Shown: positions 1 to 64,000 of the stretch, piece after piece | Layout of the letters: every line of letters starts with the position of its first letter | Position numbering within the stretch: the first letter of the stretch is position 1 | Assembly: GCA_034638255.1 (NCBI GenBank) | Contig: JAWPGT010000092.1 | Location: 1 to 64,000, forward strand | From: Coprinus comatus | Taxonomy: Eukaryota; Basidiomycota; Agaricomycetes; Agaricales; Agaricaceae | DNA: 64,000 bases | Direction: 5' to 3' | Notes under the pieces: model-generated | What the model saw: only the letters and a program-made list of their open reading frames with translations | Databases searched by the model: none | Told to the model about the DNA's origin: nothing | Translations under genes and position numbers: made by a program

Positions 1-438
1 GGTTTGCCAATTGACACGGACCAGACCAATAAACACTGTTGTTTCAATGCCAATGATTGACCACAACTGCAGAAATGCCTGCTAACCTGTAGGTGGGCAA
101 AAGAAGTGGTATAAAAAATGGACAAATCAAAGACAAGCATGCAAACAAGAACAATAAGTTCTTTAAAAAAAATGATGGAATAGAAGTCACTTGTTAAATG
201 AGAATGATGACAAAAAAGAAAGTTGAAAATTTAACAAAAAAAATAATACATTGTGGTATCCAGAGAACTGGAAATGTGAATCGGATGGGACCGGTCCCAA
301 AAGCCATGGTATACAAGTTATACGGTCAAACCAAGTACAGACCAGCGAGGTTCGAACCTCGCACCCCGAATGGAAGTACATGTATCAACATGTGCGGGAG
401 CAAGAGAAAGAGAGAAAGAGAGACCATGAGCATGTTTA
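1..438. other. No gene recognised (left edge)
   Basis: Short open frames on both strands look like chance. A perfect palindrome, GCGAGGTTCGAACCTCGC, lies near 345-362 and resembles a tRNA T-arm, but no acceptor stem can be paired around it. The minus-strand gene that follows ends at 439, so part of this is probably its 3' untranslated region. Confidence 0.5.
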
Positions 439-2236
439 TCAAAACCCGCCATAGGCATCATCTGGATCATAAACCGTGGTGGGTCTTTTGGTATCGTCCG
501 ATTTGGAATTGGCAATCGAGGTAGAAGAACCAACAGATGCTGTTGCTACTGGTGCCTTGTTCTTTTCTTGTGGTCCAAGAACCTCGGCTTGAGCATGGGA
601 GAATTTGCTTTCTCTCCTCTACATGATTAACAGGAGAAGGTGTTCCAAAACTGCTCGCCAAAGGGCTAGGCATGTTCACAAATCGCTTTGCGGTCACTTG
701 CAAACCCACCGTTCCTACAATGGAATCGCTGACGCCGCTTGGTATCCCACTCAGATTATACGAAGATATGGAAGACCTCTCCTGAAGTTTGATCTCTGGA
801 AGAGTAGGTGGTAAAGAATCAACCCGATACCGAGATGAGTATGAAAGAGAAGGCGATGGTGGAACTGGGAATTCAAGTTCTTCCTGAGTAAAGGAATCCG
901 ACGAGTTGAGCCGAGACATGGAGCGTTTGCAGAGTGGGAACAGCAAGTGCAGGTGATTTAGGTCCCATAGGTTGTGATACTGAATGCGATAATTGCACCT
1001 GTACGGGTTTTGGATCTACAAACGGAGAAATTGAAGCCTTTTGCCCTTCTTCTACTAGCACTACTTTTTCTGGGGGAGGAGGTAGATCCTTTTGTTGATT
1101 CACATACATTTGAGCCGGGGAAATGGAAGTAAGTGATCCGATAGGTGGTTCAACAGCCAGCCTTCGAGAAATCTCAGCATATTGAGCTGCCTGGTAAGGT
1201 GAGATGCTGGAACGGTCTAGGTCTACGTAGTCGTCGGCAGGGATCTGACTTCTTGTAGTTGGTTGGCGACCCAGGGTGGGAGATACACCTTGGACAGGAA
1301 TGGCTATATGCTCGACCTGGACGCGTTGCACCTGTGAATTATTTGAACTTTTTCTCGTGAGCACTGGAACATGCCTGGTCCACTAGACGACACGGGTGAA
1401 ATTGGATTGTGGGAAGCATCATAATAAGCAGGTGAAGCGCTGACGGGGGTGAGCAGTGGGCGTGGGACAGTGGGATAAGCAGAGAGTGGGGTTGGAGAAT
1501 GAGCAGATCTTCGTGTGTAGGTGGGTCTTGAAGCATAACAGCAGAACGGCGGAAATCCCGCGGATCGAAAGCAGGTGCTTCATCCGCTTGTTGCCTACGT
1601 TTTCGACGCTACGGACCGTAAGTTCTACTATTATTGGATACGCACGAGTAACACTAAGCTCACCATGTAAAATACAACTACGTAGGCAATTGCAGCGGCA
1701 GCGATGAGACCAACAATCACCCCACCTGCCACCGCACCTCCGTTAACCTGACTCTGGGGCCCTGATGACGGTGAAGGCGATGGAGTGGAAGCATTTGCAC
1801 GGCCAGCGGTTCCAGTTGTTTGGGTACGTGTTGAGCTTGGGGCACCGGTACTGATAACAACAGGTCGAGTAGTTGGACTCGAAGTAATCTAGAGCGCATA
1901 TCAGAATCTTACCGAATACCAAGGTATCCACAGACTTACGATAGATGTAGATGTAGTTGAAGTTGAGGTGGATGCCAGGGTTGGAGTTGGAGTTGGAGTC
2001 GTAAGAACGATTGTAGAAGTAGGAGGTAAAACCACTACAACGGACGTGGTAGTTGCGGGTGGAACAACAGGAATAATCGTGGTCTCAGGAAGATCGGTCG
2101 TTTTGGTTTTTGGGCCATGTCTCGGTTTCGTGTCTTCATCTTCACCATCGGGAACTAAGGGCAATACAAGGTAATGAGCCATGACAATATTGATGGCAAA
2201 CACTTGGCTTACAGAGAAGGGTGAAAGGATTGTCAA
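439..2236 (-). CDS. Single-pass membrane protein with Ser/Thr-rich stalk and long cytoplasmic tail
   Basis: Function not recognised. The readable exons, in order, encode a Thr/Pro/Ser-rich stalk (about 2236-1930, then 1890-1755), a helix rich in Ala, Gly, Val and Ile with a typical membrane segment (about 1755-1680), a basic RRKRRQQ stop-transfer, then a long polar tail. The tail holds FDPRDFRRSAVMLQDPP, DLDRSSISPYQAAQYAEISR and the final residues TVYDPDDAYGGF. Introns of 58, 64 and 70 nt with GTT or GTC donors close the tail frame. Two motifs, F-D-x3-F-R-x-S-A and Y-D-P-x-D-A-Y-G-G, recur in the gene at 27399-29054, so the two are paralogues. The 5' end is not resolved: the exon ending near 1930 is open back to 2236, but a signal peptide was not found. 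A surface sensor or wall-anchoring role is possible only by analogy of architecture. Confidence 0.6.
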
Positions 2237-2661
2237 TCGACATGCCAGGGAATATAGCAGTAGGGCTGAACCGTGGCTCTAAGACCTGGACATGGTCAGC
2301 CTTCCCGTGAATCATAGCCCTTGCTGCTCGCCGATGCCGAGCCCCATGAACAGACATAATGCACAAAGAAAGGAATGTAGGGTAAAAGAACGTGGTATCC
2401 CGAAGGATTCTGTGCAGCGGACAGCACTAGTTTCGTGGTAGTAAACGACAAGGAAGGTCGGAACTCAGGTGGAAAATTCTGGGTGTTGGCTATTGTAACC
2501 ATGCATCAGCTGAGTGGTAGCCGATCATAGAATGTGGGAGAATCATAACAAATCACGGATACAGTCATAACAATCATCAAATCAGGTTCATTTTGTGTGC
2601 CTAAGAACAATTACCCTAATGGTCGTGTATTTTTGTCCTTTTTCTATCCCACTCGGGCCAA
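2237..2661. other. Gap between two minus-strand genes
   Basis: Several short minus-strand frames occur here. None joins convincingly to the stalk exon downstream or to the secreted protein upstream. It may contain the missing 5' exon(s) of the gene ending at 439. Confidence 0.4.
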
Positions 2662-4219
2662 TCATCGTGACCAATCGTCGCCATTTCTACGGGGAACATC
2701 CACAGATATCTTGAAGTCCCCGGACATAGTATTGGGAGCGGTATTTGGTTGGGCGACTGATGACATCGTCCAGGTTGGTGCGGGATTACTAGTTGATCCA
2801 AGCGTCGACGAAGGCTTTGTCTGTAGGTGATAGTCTCCTATCGATGACGGTTCGGGAGATACTTCCACTCTGAGACTTGCATTTTCCGTCGAAGTAGCCG
2901 AAGCCATGTTACTATTCATTCTGGAAGAACTTGGATGAAAAGATGGTTTGCTCCATGCTAGTTGACCTGACGACGATGGCCAGGATGACGAAAACCAAGG
3001 ACTGTGGCTATAAAGAGTCCCGGTAGCCTCTCTAAATGCAGAAGCATCCCCTGTAGTTGGAGTTGAAGAAGTACCGTTCACGGTTACAGTCACGGTTACA
3101 GTCTTCGTTGCCTGTCCTGAACTTGATAGTGTAGGGGCGACTCTGACATCTCCATCCTGAGGCAACGGCTTCCAGACTAACTTAACGTTCTTGTCCTTCG
3201 GAGGTCCGGAAGCTGTCTGGTTGTTGGATGGACCGGTACCACTACCTTTACCAAACCACATTGGCTGCAAGACACCTACAGCAGGGTCAAACATAAAGAT
3301 CTGACTGGAATGGTCGTTGATGGTGGCACTATTGCAGACATCCATATTCATCGTTTCGGGCCAGAAGGGTTCGGATCGTATGTGCAACAGTATTGAGCTG
3401 AATGGTCGGGGACAACTGCCTGTAGAACAACAGGAACTTGAGAACCGCTCAAAGGTATGGTGTTCGCATCGCTGGGTGCGTCAACCATATAAAACGTTGT
3501 TCGGTTGGTGGGAGAAACTTCTACATCGTAACCTGCTCCAATCTGTTTGATTATGAATTCACCATAAGAATTGTCCTGGCCTGTTGTTGAGTTTGAGCCC
3601 TATTATAATACAGCACTTATTAGCTAGACATATCATAAAAATGTCTCAGGCTCACCACAACTTCTACAATTCCTGGCACTCCGCGGGGAGGCGGAGTAGG
3701 TCCGCTGTCGGCTTGGCGTTGGTATACTGGCCTTGAGTGACGAGGGGAACGACCCACAGGCTGGTCGTGGTCATAATCCACAGTTTCATGATTATGGTAA
3801 CGACATTGTAAACGGACGTTGTCTCGATCCCCGTTGGCGATGACTTTTTCTGGGCAGTCCTTGTCTCGTTGCTCAAGGTCCGAAAACAACATGGATAACT
3901 GGGTAGTGTGTACTTTCTGACTCTACATTGTAAATGAGTAAAATGTATGCATATATGCGATATAAATGGTGCATGCCTCTTCTCGTACCTTTCCCTGTCG
4001 ATGACGAACTTGGTTGACAGAAGGGTTTTTCGCCTTGGAAGAAAGGCGGATGTCGGACTTCTTTGAAAAGTCGCTCCTACTGGCACTAGATGCCATAGTC
4101 GACTCCGTTGGGTGTCGTGGACCTACCATTGCAGCATCTGCGTTGATAGGATAATAGGAGATGGCGACCAGTGCGCTCGTAAGAGAGAGGAGGGAGAACC
4201 GAGAAGTAAGAATAACCAT
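2662..4219 (-). CDS. Secreted or anchored Ser/Thr-rich protein, probable one-base frameshift
   Basis: Translation starts at 4219 with a clear signal peptide (MVILTSRFSLLSLTSALVAI, cleaved after about residue 29). Exon 1 runs to about 3991, exon 2 from 3926 to about 3655, and exon 3 from 3600. Phase-0 joins give a polar ectodomain with VYQRQADSGPTPPPRGVPG, then a fold with QIGAGYDVEVSPTNRTTFYM and AQYCCTYDPNP. At about 3356-3362 this frame meets a TGA after three further codons, while the next frame continues the same domain (ETMNMDVC, SSQIFMFDPAVGVLQPMWF) and a long Ser/Thr/Pro-rich C-terminus to the stop at 2662. One extra C in the GGCCCG run would join the two halves. It is either a homopolymer error in the assembly or a young pseudogene. 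The family looks like basidiomycete secreted proteins of unknown function, a judgement from pattern only. Confidence 0.6.
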
Positions 4220-4701
4220 GATTGATGATTTGTATGTATGTATGTAGAAAATAAATAAAAGAAGCGAGTCCAGCCGCAATAGAGAGAATGTGAGATAGTG
4301 TGAATAGAATATGTAGTCACCAGGACTGGAGGGAACGAGAATGAACTTGAAAACAGGAGATCTCTCTTTATATACCCCCATGTTGTTGTGGTTACTTTGG
4401 TTAATCTCGAATTCTACAACCCACAAGTCAAACCAAGGCGCCAGAAACGGAAAGTCCAGGCCCATTTGCGGGTATTTTTCTAAGACACCATGACCGCATC
4501 GTGAGATTGGAAATTAGCGATGTTTCTAAGAATAGACGTACCCACTGTAAAGTTTAATATAGCTATGTTTGGAAAGCAGACTAGGCGTCACGGAATTGAC
4601 GTGCGATTTCAGCCGTTTGAACATGTCACGACATCTCCGATAAAAGGCGCCTGGCTGAATTTCGACACCGTTCTCTATTCTATATATTAGCTTCTTTTGT
4701 C

Positions 4702-4746
4702 CACTCAAAATTCCTTCACTCAAAATTCCTTCACTCAAAATTCCTT
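4702..4746. repeat. Three exact 15-bp tandem repeats
   Basis: CACTCAAAATTCCTT occurs three times without a mismatch at 4702, 4717 and 4732. It ends 15 bp before the start codon of the following plus-strand gene, so it lies in that gene's 5' leader or core promoter. Confidence 0.9.
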
Positions 4747-4761
4747 TACCACAAGAGCGTC

Positions 4762-6425
4762 ATGTCCGTACGCCCGGACATGGATGCACTTTCGGGGCTG
4801 AATGAGCTATACACATGGACCAAGAGCATCCAAGAAGCTCGGTATACAATGGGAGCCATGTGCGCTTTGCAGTTGTACGAATGGATTGCTCTGTGAGTAC
4901 TCGGTCAAATCGCATTCAACGCTGAAAGATCCTTAATGCGAATCTAGCTTGGATGACGAGATACAGGTGGTACGAGTGTAATCCCGCCTTTCATTTTGTA
5001 AAGGCTGAAAATGTGATAGGTCCACAAACGACGCATGTCGAAAATCAACATATTGTACCTAGCGTGTCGCTATTATCCTGCGGCATTGTGGATAATCGTG
5101 GTGTGGGCATTGGTCGGTGACCACTCCCTCGATGTCTGTATACGCGTTGCAAAACCGGTGAATGCGTTTTTAGCCCCTTGCGTAAGTCATATCCTACATT
5201 GACTCTGGTCTATCTATCTCTTATGCTATGTGAAGCAAATGCTAGCTCAAGGTACACTGCTGGATTGTCACCGATGTTCATGCTTATCGTTTCTACAGGA
5301 GTCATGATGGCGCGTGCCTATGGATTCAGCAAAAATAATCGGTATATTTTAATATTGCTAAGCGTCTGTTACCTGTTCTTGGTTTGCGTCAACATCTGGG
5401 TGTTCTGTTTCTCCTCAGTTCCTATAGAGGTTTATACAGTTTTCAAAAAGACGGGTTGTTTTGTCAACTATGGCGAAGGTGCAATGGCATTGAAAGTCGG
5501 TGTAAGTTGTTCAACAATATTCATTGTTTCAAACAGTAACCCTAGCTCCAGTACAGCATCGTAGGTTGAACAAGTTTGATCAGATGCCTTCGAATGACAC
5601 CATATAGCTTTCCTCTACGGTCATGGATTTTATTTCGTTGATCATAGTTATTGTAGTATGATTCCCGTTTCTCTCTTCTTTCTCACATTTCGCTTATAGC
5701 CTTATAGTATTGTGTCAAGGATCAGCTGAGACGGGATGTTCCACTTGCCCGATATTTCATAAAGCAAGGTCAGTTCCTTGTTACCAGTAATCCGGATGGT
5801 ATACTAATACACTATAGGCGTGGTTTCCTTTGTGTTGGTTTTCGCAACTAATATTGTTTGTTTTGCTGTCTACATTCGGTGAGTGAAAAATTGACTATTA
5901 TTGACTCACGTACGCATGGTAAGTTTAGTTGAATTCTGACTCCAATCCCTTCAATGGTATAGATCACCAGAGTACCAAAGAGGACTAGGTCTTCCGATAG
6001 TTCTCATTTTACCGAACCTTATCGTAAGTGTCCATACATCGGAGGCAGATTTATTCTTGGAATCTCTCACAATGTGACAATCGGGTATTTATTTATGCTT
6101 ATTTTTGGGGTTTTCTCAGGCATGTCGAGTGTAAGTGGCGTTAATTTACCCCTCGTATCAATCCATCACATTATCACATAACAAAAAACTAATTCAAATT
6201 TATTTTTTATCCATGTACTTTTTCCCTTCACCTTCATATTATGACAGGCTACTACAACTCCGCCAAATGTACAATCCAGATCAGCAAGACGAAATACGAC
6301 TTGAAGAATTAGATGAAAGGACTATGGCTAGAGCTCTTCGTGGGGCTGGACTTGAATTTGACCCGTCTGATGATGTAATAATTCCAGACGTGAACGCTAG
6401 AATACCAGCATCTTCATCCGACTGA
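4762..6425 (+). CDS. DUF6533-type multi-pass membrane protein with micro-exons
   Basis: The start is ATG 4762 (MSVRPDMDALSGLNEL). The N-terminal part matches the basidiomycete DUF6533 pattern: MCALQLYEWIALLDDEIQ, then VHKRRMSKINILYLACRYY and hydrophobic helices. Exons read by frame closure are 4762-4892, 4948-4966 (19 nt), 5020-5181, 5236-5251 (16 nt, encoding QMLAQ) and 5299 onward (VMMARAYGFSKNNRY plus two helices). Further helix exons, for example MDFISLIIVIVV near 5624-5660, follow with short introns to a polar C-terminus (MYNPDQQDEIRLEELDER) ending at 6425. The function of DUF6533 proteins is not known to me; several transmembrane segments and a charged cytosolic tail are what can be seen. 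The exon boundaries after about 5500 were not fully resolved. Confidence 0.75.
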
Positions 6426-7654
6426 ATCTCATCCGTTCCCAGTGGCATAAATCAAGAACCCTATTATTCCGTGGACATTCACATTCATTCATTTTGGAAT
6501 ATTCGACATCTTCAATGCAGAACCGGTTTATTCAATTTCTAATACCCACAAAGTCCCACTGTTATTAATACGCATACATGCATGTCAAGTTGCTTCCCGT
6601 TGCACATGGACAGGTCCCTTTTCGTGTACTATTATCCATTCATCTTTTCCACAGTTCTACTCCATTTTGCGTTTCTATTCACACTCATATATTAGTGCTC
6701 CATGATCCATACTCCTATCCACCCCTTCCTAGTAATCTTTAATTAATCCCGTTAATGGTTAATGTCTCTACAATTTGCAACAAAAAGCCCTGTCCTTCGC
6801 TTGCGCCCATACTTACGTTTATAGACCTTGGACACTTCTGCCTGGAATGTACTTGAAGGTTGAAACGTTGACAATACAGTGTTATGATCGTCGTCCGTCC
6901 GTCCGTCCGAGCAGTGGTCCCGAGTTAAGTGTTAATTTCACTAGTTTTTAGTTCAGCTAGGGACTCTTGACATGCCCAGTTTTTTTTTTTGTTCCACATC
7001 CTTTTCCTCTCGACTTTTTTGATGTTCACGGTTCTGGGCATTTTTAATACATAATATTTCAATTTTGTGGGGCACTCAGGCTTGAGGCTTAGGGTTCAGA
7101 TTCAATTAAGTACTTACATACATGACAAGAAACAAAAACACAAGGCGGCCGAGGTAGGGTCAATCCCGGACGGGGACTAAAAAAAACCTCCTCCGGTCCG
7201 CGGTTCACTAACATAAGCTGAACCTGGTTATAACTTATAACCCTGCCAATATATATGCGGGTCAAGGTTATGCCATAATTCAGTCGTAAGTGGCCGGGGG
7301 GTTTATTACAACTTACTATCGATACCATGGATATGTAAAAAGTTTTAAAGAAATTCACATTCCTCTATAACGTTTGGACCAAATATTTTTGGATCTTGTA
7401 TTTAAATTTGTACATCAACTGCCTATCGATCTATAAAAAAATTAGAGGAGTATACCTATAATCCTTGTTGCCATGAGCTTGCCAGCACGAAAAGTGCCAA
7501 AAAATCCTAGAAGTGTAGGAATATGACAGCGTTTGTTGTAACTCCGACAGGTAGTGTAGTGTGACCAACTTCATTGATTTTTTTTGTAATCTACAGTGAT
7601 GGATCAGTCATCGTGACAACAAAAATGGATTCATTCATTTGTAGTGAAATAAAA
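6426..7654. other. Intergenic region left of the retroelement
   Basis: No gene recognised. It contains the probable 3' untranslated region of the DUF6533-type gene, a GTCC-type microsatellite at about 6893-6910 and T-rich runs near 6980. A GC-richer patch at about 7140-7320 has no coding frame that I trust. Confidence 0.5.
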
Positions 7655-7659
7655 CAGCA
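7655..7659. repeat. Target-site duplication CAGCA, left
   Basis: CAGCA directly precedes the left LTR of element A, and the same five bases follow its right LTR at 25328-25332. A 5-bp duplication is usual for Ty3/gypsy integration. Confidence 0.9.
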
Positions 7660-8175
7660 TGTCACGTACCGTGCCACCGACCGACCTTCCGACAACTCAT
7701 CCGACCTTCCGACAGTTCCGACTGTCAATCTTGTTATCGGTCGCCGACCTCTTGGACCTTCATCTCTTATCTGCTCATCCTATTCCAACTTCCTGTTTCG
7801 GTTACTTCCCTTTTCGGTCGGCATCATCCTTTTTAGTATGTCGGCCCGTTGTCCTGTTATCTTATGTTTTGATATGTTATATTCCGATATCGGTAAACAA
7901 TGTATTTAATCGCTAGTCGCTGATGTACATTCCTTAGTCTGATATCAACATAGTATCCGCACTCATCTCTGTCTTTGTCTTGTTCCGACTCTAAGTCAAT
8001 CTTGTATCTGCTCTCGTTCTCTACTCTCCTCCGTAATTCCCACCGACATTCTTTCCAACCCTTCGGTCCTCTTGCAAGTGAGGCTAATCGCAGTATCGGA
8101 AGGGCGCAACACATACGTTGAAGCCGAAGCCTCAATCCAACGTCACTAGCTCATCTCCGATCCCCATTCTTAACA
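7660..8175 (+). repeat. Left LTR of element A
   Basis: 516 bp, TGTCACG...TTAACA, matching 24812-25327 except for about six substitutions: one near its start, one in the middle and four near its end. CCGAC and CCTTCCGAC motifs are frequent. Confidence 0.95.
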
Positions 8176-8212
8176 GTATATCAGACTCCAAGCTTCTGGT
8201 ACTGTCTCTCTT

Positions 8213-9796
8213 GTGTCTATGTCTGGAATTACTACTACTGTTCCTTCCCGGTCTGCTTGTGTTCAGGCCGAAGAGCCTGCTCATGTTCAGGTTACTACTC
8301 CTGCTGCTAGGTCTATTTTTGATACTGGTTCCCCTCTTACCCCTACTCCTGCTGGTTATCGTTCACCGAATCTGTCCCGATCCCACTCTGAGACCAATAT
8401 TCGCGGTCGTGGAGGTCTGCCTGCTATTAACTATGGTCATCGTCGAGCTAACAATCAAACTCCGAACCCTCCCGGTGGTTTCCGTCCTGACGTTCCGATG
8501 GACGAAAACGATAGGGATTCCGATGCCGAAAATCATCCTGAAAATCGCCGTGTTCCTGCCGATCCTGGCAACGGTGTTCCGCGAAACCCCCCAAATCCAC
8601 CTGACGGTGGTGATGGTGGCAGTGGTGGCGGTGGCGATGATGATGATGACAATAATGCAGATGATAACAACAAACACCCGAACAATCCCGATCCACCCTT
8701 GGCCCAACAGCCTGGTCGGGATATCTTAGAGGATCAACTACAAGCATTCTTGCATGGTCTCGGCACACTTAGTCGTGCCTTGACCGCCCAGGCCCGCGCC
8801 TCGGCTACTCCTGCCCCTAATCCTCCTGTTCGGACGTCGGATCGTGCACATGTTCGCGAACCTGCAGTCTTTGACGGTTCTAAACCAACGAAGCTGTCGG
8901 AATTCCTTTTCCAATGCCGTCTCTATTTCCAACACCATCAGAGCCTGGCCTCCGACGTCAGTCGGGTCGGGTTCGCTCTCTCCTATCTCTCTGGTTCTGC
9001 CTGTCAATGGTTTCAAACTGTGCTTGAGAATACTCATGACTGGATGTTAGTCCCCTGGTACACTGACTGGGATCTATTCGTCCTAGAACTCACCGCTAAC
9101 TTCGGCTGTTCCGACTTAGTCGCCGAAGCTGCGGAGGAATTGGACAACCTCACTATGGCTTCAGGCAGTCCGATCGCGACCTACAATGTCGAGTTCAACC
9201 GTTTGGCCGGGGTCCTCCAATACCCTGATTATCTTCTCTGCCGTGCCTATTACAAAGGTCTTCCCGACCGACTCAAAGACGCTCTCTATGCACTACCCCA
9301 GGGCAAACCAACCTCTCTTGCCGATATGCGTGACACTTGCATTCGTATCGATCAACGCTACTGGGAACGTCAATGCGAAAAGAAGCATGTTGCAAGTCGC
9401 AACTCGCCGAATACTCCCGCTGCGACTACTCAGTCTTCCACTTCCAATTCTTCCACTTCTACTTCCACATCGGGTCAATCGTCTTCCAAGTCCAAGTCGT
9501 CCGACAAAACCAAATCGGCAACCCCTGCTCCGAAAGCCACTACTACTGCTTCCACTACTCCTAAACCTGCAACCGACCTCTCCAATAAACTTGACTCTAA
9601 CGGCAAGCTCACCGCCGAAGAACGTCAACGTCGGATTGCTAACAACCTCTGCCTCTTCTGCGGCACTGCCAGTCACGGTGTTAGCGTTTGTCGGAAGAAA
9701 GCAGCTTCGGAAGCGGAGAAAGCCAAGGCTCGGGCAGCTACTACTACGACTTCGGAAACGACCTCGTCCTCTCAAACTGAGAGTTCGGGAAACTGA
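8213..9796 (+). CDS. Gag of element A
   Basis: A 527-codon frame without stops. The N-terminal third is disordered and ends in a poly-Asp/Asn stretch at about residues 145-160. Residues 215-400 resemble the Ty3-type capsid region (EPAVFDGSKPTKLSEFLFQC, CQWFQ, YYKGLPDRLKDAL). A Ser/Thr-rich linker leads to one zinc knuckle, CLFCGTASHGVSVC, near residue 485. The first ATG is 8213; an ATG six bases later is equally possible. The pol frame lies one base back (-1) and is open across the gag stop, so programmed -1 frameshifting is the expected route to Gag-Pol. Gag packages the element's RNA in cytoplasmic particles. Confidence 0.9.
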   Translation: MSMSGITTTVPSRSACVQAEEPAHVQVTTPAARSIFDTGSPLTPTPAGYRSPNLSRSHSETNIRGRGGLPAINYGHRRANNQTPNPPGGFRPDVPMDENDRDSDAENHPENRRVPADPGNGVPRNPPNPPDGGDGGSGGGGDDDDDNNADDNNKHPNNPDPPLAQQPGRDILEDQLQAFLHGLGTLSRALTAQARASATPAPNPPVRTSDRAHVREPAVFDGSKPTKLSEFLFQCRLYFQHHQSLASDVSRVGFALSYLSGSACQWFQTVLENTHDWMLVPWYTDWDLFVLELTANFGCSDLVAEAAEELDNLTMASGSPIATYNVEFNRLAGVLQYPDYLLCRAYYKGLPDRLKDALYALPQGKPTSLADMRDTCIRIDQRYWERQCEKKHVASRNSPNTPAATTQSSTSNSSTSTSTSGQSSSKSKSSDKTKSATPAPKATTTASTTPKPATDLSNKLDSNGKLTAEERQRRIANNLCLFCGTASHGVSVCRKKAASEAEKAKARAATTTTSETTSSSQTESSGN

Positions 9797-9974
9797 TCTG
9801 CGATCCTTCGGGTGTGCAGACCGAGGATCGCGTTCTTCCTCCCTGCACTATTCCCTTTGTTCGTTTGAATGCTTCCGCTCTTTCTAACCCCGACTCACTT
9901 CATATTCCTTTATCTTCTTCCGCTCCTTGTTTTGCTTCTTGTTCCGAATCGCCGATTGTTGCTCTTATTGATAG
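9797..9974 (+). pseudogene. Start of element A pol (protease, interrupted)
   Basis: In the -1 frame relative to gag, this encodes ICDPSGVQTEDRVLPPC and runs to PIVALIDS, the beginning of an aspartic-protease D-S-G motif. It is cut exactly there by the left LTR of element B. The rest of the protease resumes after 15887, but the expected stretch between the active-site motif and the SLPITF strand (about 40 codons by comparison with related elements I remember) is missing. Confidence 0.8.
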
Positions 9975-10339
9975 TGTAAGGGGACCTTCCTCACCGACCC
10001 TTACACCGACACACCGACTACCGACCGACCCTCCGATGTTCCGACTTCCATCGGAACACCTCCCGACTTCGCGCTTTCATGACTTGCCCCCTCACGTGAC
10101 TCGTCCCCCATTGTTCCCATTGTCCATGTTACGACATCCCTCCGGACAATAGCTGGCGTCTCTGTTTGTATAGTAGTATATATTGTGTGTAGCCTGTGCG
10201 AGTGAATCCCCAACTCTTTCTCTTTGGATTCCTCGCTAGGTATGTTGTATCTGCTCTGTAATATGTTTCCGATCAAATATAACTTTGGATTCCTCACTAG
10301 TTGTCGGGCCGTTCGTCGCTGACGTGAGTCGCCCTTACA
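9975..10339 (+). repeat. Left LTR of element B
   Basis: 365 bp, TGTAAGGGG...CCCTTACA. Against 15522-15886 the visible difference is G to A in the AGCTGGCGTC segment (near 10155). Confidence 0.95.
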
Positions 10340-10444
10340 GAAGAAAGAGTTCTTCAAGAGGCCAGCATCGCTGGACAGAAGAGCCCTGTTTGCCAACAGA
10401 AGACTTCCCACCGACGCACCCCTCTATCCCTCACTCGCTAAACC

Positions 10445-11614
10445 ATGACCGATACAGCACCGCCCCAGCCGACTTGGAATGAAATCGTTGAAGGCACATT
10501 CCATGAGCTTCGGGCATCGCTTGATGCTCTACGGCAGCGAGTAGAAGCTACCGAATCCACTTCCGCCACCACTGCCAATGTACTTGCCACCATCACCACC
10601 CAACTCTCCACACTTGTTTCGGCCTCTCAGACCACCCCTTCACCTGCTGCCCCCGCAACGCCAGCTCCTCCATCTCCCCCCGAACATCGCCGGACATTCT
10701 GAGGACGAGTCGCTGCGCCACCCGATTACGATGGCGACCGCAAGACAGGCCAGGCCTTCCTCAATGCCTGCAACCTGTACATCTGACTTTCGGGTGAATT
10801 TCAGTCGGACGAAGAAAAGATGCTCTGGGCCATGTCTTACATGAGGAGCGGTCGGGCTGCTGCATGGACGGAAGAGATATTTAGGCTGGAATCACAGGTC
10901 GGAAACTTGCCTTTTGAGGATTGGGAGGACTTCAAAACCCAGTTCAAGGCTCGCTTCTTGCCAATTGACGCCGAATCGGAAGCGGTTATCACATTGGAAG
11001 GAGACACTTACTTCCAGAAGGATCGGACTTTGGAGGATTACCTGGACACCTTCAAAGCACTCATTTCAGCATCCGGGTATACCGACCGGAAGGTCACTGT
11101 TGTCAAGTTTCGTCGAGGTCTTCGCACCAACTTGGCCGACTCCATTGCCACTATGACCCTGGGCCGGCCCTCCGACTCCAATCCCGATGGCTGGTATCGC
11201 GCAGCCACCCGTTTCGAAGCTTCCCGACTTGCCAATGTTGCATTCAAGGCAAATCATCGCCCGGTACCACCGCCAGCTCCCAGACCTGTCTTTCACTCCT
11301 TCCCAAAACCCCCGCCTCATCAAACTCCCCTGATTCCCCTACCGACATTCGCCCATCTAATGCCGACGCCTGGGAACCCGACTCCGATGGACATTGACGC
11401 GTCCAAACTTCGTAACCTGACCCCTTCCACCTGCTATCGATGTAAGCAGCCTGGACACATCAAGGCAGATTGCCCCCGACGCTTTGACGTCCAGCTTATG
11501 ACCTTGGAAGAGAAGGATGAGTTGCTGATGAACCTGTTGGCAGAGAAAGATGTTGCCAACGTCGGAAGGCAGTCGGAAGGGTCGGTGGAAACAGATATGC
11601 AGGATTTTCGGTAA
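10445..11614 (+). pseudogene. Gag of element B, two in-frame TGA stops
   Basis: One frame begins at ATG 10445 (MTDTAPPQPTWNEIVEGTF), passes a predicted coiled coil and a Pro/Ala-rich linker, and continues to 11614. It is interrupted by TGA at 10700-10702 and 10784-10786. After the second stop it is open through a capsid-like region (WAMSYMRSGRAAAWTEEIF, FLPIDAESEA, YLDTFKALI) and a zinc knuckle, CYRCKQPGHIKADC, near 11431-11475. Both stops follow a C and would be Arg (CGA) with a single C at the first base, pointing to C-to-T change at CpG. Confidence 0.88.
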
Positions 11615-11640
11615 CTCAATCGGTGGAGGCCACGCCCTGA

Positions 11641-14600
11641 TTGTCTAGTGTTAATAGGTTTGCTGTACTACCCGTAGAAGAAATAAACGAGACCACTATT
11701 TCCCCACCTACACCCAAACCTATAGCCGTGTCCAAACCCCGCCGACCTCACTGGGAATGTTGTTACCTCCCGACCCGGTATGTCATTTCATCCACCACCC
11801 CCGCCAATGCCCTGAAACTGCCGATCGACCTTGAAACCACCGACACCGGAGTCAGATTTTCATCGGAAGCACTTGTGGACTCTGGTGCCACTGGTATCTT
11901 CATCGATCGGGACTTCGCTCGTCAACATAAGCTCACCACCCGCCGTCTATCACACCCAATCCCTGTCTTCAATGTTGATGGCACCCCGAACGAAGCTGGA
12001 GAAATCGCCGAAGTCGTCGATATGGTTCTCCGATACAAGAATCATTCCGAACGTGCAGTCTTCGCTGTCACCGGCCTCGGAAAGGAGTCCGTTATACTTG
12101 GCTATACTTGGCTCCACGCACACAACCCCGAAGTCGACTGGGTAACAAAGGAAGTCAAAATGTCGAGGTGTCCGAGGACTTGCGAAGGTTGCCGACAGGA
12201 ATACAAGGAAGAGAAGAAGTTCCAGGAGAAGGTGCTAAGGGTCTGCACTTCAGGACCCTTTCCAGTGCTTGTGGAAGAGGTGAATGAAGAAGAGGATGAA
12301 GAGTCGGAAGAAGGAGTTAGTTGGTCAGAATTGGAGGAAGGAGATCGGATTTTTGCTGCCATCCCTCGCTCATCAGTTCTTTCGGTTTCGGAACAGATTT
12401 CAGCTACTGGTACTCTATCACAACAACTTGCCGAAGCGCATCGGAAGAATACCGCGACTGCCAACCTCGGTTTCAAGGCTCATATTCCCAACTACCTACA
12501 CGACTTCGAAACTGTTTTCTCTGAGGCTGCTTTCCAAGAGCTCCCCGAAAATCGGCCTTGGGATCACGCTGTTGAACTCGTCCCAGGTGAAACTGCCAAA
12601 ACCACCAAGGTCTACCTGATTTCGCCGAAAGAACAAGCCGCACTTGATGAGTTCCTCCAAGAGAACCTTGCTTCGGGAAGGATTCGCCCCTCAAAGTTGC
12701 CGATGGCAGCCCCCGTTTTTTTCATTAAAAAGAAGGATGGTTCACTTCAGTTGGTACAAGACTATCGGAACCTCAACACCATCACAGTGAAGAACAAGTA
12801 CCCCATCCCACTCATCTCTGAAATTGTTTCGAAACTGCGGGGCACAAAATACTTCACCAAACTTGACATCCGATGGGGCTTCAACAACATCCGTATCAAG
12901 CCTGGCGATGAGTGGAAGGCCGCTTTCCGAATGAATCGGGGGCTCTTCGAACCTCTAGTGATGTTTTTCGGCATGACTAACAGCCCAGCGACCTTCCAGA
13001 CAGTGATGAACGACATCTTCCATGACCTCATCATGGAAGGAATTGTTATTGTCTACCTCGACGACATCCTGATCTTTTCGAAAACCCTGGAGGAACATCG
13101 GAAGGCGATCCGACGTGTGATGGAGGTACTCAAGGAACACAAGCTGTACCTCCAACCCAAAAAATGCGAGTTTGAGAAGCAGAAGATAGAATACTTGGGG
13201 CTGATCATTTCGGAGAACTGTGTAGAGATGGATCCAGTGAAGGTTGCAGGAGTTCGTGACTGGCCAATTCCGAAAAACAAGACAGAAGTTCAGTCTTTCC
13301 TTGGGTTTGCCAATTTCTACCGACGTTTTATTCGGGATTTTTCACACATCGGTCGGCTGCTCTTCGATCTAACCAAGTCCAGTACACCTTGGAACTGGGG
13401 CACTGAACAGCAGGAAGCCTTCGATGCTCTGAAGACAGCCATTACATCGGCACCGATCTTGTCTTCTCCCGACGACACCGCACCTTACTGAGTAGAGGCC
13501 GACAGCTCCGACTTTGCAACTGGAGCTGTCTTGTTGCAGCTTGCATCGGAAGACAACAAGTGGCACCCCATCGCATTCTACTCAAAATCGCTGTCACCAG
13601 TCGAACGCAATTATGAGATCCATGACAAAGAGATGTTGGCTATCATCCGATCACTCGAAGAGTGGAGGCACTTCCTGGAGGGCAGTGAACACAAGGTAGA
13701 AATCTGGACGGACCACAAGAACCTCGAGTACTTCATGACTGCGAAGAAACTCAACCGCCGACAAGCCCGCTGGTCCCTCTACCTGTCCCGGTTCAACTTC
13801 TCACTTCATCACCGACCAGGCCGATCCATGGGCAAACCCGACGCACTCTCCCGACGGGCCGACCACGGAACTGGCAAGGACGATAATGACAACCTCACCC
13901 TCCTCCCTCCATCGCTATTCGCTGTTCGAGCCCTTGAAGGTGTCGTTTTGGTCGGAGAAGAGCAGGATGTGTTGCGAGAGATCAGACGTGGTAATCGGGA
14001 TGGTGAACAAGAGGAGGCAGTGGCGAAGGCAGCGCGGGAGTTGAAGTTGTCAAAGTCAAAATCAGTTAAGAGTTCTGAATGGTCGGAGGATAATGGGTTG
14101 CTACTTCATCGAGGTAAAATCTACATCCCTAACATCCCTGACCTTAGACGTCGCATCGTGGCCCAACACCATGATTCCAAAGTCGGCGGACATGCAGGAC
14201 GCTGGAAGACCCTCGAACTCGTGGGTCGGAACTACTGGTGGCCTTCTATGTCTTGTTACATCGGTCAGTATGCCTCTACTTGTGACTTGTGCTTACGGAC
14301 AAAGCCCCACCGACACCGACCAGTCGGCGAACTTCACCCACTTCCCATCCCCGATGCCCGCTGGGACACTATCAGCATTGACTTCGTCGTCGAACTCCCA
14401 GAGTCCAACAGTTATGACGCGGTGTTCACAGTTGTCGATTCAGTATCAAAACGAGTTCATTTCCTGCCGACCCACACGACTTGCACTGCTGAAGGTGTCG
14501 CCCGACTCTTCCTCCACAACATCTGGAAGCTCCATGGCCTACCTCAACGTGTTGTCTCCGACCGAGGCCTGCAGTTTGTGTCGGAATTCACCCGCGAGTT

Positions 14601-15521
14601 GTACCGACTCTTAGGCATCAAGGTCGCTGCGACTACAGCTTGGCACCCGCAAGCCGATGGTCAAACCGAACGAGTTAACCAAGAACTTGACCAGTACATC
14701 CGAGTCTTTGTTAACCAACGACAGAATGATTGGTATGACCTTCTCCCGCTCGCCGAATTCCAACACAACAATCACGTTCATGCTGCGACCCACCAATCGC
14801 CCTTTGTGTTAGACACCGGCCACGACCCTCGCATGGGCTTTGAACCCCGACAACACCCCTCCCGACTCGAAACGGTCAATGAGTTCAAAACCCGGATGGA
14901 GTCGGCACTAGAAGAAGCAAAATCGGCACTGGTGAAGGCAAAGGACGATATGGCGAAGTACTACGATCAACGTCGGACCCCTGCCCCCGAGCTCAAGACG
15001 GGTGACATGGTTTACCTGGACGCATCGGACATCGCAACGAGTCGGCCTTCAAAGAAGTTTGAGCACACACGGTTAGGTCCTTTCGCCGTCGACCGCAAGG
15101 TTGGGCCTGGGGCATATCGGCTCAAACTTCCCCGAAGGTTGTCTCGCCTGCACCCGGTGTTCAATGTGGTTAAACTCACTCCAGCTCCCGAAGACCCAAT
15201 CCCTGGTCGGAAGCCGACAAAAATACCGATGCCAATACTGGTGGACAATGAAGAGGAATGGGAAGTAGAAGAAATATTGGACAGTAAAGTGCAACGAGGT
15301 AAACTCAGATTTCTGATCAAGTGGCAAGACTTCAGCATGGAAGAGAACTCTTGGGAACTTGCAGCCGACGTCCACGCCCCCGAAAAGATCGCTGAGTTCT
15401 ATCGCAAGAACCCCACTGCACCTCGACTTATCCGTTCCATGGCCTTCGACTCCATTCCTTTCCGACCTCGCACTCAGTTCACAGGTACATCGGGACGCTG
15501 CACCCTAGAAGGGGGGGTAGA
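11641..15521 (+). pseudogene. Pol of element B (protease-RT-RNase H-integrase-chromodomain), nonsense-mutated
   Basis: The frame is one base back from gag. It is blocked by TGA at 11638-11640 just before the open part and by TGA at 13489-13491 inside RNase H; both could be CGA. Domains in order: aspartic protease (LVDSGATGIFID, about 11875), reverse transcriptase with YLDDILIF (about 13055), RNase H (VEADSSDFATGA, IHDKEMLAI), integrase with an H-H-C-C zinc region and a DDE core (ISIDFVVELP, VSDRGLQFVS, ADGQTERVNQ), and a chromodomain (EWEVEEILDSKVQRGKLRFL, IKWQDFSMEENSWE) near 15250-15400. The frame then runs into the right LTR. Chromodomains direct such elements toward heterochromatin marks. 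Confidence 0.9.
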
Positions 15522-15886
15522 TGTAAGGGGACCTTCCTCACCGACCCTTACACCGACACACCGACTACCGACCGACCCTCCGATGTTCCGACTTCCATCG
15601 GAACACCTCCCGACTTCGCGCTTTCATGACTTGCCCCCTCACGTGACTCGTCCCCCATTGTTCCCATTGTCCATGTTACGACATCCCTCCGGACAATAGC
15701 TGGCATCTCTGTTTGTATAGTAGTATATATTGTGTGTAGCCTGTGCGAGTGAATCCCCAACTCTTTCTCTTTGGATTCCTCGCTAGGTATGTTGTATCTG
15801 CTCTGTAATATGTTTCCGATCAAATATAACTTTGGATTCCTCACTAGTTGTCGGGCCGTTCGTCGCTGACGTGAGTCGCCCTTACA
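15522..15886 (+). repeat. Right LTR of element B
   Basis: 365 bp, near-identical to 9975-10339. It is followed directly by ATCTCTGTCC, which belongs to the protease gene of element A. Confidence 0.95.
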
Positions 15887-16057
15887 ATCTCTGTCCTTAC
15901 CTATTACTTTTCCCTCTGGTGAATCTATGGCTATTGATTTCTATGTGACTTGGCTTGACTCTTCGTGTGCTATGGTTCTTGGTTATAACTGGCTCACCCG
16001 CTACAATCCGTTGATTGACTGGGTCTCGGGCAGTATCTCTTTCCGATCTATGACTAG
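15887..16057 (+). pseudogene. Element A pol, second protease piece
   Basis: From 15888 the frame reads [20 protein letters not shown], then [20 protein letters not shown] and SFRSMT. This is the C-terminal half of a retropepsin-type protease plus the linker to RT. It stops being element A at the left end of the C copy (about 16057). Confidence 0.85.
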
Positions 16058-18056
16058 CATCAGGAAATCGCGCATTTGCTTGGGTCTACCTTAGGGTTGC
16101 TTAGACTACTTGTTGTACTTGTACATCCTTGGTGAAAAATGTCCCAAGGTACTCTGAGGAGCTTTTTAGTTCCAAGTTAGGTCAAGGATAGAACCAAGTA
16201 AATCCTCAAGCTTTACTTGCTCACGAAAAATGTTAAACTTTAGTTTACATTATTAACACTATTTGTTTTTGTTCTGATCAATGATTATTGATCATCACAT
16301 ATGTTTTGAAACTTTTGATGTTATCAAATTTGGACTTTGCAAAAAAAGCGGATGAGTGTGACATCCTACTCTCCTTGTCACACATCACTCACTCCACGTC
16401 ACATCCCAATGGCAACAATCTCACGAGATCATAATACCTCTGCCACATCATTACATCCCTATTCACTCAATTCCTAACAAAATCTCACGTTTTTAGGCTC
16501 TCTAGAATCGTCTCACCGTTTTGCTTCGAATGACGGCGGTTACGCGTCGCGTGGTTTAGTACTTGTACTATAACAGCCACTTTATTGAACAAGGTAAGCA
16601 TACAATGTTTTTGGTCTGTTGTACTCATTTCATCACGCTTTGGCACGCGTCTTGGCTCTTTGGAACCGGCTCTTTTTTCCGCTTCGAACAAGCCTAGCCA
16701 CACGTGCTATGGTTTAATTCTCATGGTATGGTATGAATAATATTGGTATGTCATCACTCTGTAGTATCCTGAGGCTGTCTCACTCATTTCTTCACATAGA
16801 GACATTTACCTAGGCTCGTTTAGACCATTCGTAACTCCTCCATGACTGACCGAAGTTGATTGCGCTGTGGGGAAGGATTGGAGGTGTAGTGAGCAATACT
16901 CTGGTACTAGGTCCCAGGTGAGTCACTCTAACTAAATATGTAATATTTCGCTTGATACATGTTTAATCCTTATGATTTTAGGCTCATTACAACCGTCTTG
17001 ACAACGCCGTCTGAACAGTGCCATCCGCACTCCGCACCACCCAAAACTCCGGTGCCGACACACTCCTTTCTGGTGAGTTACCATATATGTTCCTCCCCAA
17101 CTAAATATTTAATATGTCACTCAATATCTATGCACTCCTTTTGTATCTAGGCTCATTAAAATCACCTAAATGACGCCGTTCGAACGATACCATTTACACT
17201 GCACACTGTCCAAAACCCCTGTGCCGACATGCACATCTCTGGTAAGTTACCACATATGTTCCTCCCCAACGAAATAACTGATATATCATTCAATATCTGT
17301 GCACTCCTCCTGTACTTAGGTTCGTTAAAACCGTCTAAACGGCGTTGTTACAACGATACTATCCGCACTACGTACCCCTCAAAACTCATGTACCGACATG
17401 CAGATCTTTGGTAAGTTACTATATATATATTACTCTCCAACTAAATAACTAATAACTCGCCCATTTCTTATCCAATCCTTTTGTGTTTAGGCTCGTTATA
17501 ACCACATTAACCGCCCCTTTCCAATGCTGGTACTCGCACGCCGTACGGTCGAGTATCATGCTTCGTGTGATGTGATCTTTGTAACACATCATCCAAGGTT
17601 CGCTTTTTCTCTCCATTTTATGTTAATAATTACTTATTTCACTATTACAGTCTCTATGCTGATACAAAGGTATAAGAATGTATTAATACTGTAGACTAAG
17701 TTAGTATATCACATGTATTATTACAACTTCAATGATATTTTTTTTTATTGTCCTTATTCCCTTACTTGGTGTGACCTTGAGAGTACTTGAATTATCCCGA
17801 AAATGCAAATAAAATCCTGTAAAATATAATTACAAGGTAGGAAAGTAATTTTTATGTGTTGTCCAAGTACGTTCAAAGCTATTCAAGTACACCCAAGTTA
17901 GAGGGACCTACTTGGAGCTCCTTGGGACAAATTTTCCAAGGAACTCCAAGGATAATTTTACTCTTCTTTGAATTCTATTGGGGTGTACTTGGAGCTCCTT
18001 GGATGCCTTTCTAAGTAACTTCAAGTACCTCCAAGGACATGCGCGAAATCCTGATG
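16058..18056 (+). mobile_element. TIR element C, left copy (forward)
   Basis: 1,999 bp inside the pol gene of A. Ends are inverted: CATCAGGAAATCGCGCAT at the left and ATGCGCGAAATCCTGATG at the right (two mismatches). Removing it, with a 2-bp TA duplication as one reading, rejoins the pol frame (SMT/NDDLALS). No transposase frame is visible, so it is non-autonomous. Subterminal regions are rich in CCTTGG, CAAGTA and the palindrome TTGGAGCTCCTTGG. The middle carries six segments bounded by splice-like TAG/G and G/GTRAGT signals. The family is unassigned; a CAGG...CCTG core with an AT duplication reads equally well. Confidence 0.8.
16982..17490 (+). repeat. Three tandem units of about 169 bp with exon-like cassettes
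   Basis: Units start at 16982, 17151 and 17320. Each opens after TTAG or CTAG with G(C/T)TC(A/G)TTA, holds exactly 91 bp, and ends in TG followed by GTGAGTTA or GTAAGTTA. An AT-rich, intron-like spacer of 78-80 bp follows. Similar cassettes of other lengths flank the array at 16497-16593, 16814-16917 and 17491-17597. The right copy of C has one unit fewer, which accounts exactly for its being 170 bp shorter. Confidence 0.85.
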
Positions 18057-20909
18057 CTAACGATGATCTTGCTCTCTCTGCTTCACTGCGAAAACCGACG
18101 GTGGCCGATGCCCCTGTCACTCCATCTCTTTCCGACGTCTCCGACATCAATCCTTCCGACTCGTCTTCCGACAATCTTGTTTCTTCTTCTGTCACTCCTG
18201 TAGGGTGCTCTGCCTCTGCATCACCGATCAAGCCACACATCAGTTTCGTGAATGCGATTGCTTTCGATTGTGCTCGCCGACTGCCTGGTTCGCAACAGTT
18301 CACGTTGGATCTCAAGTCTAACGTTCGAGCTGCCGCTGCCGCTCTTAAATCTGCTTCATCAGAACCTCCTGACCTTTCTGCCATCCCTTCCGAATATCAT
18401 GAATTCGCTGACGTGTTCAGCAAAGCCAAAGCTGACACGTTACCACCTCACCGACCTTACGACCTTAAGATTGATCTTGAGGAAGGTACCTCACCACCTA
18501 TCGGTGTGCTCTATTCGCTGTCGCAAATCGAGCTTGAGGCCTTACCTGAGTTCATCGACGAGAACTTAACTTCTGGTTTCATTCGACAATCTTCTTCTTC
18601 TCATGCCGCACCCATTCTTTTCGTAAAAAAGAAGGACGATTCCCTCCGACTCTGTGTTGATTTTCATGGTCTTAATCGCATCTCTAAAAAGGACCGTTAC
18701 CCACTTCCGCTCATTTCCGACCTCTTAGACTCCCCCCAAAAGGCTCGTATCTACACCAAGATTGACCTCCGTCATGCTTATCACCTCGTTCGCATCGCCG
18801 AAGGCGATGAATGGAAAACGGCTTTCCAAACTCACTACGGTTCGTTTGAATGGCTTGTCATGCCATTCGGCCTTACCAACGCTCCTGCCGCTTTTCAACG
18901 TTTTATGAACGATATCTTTTCGGATATGCTTGATGTCTGTGTAGTCGTCTATCTCGACGACATTCTCATTTATTCCGACGACATTGCTTCTCACAAAAAA
19001 CATGTCCGCGAAGTTCTCAAACGTCTGCGCAAGCATGGTCTTTATGCTCGTGCCGACAAATGTGAATTTCATTCCGAATCGGTGGAATATCTTGGCTACA
19101 TTCTCGGCTCTGGAGGTCTTACTATGGCTCAGGACAAGGTTCAAATTATTCAAGACTGGCCCAAACTGAAAAAGGTAAAGGACATTCAATCTTTCTTGGG
19201 TTTTGCGAACTTCTATCGGCGCTTTATCTATGGTTATTCCGACATCGTTGTCCCTCTGACAAGGCTCACTCGAAAGGGTGTTGCTTGGTCGTTTGACGGC
19301 GAGGCTCGGGATGCTTTCAATGCTCTCAAAAAAGTGTTTACTTGTGCTCCTGTGCTTACTCATTGGGTCCCTGATGCTCAAATTATCATCGAGACCGACG
19401 CTTCTGACTACACTCTTGCTGCTATCATTTCTTTACTTACCGACGACGGTGACATCCACCCTGTCGCTTTCCACTCCCGTACCTTTTCCGCTCCCGAACT
19501 CAACTACGACACCCACGATAAAGAACTTCTCGCCATCTTCGAAGCTTTCCGAATCTGGCGACACTACCTTGAAGGAGCTCCGCTCCCGATTGATGTTGTC
19601 ACCGATCACAAAAATTTGGAATACTTTTCTACTACTAAGGTTCTTACTCGTCGGCAAGCTCGCTGGTCTGAGTACCTCTCTGGGTTTAATCTTGTTATTC
19701 GCTTCCGACCTGGACGCCTCGGCACTAAGCCCGATGCTCTTACTCGTCGGTGGGACGTCTACCCTAAGGAGGGGGGAGTCGGCTATGCAGCCGTTAATCC
19801 TCACAACTTCCAACCGGTCTTCACTCAAGACCAACTTGCGGCCTCTGTTCGTGCTACGTATCTTCTTACTCCTGCTCTTCGCGCTTCTGTTATTGCTGAC
19901 ATTTCTAAGCTTCATTCCGATATACTCTCTTCTCTTTCTTCCGATGCCGAGATCGCCGAACACCTTGTCGAACCGACAGGTCGGTGGTCTAGGGACGATC
20001 ACAGATTCCTTCGCCTTGACGGCAGGATCTACGTCCCCGATGCTGAGAACCTTCGGGTTCGGGTTATGCAATATCATCACGACCATCCCCTTGCCAGTCA
20101 TTACGGTCAGAATAAAACCCTTGAACTTATTTGTCGAGACTATACATGGCCTGGTATTCGGGAAATGGTCAAACTCTTTGTCAAGAGTTGTGTAACCTGT
20201 ATGCGATCCAAACCACAGCGTCATCGGCCTTATGGCTTGCTTAAGCCGCTTCCGATTCCTTCTCGTCCTTGGGATTCTATCTCGATGGACTTCATTGAGA
20301 AACTTCCCGCTTCTTCTGGCTTCGATGCGATTCTCGTTGTCGTTGACCGATTCACGAAGCAAGCTGTTTTTATTCCTTGTCATGATACAATTACTTCCGC
20401 TGACTTAGCCCGACTATTCGTTATCCATGTGTTCTCGAAGCATGGTGTACCGTCCCACGTTACTTCCGATCGTGGTTCGGAGTTCGTTTCTCATTTCTTC
20501 CGATCGCTTGGTGAAGCATTGAACATGCGTCTTCATTTCACTTCGGGTTATCACCCCAAAGGTGATGGTCAAACCGAACGAACTAACCAAACTCTTGAAC
20601 AGTACATTCGGATCTACTGTAACTATCAGCAGACCGACTGGTCGGAACTTCTTCCACTCGCCAAGTTCGCGTACAACAATGCGCCGAATGCTTCCACTAA
20701 TGTATCACCATTCTTTGCTAACAAGGGTTACCATCCTAATATTACAGTTTACCCCGAACGCGACCTGGTGTCCGCTCGAGCTCATGAATTCACGACTAAT
20801 CTTGATGAGTTGCATGCGACTCTCAAGTTAGAGATTGCTTCCGCTCAGAAAAGGTATCAGGCTTCCGCCGACGCAAAGCGACTTCCGTCGCCGAGCTTCA
20901 AAGTCGGTG
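18057..20909 (+). pseudogene. Element A pol, RT-RNase H-integrase core
   Basis: An uninterrupted frame between the two C copies. It has an RT with APILFVKKKDDSLRLCVDFH, fingers/palm and VVYLDDILIYSDD (about 18940-18980), the connection motif QSFLGFANFYRRFI, and RNase H (IETDASDYTLAAI near 19390, YDTHDKELLAIF). The integrase follows with an H-H-C-C region (HHDHP...CVTCMRSKPQ) and a DDE core (SMDFIEKLPA, VTSDRGSEFVS, GDGQTERTNQ). It ends at SPSFKVG, where the right C copy starts. No stops were noticed, so the damage is purely by insertion. Confidence 0.92.
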
Positions 20910-22738
20910 CATCAGGATTTCGCACATGTCCTTGGAGGTACTTGAAGTTACTTAGAAAGGCATCCAAGGAGCTCCAAGTACACCCCAATAGAATTCAAAG
21001 AAGAGTAAAATTATCCTTGGAGTTCCTTGGAAAATTTGTCCCAAGGAGCTCCAAGTAGGTCCCTCTAACTTGGGTGTACTTGAATAGCTTTGAACGTACT
21101 TGGACAACACATAAAAATTACTTTCCTACCTTGTAATTATATTTTACAGGATTTTATTTGCATTTTCGGGATAATTCAAGTACTCTCAAGGTCACACCAA
21201 GTAAGGGAATAAGGACAATAAAAAAAAATATCATTGAAGTTGTAATAATACATGTGATATACTAACTTAGTCTACAGTATTAATACATTCTTATATCTTT
21301 GTATCAGAATAGAGACTGTAATAGTGAAATAAGTAATTATTAACATAAAATGGAGAGAAAAAGCGAACCTTGGATGATGTGTTACAAAGATCACATCACA
21401 CGAAGCATGATACTCGACCGTACGGTGTGCGAGTACCAGCGTTGGAAGGGGCGGTTAATGTGGTTATAACGAGCCTAAACACAAAAGGATTGGATAAGAA
21501 ATGGGCGAGTTATTAGTTATTTAGTTGGAGAGTAATATATATATAGTAACTTACCAAAGAGCTGCATGTCGGTACATGAGTTTTGAGGGGTGCATGGTGC
21601 GGATGGTATCGTTGTAACAACGCCGTTTAGACGGTTTTAACGAACCTAAGTACAGGAGGAGTGCACAGATATTGAATGACATATCAGTTATTTCGTTGGG
21701 GAGGAACATATGTGGTAACTTACCAGAGATGTGCACGTCAGTACATGAGTTTTGGGTGGTGCGGAGTGCGGATGGCACCGTTCAAACGGCGTCGTCAAGA
21801 CGGTTGTAATGAGCCTAAAATCATAAGGATTAAACATGTATCAAGCGAAATATTACATATTTATTTATAGTGACTCACCTGGGACCCAGTACCAGAGTAT
21901 TGCTCACTACACCTCTAATCCATCTCCACTGCACAAGCGACTTCGGTTGGCTATGGAGGAGTTATGGGTTGTTTAAACAAGCCTAGGTACACGTCTCTAT
22001 GTAAGGAAATGAGTGAAGCAGCCTCAAGATACTATTAGGTGATGACATACCATTATTAGCCATGTCAAACCATGAGAACTATGCCATAGCACGCATGGCT
22101 AGGCTTGTTCGAAGCGGAAAAAAGAGCCGGTTCCGAAGAGCCAAGACGCGTGCCGAAGCGTGATGAAATGAGTACAACAGACCAAAAACATTGTATGCTT
22201 ACCTTGTTCAATAAAGTGGCTGTTATAGTACGAGTACTACCCCACATGACGCGTAACTGCCACCATTCGAAGCGAAATGGTGAGACAATTCTAGAGAGCC
22301 TAGAAACGTGAGATTCCGTTAGGAATTGAGTGAATAGGGATGTAATGATGTGGCAGAGGTATTATGATCTTGTGAGATTGTTGCCATTGGGATGTGACGT
22401 GGAGTGAGTGATGTGTGACAAGGAGAGTAGGATGTCACACTCATCCGCTTTTTTTGCAAAGTCCAAATCTGATAACATCAAAAGTTTCAAAACATATGTG
22501 ATGATCAATAATCATTGATCAGAACAAAAACAAATAGTGTTAATAATGTAAACTAAAGTTTAACATTTTTCGTGAGCATGTAAAGCTTGAGGATTTACTT
22601 GGTTCTATCCTTGACCTAACTTGGAACTAAAAAGCTCCTCAGAGTACCTTGGGACATTTTTCACCAAGGATGTACAAGTACAACAAGCAGTCTAAGCAAC
22701 CCTAAGGTAGACCCAAGCAAATGCGCGATTTCCTGATG
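20910..22738 (-). mobile_element. TIR element C, right copy (reverse)
   Basis: 1,829 bp, the reverse complement of 16058-18056 with scattered differences and one 170-bp cassette unit fewer. Ends are CATCAGGATTTCGCACAT and ATGCGCGATTTCCTGATG. The flanks GTCGGTG and TGATCAAGC overlap by TG; taking the element out restores the integrase frame FKVG/DQAFVKAQFF. It is thus an independent insertion into the same host gene, in the opposite orientation. Confidence 0.8.
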
Positions 22739-22740
22739 TG

Positions 22741-23195
22741 ATCAAGCATTTGTTAAGGCTCAATTCTTCCGAACTACTCATCCTGCAAAGAAATTTGCCA
22801 AAAAGTATTTGGGTCCTTACAAGATCATTGCACAACCTGGTACACTTTCTTACACACTTCAATTACCTCCGAATTTCCATTCTGTACACCCTGTCTTCCA
22901 TGTATCCATGCTTGAACCGTTTACCGCTAACCCATTTCCGAATCGTTCAGATCCTCCGCCACCGCCGATTGAAATCGAAGGCGACATGGAGTATGAAATC
23001 TCCCGAATCGTCGATTCCAAGATCGACCGACGTCGGGCCTGCAAACTACTCTACAAAGTCGCTTGGTTGGGATACGAGGATACAGATGAGGAGTTTTCTT
23101 GGTTACCGGCGAATGAACTTGAGCACGCTGTTGAATTGGTTGATGCGTTCCACCGTTCCTATCCCCACCTTCCGGGGCCTCTATCTTCTCTTTAA
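22741..23195 (+). pseudogene. Element A pol, integrase C-terminus and chromodomain
   Basis: The frame resumes with QAFVKAQFFRTTHPAKKFAK, then the GPYKI fold (YLGPYKIIAQPGTLSYTLQL, VHPVFHVSMLEPF) and a chromodomain: YEISRIVDSKIDRRRACKLL, YKVAWLGYEDTDEEFSWLPA. The stop is at 23195. Aromatic residues of the chromodomain cage (Y, W, and F/W of EEFSW) are present. This part cannot be translated together with the rest of pol in the present copy. Confidence 0.9.
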
Positions 23196-23554
23196 TCATC
23201 GTCCCCGATCGCCAATTCTGGGCTAGGCCCAACTTCAACTTCTTCCAATTTCATTTTATTTTGGCCGATTGTGTTTCGATTTCTCGTCTCTATCTCATCT
23301 CGTATTATACTCTCTTCTTGTGCTATTATCTTCGGCCTATCGGTCATTTCACGCACTTCAGCCTGTCCCTCTTCGTTTTCGGCTGTCGGCCTTTACGTTA
23401 CTACCTATCCTGATTTCTTCTGACAGTCGCCGATTCATTTTCTAACTTTTCGCTTTATTCTTACTTCACTTTCACACCAGAGAGCACGAAACGGAATTGT
23501 ACTTGTAGTAAAAAAACAAAAACTACGATCTACAAGTACGACCGACGCCAACAC
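23196..23554. other. Element A spacer after pol
   Basis: Pyrimidine-rich sequence between the chromodomain stop and the end of the antisense ORF. No frame worth reporting. It would be the 3' flank for both the sense pol and the antisense gene. Confidence 0.6.
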
Positions 23555-24610
23555 CTACTCTTCCTCACCATCGGCATCCTCATCCTCTTCTCCCTCCTCG
23601 TCGCCGCCCTTTACGTCGTTCATCTCCTTCAGGTCCTTTCTCAAACCCTTCATCTCCATCACCAAAGCCCCCAATGCCTGCCGCTGCCATTCCCAATGCT
23701 CTTTCTGCAACTTCCGCCATTCAAAATGGCGGCTCTCGTCATGTTGTTCCCGGGTATTGATCGTACGCTCCAAACGGGACACCGCAGCAGTAAACTGGCC
23801 GATTGAGGCCGACTCTCGAGTAGGGGGGCGGGTGACACCCGACGACGAAGGCCCAGCGACAGGAGCAGCCGGGCTACCGAAGATCTCTTCGTGAGTCAAG
23901 GATGACCCACTGAAATCCATCCACGATGGTGCCGACGCGGCCGATGATGTTGCCTTGCGAGGTACCGGCCTTTTCTTCACTGCTCGAACTTCTTCTTCCT
24001 TTTTCTTCCCTTTCTCCTTCTTGACCTCCCCTTCTGTGTCCTTGCCGACACAACCCTTCTTATCCTTCACACACCTCTTACAGGGACCGCTTGGTCTGTT
24101 ACCTTCCTCACACTCCACACCCAAGCCGACGCAGCACTGACAAGGGACCCTTTTCAACCGACTGCGTACTGTAAGCTCGGGCCGATGGGGTACTGAAACG
24201 AAGACTTGCCTGTCGGTGACCACCTTAGCCTTTCCGACGCCGATCACTTCCACCTCCCCCTCGCTGTCTTCCACTACCGGTTTTGATTTCTTCTTCACCA
24301 CTACTGCCGACATTTTCCCGTCGGACTCCCGACGCCTCTTCACCGTCTCAACATCTTGTCCTTGTAACGAGGTCGAAGATACAGTCAGGGTAATGGGTGG
24401 TGGTGTAGGGACGCGTGGCGAGGTCAGAGCTGGGGTAGATGGCAGAGTCGTCGGCACCTCCGCGGTGGCCGTTACCGCCGGTTCTTCCACAGGACTGGTG
24501 GGGGCCGAGGACGCCGGTACAGCCTGAGTGGCCTTCCACGCCGCCTCAAAAGCATCCCTCTGTTCGCTGGTCATATTGAGGAAGTCGTACATGGTTGGAA
24601 TGGTGGACAT
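23555..24610 (-). CDS. Antisense accessory ORF of element A, Zn2Cys6-type cysteine cluster
   Basis: A 351-codon frame with an ATG at 24610, on the strand opposite to gag-pol, about 200 bp inside the right LTR. Order: a short start (MYDFLNMTSEQRDAFEAAW), a Pro/Thr/Ser-rich stretch (residues 33-85), a basic KRRR (91-94), then six cysteines at 157, 160, 167, 177, 180 and 187. Their spacing is C-x2-C-x6-C-x9-C-x2-C-x6-C, that of fungal Zn2Cys6 binuclear clusters. A Lys-rich segment (197-219) could be a nuclear signal. A heptad-like helix (about 270-335, SRLERTINTREQHDESRHFE) and an acidic tail (334-351) follow. The same-strand LTR lies upstream and could drive it. A nuclear DNA-binding or chromatin role is inference; no homologue can be searched here. 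Element B has no counterpart. Confidence 0.72.
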   Translation of the reverse strand: MSTIPTMYDFLNMTSEQRDAFEAAWKATQAVPASSAPTSPVEEPAVTATAEVPTTLPSTPALTSPRVPTPPPITLTVSSTSLQGQDVETVKRRRESDGKMSAVVVKKKSKPVVEDSEGEVEVIGVGKAKVVTDRQVFVSVPHRPELTVRSRLKRVPCQCCVGLGVECEEGNRPSGPCKRCVKDKKGCVGKDTEGEVKKEKGKKKEEEVRAVKKRPVPRKATSSAASAPSWMDFSGSSLTHEEIFGSPAAPVAGPSSSGVTRPPTRESASIGQFTAAVSRLERTINTREQHDESRHFEWRKLQKEHWEWQRQALGALVMEMKGLRKDLKEMNDVKGGDEEGEEDEDADGEEE

Positions 24611-24811
24611 GCCGTTGTAGTGTTGCCATCGCTGCCCCTCACCTTTTATGCCCCATTTCCAACTGTCACGTGCCCGACACGCGGCGACTTCTCAACTTCT
24701 TTTTGCCTCATGGTTACCATGCCCCTTCCGACTTCACTTCCCCGCAGTCACTTTAACTTTCCACATTCACCACACTAAGTCCTCGAGGGCTCGGCCTTAA
24801 TGGGGGGGCAC
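24611..24811. other. Spacer between antisense ORF and right LTR
   Basis: About 200 bp, including the G-rich polypurine tract at 24801-24811 that would prime plus-strand DNA synthesis. On the minus strand it is the 5' leader of the antisense ORF. Confidence 0.6.
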
Positions 24812-25327
24812 TGTCACGTACCGTGCCACCGACCAACCTTCCGACAACTCATCCGACCTTCCGACAGTTCCGACTGTCAATCTTGTTATCGGTCGCCGAC
24901 CTCTTGGACCTTCATCTCTTATCTGCTCGTCCTATTCCAACTTCCTGTTTCGGTTACTTCCCTTTTCGGTCGGCATCATCCTTTTTAGTATGTCGGCCCG
25001 TTGTCCTGTTATCTTATGTTTTGATATGTTATATTCCGATATCGGTAAACAATGTATTTAATCGCTAGTCGCTGATGTACATTCCTTAGTCTGATATCAA
25101 CATAGTATCCGCACTCATCTCTGTCTTTGTCTTGTTCCGACTCTAAGTCAATCTTGTATCTGCTCTCGTTCTCTACTCTCCTCCGTAATTCCCACCGACA
25201 TTCTTTCCAACCCTTCGGTCCTCTTGCAAGTGAGGCTAATCGCAGTATCGGAAGGGCGCAACACATACGTTGAAGCCGAAGCCTCAATCCGACATCGCTA
25301 GCTCATCTCCGATCCCCGTTCTTAACA
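24812..25327 (+). repeat. Right LTR of element A
   Basis: 516 bp starting TGTCACG directly after the polypurine tract and ending TTAACA, followed by CAGCA. Confidence 0.95.
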
Positions 25328-25332
25328 CAGCA
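25328..25332. repeat. Target-site duplication CAGCA, right
   Basis: Matches 7655-7659 and proves that the ends of element A were created by one integration despite the later insertions. Confidence 0.9.
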
Positions 25333-27118
25333 GCATGTAAAAAAAATGTCATCAATCTGTAGCTAAATACTTAAAGTGTAAGAATGTATAATTTTTTGAA
25401 CCTTTATAAGACTACAGAAAGAAAAATTGAACAAGTTCTTCGAGAGGCCAAAATCATACCTAGATCAATTGCCGTGATACAATGACACATCACTAATCAA
25501 CTAATCATTTATAATGATCCAATTCATTCACTACTAATGGTACGTAGTAAGCTGTACTAAGGCTACCCACCTGGCCAACAAAAATTAATTTACTAAATAC
25601 AATCTTGTCTACAATATTCTAATTTTTATACAGGGGTAGTAACGACATGCTTGACTGATAATTAAGCCCAATTTTAGGATTGTTGTGTTGTTCATAGCTT
25701 CTCAGTTGTCCAATCCATTTTTGAGAGCCATCAATTTTGATAGATTTTGAAAAATTTCCCCACATTTTTCGCAAATTTCTTACTCTATTATGCCTAAAAT
25801 CAAAATCCAGTGTAATATTAAGATGTATATTGGATATCTGAATATTATTCTACAATTTTGCATTACTTGGATAAGATTTCGCACAGGAGGAGCAGAATTA
25901 TGTCTCCAGTGTCATGTTGAGTGATCGTGTCACAGTGACTGATCCATGACTGTATATCACAATGGTGAAGATTGATGGCATCACACATATCAGCGGAGTC
26001 TGGATGAGATTGATGGCCTCTTCTCAATCTCTTGTCACGTCCATTGTTCAGCCTCAATATCTAAGCTCACAGACCCATTATTCATAAACTAACTGCTGTA
26101 TATTACATGGAAAATAGGAATGTTAATTAAAATCCATCCTTTTTTATCTTACAAAGGGGCTTGTATTACACCCAAACATTGGAAATACGTCTCAAAAAAG
26201 CAGTTTTCATCCAAAAGTTGTGCATTCCTTAAGGCCTAGAAAAACTTGTTCTGGGTCAATTTTTAAAAAATTTATCTTGAAATACTTGTCTAGTTTATCT
26301 CTATCAATTGCACTACTTCATTTGAGGAAAGATGGAAAACTATGCACTCCATTGGCATTTTTACATTACTGGGGTCTCACTTTACATTGCATTGTAATGG
26401 ATAGTATAACTTAACTTACACTTGTGTGCTTTTATTCGGGCCGAAAACAAGTTCAAGCTTCAAGGTTCAATCCAAAGTCATAAACTTGTTACCTAGGTCA
26501 TACTTACTAGTTATAAGTAAGCATGTAAATGTAAATCGCATTCGAAAAAATAAGGATTTGCGCTGTGCGACCGGCCCAATAAAAATCTTTTTTTTCTTTA
26601 TTCTTTTATATATATGTTACTTCTTTAATAATAAGGGAAAAGGTCATGAAACCCTATACCTAACCAACAATCAACAACTAACAATCCAACAACAGACGAA
26701 CCAAGTACTTCTTATAAACAAATACAACAAAAAAAAGCCTCCGGTTTACTTATGTAAAAACAACTTTACTCCCTCTTTAAAAAGTTTAAACCCAAACCTT
26801 TCCATCCCCTACCTTTTTCTTTTTTTTTCAAATCCCCATAATCCATAAAATCCATCACCAAAGTACCAAGTGTTGAACCGTACCATGAACGTGAACGTTA
26901 TCGTCCGTCACGAGGATTATGCCTCCAGGATGTTAAAATAAAAATAAAAAACAAGTGAATGTGAATGTTTTCTTTTTTGTAAATCCTTTAATTTAAATGA
27001 TCAAAAGTGAATGCTTTACAATGGGGGGTATAAGAAGAAGAAACAAACAAACAAGAAACAAACAGCGAAATTGAAATGTGGGGATGGGAGGGATATACGA
27101 TGGATATAAACGTAAACC

Positions 27119-27149
<31 letters not shown>

Positions 27150-27398
27150 CAGTAACATGCACAACAAGTCCAGCAACATTGCGCACCAAAGAAAAAAAAA
27201 GTCAACAAAACATGAACATAACCATGAACATTGAATATACTTGAAAAAAGTTGAGACAAATGATAAAAAAAAACATAAACAACGAAGAAGAAGAAAAAAG
27301 ATGCAAAAAGGGGGGTATGAAAAACGAAAAAAAAAAACAACCAAATCCAAACAAAAGAAAAATCAATCAATCACACCTCTCATTCATCCATCCATTAA
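25333..27398. other. Intergenic region right of the retroelement
   Basis: AT-rich, with no recognisable gene or domain in any frame. Homopolymer-rich at its right end, including an uninterrupted A run of 27 or so at about 27120-27147, probably within the 3' untranslated region or flank of the next minus-strand gene. Confidence 0.5.
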
Positions 27399-29054
27399 TC
27401 ACATTCCACCATAAGCATCAGCCGGATCATACACAGTTTGTGCAGAAGTCGGTCTAGAAGGTAACTTCCTATCCACCGGAACAGTCAAAGTTGAAGCAAG
27501 CGAAACACCCGTATTCAAATTCGGATTCGTAGTAGTATTAAAGTTAACCACAGTCGAAGTTGAAGTCGAAGTTGAAGTCGAAGTGGTAGAACCTTCCAAC
27601 GAACCCTGTTTTTTCATTTGTTCATTTATCGAAGAACTTGAATCATCATCATCACTCGTAACCGTTAAAGTAATCTTCCCTTTCTGATCCGGTTGATAAT
27701 TTGCAAAACTACTTTTACCCGTTATTTCATACGCAGGCGGAGCAACATCTCTAACCTCCCTATCTGAAGTAGTTGTAGATCCATATTGAGACGATGGTAC
27801 CGTTTCAGAAATTGAAGGTGAATGATTTCCGAATGGATTTGGAAGAACCGAGCTAGTTTGGTCTGATGCTGAAGAAATTGGTCTTTGTTGTTGTTGTTGT
27901 TGTTGTTGTTGGGGATAAGGAACAGGTGCGGGTGCATACGCATTTTGTTGTGGATAATATTGTGGTTGATGTGGTTGAGGAGGGTATTGAGTAGGAGGTG
28001 AATAGCCTTGAGACATTGGGTAAGCACCGTATCCTCTGTCGCTATAGATGCTATTCGAGGAAGCGGGATATTGATTATATTGTGCTTGTCCCTGGGCTGC
28101 ATACGGGTTACCAAAGTGAGTTGGATAGGTCGTTGGTTGAGCGTAAGGAGATCCGTAATGTTCCTGTGGGTATCTTGGACCAGGATGAGGAGGATATGGG
28201 TCTGCTCTAGGTGTAGGCGTATTTCTGACATGTTGTTCAAGGAAAGTGGGTGGACGAGGTTTGCGTCGTTTTTCTGTTGGGTCTTCCAAGAGAATAGCAG
28301 ATTGACGGAACTTGGTAGCATCGAACGCTCGATCATGGGCTTCTCTCTTTTCACGAACCCTTCGCTAAAAAAAGAACAGGTTTAGAATGAATTACGAGGT
28401 GTATCGTAATTGTTTACTCACTAGGAACAGGTACAATATCACGCCAATTACCCCGAGAGCTACGAAACCTCCCATGATACCTCCCACAACAGCACCCGTG
28501 CTTACCCCGGAACTTGGTGGACTAGCTGTATTTGTAGTTGTTGTAGATGGGGCAGAGCTTGTCGTCGTCGTCGAAGGAGAAGGAGAAGTTAATGGTAAAG
28601 TTGGTGAGGTTGTGATACTTGAAGAAGTTGTAGGGGGGATTACTGGTATCTACAATAATATTAGAACTCTCCGATAAGGGATCAGGTAAGTAACATACCG
28701 TTGGGGATGTGGTAGTAGTCACTGGGAGGGTGGGTATTGTTGTCGTTGTCGCAGTTATTGGAGGAATAGGTACTCTCGGAGTAGTAATGGTCGTAGCTGG
28801 AGAGGTGACCGGTGGACGGACTACTGTCGGAGCTGGTGTGGTAGGTTTTGCGGTTACTCGTGGAGTAGTTACGACAGTTGCTAGATATTTCTTGGTGGTT
28901 GGCTTTAGTTTATTATTATTTTTGCAGAAGGGACGAACGTTTAGGGGGTGTAATGGTTACTCTCGGACGAGTGACGATGGCCGTGGTGGTTGGACGTGCA
29001 GCCTAAAAAGCATGAAGACGATGTAAGAGGAGCAGTAGATGGACTGACCATGGG
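27399..29054 (-). CDS. Paralogue of the first single-pass membrane protein
   Basis: Readable exons encode a Thr/Pro-rich stalk (VTTPRVTAKPTTPAPTVVRP, then IPVIPPTTSSSITTSPTLPL), a membrane helix (AVVGGIMGGFVALGVIGVIL, about 28490-28430), a 56-nt intron, and a tail starting RRVREKREAHDRAFD. The tail has FDATKFRQSAILLEDPT, a Pro/Tyr/Gln-rich low-complexity stretch with nine consecutive Gln, then a Ser-rich region and the terminus TVYDPADAYGGM. The juxtamembrane and C-terminal motifs match the gene ending at 439, with the same order stalk-helix-basic-tail. The most upstream exon that I can join begins at about 29007; an ATG sits directly before a GT at 29052-29054, but the true N-terminus and any signal peptide are unresolved. 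No function is known to me. Confidence 0.6.
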
Positions 29055-29475
29055 GAGATGAGGAAAGGACCGTTAATTGAAAGGATTGGAAGTGGCGAAG
29101 ACGCCTGGAGGACACCGAGGTATAGCGGAGAAAAAAGAGGGAGAGGTGTGGGGTTGGCGAGGAAGGCAACGGAAAACACAGATCACATCATTTCCAATTG
29201 CATGCCGTCTGTCCATGGCAACCATGTGTGAATATTCACTCCCTACCCTGACTTTTCTATCTATCCTCTCTTACCCGCTGCCTCCTTGTCTTTGCTTGGA
29301 GCATTATATAGCATCAGTAGCATATCAATTAGAGCTGATGATGGACGTTATGATGAAATAGTACCAACTAAAAACTTCGGACCGCTATACCGGCATCAAT
29401 TGTTTTGGGTTGTGTACTACACCTCGTTAACACTTCAACTTGTCACAATGCAGACATTATTGGTTTCCCCACAAA

Positions 29476-30454
29476 ATGCTACGATGTTCACTTCAGCCCC
29501 TCAATCGTCTACGCACAAGCGCAAGCCTACAATGTCGCAAAATAACTTCATCCATACATGTGCGTCACGCTTGTAGTTTTCAATCTAGTCCTAAAAAAAA
29601 ATAACAGCCAGACTCTAGGAACTACAAGCCGCGTTCCGTGATCGCAATTCACCGTACCACATACCTGACGGTGGTCAAGGCCCGGAAGCCCCAGATTCAC
29701 CTGCACATACCTATGGATTCAACCATGCCGCGCTCGACCCGTTAGCTGGAGCCCGCGAAAAGCTCCTTGAACAAGGCTTTGACCCCCTATCTTTTTGGGA
29801 GCAGAGGATAGTGTGGGGTGATCACGACTCATTTCAGTAAGTTATCTACACTTCGTTCAGCACTACATATTGATTAACCTACTCACAGACATGTCAACAA
29901 TGTTCGATATGGTGTGTAGTTATTCTGGACTTCTCTTATACCAAGGCTAATCTTTATAATAGTGCGGTTCTTCGAGTCGGTACGTTGTCCCATAAACTTT
30001 CACTATTCCATTCAAGACTAAGCGACGCGGAAGGCACGTATCAGATGGATGACCACCTTTGGCCACGAGCTCGGTGGTCCCGAGAAAGCGGAAGCTATGA
30101 TTAGAGGACAAGGAATTTCTCTCATTCTTAAATCAATCGATGTTCAATTTCGAAGGCCCGTAACATACCCTGATTCAGTATGTTCTTGTTTTTCCCCTCA
30201 AACAACTTCTAATTCCTCTTTTTTTCAAAAATACTTAGCTTCTAATTGGATATAAACCAATCCCGCCTGCTGCGGAATCTAAAGACCCTGCGACGTTTGA
30301 AGTTCGCGCTTCGGCGTATTCTATTGCTCAAAAGGTGTTCGTGGCTCATTCCAAGGAGCAATTGGTGTGGTATGACTACGACCAATTAAAAAAGAGTGAT
30401 CCCGGCGCGGAAGTACGGAATGTTGTATTCAAGAGGGCGAGCCAAGGTAGTTGA
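29476..30454 (+). CDS. Thioesterase-like hotdog-fold protein with a mitochondrial-type leader
   Basis: Six exons (29476-29559, 29619-29836, 29889-29911, 29963-29979, 30034-30177, 30239-30454) add up to 702 nt, 233 residues. The first exon gives an Arg/Ser-rich, acid-free leader (MLRCSLQPLNRLRTSASLQC) like a mitochondrial presequence. The core has WGDHDSFQHVNNVRYVRFFE, the acyl-CoA thioesterase (4-hydroxybenzoyl-CoA type) hotdog signature with Asp and His/Asn near the active site, then ARIRWMTTFGHELGGPEKA, ISLILKSIDVQFRRPVTYPD and SAYSIAQKVFVAHSKEQLVW. Members hydrolyse acyl-CoA thioesters; the substrate here is unknown. All joins are canonical GT-AG. It lies upstream of and on the same strand as the synthetase-like gene, but 1.5 kb away. 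Confidence 0.85.
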
Positions 30455-31993
30455 TTATCTAAAAATCAATATATTCTAGATGTGACGATCTACAATTATA
30501 TATATTATCTTCGGAGCCCGAGTCGAGCGCTACTTGGCTCCAACGGGGAGGTTGCTTCAGGAGATCGCGACCCGTTCCTCCTTTAATCAATATCGAGCCT
30601 TGCGCATAGTGGAAATGTTGCACCGTTTCATGTCGTATAGAGTATTAATCGGTTGAAGTTGAAGCGGCACTCTTTTCTCCAAACAAGTTCTCCTCTTCCG
30701 AAGAGATGGTAGTACTGTTGCGACAACTCCACTTATGTCAATTCTATTTTGCTATCTTTCCTTTTACCGTTACTTGGAAACGGAATAAACTATACTAATC
30801 AAAGAGTAAGTGTTGTTGTAACTTATTTTTGCCGTGCTCCTCCTTTCGATCACTTCGATGATGTCGCTCGTGCTCACTAGTATGTAACGAAAACCTTCGG
30901 AAAATGCAAATCTCCTTCATAATGATATTTGCCAAGCATTGATGCGGTTCAGTGTATTCAATAACCATCGGCCCTGCTATGGGTGCGTAATCGCTGTAAA
31001 AAAGTAAGTAGTTAAGTTGGTTTTACTCGTTTGGAGGCTCCACAGTGGTTAGTGAGCTATACTTTGTACCACATGGAGCTCCGTACGGACATAAAGCGGA
31101 TAGTTAAGGAAAGGTGTGTGGTTGCTTCAATAGCGTAGAAGGCTTACTTGCAAAAAGAGGGCTACTTTTACTTTATCTATGAGACAAAAAGGAGCACCGG
31201 AGCTTTGATGGCGATTTGCGGACACGAACATGATCCTGAATCAGTTGTGGATCCAACATGATACTGAAATCGAACCCAATTTCTGATTCGAATTATTATC
31301 TTTTCTCACTAAACGAAGAGAACGCGTTGAGAACGCGTGCTTTCTGGGTATTCTACCTCAACTTACCGTATATCCTGAGAGTCAACCTACTCCCAAGGGC
31401 TCCTAAGGGCCAATAGCCATTGCCAAGCCAAGACTTGAAGGAATCAATGCTGCTAATTTCAGATATCATCAATAGATATTTTTAGAACGCGTAAATTTTG
31501 ATTCCAACCCTATACGCTCATCTCACACTTTGTTTTAAACCGTCCGGGACTCAGTTACTCCAGCATCTGAGAACTTTCGATTCCGACCGAAGAGTTCAAG
31601 AGATGATATCACCGAACTGACCGCGGTTTCACATCCCAAATTTAGCTAGACCAGTCAGCCGCGAGTTTTTTCAAATTATTCAAGATTTTTTTGCAAGTGG
31701 GAATTTAACTTCAAAGGGGTGCAAATGTAGCACATATATTCTCCTATATGCAAGACTGTGACTGCTGGAGTGCTATCTGACATTGGCTGTGAATAATTGA
31801 AGCAAGCAAGTGCCTCGCTACGCTACCGAAAAGCAGCTAGAAGTGATGATGGGCTGACATGAACGGGCGTAGGGTCGGTATTGAAAGTGCATCGAAGATC
31901 TGATTCAGTTGGTCTCCTTTTTAATTCTGACCAGTTTCTGTCATACATTAATTGCCTCCCATTTCCCATCCTCCCTTCAGCAGCTCCCCTGCT
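30455..31993. other. Intergenic region before the synthetase-like gene
   Basis: 1.5 kb with no frame of note on either strand and no recognisable domain. A short direct repeat GAGAACGCGT occurs twice at about 31318-31340. It probably holds the promoter of the gene starting at 31994. Confidence 0.5.
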
Positions 31994-34900
31994 ATGGATG
32001 TTCCTCTCTCCTGCCTACGTTCTCCAGCGCTTCCCAATAATGTTGCACTCGGTCAAGCCATCTCTGAACGACTGGCAAGCTCAACGCATATAACCTCCTT
32101 GTTGGACTGTCTCTGTAGGACCTCAAGGCCCGCCATCTTCTCTCCAGACAGCCAACGAGCTCTCACACATGAAGCTCTCTGGTCATTTATCTCGTCTTTC
32201 TCATTACCTCATTCTCCCTCTCGACCTCGCTTGGGCCCCAACGACCGCGTACTCGTCGTGTTGCCCAATGGTCCTGTTAACGCGGTTGCCATTCTTGCTA
32301 CTGCAAGTTATCACACATGCGCTCCAATCAATGCTTCTTGTACACCAACCGAACTTCGAGATGACGCGAAAAAGTTGGGCGCCAGGGTCATCATCGCTTC
32401 GAGGGATTCAGTTGAGCGTTTAGGATTAGGAGAACTTCAGGAAGAGTTGGATTGTGATATTGTGTTGGTCGATTCTCTCAACGATGAACCAGCTGGTATC
32501 TTCACAATGACGTGTTTGAACAACGAATCAATTATCTCCGCAAGCCCATCTAACCTTCACGGGTTGGATGATCAATCACTAATTCTGCAAACATCTGGGA
32601 CCAGTGGGAAGAAGAAGGTTGTTCCATATACACTGCGAGCTTTAGTTATTGGAGCTTGGGCTGTGGTGCATTCATGGGGGCTAACAGAATGCGATGTCAA
32701 TCGTAAGTCCGCTTTCTATTGACATGGTTGTCAGCCTGACCTTGTGTTCTTAAAACTTCAGTCAATATGATGCCACTGTTCCATGTCGGAGGCTTCGTCA
32801 GAAGTCTCTGCGCTCCAATACTCTCGGGAGGCAGTGCAATTATGTGCACAGGATTTGATCCCATTGTTTTCTGGAATCTTGCTGTTCAACTGCGAACGAC
32901 ATGGTACGCTACTGTTAAGCTTCGTTGGTCTATATGCTACTGATTCTTACTTAACCTAACTAGGTATTATGGTGCACCTACTATCCACCATGCCATTCTA
33001 TCCGCAAAACCGAGTTCTATTGATGTAAAAAATGATTTGCATATTCGGATGGTCTGTAACGCAGCAGGTGGACTTTTGCCTTCATTAGCTGTGGAGATGA
33101 AAGAGACTTTCGGAAACGCTGTTATCCTCCCGTCATACGGCATGACAGAGTGCGTCATATTCATCTTAGCTTTAAATAACGCTAACGATGGACTTAATGC
33201 GCTGTTTTGTCCTCTTCCCCACACACAGATGTATGCCTATAGCTTCTCCGCCACAGAACTACACTCTTAACCGACCTGGTTGTTCGGGGATCCCTTGTGG
33301 TCCAGAAGTCACTATAAGGGTTCCATCCAACTTGGAGCAAGAAGCACAAATAGGTCATACTGGCGCTGTTGCTGTTCGAGGATTTCCTACCTTTTCGGGA
33401 TACGAAGTTTCACCAGATAGAAATGTTCCATTAGATACGAGTTGTTTTACTAGCCAAGGATGGTTCGATACAGGTGATATGGGTTATGTAGATGATGATG
33501 GGTATGTTGCTCTACTTTTTATATTTAAGAGGTTTAGAATCGTGCTCATTTCGGGATTGTTTATATATAGGTATATCTACATAACGGGACGATCGAAAGA
33601 GATCATTAATAAGGGTGGGGAAGTGATATCTCCATTCGAGATTGAGGAGGCAATCGCCATTGCCGCTAAGGATCGTGTGACTGTCAGTCCTTTTCAAACG
33701 TTTTAACCTTGCTAGTTGACTTATAGTTCATGGTTGGAATATTCTAGGGCGTCCTAGCGTTTGCTGTCGAGCACGATGTTTTCCAAGAGGCGATTGGAGT
33801 TGTCATAGTTTCCGCAGCCCGTAAGCCGAGAATAGGACTTTCTCAGCTTCAAGATTGCATTCGGTATGTTCATTTTAAACCATAAAAATATACCTTTAAT
33901 CATGTTCGTTAGTGATCATCTACACCCTTCAAAATGGCCGACGGTCATTGTTTATATGAATGATGTACCAAAGAACAAGTGGGTTTAGAAGTTTGCTGAC
34001 GAATTAGTATTAGTGCTCATGTTTTACAGCACTGGAAAAGCTGTTCGTATCAACCTAGCGAAAAGGCTTAATCTTCCAAAGTTTTCAGATGGCTTACCAG
34101 CACATCAACGTCACTTCGAAGCTATTTGTCTCTCCTCAGAAGGCGGCGTTCAGAAACCTATACCCTGTTCTCCCGTTACGCCCACTACAAAACCTTTGGA
34201 AGCGCTATTAGAGCGCAGACAAGATATTAAGGACTATGCTTTTAATCATTCCTCGGACGGGTCTCCGGAGCTCTATCTTAGTACCGAACCAAATTGTCCT
34301 CTGGATTCGGAAGCTGTCAAATCCATCCTCAGCGCCGAAATTGACGGATATCTCATTCCTGAAGTTGTTTATGTTCTTGATGGTTTCTTGGGACGCCTTA
34401 AATCTGGAGAAGTTGACTTTGCCGATGCCAGAATGAACTCTGCACAAAGCAAAGCTGCTGTAATGTCTCGGACAGAACTTCAAATACGTGATCTCGTTGC
34501 TCAGCTTCTTTCGATGGAGTCCAGTAATATATCTTCACAATCGGATTTTTTCTTGTTGGGAGGGAACTCGTTACTACTTGGGAAACTTGCTTATCAGATT
34601 CGCAAGGAAACTGGTTCACAGATTGGAGTTTCGGCACTTTTTACCAATACTACTATTGCCGGAATTGCTTCTCTTGTGGATTCAAATTCCAGTAAAGCTC
34701 CAAGTCCATTAACGTTGTCTCCGGACGAAAAAGACGAGAATAGGCATTCAGCGGCTACTTCTATCACTGCTTTCAGTACTTTTGATTACGACTATGATCA
34801 GGAGTACGAGAATATGGAAAGGAAGAACGCTCGTGGACAGACTCATCCCTTATGCTTAATAATTCAAGCTATTCCACTCATTTTCTTTTACCCTTTAAAG

Positions 34901-37900
34901 GCTGCTTTAACTTGTGAGTGATTAATTTTATTATTGTTCTTAAGGACGTTTGATGACAATGATTTTGTTATGTATGTATAGGGTCACTCCTTTTATTTAT
35001 TCTTTCTTATATTGCACAATTTTTGGATGGGGGATTTTGGACCAAGTTGGGCACCTTAATTTCTGCTATTTTGGCATCTAGATTTGTCGTCAGAGTCTTG
35101 TGTCCCGTATCGGCCATTCTGTTCAAATGGGTTGTTGTTGGAAGGTATAAGCCCGGCACGTATCGATTGTGAGTGAATCGCATTGTATTATCTTTGTATC
35201 CTCTACTAATTTTTATTATCATGTTAGTTGGTCTGGGTATTATCTGCGGTGCTGGCTCGTGGATCAGTCTCTGAGGTGCGCTATTGTTTACTTCTTACCT
35301 GGTTAAATATATCTCATTCAGTGCATCGTAGATCTGCTGGTAAAGGTGTCTTCGCCGTCCACCCCTCTCTCTCTCTATTTTATTATCGTCTTCTGGGAGC
35401 CAATATCGGCAAGAATGTTGTCATTGACCCAGGAGCCAAACTCGGGGAATACGATCTAATTACCCTCAATGATGGTTGTCGAATCGACAAATCGCATATA
35501 AGAGGTTTCTGTGTCGAAAGGGATGGATACTTTCGTTTGGACAATATTGTGATTGGACGATGTGCTGTGATCAATACGTATACGACAATTGCTCCTGGTG
35601 CGGTTATTCCTGATAGTGCTGTTTATGGTCCACATTCTTCCTCCAATGAACCACCTTCGCCAAAATCTTATGCCGCGTATAATCGAACGTTATTCCCTGA
35701 ACCTCATCTTGCGCTTCAAATGTTCGTCGCTTGGCCAATTATCGCCTTTGTTATTTGCTTGTCATGTAAGTAACATGTGTTCTCGTGGTTTTTTAAAAGT
35801 GAAACTGACTTTACTTAGATGTTCCATGGATTATATGCATCTGGTTGATGATTACTGAAGTTCAAATTAGCACACAAGGTTTGAACGCATTAGGAGCTGT
35901 TGTTTATTGGTTTGCGGATCCTCAACGAGTGGCATATCATGCTTTATCTCGAATTGTTAGGGCACTGTTTGCACCGATACTTCGAATGATGCTTGGGATC
36001 GCGGTTAAAAGGATTATGGGGCTCAATAAGGAATGTTCTTCTGAAGTGTTTACTCAAGGAATGCTTTTGAGAAGGTATATTAATACGACATTGATATCTG
36101 GAGAAACTTTTCATAAGGCGTTTTCGATCCTTGGGATTCATTATGAGATTGTTTCTGTGAGTTGTCCTTTTTTATATAAACCTTACCCCCTTGCTTTTGA
36201 AATGACTTGGAACACTAAACGTTGTGTAGATTGCATATAGAGCTATGGGCGCGAAGATTGGTAAAAGGATTTATTGGCCTGGTTCAGGAATTTATTGTCC
36301 CGATCCGGAACTTTTGGAAATTGGAGATGATGTTGTGTTTGGATCGCGTTCGGAGATATTTACTAGTGACCGTGTTGGATTTAAACAAGTCACTATTGGT
36401 GCTGGATGTGAGTTTGTTCTTTCTTTTTTAGTATTTTGTATATTCATTGCTAATGTTTTTTCGTGTGTTACGAATAGCGATGATTGCTGATCGTGTCGTT
36501 CTACTTCCTGGTTGTACCGTTGGAAGACGAACTGTTATGGGATCTGGTGCTCTTGGAAAACGTGATACCTTGTATGAAGATGGTTCGACATGGATGGGTT
36601 GTGGTGAGTTTTAAAATTGCGCATATCAGCGACAGTGCTGAAATAAATATTCAGAAAATGGGGATTCGATCTGCTTTGGAAAAAATGAGAAGGAGCTAGA
36701 TGATAAAGATACCACTACACCTTTCGGACGAGCCTTTTATCAAGGAAAAGCAGATTATTGGGTTTATCCTTATTTCTTGGTCCTTTTCAGCAATATCATC
36801 ATCACGGCTATTTCCTCCGCCTATTGGTCTATTAGTGCAGTTACTGCTGCACAGATCATACGTCACATCCACATCCAACTTAATTCCTTTAGTATCTTCA
36901 AACCGACTTGGTATCGGCTTGTGGTCCTCTATGGTTTCATCGCTTTATGCTTTATAGTCGTATTGAACATCCAAGCACTCATTGCATTGTTATGGACTAT
37001 CATCGTGAAGTGGTTGCTTATTGGGGAAAGAAAGGAAGGAAGATTTGAATGGGATAAGTCGAGTTATTGTCAGCGGTGGCAATTGCATTTATCCTTGTCG
37101 AGGGTGTTGTATAAAGGTTATGGTACTGGTGGTATACTTGGTCATCTTAATGGCTCGGTTTATATTATCTGGTATTTCAGAGCTTTGGGTGCTACCTTTG
37201 GGAAGAATTGTGCGTTGTTTGCTGGTGGTATCAGTGGTCTTTTGACGGAACCTGATCTAGTAGAGGTATGGTATTTGATTATTCACTTTCTGTTTTCTAA
37301 GCTAATGATTCTTGTTTCTCCAGATGGGCGATAACGTTAGTTTGGACGATTGTTCCGTTGTTGCACATATCAATTCTCGTGGAATCTTTGCATTGAACAA
37401 ACTCAAAATTGGAAGTGGATGTGCATTACGATCTGGTTCAAGATTATTATCTGGTGCTTCAATGGAAGATAGTAGTATGCTTTGTGAACATACACTTTTG
37501 GTTTCTGGTGATATTGCTGAATCGGGTCGTTGTTATGTTGGTTGGCCTGCTAGAGTGTTGGATAAGGATGGAGTGCATGATTATTCTGGGATTACTGGTG
37601 GTTCTGGTAACGGTCAACCTCAACTTATTTGTCCGGTTTGTAAACAGTTCCCGCAACATGGTGTTGTGGCTGTTTGTGGGCATTTGTTTTGTGATAGGTG
37701 TGTTTTTTTTACTTGACTTTCCCTCTCCCTCTCTCCCTCCCCCTTCATCCTTGTGGTCACGGCCCCTCCTCCCCCCTCCCCCACATACTCCCCCCCACCC
37801 GCTCGCTCGATATTGTTTGTGAAGATTAGTACTAACTCTTCTTTGTTTTTACAGTTGTATCCATCGTGTTCTTAAGAATAAGAGACGTTGTCCTATTTGC

Positions 37901-37975
37901 CGTATACCATCCTCACCAACCCAACTTCGCCAAGTCCGTCCGTCATTTGCGATCAGCGATAGTGAAGGTCACTAG
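31994..37975 (+). CDS. Adenylation-carrier-hexapeptide (Pls-like) synthetase fused to a RING finger
   Basis: Seventeen exons joined by short introns give 4,905 nt, a 1,634-residue frame without interruption. Residues 1-545 form an AMP-binding adenylation domain: LQTSGTSGKKK, SYGMTE, GWFDTGDMGYVDDDG, YITGRSKEIINKGGE and PKNNTGKAVR. A carrier domain follows with the pantetheine serine in FFLLGGNSLLLGKL (about residue 712). Next come about six hydrophobic segments interleaved with hexapeptide-repeat (left-handed beta-helix) stretches such as GANIGKNVVIDPGAKLGEYD and MGAKIGKRIYWPGSG. This is the A-T-membrane-tandem-domain plan of epsilon-poly-lysine synthetase and Pls/PosA proteins. Finally a C3HC4 RING lies at about 1573-1617: CPVC, CGH, FCDSC, CPICR. 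Exon 16 (37324-37697) encodes both the last hexapeptide repeats and the first RING half. Expected role: membrane-bound polymerisation or ligation of an amino or carboxylic acid; the product is unknown. Confidence 0.85.
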
Positions 37976-38799
37976 AAATGGCTTGTTTGGTTTCAATTTC
38001 TTTTTTCTCTCTCTATATTTATAATATCCAACCCCCCTTTTCTTGCTTTCCCTTTTTCTTTTCTTTCTTTCATGTCTATCTCACCTTCCCTTTTTTTTCT
38101 CTCCTTTTTCTTTTCTTCCCAACTCGATCATATCAAATGGACATACGTATACCGGTCTCCTATATACATAGACCAAATTGTATTATTCCCCATCCCAATA
38201 CTCTCTACACATCTACCTTAGTCTGTCTCCCTAGTCCAAACTCCTATTTTTTTTTCTTCTTCTTCTCCCACTCTCATAAATTACTATAAAAGCATTTCCT
38301 CCATTCCTATAGATAGTGATATTTGCAAAAGAAAAAAAAATCGTCATCGTTATGTTTATGTTTTTCTTTATTTAATTTCCTACTTCATCACCCTTTTTGA
38401 TATATTTGATTGTTCGAACGTTCAATTATGATGTTTTATGATTTTTTTTTTCATGTACTTTGTATTGTATCATCATCCCACAAACTAGAATACTATATAG
38501 AAATAACATGACCTTTGAACACGAGTTGAAATGGAAATTACATATATAGAAAGAAAATATTTCCTGTACTTCAAGTTGAGTTGAACACCGTACTGAATAC
38601 TGAGTGCCTCGGAAGGAATACTGCGTAAGTTGTAGTAATAGACTGTAACCCTAATTAAATCACGTACGTTTGAACGTTTGCCGTATCTTGTCTAGAAGCT
38701 CAGTCAAATAAGAAATTCGATATGGTATGATATGTATAAAAAAATGAATTTGCGTAAGGCAAAATAAAAAGTAGGAGTAAACGAGTCTGTTGCAAGTGT

Positions 38800-38848
<49 letters not shown>

Positions 38849-39018
38849 TGTATGTGTACGTTGGTGTATATATGAAGGAAGGGTTCAAAGGAATCCAGGA
38901 TAAGAATCGAAGATCGAATACGGAAGGGAAAGAAGAAGAAAGGGAAAGGAGTGTAAGGGTAGGGGTAGGGGTAAGGGTAAAAGTAGGAGTAAAACGGGTA
39001 GTTAAATGGAATATATAT
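37976..39018. other. Convergent 3' intergenic region with microsatellite
   Basis: Between the ends of two converging genes. Pyrimidine-rich at the left. A GA microsatellite of about 20 repeats spans about 38800-38845. A region of GGGTA-type short repeats lies at 38955-38990. No gene seen. Confidence 0.6.
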
Positions 39019-41195
39019 CTAATCTATGATATTTAGTTCTCTAAGACGAGCCTTTGCGAATTCGTCTTTGTATCTGTGCCATATCCTATTTCATTGTTAT
39101 TTAATTAGATATAAGCTGTCATAATTATGGAAGGGAGAAGAAAAAGAAACGTGCCTCGTAAGTTCATCGATATATTGTTCTTGAACTTTACGAACTTCTT
39201 CTAGTGTAGGTTTATCGCGTTGTATTACATGTATTGGTTTCCCAACTAGAATAATAATAATAAGAGCATCAGCATCTAGATGAAGAATTATAAATGTGGG
39301 TGTTAGGTACTTACTGACAACAACAATTCGTCTTCTATAAGGTAAAAGACCCAGGTTATCTAAATATATGTTTAGAATACCACCCATTCAATCTCTTTTT
39401 TCTTCTTTTTTTTTGTGATAGAAGGAAACAAAAACAAAAAACTCACAATTCAAAAGTCCACGACCATGAAATAAAGGAAGTGTAAATCCGAAAACAGATT
39501 GAAAATGTTTTTGAAGCGCATACACCGTTGTTCCTTTTTCATTCGGCATTTGTTCATAGATCTAAGAAGTGTATATTATTGAACGAATGAATGGTTATTT
39601 CATTAGAGGTATACGTACGTCATTCTCTCCGAATGAAAATACAGGCACTAAATCCGCTCTAAAAGAGGGAGGGAAAAAAAACATGAGTCATTCATTCATA
39701 ACTATGGAGGTATAAATGTTAACTTACCCATGTTGAATCGCAAGTTTAATAAAACCCAACCTACAAAGAAAAATCAATCAACACTTCATATCAAATCATA
39801 ACCCCAATCACCACCCCCCAAAACACATTCCTTTCAAACAAAAAAACTCACCTCTTCCTCAACGTCAAATCCGCAGTCCCAGGATGAGCACTCAAACTTT
39901 CCGCAGCACCACCAACAACAATCGTAATACTCTCTCCAGGTCCAGCTTTCAAAATATTTGAACAAGATTCCCTACTAACACTACAAATCCCCAAAGCCAA
40001 TAAAATATCACGATAGAATGGAACTTTGAAATTGGATGCTAATGTTAAAAGGTGTGGTTTTATTCCTGGGAATGATAATGAAAAGTTTGTTGCTTCGGTT
40101 CCAAATGTTACTAGTGCTCCCCTGTTGTTGTTGTTTTTTTGTTGTTGTTTTGTTTAGGAAGTTGTGATGGGAAATTAGGGATAGGTGGAAGATCATTTTT
40201 GTTTATTCGTTTGTTCATTTGATATTCGAGGATAGGTCGAGAATAAGGGAATAAGAAAGAAAAAACCATATAGCATCGCGTTAGATTCAAAGGTCCATCA
40301 TAAACAATCCATAGAAAATCAAAAAATGCACATACATTCCAATAATCCCTAAAAGAACACACACACATAAGTAAAAAATCAAACAATAACGGAATAAGAA
40401 GAAATAAACTCACCATGAGGATGATATCCAAACACATAAGGTCTATCCGGAGTCAAATCTGCTTCCTACAACAACAAAGTGAAAAAGAAAAAACAATGCT
40501 ATATTACCGATTCCAAAAGTCCCCAAATAAAAACACTCACTTTAAGAAACCTAAAACCAAAACCATCCAATACCAATATCCAAGTGTCCACATCCACATT
40601 AACATTAACATCAAAATTTTTCAGCATTACTTCCTCCAGAAATGAAACAAAAAAAAAAAAAAGCAAAACAACGTACGAAACAGGATAATACCCAGCAAAA
40701 TACCTCCAAAACACAATCTTCCTAACCCATTCACTCGATCTCCCTCCTCTTTCCGGTGCTTTATCCACATAATGTATCCAAAACATATAAACCACCAAGA
40801 AAGGCCACAGAAATGGGAAAGAGCTAATATTTGAATCAGTATATGTGTGTGAATTAGTTGGTATATTACAATTATAGTAATAAATAGGGGAAGATACGTA
40901 CCATAGTAGAAAGAAAGTGCAACAAGTGATAGCAATCATAATAGACCATGTTGCTACAGCTAGAGTCTGTAATCTTCTTTTCCTCGGTATCTTCGCGGGT
41001 ACAAAGCTAACAAGGCAACAAGTAAGCTTTCAACCGGTATGTTCATTACATCACCCAGATTCCAGAAGTTACGCACTCAATACCTGTGTTCAACGATGGA
41101 GTCTGTGCGAGGCTCGAGAGGCGCTCTTTGAGTGTAGCCATGGACAGTTTGTGAGAACCCCTCGAGAGCATTGTACGGAGGTTGGAATCCGTCAT
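39019..41195 (-). CDS. Diacylglycerol O-acyltransferase, DGAT2 family
   Basis: Start ATG at 41195 (MTDSNLRTMLSRG). Exons follow with ATLKERLSSLAQTPSLNTGI, FVPAKIPRKRRLQTLAVATW and two membrane segments, then WIHYVDKAPERGGRSSEWVR, YVFGYHPHG with the catalytic HPHG, VPFYRDILLALGICSVSRES, VVGGAAESLSAHPGTADLTL, NLGLLPYRRRIVVVVGKPI and the end IWHRYKDEFAKARLRELNII. All DGAT2 blocks are in order. The enzyme esterifies diacylglycerol with acyl-CoA to triacylglycerol at the ER/lipid droplet. Introns are many and short; the last begins with GC rather than GT (exon ends at 39155). Its 5' end is only 168 bp from the stop of the Cdc48 gene upstream on the same strand. Confidence 0.9.
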
Positions 41196-41363
41196 TGATG
41201 ATGGAGGAAGTTTGATGGAGAACAAGAGGTATTGATGTTTGAGAACACGTGAGATTCTCACATAATCTATTCCTCAAAAATAGTGACAAGAGACAATGAT
41301 ATATGACCACAGCAATGAAAGAAAAAAACTAAAACTAAAACAACAAAGCCTCCATGATTATAT

Positions 41364-44325
<2,962 letters not shown>

Positions 44326-44426
44326 TGTTCTTGGATGTTGTTGAAAGAGTATAAAGCTCAGTAAGAGGACACGCGTCCTGATATGCGGGCGATGGCACAA
44401 CACAGCCAAATATTAATATGATTAAT
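44326..44426. promoter_or_regulatory. Short spacer holding the Cdc48 promoter
   Basis: Only 101 bp lie between the cofactor B stop and the Cdc48 start on the same strand, so the Cdc48 promoter must reach into this spacer or the end of the upstream gene. No specific site was recognised. Confidence 0.4.
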
Positions 44427-45334
44427 CTACATTTCCTCATCCAACTCCAGCTCTTCTACCGGGTAATCTCCAACCTTCACCTTGTCAGCACGCACAAACA
44501 CCCCGTAATTCGGCTGGCATTGGAAATACACCTCGCCTTGTACTCTGCACACAAATCAGTAATTTATCAATTTATCACACATACCACTTACGACCCGTTG
44601 TTTTTGCCAAACGGCTCGTCATATTCCACGCCAACCCACGGTCCAGAGCTGAACTTGGTGGTGCCTACGAAGCGGACAACCCCTCGTTTGCTCAGGCCTG
44701 GCTCTGATGATTCAACCTCACACCGAGCTCCAATCGGTATGTCAACAACTACTGGTGACGATGCTTCTTCGCTGTTTTCTGCAAACCGCCCAACCTTGTT
44801 GCGCTTCTTATAAGCCAGTACGCTATCTGTGTGTGCCTTTCAAAACCAGCATAAAACAAGAATAGACACCAATCTACCTTGTCGCTTCTCATACTCTTCG
44901 GCACTTATCTCAAACTTTTCCACTTGCGACACGTCAGTTAGCTGGCCAGTGAACGACGCTGAGGGGTTAGTGTCTTCCACCTTTTATAATCGTCTCGATC
45001 AGTATTCTATCACAACCCTGAGCAGATGCGATGGATGTTACCTTGAGCACCTGATAATCACGCAAACCATAATATCCAACTTGTTTAGATCCGTCAGAAA
45101 GTTGAGCTAGAACATTATCGCTTCCTTCCCTATCAATCAAAGATATCCGTTGATTCGAGGATGGAATTCCAGTGATCACTTCAAGTTTGTCCTTTTATTT
45201 TTGAAATTAATATAGATGAAATGATCTTGATGTATTGAAAAAACCTTGAGAGTGTCAATTGTCCAGCTTGGATTAATCCGTCGTTCTGAATGAGTGTCTG
45301 GTGAAACAACAAAGATGTTGAGCACTCCTGACAT
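44427..45334 (-). CDS. Tubulin-folding cofactor B (Alp11-like)
   Basis: Start ATG at 45334 ([19 protein letters not shown]), stop at 44427, about 240 residues in five short-intron exons. The N-terminal half is a ubiquitin-like domain ([31 protein letters not shown]), followed by a coiled linker ([20 protein letters not shown]). The C-terminal CAP-Gly domain has [20 protein letters not shown] and [10 protein letters not shown]. The last residues, EEM, take the place of the usual acidic C-terminal tail. The protein binds alpha-tubulin during its folding with cofactor E. It sits head-to-tail with CDC48. Confidence 0.93.
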
Positions 45335-45796
45335 GATTGCAAAGGAAAAAGAGAGTAATTAGCCACGTGCTTATCTTATATCAAAACAGCTTTCATTTTT
45401 AACAACTCATCACCACCTCCGGCCGAGAAAACAACCTTACAACTGGAAAATAAACATCATCCCAAAGCAACAAAGCTGATTATGATCATCTTTATTTTTG
45501 AAAGTTCAAGCTCAAGTTGGACAAGGGGTATGTAATGGTGCCAAAGCGGCTGAGTGTTTCCCATAGAAACCAGTGACCACACTTCCCTAAATCAGAACTC
45601 ATCCTCGGGAACTCGAATCCTTATAAAAGACGTCACCTCTGTCTTGGGACGTTGATCCCTTCCCTTCGCGTCCAATCACGGTGTTAAGCATCTCCTTCCT
45701 CTTAACCTTAGGCTTTTAGGCTCTTTCGCATTAGTCCTTTGTTTTTTGCCCCTCCCCCTCTGTTGAATGTCAGAAAAAGAAAAACCGCAAAACTGA
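45335..45796. other. Divergent intergenic region
   Basis: About 460 bp between the cofactor B start and the start of the secreted/membrane protein on the other strand. Presumably a shared promoter region; no sites recognised. Confidence 0.45.
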
Positions 45797-47797
45797 ATGT
45801 TACCAATTCCTCCAATCTTCCAAATTCTTCTTTACAGCTTTCTAGCCTCACTGTCACTCTCTCCCCTAACAACTGCACAGTCACAATTGCGAAACATAAC
45901 AATACCTATAGACTCTCCTCAAATAATTTATACTCCTTTTCGTTGTGAACCAAATGACGTCGCGTCTTCACCGGAATGTATAGGTGCATGGTACGCACAA
46001 TTTTAATTAAGACGCGTAACATCCTGAAATATTAAATACTAAAACGAACCTCTCAAATTAATTTTAAAAAAGGATAATCCAAAGGACTGGTCTCGATGCA
46101 GTGACAACCATTCAAACGACAGGACCAGATCCATTATCAGGAAACATTATACCTCAGATGTATTTCCAATTTCGCGGTACGTTCTCTGAATCACCTTAAT
46201 TCAGTTTAAACTCTTTTCTTTTCTATTTTTACCTCTCTCTTCCCATCTTCACTGCCTTGAATTGTGATTGACAACGCTGATCATGATATTCATGAATATC
46301 CCCCTTGTTCGCGGGTGGTAATCATTGTACCTGTCCATCCATACATCACATACGCACATATACGTATACATTCCGATTTTTTCTTTTCTCACCCTCACCC
46401 ATTTTATACCCCCGAGTCCGCCGAGATTTACCATTCAACAATCAACGTCTCACAACCATCATCAGACTTCTTGACCGAGACTTTTTGACTTTTTACCTTT
46501 CAATTCAATTCATCTATCACGCATCACAAAAACACAAAACGCTCATTTCTTTTTTTAATAAAAAAAAAAAACAGGAACCTCATTATACCTCACAACAACT
46601 TCAACTTCAACCGCTCAAGTTAATATTACCATCACCACTACTATCAATACCACTTCTACCTCCACTTCCTCCACCACTCCATCTCCTCCGCTTCCATCTT
46701 CACTATCAATATCAACCTCCCAAACTCAAACTCAAACTCAAACTCAAACTCCAAATACAATAACAACAACCTCAATATCAGCTATATTCGATTCCAGACT
46801 TCAAATCGCTTCCATCTTAAATTTAAATCCAAATATCGTGACAAGTGTAGCTTTGACTTATCTTCCTGATCTTACTGGTGGTACGACAGAAAGACAAGAA
46901 TTTGGATTAACAAGTTTACTAATTACTTCCGATCAACCGTTCGTATTTCCCTTTTTTCTTTTTTTTCTTCTTCTATCTCATCATATCAATTGAACCTAAT
47001 TGCTTTTATTTTATTTTTATAATTTTTCTAGAGAAGCATCAGTAACAAATTTACCAACAATTCAACCACCACCACCAAACTCATTACCAACATTTTCACC
47101 ACGTCCACCACCCTTTTCTTCTTCATTTCCATTTCCTATACCTACACCTTCCTCTTCTTCATCATCATCATCATCTACATCTGCGAGAAATAGAAATATA
47201 GGGTTAGCAGTAGGTTTAACAATAGGTTTAGGTTTAGGATTAACAATCCTAACAAGTGTGATATTCATATTTTGGAGAAGGAGAAGACAACAACAAAGAT
47301 CGTTGTCGTTAGTAGGAAGAAGAAGAGGAGGAGGAGGAGGAGGAGGAGGAATTGGAATTGGAAGAAGAGGAAGATGGGTTAGACCTGAAGATGTTAGAAG
47401 AGTGACAGCTAGACCTGGGACTGGAATTTGGAATTATTCTGGTAATGGGTCTTGGTCTGGGAATAATTTGAATTTTGGAAATGGGAATGGGAGTGGGAGT
47501 GGGAGTGGGTTGAGGAATGGAAGTTTGGATGTTGATGTTGGGGATGTTACACGAAAAAGTAAAAGTAAAGGTAAAGGTAAAGGAAGGAGTAAACGTTCCA
47601 CCACTACTGCCGCCGCCGCTCCCGACGCAAGAACCTCGACAACAACAATAACGAGAAGTATAGGTGTTGGAACTAGTCCTGCTGGAAGTGTTAATGATAT
47701 TGGTGATGGTGGAGCATTCAAGTTAGGGAGAGAAAGAATGCCAATGTTGAAACCTTCTGAACGAGTTGTAGTTGCTAGTGGAAGTGGACAAGTCTAA
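45797..47797 (+). CDS. Secreted N-terminus, Ser/Thr-rich single-pass membrane protein
   Basis: Start 45797 with signal peptide (IFQILLYSFLASLSLSPLTT, cut before QSQ). A first exon (to about 45991) encodes a short ectodomain with two Cys, FRCEPNDVASSPECIGAW. Exon 2 (about 46073-46177) reads IIQRTGLDAVTTIQTTGPDP. Exon 3 (from 46575) is Ser/Thr-rich with a QTQTQTQTQT run and ISAIFDSRLQIASILNLNPN. The last exon (from 47035) has a Pro/Ser stalk, a membrane helix (IGLAVGLTIGLGLGLTILTS), a WRRRRQQQR stop-transfer and a Gly/Arg/Ser-rich tail ending at 47797. The layout parallels the other two membrane proteins here, but it lacks the YDPxDAYGG end. The 395-bp intron between exons 2 and 3 is unusually long for this window. 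Function unknown. Confidence 0.75.
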
Positions 47798-48926
47798 TCA
47801 ACATGTTGGTTATGAAGATGGTCGAAGTTTTGTGTTGAACAATTTTCGTTTTGCATTTTGGCATTGTTTCTTTTCTCGAATCTTTGGCATTGTCTTCTTT
47901 TTTTTTTTGTCACAGTTACTGCTATGCATTCATTTTTTCTTCTTTTTGGACTTTGGTTCTTTGGGATTTACTGTCGATAACCATTCCTATTCTTATTTCA
48001 ATTCATGTCTTGATACCTTACGACCTGTATTATGACAATGTGATTAACGACTCTCTACATGTACTTGTAAATTTCGAGTTCGAACCCACTTCAAACATTC
48101 TTCTCACCAAGGTTTCATCTCAACAACTGTCCAACACCCATCATCAAACCAGGTTAAAAATTCTCAAAGCCTTCAGGAAGTTCCCGAGAAAAAAAATCTG
48201 TCTATCTATCTGTCCATAAAAAACCGACGATCACCGAAAGCTGTTGAAGAAAATCGATGCATTAACAAAATATAGCGGGCTGGAGCCTGGCAGTCATCCA
48301 TGACACATGCCATGCCCATACCATGATTACAGTTTAGTAGATCAATGACCTTGATAAATGCATCTATTTCTGATATAATAAACCTTGAGGTATCTGCCTA
48401 GAAAATGACATGCATCCAGGGTGTGTAGTGTGTGTGTGTGTTTCATATTCATTCATTGAGGCTCAAGTACTAAAGATGTATATTCGCCACAAATAGCTAC
48501 AAACTGCAACCGCAAACACGACCGATGACTAGGACTCACGTTTACCAAACCGTTGTCTCAATGTATAATAGTCCATGATGGAAGATAAAATTAGATCCTC
48601 TGGGACCATACCTACCATACCTACCGTTACAATGACCATGAATGGAAAAGATCCTCAATGACAAATGATCAACGAGCGATTCATAAGAACTTGGCAAAAG
48701 GATGTGATTGCGTGTGTTCAAGAGGGAGGAGGTTAACTCTGGGTTAACTGGTCACTGGAGTCTTGGGTCATATGTTTAATGTTCCCCATTTAGGAGCTTC
48801 CTTTCCAAGGCCCACTTCGTATTTAAAGGAGTCATAAGTTACCAAGCTTCCTCACACTCACCTACCTCCCACTTGAATTTTACGTTATACCACAAAAAAG
48901 ACCAAACCCAAGCTCGCCTCCATTAA
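47798..48926. other. Intergenic region
   Basis: No gene recognised. A GT microsatellite lies at about 48427-48441. T-rich sequence after 47890 is the likely 3' untranslated region of the upstream gene. Confidence 0.5.
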
Positions 48927-49853
48927 ATGTCTGACTCTGAATCCAAAAGTAAGCCCTTCACATCCAATTAATATCAAATTATCTAATCTAATCCTAAATC
49001 TTTCGGATTCTAATAAGATCCACCACTCCACTTTGCCGTCCCATTATTCCCTTCATTCCAAGCACTAGACCTATTTGGTCCATTAGATGCATTAAACACC
49101 ATTCCAATTGCCTATCCAGAATATGCAGGTCAACTTCGATTATCTATTATAGCATCAACACTTGATCCCATTTCTACACTTCCTCATTCTTCTTTTTACG
49201 AAGAAAATCAAGACCAAGGACAAGGACAAGGAATACAAAAAAACTGGACATTCGAACAAAAAATCCTTCCAACTCACACATTCTCAAATCCACCTACAAA
49301 TATTGATGTTATACTTCTACCAGGAGGTATAGGTACACGACCACAATTTCAATCAACTTGGCAACCTATAGTTGATTATCTTTCATCTATTCTATTTTAT
49401 CCTTCCACCTCTACCTCAACTTCTCAAAATCCCAATCCGAATTTACGTGCCATATTCACTATATGCACTGGTTCACTTTTACTTGCTCATACCGGAATAT
49501 TAACTCACAAATCCGCAACAACCAATAAACTATCATTCCAACGTATCAAATCTTTATTTCCAAATGTCAATTGGAAACCTAAAGCACGTTGGGTTAAAGA
49601 TTCAATCATCATTCCGTCTACCACTTCTCATGCACATATTGGAACTGCAACTGCAACTACTATGGATACGGGTGCGGAAACAGGTCATAAGATCGATATA
49701 TGGACATGTTCAGGTGTAAGCGCAGGTTTAGATGGAATCTTTTCATTCCTTTCATCAGAATTCAATCCTACCCTATCCCACAAAATTTCTACAATTTTGG
49801 AATATGAACCGAAATCGGATCCTAATGATGATCCTTTTGCTGCCATTATATAA
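48927..49853 (+). CDS. DJ-1/PfpI (class I glutamine amidotransferase-like) family protein
   Basis: Two exons, 48927-48948 and 49018-49853, total 858 nt, 285 residues. The fold motifs are in order: FAVPLFPSFQALDLFGPLDA, a loop insertion of Gln/Asp repeats, IDVILLPGGIG, the nucleophile elbow FTICTGSLLLAHTG with Cys at about residue 165, KARWVKDS, and CSGVSAGLDGIFSFLSSEF. This is closest to the isonitrile hydratase-like/ThiJ-PfpI branch. Activity could be a hydratase or glyoxalase-type reaction, but cannot be told from sequence alone. Ser/Thr-rich and Gln-rich loops are longer than usual. No damage. Confidence 0.88.
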
Positions 49854-52254
49854 ATAATAATGGTAATGGTAAATGTTTTACTATGTATATGTAACACTTG
49901 TTCAAGCTCGCAAGCTCAAAGGCGAAAATGAGGAGAGGAGAGGAAGTGTGTTTTTGGATATATTAGGATAATTCGATTTGGTAGAAATTTGAAAATTCAA
50001 GCATTATAAACAAGCTTTTTGCGGTGTTGTATTCGAGGGTGATCTTATATATATTTAATTCACACTTGATTCAAGTCAAAAGGTAGGTTGATTTTGGCGA
50101 GTTTCGGCGGTATTCGGTATTCGCGGTATAAATGTGATTATAATCATATTCTTGCTCGTCGAGTTCAGGTAGGGCAACTAGTAATTAAATAATATATTGG
50201 CTTCCTGTAGACTGACACTTTGAGTGTATGGGAGAGGTGACCACGTCGTGCAACTGGTATTGTGGTAATACTAAGGGAAGAGCACAACGTGGTCGAGCCT
50301 GGCGATGCGACGGGAGAACGACAGCGGCTCACCACCATGACGAATTGGGAACCAACAGCCGGTGTTGAATGAGAGGAGGCTTGCCCAAAAAATGGTTGTC
50401 TATTCGTCTCCTTTAACCTGTCTGCTCTGGTTTTGTATTTTACTATGCATGCAGCAACTCCCAGTGATTGCAGTCAGTTGATTTTAGTGTATGAGTTTGT
50501 AAGGCAAACTAGCATGGTACCATGATAACATCCCATAAGTTTGACAATATTGGGACTCAGGACTCAGGAGGAATATAATAATATTTGAGAAATGTCAAGA
50601 ATTGAAGTTCTGAACTGTTCAAGACTTCAAGCGATGATAATGCATATGTATGTTGCAATACTATAACGTTGCATACGTTGGGTGCGATAACGTCGCATAC
50701 GTTTGGTGCAATAATGTTGCATACATTTAATATTTTGACGATAGCGTCGTCTACGCATGGTGCAATAACGTTGCATATATTTAAGATTTTGACAATAGCG
50801 TTGTCTACGCGTGGTGCAATAATGTTGCATATATTTAAGATTTTGACAATAGCGTTGTCTACGCGTGGTGCAATAACGTTGCATACGTTTAAGATTTGAC
50901 AATAGCGTTGTCTACGCGTACCCAAGTTAATGTGAATTGGCCTTGCAATGCAAGGTGAGTACATTGTACTCAAGTGGATGAGATAATGAATAAGAAAGAA
51001 AATGATGAAGCAGCGAGATGTTGCATTCATATGGAGTGGTATGGAGGGATCAGACAGGTAAGTACGCGTGAACAGTGACGCGCTGTTGCAATTAGGTCAC
51101 GTGAATCTCCTTTCAAGACATCGCATCTGACGCTGTGCGTCAGATCCTCCACTCATATTTGTATTCGTATTTTTGAAGAAATTTTGAAAGTCTCAGACAT
51201 CGCCCATACTACATACATTGTATACCAGAAAACAAATATGCAAAAATGGCGGTGTGAATACGATATGGCACTTTGAAATCAAAATCGAATATTCGTCCAT
51301 GCAGTTAAACATGTTGGTGGTATTGGGTGGTGCAACTAGCAGTGCATACATAATGTTAACCTAGTGTACTTTCTAGAAGTATTAACCCATACACACATAC
51401 TAGCTACTCACCAATTATAAGAACTTCCACAGCACTCCACAATTGTCCATTAACCAAACATTGAAAATTCAAACCATTCATCTATGTACAATGTGTGTGT
51501 ATGTGTGTGTATCAACAAAAAACAAAAAACGAAAAAAAAAACGAAAAACAAGTGTTTGTGTAAATCATATCCATCTGCATCATTCAGAACTCCATGTATA
51601 CAAAGAGAAAAGAAAAGAAAATCCAAACCGGAACACAGATATGCGACATGTATATAAAACCAAAACCAAAACCATAAAGCGTAAAAAAATGTATGGGGAG
51701 GTGATACTACAACAAAAAAAATCGTAGGTCAATTTTTCATGTATGTATGTATGCATATATATCTTTTCAAATTTCGTAAACCGTAAATCATAACTTGGGG
51801 AAACGTATTTCTATAGGGGGAGCTTTTGGGGTATATCACAGCCAGAGAGAGAGAGAGAAAGAGAAAAGAAAAGGTGGAAAGTGAAACAAATGACAATTGG
51901 AACAGTGTAACAGAGAGGCAGAAATAGAGAGAGCGGATAATCAGCCTGACGAATCTGCAGGGAGGCAAAATGCCGTTGGAGTTGGTAATTGCTGTGATTG
52001 CAATTTGCATTTGGGTTGAGAATATTTGTGATTTTGAATTTTGTCTTGGATAGAATTTGTGTTGGTCTGGACAGCAATGGCAATGGGGGGTATTCGCGGA
52101 CAAAGCAGCGACAGGGATAAAGCACAGGCAAGAAGAAAAGATGAAGAGAAAGAAAACAGAGATAGAACGTCTATCTCCTCTCTATGAACACGGCCAAAAA
52201 AAACGACTTAGATTCCACTTTTTCCCACTCTCTCTCTTTTCGAAAGAGTGATGA
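49854..52254. other. Intergenic region with minisatellite
   Basis: 2.4 kb without a recognised gene. It contains the minisatellite at 50660-50920, a TG-rich patch near 51490 and GA-rich runs at 51845-51870. The end next to 52254 is likely the 3' untranslated region of the HSF-type gene. Confidence 0.5.
50660..50920. repeat. Minisatellite, 54-bp units with 24-bp derivatives
   Basis: Units start with GTTGCATA and end in GGTGCAATAA(C/T). Three or four 54-bp units follow two shorter 24-bp ones. Units differ by a few bases. Because 54 is divisible by three, all frames stay open; on the minus strand it reads VDNAIVKILNICNIIAPR repeated, but there is no supporting gene structure. Confidence 0.85.
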
Positions 52255-54597
52255 TTATCGACCATTTCCATCTTGTCCAAGTCCGGTAGCGCCAGCGCCA
52301 CTAGCAGATAAAACAGAGGTATTCGAACCTCCGCCAACATTAGAACTCGTTGATTCTTGCCCATTTCCATTCGAATTTTGTTGTGTAGGAGCGTTGCTGA
52401 CGCTAGCCAGTCCACTGACATTTCCCATGTTTCTCCCGAATGCCATGCCACCTCCAGTCCCGGGTCTAGACAATGGTACTAGACCACTTCCACTCCTCGG
52501 GCGACCTCCTAACCAACCGGGTCCCACATTCAACGTTCCACCGGGGGATGACGTCCCGGCGTTGGAGCCATAGCTGTAAGGACCCAATGGTGCACTGTCA
52601 CTTCGTGCTCGGCTAGACCTTTTAACAACATTCACACTTCCAAGCCCAACACCACTAGGAATACCAGGAAGACCTAACATAGAGGGTGGAGCGGTCGTAC
52701 CAGGCGACGAAACAGCTGAAACATCCCCTGACATATGGTGACTGCCATGATGAGCATACTGTTGATGAGCATGGATATGCAGTGGTTGAAGGTGATGGTG
52801 ATAGCCATTCATATTGACATTGCTCATGCTTGTCAAGCCGCCTTCATCTGTCGACAAACGTTGCCTCTTGACGCCTCCGGTGCACCTAGCACTTGACGTT
52901 GGTGTGCCACTTTGTCCATTTTCGTCCTCGTAAACCCCCTCCATTCCAGACGGGGAGGAAGGGGAGACTTCTCCCGTCTCGGCAGCACGGGACGCCGAGC
53001 CAGTGGCTTGGCCGCCTGACGTAAAGCCTACGTGCTGAAAGCTCTGCTGCCGCGAAAGCGACGGGTGAGTATGATGTTGGTGGGGAAAATCACTGCTGGT
53101 GGGGCTTGATCCTGGACTCTGATGGATAGCATGAAGAGATTGGTTGAAATTGATGGACAGTGGTGGTGGGTATCTTCCAGTTGACGGGGGCGATGTGACG
53201 TATATGTTTGGCGAGTCATTCGCAGAATTTGCATTGGTATCAGAGAACAGATCGGCTGGGAATGGAGGAACTGCATCATGTCAGATAGGATGCATGATAC
53301 ACTGAACACTAGGTCAACTTACCACTGCCAGGAAAGCCTTTTTGGCAAACATCCCAAAGCCTGTTGACGACATTTACGAGCTTCTCCACCTTTTTGCGTT
53401 CCATATTGAGTGTCTCCCACATTCTTCTATTTTCATCTCGCATTGCCCCCAGCTGTGCGGCCACCTGACCAGTACCGTAAGTAAAGTAAATGTGTGGTGT
53501 ACAACATGCATCTAGTTACCTCTCCGGGCAGCTCAACCCGATGCTTAACACCTGGGTCTGGCTCGAGGGCCTTTCGTTTTATTTCATCAAGCAGATCCGG
53601 CCGGCCGCGCAGAAACTTGTGGTGAGAGAACTCCCAGGTCTGGGCATCAGTCGAAGTGCGTTGTGCACGGGGAGTCTGGTGGAGTGAATATATGCGTTCG
53701 GAAGGTATTCGGATACATACCCTATTAATTTTATGGAACCCATACATGTTCAATTGACGGACAAAACTTGAGAACTGCGGGCAGATAGTGAATTACGGAA
53801 TGGTGTGCGGGGGGGAAAGCCACTCACGTTGTTGTGCTTGAAGTGGGAACCAAGGATGCTCCTGCTGAACTCTCCGACATTAGAGACGACAAAGGAAGTA
53901 CCGAGCTCTGTCCATGAAATAAAATGTGCGGATTTTGGGTCGTTGATCATCCTGGATGAAGATTGTCAGGGGTATGCGGGGATGGCAGGAGATGTCATTC
54001 TGCACAAGCGAAGGAAGGGTCAGATACATACTGATAGAGCTTTGTTACAAAATTGTTGGTGGCCATTGGCTTGCCGAGGATGTTCATACTACCTGACATG
54101 CCTAGAGGGAGGCCGCCAGAGGCGCGTATTGAGTCCTGGATGCCCATGCCGTCTTCAGCGCTGCTGGTGCTTCCACTGCCATCTATTGGGCTGCGCATTT
54201 CATGGTCATCGGTAGGAGTGGCAAGGTCGATTGGCTGGTGTTGCTGGTCGTCGTATATGGGTTCCTCTACCTCGACGAGGGGAACACCTGCGGAAGAAGA
54301 GGAGCGCTTGCGGGGGTGTGGAAGAGAAAGAAGAGGGGCCTGCTGCTGCTGCTGCTGTTGAGGCTGTTGAGAAGAGGGACCTGTTGAGGTTGAGGGACGA
54401 GAAGAGGGCGTATTTGCGGGTTCGAATGCAAACTGGGCATGGAGGTGTGTATATGGACTAAGGGGGGTGGAGGGGGAGAGGGCCTGTGGGGTTGTGACCT
54501 GGAGCTGGTTGAGGTTGAGGTTGAGTTGCGGATAGGCGTCCCAGTGCTGTTGGTGGTGGAAAGAGTCCATTGAGGAGGACATGGTTGGGGCTGACAT
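52255..54597 (-). CDS. Heat-shock-factor-type transcription factor
   Basis: Start 54597 ([20 protein letters not shown]), stop 52255, about 680 residues in six or seven exons. The N-terminus (1-175) is Gln/Ser/Pro-rich with a run of seven Gln. The HSF DNA-binding domain spans about 177-290: [60 protein letters not shown] and [21 protein letters not shown] coiled coil follows ([20 protein letters not shown]), the place of the trimerisation repeat. The long C-terminus is His/Ser/Gly-rich with [14 protein letters not shown] receiver domain as in Skn7 is absent, so it is an Hsf1-like or other HSF-family regulator. Binding to nGAAn arrays is family knowledge. Confidence 0.93.
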
Positions 54598-55262
54598 TTC
54601 TTATCCCATCTCAGATCCTCCCCACGTAAACACCGTCCACACCGCCAAACACCACCTTACCCTACCCGTCTCTAACCTTCTTGAGGCACAATCACCGGAA
54701 AACCCGTCAGCTATTTGGGTCTCCTCCTACATCTCTATCCGATCAGAATTATTGTTATTTTAATGTACCCAGATTCCCTCTCAGTCCAGAGTCAAGTCAC
54801 CATGGCGTGAGATGATACTTCTTCTCGGCGCTGTAACCGCCGACTCAAAAATACCAACAGAGTGGATACATCCCGCAGCATGTCGGTTGAGCCACAAATT
54901 TTATTGGGCTGTGGACCCTATGCGCAACAGTCAACCGGATACTCGACATGTACACACCAGCCCATTGCACTTCTCTGCCACCTGTCACGTGTCTCCCAAC
55001 ATCATCCCACAACAGCCAGCGCTTCTCTCTAGCACCTACCAATGGAAAACCTCCGAATACACTATTCAAAGGGCCCGCGCGCTGAAAAGGACTCGCGGGA
55101 AGACAGCAAGCCTGGCAAGGTTCGTTTTACGGCTCAAGTCCAACAAGCTTTGGCTACTACCCAACTTCCGTTATGTAGGTTCATGCGACGCATAGGAGCA
55201 CAAGATATAAGGACAAGTAAGCATTAATAATATACCACTCTTCCCCTCTCCCCTTCTAATAC
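54598..55262. promoter_or_regulatory. Divergent promoter region of the HSF-type and Arg-Glu repeat genes
   Basis: 665 bp between two genes read outward. A small open frame (55042-55227, MENLRIHYSKGPRAEKD) lies on the plus strand but its end does not splice in frame into the next gene; it may be part of a leader. I did not find a convincing array of heat-shock elements. Confidence 0.4.
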
Positions 55263-56273
55263 ATGGATGAAAGGTATCAACAAATGAGAGCTCGATTTGA
55301 CAAAGTCACCTCTGTATGTCCCCTCCCCTCCAGTTTACTGACACCAACACATCCCCTTTAGACAAACGATCAGTACCTCCATGATCTCGAAAGAGCACAG
55401 AACAAAATCCGTAAACTCGAAGAAGAAAACGAGTGCGTTCTTTGTTTCCCCTTCTCCGTTTTATTGACAACTGACACGTCCTTCCTAGACTTCTACTCGA
55501 CGCCATGCTTGCGAATCCCCCGCCACTCCTCAACAATCCCAACGCCTCTTACTCCTCCAACCCCAATACAATCTATCCCCCTACTCCTCTTCCGTCGAAA
55601 CGTTACCCATCTCCACCTCCAGCCTATCATCCCTCTTCCGCGTCTTCTCAAAATCACTCGCATTCTCATTCACATCCTTCACATTCACACCCTTCCTCAC
55701 TTTCACACCCCTATCCGTCACCCCACTCTCATTCACTTCCGCCTCAATCATATCCACATCCCCAATCGTATCCTCCTCCGCACTCTCAATCCTATCAGTC
55801 TCAAGGACAATATCATCTTCCACCCCCACAACCTCCTTCGGGTTCTTTACATAATACTTATCCTTCTCGAGAACGTGAACGTGATCGTGAAAGAGACCGT
55901 GAAAGGGACAGAGATCGTGAACGAGAACGTGACCGTGAATGGGATAGAGAGCGCGAACGCGACCGTGAACGTGAAAGGGAAAGAGAAAGAGATTTACTAG
56001 ACATGCCACCTCCTTCACATTCAGGAGGAAATCCACCACCACCAGTATCTTTATCAACTTCAACTTCAACCGTTCATGCCATACATAATACTTATTCTCA
56101 TCCTTCTAGAGTTCCTCCTCCCCCAGGTCCGATTTCTTCATCCACTGGTCCTGTTGTAAGCCTTTCAGATTTGTGTTTGAATGCTGAAGTGCCGATGTTT
56201 TTTTGTGTAGGTTGACACGAATTTGAAAGCTAATATTGAATATGCGTTACATGATGGACATCCTAGAATGTGA
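55263..56273 (+). CDS. Coiled-coil protein with Arg-Glu/Arg-Asp repeats
   Basis: ATG 55263 opens MDERYQQMRARFDKVTS, which joins in phase to TNDQYLHDLERAQNKIRKLE and LLLDAMLANPPPLLNN. The N-terminal 45 residues are a coiled coil. A Pro/Ser/His-rich stretch (SHSHPSHSHPSSLSHPYPSP) comes next, then about 45 residues of alternating RE/RD dipeptides with one tryptophan, then LLDMPPPSHSGGN and a short last exon, VDTNLKANIEYALHDGHPRM, ending at 56273. Mixed-charge RE/RD tracts are common in nuclear-speckle, splicing and RNA-processing proteins; nothing more specific can be claimed. The start is chosen because no upstream frame joins in phase. Confidence 0.7.
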
Positions 56274-59200
56274 ATGTTATTTGACGGCTTTTTTTGGTCT
56301 TTAGAAGTTTTTTTTATTTCTTTTTTTAACGATGTATCTCTCCCTTCCTTTCCCTCTCTCTCGTTTCTTTTTTTCTAAGTATTGTGAAGTTGTACGCTTT
56401 TTTTTGTGCTGATAACCTTTTTTACTCACCAACCATAAAATATAACAAATCAATTTTATAGATTCTCGTTTACGTGATAGGTGAATCTTTGTTACTAAGT
56501 ACATAGTTATGCAGACTACATAGGTAAGTGGTGGTGGTGATTATGAGCTTATTACCTATCACCACCGCTTGATGATTCGGAAGTACATAGGCTATAGTAC
56601 ACCACATCTATTAAGCTTCCAAAACATCCTCGCGCGCCCAAAAAGCCTCAATAATACCGACGACACCCTCCCTTGGCATAACTTTGTTGCTTAACTCCTA
56701 AACTCCAAATTTAAGTAGCCTATGTATAGAATATTCGTATTCTTGATAAATGCTTGACATTGGCAGTGAAGCAGGACAGGGACAGGTTGTCTATTTCTTG
56801 ATACTGGCATATGCCAACCCTTGTATAAGCACGTTGTTGTAGTTATGACATCTACTACTACTACTTAACTTTAATATAAATAATTTGTACATGTACATGT
56901 GCGTGTCGAATTCTTTTTTTTTTTCACTGATAACGTGAACATCTGTCCATGTCACCTTCATGATTCACCGACATCGACATTGACATTGACATCGATCATC
57001 TCCAAATAAATCAATCACTCTCTCTAAACATGTCCCCACTTATCAAAAAAAAAAAATTTTGAAGAAGATTGTAATCAATTCTATTTTATAATTATATTCG
57101 TGATCGATGATTGTTGGCATTGGTATTGATTGTAACTTGCAACCTTTGCAAATCTATTAGTGTCCAGGTCACTGTTAATTTGTTTACATATGTACTATAT
57201 AGTATAGTATAAATCGTACAATGAACATACGTATACATATGCCAGTGCATATGTAAAAAAGAAAATGATAAATTGAATTGTGTCATGTCATACGCTCATA
57301 AGTCATGAGTCATGACAAAAAACTTCACAAAAACGTTCAAAACATTCCAAGTTTAATATCATTATATCATTTATTGGCAATAGCCTGATTCGACGAGAAG
57401 TGAAGTGGGTCAAGGAATATCATTGACCGCAGGCCCCGCAGCTTGGCACAAGTGGGATTGTCATGATATACATGATACGGATACTACGGATATGAATATG
57501 GATACTACGGATATATTATACACTAACGCCAATTAATTTAGTTTGTAACTTCAACCCATGTTTTTTTTTTTAGCATTAGCATTCAACTTTAGTACGAACT
57601 ATATAGTACGAATACCAGAGTGAACTCTGAGGTAGATAAATATAATATTTATTACTTATTACTTATGATTAGACTATAGTAACTTCTTAACAACATCAAT
57701 TGACAAAGACCTCGGACATATGTGATTCAATTGAATTGGTTATGATGGTAGAGTAGCGTCCGATGTCCGATGTCTGATTTTTTTCAACTTAATCTACTTA
57801 AAGTAGTTATTAGTTACTAGTGATAGTTGATAGTAAGTGTACGTACTAACTTTTGTCATGACACCCACTGTGGATTTTGACCTAAGACCGTCCTTGTCAA
57901 TGTACTACTACCAGACTACTACTAACTAGAACTGTACATTGCTATTATTAACTTTTTAAGTAGCAGCAGTAGTAACAACTAAAGGATGGCAACTGTTTAG
58001 AAACTTAAATTAAGGGGGACACTAAAAGCCTAGTTACTCATTAGAACTGTTGTAACAGGTTAAAATAGTATACCACTAGATCATAGGCTACGTACCTTGA
58101 ACAAGTTGAAAGAAGTAACAGTTTGAATTTGGTAATTATTAGTACCCCAAAATACTGACACCAACATCAACTCCAATGCCTTTGATTCTTTTTGACTTAG
58201 GTCCGACTCAACTTGAGAGAACTGAAAAATCAAAAATCCATTTACAATTACTAGTATACCCAAACGGTAAACCTAGTTGGGCTTTTTTGAATCAAATTCT
58301 CCGTCTTGGATATTGAATCTTCCTCCCAAACTCTTCACCCCACATCAACATTCTCCATTCACTAATTCTACTACTAATTACTAACAACTACTAGCTAAAT
58401 ACTAGTTCCAGTAACAACAGTGAGAAGACGTACTTTGAAACCAGAACCGTAATGGTAGGTCCGTAACTGTGCAATGGTGATTACAGTAATTTAGTAGAAG
58501 CACTTGTAATGACAGGTACGACTTTCCAGAAACTTGAAAAATCCAAAAGAAGAGTCGGAAAATCCAATAATCTGAATCAATAAGAACTCAAACGTGTGAC
58601 GTTTGAATTTGAACCCTTACCACTATTAAAAAAAAAAGAGAATGGTGATAGCACTGTTATGACTGGTGACCGGTGATAATCCATTAAAACTTTGATCTTG
58701 AGAATCCAAGATTTGCGTTCGCGAAAATTGCGGGCTGGCGCGCCCACTGCCCAGTGTAGGGTTTTTGAAATGAAAAAGGAGAATCGGTTTGGAATCTGGA
58801 TATTTTTGAGTACGTATTTGTATTTTTTTCTGCCTGTGATTCATTTCCGCCGAGACTGAGACTCCCCTACTGCTACCATACTCATGAGTGCTTTTTTTTA
58901 TATGTAGATTAAATGGACCTGTATCATTTAAAATATAGAAAGAGAGAAAACAAGAGTATCAAATTTGTCAAATGCATTTCTCTCTTCCAAGTCCCTTACA
59001 CAAAACTTCTTTTTTTTTTTTTCCCCCCAATGGGAGTCCGGGACTTGTACATACTAAAACTCAAATCCATTTAAAGAATTACATCTCGCAATTTTGCATT
59101 CACAGAAATGAGAGTTCAACTCTGGTTCGTATCAAAATCGGATCACTTCTAATCTTATCCTCATCTTCCAACATTATATATATATATATCACCAGCACTA

Positions 59201-59353
59201 CCAACACTGTCAAATTTCTAATTTCTAAATCAGAGTCCCCCTCTAACAAATCTAAAATCTGTAATCTAACATAATCTGTATATCAGTTCGAACTTCGAAC
59301 CCAAAACACCAAAAATATGACTGGAGTCTGGGGTAACAGAACGTTCTCCGAAC
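56274..59353. other. Long AT-rich intergenic region
   Basis: Three kilobases without a frame, domain or repeat family that I recognise. There are poly-T/poly-A tracts (for example about 56925 and 57046), a repeated GATAC(T/G)ACGGATAT motif at 57475-57515 and several TACTAGTA/ACTACTA runs at 57785-58410. Confidence 0.5.
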
Positions 59354-59502
59354 CCCAGAATCATCCTTTTCTCAATACCGTTCTCATAGTTTTTTTAACA
59401 TTCATAAATCCAAGAAATGGCGCCATGAATACTTGTTTTTTTGCTGTTGCCTCTCGTAAATTTCCTAAAGTTAGGGTGTTCATGAGGATTTTGTACTTAT
59501 AA
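59354..59502 (+). pseudogene. Scrap of a short-chain dehydrogenase C-terminus
   Basis: The frame reads LIVFLTFINPRNGAMNTCFF and then AVASRKFPKVRVF, matching WLLFTTPRQGAMNTVFAAAS of the intact gene at 61796-63158. No upstream part of an SDR is found next to it. It is on the same strand as the intact copy and opposite to the decayed copy beside it. Confidence 0.6.
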
Positions 59503-59707
59503 AGGGGGTTTCGTTGAGACCTGTTAGGTAGGATCATTATGTCAGAATTCATGCCATTCTGTTCAATGTTGAGCAGTGGCGATAGAAATAGAAATAAAAG
59601 GTTGTCAGAAGAGTTGTTTAAGACTTCCTGTAGATATTGTGAGAAAGAGAGAGATTGGGGGTTCATAAATTTCATGTAAGTATAGTATATATCTACATGA
59701 AGAAAAT

Positions 59708-61159
59708 TCATCCATCAATCACAACAATTTCGAAACCTCCAATCATCTCCCCTACAATAAAACACGATGTCTCATAATATTCTTTAGCCTCCCTTTTCTT
59801 CCAAGCTTCCAATGGCATCTTTACAATTTTGTCAACAGAAAAAAACATTGCACCTTTGAATTTATCCTCCTTAGCTTTCACTTCCAACGCAGCTGCAGCA
59901 TAAGTCACCCTCACACCTCCCTCAATACTACCATCCCCAAAGATTGAAAAGAATAGCACCAGTACCAATGCTACAAACATTCGGAGTAGCCATGGCATAC
60001 TATTCACCCTATCGGCCAATAATACATCGTTTCCAGATTCGACTAACATACAGATAATATTGCTTTTGGATTTGGATTTGGATTTGGATCTAGACTTAGA
60101 CCTGGATGTTGTGATACGATGTTGAAGGTGATGGATGTGAAAGGAATTGATAACAAACTGGATTACATGATCTAGAATTTAGGAGGAGGAGAGGTAATAT
60201 ATCCCCGTAAGTGGTTTACAGAAAACTTTTTCCTTGTGTAATATTTGTACGAACCGTTGAACCCAGTGTCAACATTACTAGGAGTAAGGGAATCGATGAA
60301 ATTGGACATCTTGCTGCGTACTATGTTAGCCACCTATACATTTTATATATTGTTCAGTACTTGGACTTATGAAATATTGGAGTTGTTCTCTTACATTGAG
60401 GATCCGAACATCAGAGTTTTTCTGCTTGGATGTTTGAGTTAAAAGAGGAAGTAAACATTCTGTGAAAACAAAGTGTGATAGGTGGCTAAAATTATATATA
60501 TATATTAGCTTTTTGTCTACTAAAAGGAGTAGAGTGTACGAACATGAGTGTAGGAGTGGCTTTTCGGATTCCACCCCTCATGAGGCCAAATATTCCACGA
60601 ATTTCTCTAAAGCACTTCATCAATTTTTCGATACGAGATCTCAATGAAAGAGAATCATATGCTCACTGAACCGTATTATTAAGTACTAGATATATAAAAA
60701 AAAGAATAAGAAATTCCAATTTCAGTTTTCTTGATAACACTTTTACGTACTCAGAATATCCAAGCGATCCTCCTTTTCCAAGAACTCTTGAGCAGCATTT
60801 ATAGCTGATCTTGGATCATCGAGATAAAATTCCAACCAATGTACAGAACCATCACCGATTCCTGCTTCCTCCAATTTTCGGATAGTGTTTTTGGCGATTT
60901 GTTCGTTTTCTGAGGTTATATAGACCTACAAGATTATAGTATCAATGCAATCGTGAGGTGAATATGCGATATATGACAATGGATTACGAATGGATTAGCA
61001 CCTTGGCACCTTTTCGAGTTAATAATTGTGTTGTTGTAAATGCGATCTCGGAGCTAGACCATAGAGTAGATCGTGTTAGTAGATTTCCACCATTCTAGCC
61101 GTGTACAACCCAGGAGCTGAAAGAAGAAAAGGTGGCTCGGGAAACAAGAACCGAAAGCT

Positions 61160-61209
<50 letters not shown>

Positions 61210-61320
61210 CACGAACTCGCCACCCGTTATTATAACCACTTTCCCATGGAGATCAACTAGATCCATCTCCAAGAAATTATCACGCCACTTCCCAGGTACC
61301 ATATTAGAGACTCCAGCCAA
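59708..61320 (-). pseudogene. Decayed short-chain dehydrogenase, head-to-head with the intact copy
   Basis: Pieces collinear with the intact gene can be read in order: WRDNFLEMDLVDLHGKVVII (start 61320 or nearby), SSEIAFTTTQLLTRKGAKV, VYITSENEQIAKNTIRKLEE with DGSVHWLEFYLDDPRSAINA, a damaged NNAA exon, LSHFVFTECLLPLLTQTSKQ, HIHHLQHR, NIICMLVESGNDVLLADRVN and AALEVKAKEDKFKGAMFF. The Gly-rich nucleotide loop is broken (SSEIAF for SGIGF) and the catalytic Ser and Tyr-x3-Lys exons are not found. The ERLNEAQAD stretch is replaced by a CCAAAT hexamer array (SKSKSKSKS). Its first intron holds a CT microsatellite of about 20 repeats at 61165-61205. Not functional as an enzyme. Confidence 0.8.
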
Positions 61321-61795
61321 AATCGAGATGGGGGTGGGGAGAGAGAAGAGGTAGAAATGAAAATAGAGTGGTTGTTACAACTAAGCTTTCCTCGTGGTCT
61401 AACACTAACGTCAACTCCAGCACTTCGTGGTGGGAGTTTAGAATCCGCAAGTTGGAATTGGGAGTATATTAATATGTAATCTATCAGAGAGGGGGGGCCA
61501 GTTCTGTGTCAACTAGTATGAGCTAGTTTCAAGACTGAAAAAATCCGTTGAGGAAACCATTACGCACATTATCGTTCTATACTCATATACAGAAGATGTC
61601 ACTTCCTATTTCCCCCCACCTCTTCCCTTATGACGCATGACGTGATGTAATTCTAATTATAGTAGTCATACAACGACAATGACAGTGTCATTCGAAGGGA
61701 ACCCCCAGGTGTAAAATCTCTCACACACCCTTCATTGACACCCTTCCACCTGCATCGATCGTCCTTTATCTCCTGCTCTTCCAACGTTGTCAATC
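61321..61795. promoter_or_regulatory. Region between the head-to-head dehydrogenase copies
   Basis: 475 bp between two divergent starts, presumably an ancestral shared promoter. A G-run GAGAGGGGGGGCC occurs near 61486-61498. No factor site is claimed. Confidence 0.45.
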
Positions 61796-63158
61796 ATGTT
61801 ACAAAACGTAGAAGCCTTCTTTAGTGGAAGACGTACTGATATTTCAGAGAAGGATTTAAATGATTTGCATGGAAAGGTCGTCATAATCACAGGTGGAAAG
61901 TACGTTCTTCATTCTTTTGAAAATCATAAGCACATACTAATAGATTGAGGAAAGTTCGGGAATTGGATTTACGACGATACAATTCTTAGCAAGGAAAGGT
62001 GCCAAGGTGACTTTATTCAATGAAAGTCAATAAATCATTCATGAACACAAAACAAAAGGTATACATGTCCTCGAGAAATGAGCAGAAATCCAAAACAGCA
62101 ATTGAACTGTTAGAAAAGGAAGGACTTGAAGATGGTTCAGTTCATTGGTTAAAACTTGACCTTCAGGATCCACGATTAGCAAAGGCTGCTGCACAGGAAT
62201 TTATGGAGAAAGAGGATCGATTGGATATTTTGAGTAAGTGTAGGGTTGGTTTGATTAAAAGCTAGAATAACAGTTTCCCAGTTAACAATGCAGCGAAGTG
62301 AGCATATAATCAAGGTAGTTGTTCTGATTATTGAAGTTCTATAGAGGATATGGACCGTTCAATTTGAACAAAGATGGATTACGAGAGGGCATGGTAACCA
62401 AGTTCGTAACAGTTCATTGCGTTGTGTATATGCGTCTCGAATCTAAAGAGTATAACCAATAGCTATCTGTCGCACTTTGTTCTGACGGAGAATCTGCTTC
62501 CTCTGATGACAAGGACGTCCAAGGAAGAAGGATCCGATGTTCGTATAATCAATGTAAGAGAGACCGAGTGGCATCGCCCGAGATGGTGTTCTAACCTATG
62601 TTAAATAGTTGACGTCCGCGGCACATTCCAGAGTAGCTCCTAGTTCATTCCAAGGCAAAGAGAATTTTAATGTCGATTATGGGTACACAACTTCCGCTAT
62701 GCTTAACACCTATGGTTAGTACTTCTCAGAGACAGGAAGGCAACAGTACCCATCCACACCTCTGTACAGGTCTCTCGAAATTGGCAAACATCCTTCATAT
62801 TAATCATCTTCAGGAACGGTTGAACGAAGCCCAAGCCGATATAATTTGCATCGCAGTCGATCCTGGCGCCATTTCTACAGAGAACGTAGCTGGCTGGGTT
62901 GAGCGAATGAATTGGTTCCTGGGCACAGTAGTAGGGCTTGTAGTATGGCTGCTTTTCACAACACCAAGGCAAGGAGCGATGAACACTGTCTTTGCAGCTG
63001 CATCGCCGGAGGTAAAGGCAAAAGGGGAAATATTCAAGGGAGTACACCTTCGGCCTGTTGGACAAATCGTAAAAGCGTCGGCTCAAGGGAGAGATTCCAA
63101 GCTGGGGCAGGAGTTGTACGAGACGACGGTAGATATTCTGAAGGAAATGTATATATAA
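61796..63158 (+). CDS. Short-chain dehydrogenase/reductase
   Basis: ATG 61796 (MLQNVEAFFSGRRTDISEKD). Exons joined by frame give LHGKVVIITGGNSGIGFTTI (TGxxxGIG cofactor loop), RKGAKVYMSSRNEQ (Arg suggests NADP preference), DGSVHWLKLDLQDP, ILINNAA (NNAG-like), MVTNYLSHFVLTENLLPLMT, DVRIINLTSAAHSRVAPSSF with the catalytic Ser, and TYGLSKLANILHINHLQERL with Tyr-x3-Lys. The C-terminus has DPGAISTENVAGWVERM, a hydrophobic helix, RQGAMNTVFAAASPEVKAKG and ends at 63158. It belongs to the retinol dehydrogenase/WW-oxidoreductase-like classical SDRs; substrate unknown. About seven exons, all motifs intact. Confidence 0.88.
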
Positions 63159-63279
63159 ACCCTAACCATATGTGACATCGTGAAAAGTCGGGGGTAAATT
63201 CCCACGGCCGAGCAGTAAGGAGCAACCCGAAGTTGACCAGCTCAGTTAGTGTTTTTCCCATTTTCCATTCCAAAAAGCC

Positions 63280-64000
63280 ATGGCCTCAGTCTCAAGGATT
63301 GCAACAAGTTCTCTCAGAGCGGCCAGTCAGTATTCTCTGTCTTTAAACCCCCTGCAATCCTCACACTTCTTTCCAGTCCGCCCTCGTACCGTTGCACCTG
63401 CCTTCCATGCGTACGTTTCTGTCTGAATTTCAGTTGTATTTCAGAGTTAACAGAATACATATAGTCGTGGCCTCGCAACCCCCCCTCCCTCAGAACGTGC
63501 CGATGAAATCGTAAACAAACTCCCCTCCAAACCCGGTCTCATCACAAAGACTGGTACCGCTCTCCTTGGAACTGGTCTCATTGCCGCCGCCATCTCCAAC
63601 GAACTCTACGTCGTCAACGAGGAAACCATCCTCCTCATCGGTTCCATCATTGTTTTCACCTACATTGGCAAGGTACGCGTCCCAGCACCCGTATAATCTC
63701 AACTCCGGGCCTCGTGAAAAGGAGCAGCATTTCTTACGTAGAATTATAGGTTGCACGCGAGCCATACAGCCAGTGGGCACAGGGACACATTAACCGCATC
63801 AAGGGTATTCTCGACAGCGCCCGTGCTGACCATACACAAGCCGTCAAGGAACGCATTGATTCCGTTGGTCAGATGAAGGATGTTGTTTCTGTCACCAAGG
63901 CTCTCTTCGACCTCTCCAAGGTACGTCACCTGTGTTATTTTCAAGCATCCCTTCGGGTTACTTAAAAGTATTCTTTATAGGACACAGCTAAACTTGAGGC
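63280..64000 (+). CDS. ATP4: Mitochondrial ATP synthase subunit b (Atp4), 5' part
   Basis: ATG 63280 opens a presequence rich in Ser, Arg and Ala (MASVSRIATSSLRAASQYSL). Exon 2 (RGLATPPPSERADEIVNKLP, SKPGLITKTGTALLGTGLIA) gives two membrane segments, including ISNELYVVNEETILLIGSII. Exon 3 (VAREPYSQWAQGHINRIKGI, LDSARADHTQAVKERIDSVG) starts the long amphipathic helix of the peripheral stalk. A fourth exon (DTAKLEA) is cut by the window edge. The protein is the b subunit linking F0 to the top of F1 in the inner mitochondrial membrane. Introns are GT-AG and the frame is intact as far as visible. Confidence 0.93.

Follow-up and report, generated by a model that had tools for sequence, protein, structure and literature searches.

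A RING finger at the C-terminus of an NRPS-like synthetase in Coprinus comatus and related mushrooms

A gene of the mushroom Coprinus comatus raises the question of whether a synthetase and a RING finger are joined in a single chain, and if so, what a RING might do at the end of a biosynthetic enzyme. The gene lies in the 64-kb window that we analysed, the whole stretch from position 1 to 64,000 of contig JAWPGT010000092.1. A first-pass annotation had read it as 17 exons closing into one frame of 1,634 residues, with a C3HC4 RING encoded by the last two exons after a series of hexapeptide repeats. Exon joining bears out this frame, and the ligand pattern and Pfam support the RING. The features of the gene are as follows.

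31994..37975, forward strand: whole gene from ATG to TAG, 17 exons, 1,634 aa (exon joining and comparison with the relative P0001)
32231..33403, forward strand: adenylation (A) domain core, residues 80-404, spanning introns (PF00501, E 4.8e-40)
34481..34675, forward strand: carrier (T) domain, residues 686-750, with the GGNS serine (PF00550, E 3.9e-11)
34847..37551, forward strand: three predicted repeats of a helix pair and a left-handed beta-helix, residues about 808-1546 (PF00132, hydropathy, AlphaFold2 model of the relative P0037)
37552..37629, forward strand: variable linker from the end of the beta-helix (GWPA) to the RING, residues 1547-1572 (per-column counts)
37630..37697, forward strand: RING finger part 1, ligands 1-5, in exon 16 (ligand pattern and Pfam)
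37698..37854, forward strand: last intron, 157 nt, lying between ligands 5 and 6 of the RING (TACTAAC at 37830-37836)
37855..37900, forward strand: RING finger part 2, ligands 6-8, in exon 17 (ligand pattern and Pfam)
37901..37972, forward strand: tail after the RING, with Arg1611 as the linchpin residue and, beyond it, the family motif around L-x-[RK]-[IV]-x-[PL]-S-F (column counts)

The joined exons comprise 4,905 nt with a sole stop at the end, and all 16 introns have GT..AG borders. P0001, a homolog from Macrolepiota fuliginosa, is 73% identical to the C. comatus protein over 1,521 columns and matches along the entire gene, save for the 48-nt exon 10, to which no separate match was obtained. 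A stretch of 26 residues separates GWPA (1543-1546) from the first ligand; it lies inside exon 16 and contains neither Met nor stop, so that the fusion falls within one exon, as the first-pass annotation had held. The eight zinc ligands that follow have the order and spacing of a C3HC4 RING (CPVC, CGH, FCDSC and CPIC, then R; residues 1573-1610), and four Pfam RING models match above their cut-offs (PF13923, E 1.1e-8; PF13639, 2e-7; PF13920, 2.6e-7; PF00097, 9.1e-7), with PF14634 and PF13445 matching below theirs. Across six frames of the window, exon 16 is the sole match to a six-ligand half-RING pattern, the sixth position of this match being a Cys codon from the intron and the true ligand 6 lying in exon 17. 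The Pfam matches and the uniqueness of this half-RING match rule out a chance pattern. In the AlphaFold2 model of P0037, the corresponding RING (residues 1044-1081) falls into blocks of pLDDT 82-93.

The same join recurs in 64 of the 141 best-scoring relatives, spread over 21 named genera besides C. comatus, which is the outcome that the first-pass annotation had named as support; we are therefore dealing with a fusion, but not with one unique to the C. comatus genome. These relatives were drawn from the best 120 of 236 and the best 120 of 234 matches and, together with the C. comatus protein, form a set of 142 that represents the best-scoring part of the family. A full eight-ligand RING ends 65 of them, 21 have a partial or decayed one, and 56 have none, although the latter may include truncated gene models; these figures follow a looser rule for remnants, an earlier sorting of 121 rows having given 65, 18 and 38. 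In the 65 rows, the distance from the W of the beta-helix end to the first Cys is 15-50 residues, and F1626 of the tail motif is kept in 66/73 rows. Taken together, we regard the fusion of synthetase and RING in a single protein as almost certainly real.

The synthetase itself has the layout of an NRPS-like A-T enzyme, with an AMP-binding and a carrier domain in a single chain, both above the Pfam cut-off. All 63 aligned relatives have the GGNS carrier serine, which is also found in the C. comatus protein, and by eye the motifs TSGTSGKKK, the GWFDTGD stretch, a lysine near residue 536 and the carrier GGNS appear intact. A Pfam scan of the protein returned nothing beyond the A, T, hexapeptide and RING domains. 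Judged by sequence, the A domain resembles oxalyl-CoA and malonyl-CoA synthetases, which are its best matches among solved structures (query P0001; 6qjz, 186 bits; 5ie0, 176; 8aff, 162; 4fuq, 132), the first three being oxalyl-CoA synthetases; we take plant AAE3 and yeast Pcs60 to be the oxalyl-CoA synthetases among them. However, the solved chains have just 503-543 residues, with no carrier, membrane part or RING, and in what we presume to be the oxalate-binding pocket, P0001 differs from oxalyl-CoA synthetase in three stretches (HVHG to HVGG, SCSAS to NAAGG and TEATH to TECMP).

Downstream of the carrier, Pfam recognizes a hexapeptide match (PF00132) at residues 1219-1249. The model of P0037 (mean pLDDT 82.9) contains three helix pairs (283-314/323-356, 509-541/562-593 and 780-815/828-863), and behind each of them comes a strand-rich beta-helix stretch; in the second pair, the first helix is interrupted at 528 (509-527, 529-541). 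Fold searches with this model returned serine acetyltransferase/GlmU-type folds for the beta-helix part, and the best 50 matches per program comprised NRPS A-subdomains and carriers, beta-helices and one complex I chain. The lack of a RING among these 50 does not count against its presence. The topology that we infer is a membrane-bound synthetase with six membrane helices, although six clean helices are not resolved by hydropathy on its own.

This arrangement is reminiscent of epsilon-poly-L-lysine synthetases, which, in the part of PMC7179176 consulted, are described as having six membrane helices and three tandem C-terminal domains downstream of the A and T domains. Bacterial Pls and Epls of Epichloe festucae share with the mushroom protein the order of A, T, membrane helices and three C-terminal repeats, and the three tandem pairs of helices and C-domains characteristic of Pls/PosA are present in the P0037 model. 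By contrast, the mushroom A domain is closest to acyl-CoA synthetases, and the relatives P0001, P0033, P0043, P0067 and P0107 score 163.7-186.5 bits against the Pls/PosA model TIGR02353, well below its curated cut-off of 423.1. Furthermore, the mushroom enzyme ends in a RING, which is absent from the Pls layout as described in the same part of PMC7179176.

How the RING arrived there can be approached through its distribution. On a FastTree phylogeny, midpoint-rooted in place of an outgroup and thus leaving the direction of change to be inferred, presence and absence of the RING require 12 changes, which we interpret as probably reflecting a single old fusion followed by repeated loss. The RING would have been gained once, at the C-terminus of a one-module NRPS-like synthetase, early in mushroom evolution. 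Its absence from 56/142 proteins, and the loss of ligands in one protein of Crucibulum and two of Lentinula, indicate that the core enzyme does not depend on it. RING identity tracks core identity (Mantel r 0.66; 0/1000 permutations as high); among the 387 pairs with a core identity below 60%, r is -0.06, and co-inheritance is therefore not shown across the deepest splits. A sweep with the RING of Athelia P0004 alone, insensitive and silent on other groups, yielded 3 matches among 32 candidates, all from Athelia. One copy of the gene was found in the C. comatus genome, along with six other matches, all weak (four to the A domain, one to the carrier, one to the RING); the single copy and these weak partial matches rule out a recent duplication. 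No donor of the RING was identified in this genome, the two next RINGs being 26% and 36% identical.

Is the RING a ubiquitin ligase? Among the 86 proteins with any RING, the ligands are present, gaps aside, in 86/86 (C1), 85/86 (C2), 86/86 (C3), 84/86 (H), 84/86 (C5), 70/76 (C6), 71/76 (C7) and 69/72 (C8) rows, counts that are partly circular since rows were chosen by ligand pattern. Two further positions, which we take to be those usually facing the E2, are conserved as well: 80/86 RINGs have M, I, L or V between ligands 1 and 2, and 67/74 have Pro after ligand 7. The nearest solved sequences are RNF4 (49 bits), a RING2/BMI-1 chimera (45 bits, best matched in its BMI-1 part) and COP1 (38 bits). 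The mushroom protein has the RING pattern in common with RNF4, RING1B/BMI1 and COP1, on none of which we know of a synthetase part. We give about even chances to the reading that the RING works in the cytosol as an E3 borne by a membrane enzyme and controls the turnover of this enzyme or of its partners. The A domain would activate a carboxylic acid, the carrier serine would hold it, and its transfer to a membrane-located acceptor would fall to the beta-helix repeats. With an even number of membrane helices, six, the RING would lie on the cytosolic side with the A and T domains, where it could draw in an E2 and ubiquitinate the synthetase or its membrane partners, thereby setting the lifetime of the enzyme.

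The residue at the linchpin position complicates this reading. A basic linchpin after the last ligand is typical of active E3s, though not required. All four RINGs in the C. comatus genome that match the pattern (10 loci scanned) have Arg there, yet within the family, of the 64 RINGs readable at this position, just five carry one of the two basic residues Arg and Lys (M 24, S 12, T 10, F 5, R 4, A 4, and V, L, E, K and H once each). Such a non-basic position would suit a Ubc6-type membrane E2 of high basal activity, for which PMC7667886 and PMC12326332 offer Doa10/Ubc6 as a precedent, the former also describing a non-Arg linchpin in Doa10. Alternatively, the RING may be a structural, zinc-bound dimerization module, a pseudo-ligase that aids synthetase assembly without involving ubiquitin, in line with the TRIM RINGs described as lacking ligase activity in the parts of PMC11992055 and PMC6487577 consulted. 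The tails of RING-less relatives fit this view: most polypore relatives (the label and the assignment of genera to orders being our assumption) have a coiled-coil-like tail in place of the RING, and polypore and Jaapia relatives share a heptad-like charged tail, as if one oligomerization device had been swapped for another. In 12/16 RING-less tails of at least 70 residues, helical periodicity beats at least 450/500 shuffles; however, these 12 are close kin, and the shuffles were scanned from only half the number of starts used for the real tails, which somewhat favours the latter. Conservation of the presumed E2-facing positions and the Arg linchpin of C. comatus, Macrolepiota, one Mycena and Flagelloscypha also speak against a pseudo-ligase, which we consider possible but doubtful.

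We think it rather unlikely that the protein is an E3 directed at other membrane proteins, in which the synthetase part steers the RING, either by acting as a sensor or through a product that it makes. The apparently intact motifs suggest that both halves are live, and Hrd1 and Doa10 likewise have a RING tethered to a membrane protein, a likeness of principle only; neither is known to have an adenylation or carrier domain. The lack of any further Pfam domain and the many RING-less relatives argue against it.

A last reading concerns the intron that divides the RING, which at 157 nt stands out from the other 15 (49-79 nt) and has TACTAAC 18 nt ahead of its 3' end and a pyrimidine content of 76%. 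Left unspliced, it yields the frame FCDRCVFFT-stop. Because 8/21 partial relatives among the best-scoring 142 proteins have gene models ending two residues past ligand 5, the position of this intron is probably common to relatives, and these truncations suggest that several public gene models end mid-RING; models from Agaricus bisporus, Psilocybe cubensis, Hebeloma and Cyclocybe break off past ligand 5. Splicing of this shared phase-2 intron might switch a self-ligating biosynthetic enzyme: where the donor is GTAAG or GTGAG, the unspliced message would stop at once and give a stable, RING-dead enzyme, the spliced one a self-destructing enzyme, and the family's move away from basic linchpin residues would reflect adaptation to a Ubc6-type membrane E2. 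We regard such a switch as a long shot. Less probable still is a gene-model or assembly artefact merging a synthetase gene with an adjacent RING gene, as the C/T-rich intron of about twice the length of the longest other and the annotated relatives ending mid-RING could suggest, but which the recurrence in 64 further gene models from 21 genera and the join within exon 16 rule out, with the TACTAAC branch site and the in-frame supply of ligands 6-8 by exon 17 also opposing it.

No biosynthetic cluster was recognized in the eight neighbouring frames scanned, which include a DAGAT-type acyltransferase, AAA ATPase exons, a DJ-1/PfpI-like frame, two reverse-transcriptase frames and one frame without a match, and a search of an anti-phage library with P0001 gave no match. 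In the literature searched, judged by titles and the beginnings of abstracts, we found no RING-ended NRPS-like enzyme, and no mention of TIGR02353; term searches of PMC2823734, PMC9893682 and PMC11186289 likewise showed no mention of such a fusion in the portions covered.

The synthetase-RING thus looks like a conserved, long-kept enzyme architecture across many mushrooms. Should its RING prove active, an enzyme that makes a small molecule or a polymer would come with a built-in ubiquitin ligase, directly tying metabolite output to protein turnover, and the relatives that naturally lack the RING or have a coiled-coil tail make its role testable by swaps.

The 17 exons at 31994-37975 (plus strand) join into 1,634 codons with a single stop at the end, every intron is of the GT..AG type, and the following parts of the protein each score above their Pfam cut-off.

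Residues 80-404, adenylation domain
Residues 686-750, carrier domain
Residues 1219-1249, hexapeptide stretch
Residues 1573-1610, C3HC4 RING

The last beta-helix block ends in GWPA; from there to the start of the RING there are 26 residues, encoded within one exon and without a methionine. The first-pass annotation had claimed just this, one 1,634-residue frame from 17 exons, a C-terminal RING after the hexapeptide part and a join inside an exon with no Met between the parts, and the observation is confirmed. The last intron (37698-37854) measures 157 nt, compared to 49-79 nt for the others, cuts the RING after zinc ligand 5 and contains a TACTAAC branch site. It is 76% pyrimidine, and left unspliced, it would make the message end in half a RING. 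The surroundings of the gene are as follows.

11641-13491, plus strand, upstream retrotransposon frame with reverse transcriptase
17972-21058, plus strand, upstream retrotransposon frame with reverse transcriptase, RNase H and integrase
About 38802-38845, shortly downstream, GA dinucleotide repeat
39097-40153, minus strand, exons for a diacylglycerol acyltransferase (DAGAT) in convergent orientation to the synthetase
41639-43541, minus strand, AAA ATPase exons, Cdc48-like by eye

Cdc48 has a role in the ubiquitin-dependent removal of membrane proteins; the adjacency of these exons to the synthetase-RING gene is probably chance.

With window residues 1480-1634 as query, phmmer matched 236 proteins (E <= 0.001), and a second search with the C-terminus of P0067, the relative from Taiwanofungus camphoratus, found 234, the best 120 being used in either case; among the matches listed, the latter added 21 new proteins, with a RING in none of their gene models (0/21). 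The comparison set drawn from the listed matches of both searches comprises 142 sequences, window included, with a full RING in 65, a partial or decayed one in 21 and none in 56. Beyond the window, full RINGs occur among these matches in 21 genera (names as given by the sources): Macrolepiota, Athelia, Hypsizygus, Agrocybe, Infundibulicybe, Panaeolus, Crassisporium, Flammula, Mycena, Roridomyces, Crepidotus, Favolaschia, Psilocybe, Paramarasmius, Moniliophthora, Lentinula, Collybiopsis, Taiwanofungus, Cyathus, Flagelloscypha and Marasmius. This is the recurrence that had been proposed as the mark of a genuine fusion, and, judged by these sequences, the fusion is real and common to a large family. 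No description of it appeared among the papers listed by literature searches aimed at it, which covered few subscription journals.

Eight of the 21 partial models (Leucoagaricus, Agaricus, Infundibulicybe, Psilocybe cubensis, Hebeloma, Agrocybe, Cyclocybe and Collybiopsis luxurians) end exactly two residues past ligand 5. In a ninth model, from Mycena citricolor, the end comes one residue past that ligand. Left unspliced, a phase-2 intron placed as in the window and carrying a GTAAG or GTGAG donor would give one codon ending in G and then a stop. The final residues of the eight (K, R, S, R, A, E, V, S) are all possible as such codons, although this holds for 13 of the 20 amino acids. Given the stop position and the compatible residues, these models look like read-through of the same intron, and the corresponding genomes probably encode whole RINGs.

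Five relatives score 164-187 bits against TIGR02353 (Pls/PosA), far under its cut-off of 423. The structure model of P0037, a partial relative of 1,102 residues (mean pLDDT 82.9), has six long helices, one of them broken, forming three pairs, with a strand-rich beta-helix stretch after each pair and the RING at 1044-1081 in blocks of pLDDT 82-93; its fold matches are NRPS A-subdomain/carrier structures and serine acetyltransferase-type beta-helices. As modelled, it has the layout that PMC7179176 describes for bacterial Pls and fungal Epls. In contrast to this Pls-like layout, the solved structures nearest to the A domain (query P0001, from Macrolepiota fuliginosa) are oxalyl- and malonyl-CoA synthetases, and our guess for the substrate is an acyl acid, not an amino acid.

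A FastTree phylogeny built on 142 rows and 1,535 columns of the common part, without the tail, places RINGs and remnants across most Agaricales groups, Athelia and Taiwanofungus, and RING or remnant versus none requires 12 changes; we infer a single old join, followed by many losses. The window groups with Macrolepiota, Agaricus, Leucoagaricus and Leucocoprinus (support 100). No RING is present in the listed sequences of Armillaria or of Guyanagaster, Hymenopellis and Mucidula, which neighbour it on the tree. Zinc ligands are lost in two Lentinula RINGs (P0084, L. raphanica; P0091, L. aff. detonsa) and one Crucibulum RING (P0014, C. laeve). The two former adjoin P0063 and P0078, Lentinula relatives that retain all eight ligands, which suggests decay in progress. 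P0067 groups with the RING-less Plicaturopsis, apart from other polypores, possibly through gene transfer or as an old paralogue. Taiwanofungus is a polypore, and among the matches listed no other protein with a polypore's name has a RING. RING identity rises with that of the core (Mantel r 0.66; none of 1000 permutations as high); for the 387 pairs below 60% core identity, r is -0.06, which may reflect saturation.

Is the RING an E3 ligase? The zinc ligands and the positions usually facing the E2 are conserved, compared to a variable linker, and the solved sequences closest to this RING are chains from E3 ligases of the RING type, both of which favour this reading. Against it stands the linchpin, the residue after the last ligand, which is Arg in the window and Arg or Lys in just 5 of 64 listed family RINGs, versus Arg in all four pattern-matching RINGs of the same genome (10 loci scanned). 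A linchpin other than Arg is described for Doa10, a membrane-tethered RING E3 (PMC7667886). The RING may instead be a structural module, an alternative favoured by charged heptad-like tails in its place in 11 of 15 RING-less polypore rows (P0107, P0122, P0125, P0128, P0129, P0131, P0133, P0135, P0136, P0137 and P0140) and in Jaapia (P0099). These 12 of the 16 long tails tested span 84-107 residues at the site of the RING in many Agaricales; two Schizophyllum, the Grifola and one Dichomitus row failed, and in Pilatotrama and Hermanssonia the tail is too short for the test. The C-terminus of the family looks like a swappable module. E3 function of the RING is plausible but unproven; by analogy, the partner of Doa10, a Ubc6-type membrane E2, could also serve a synthetase bound to the membrane.
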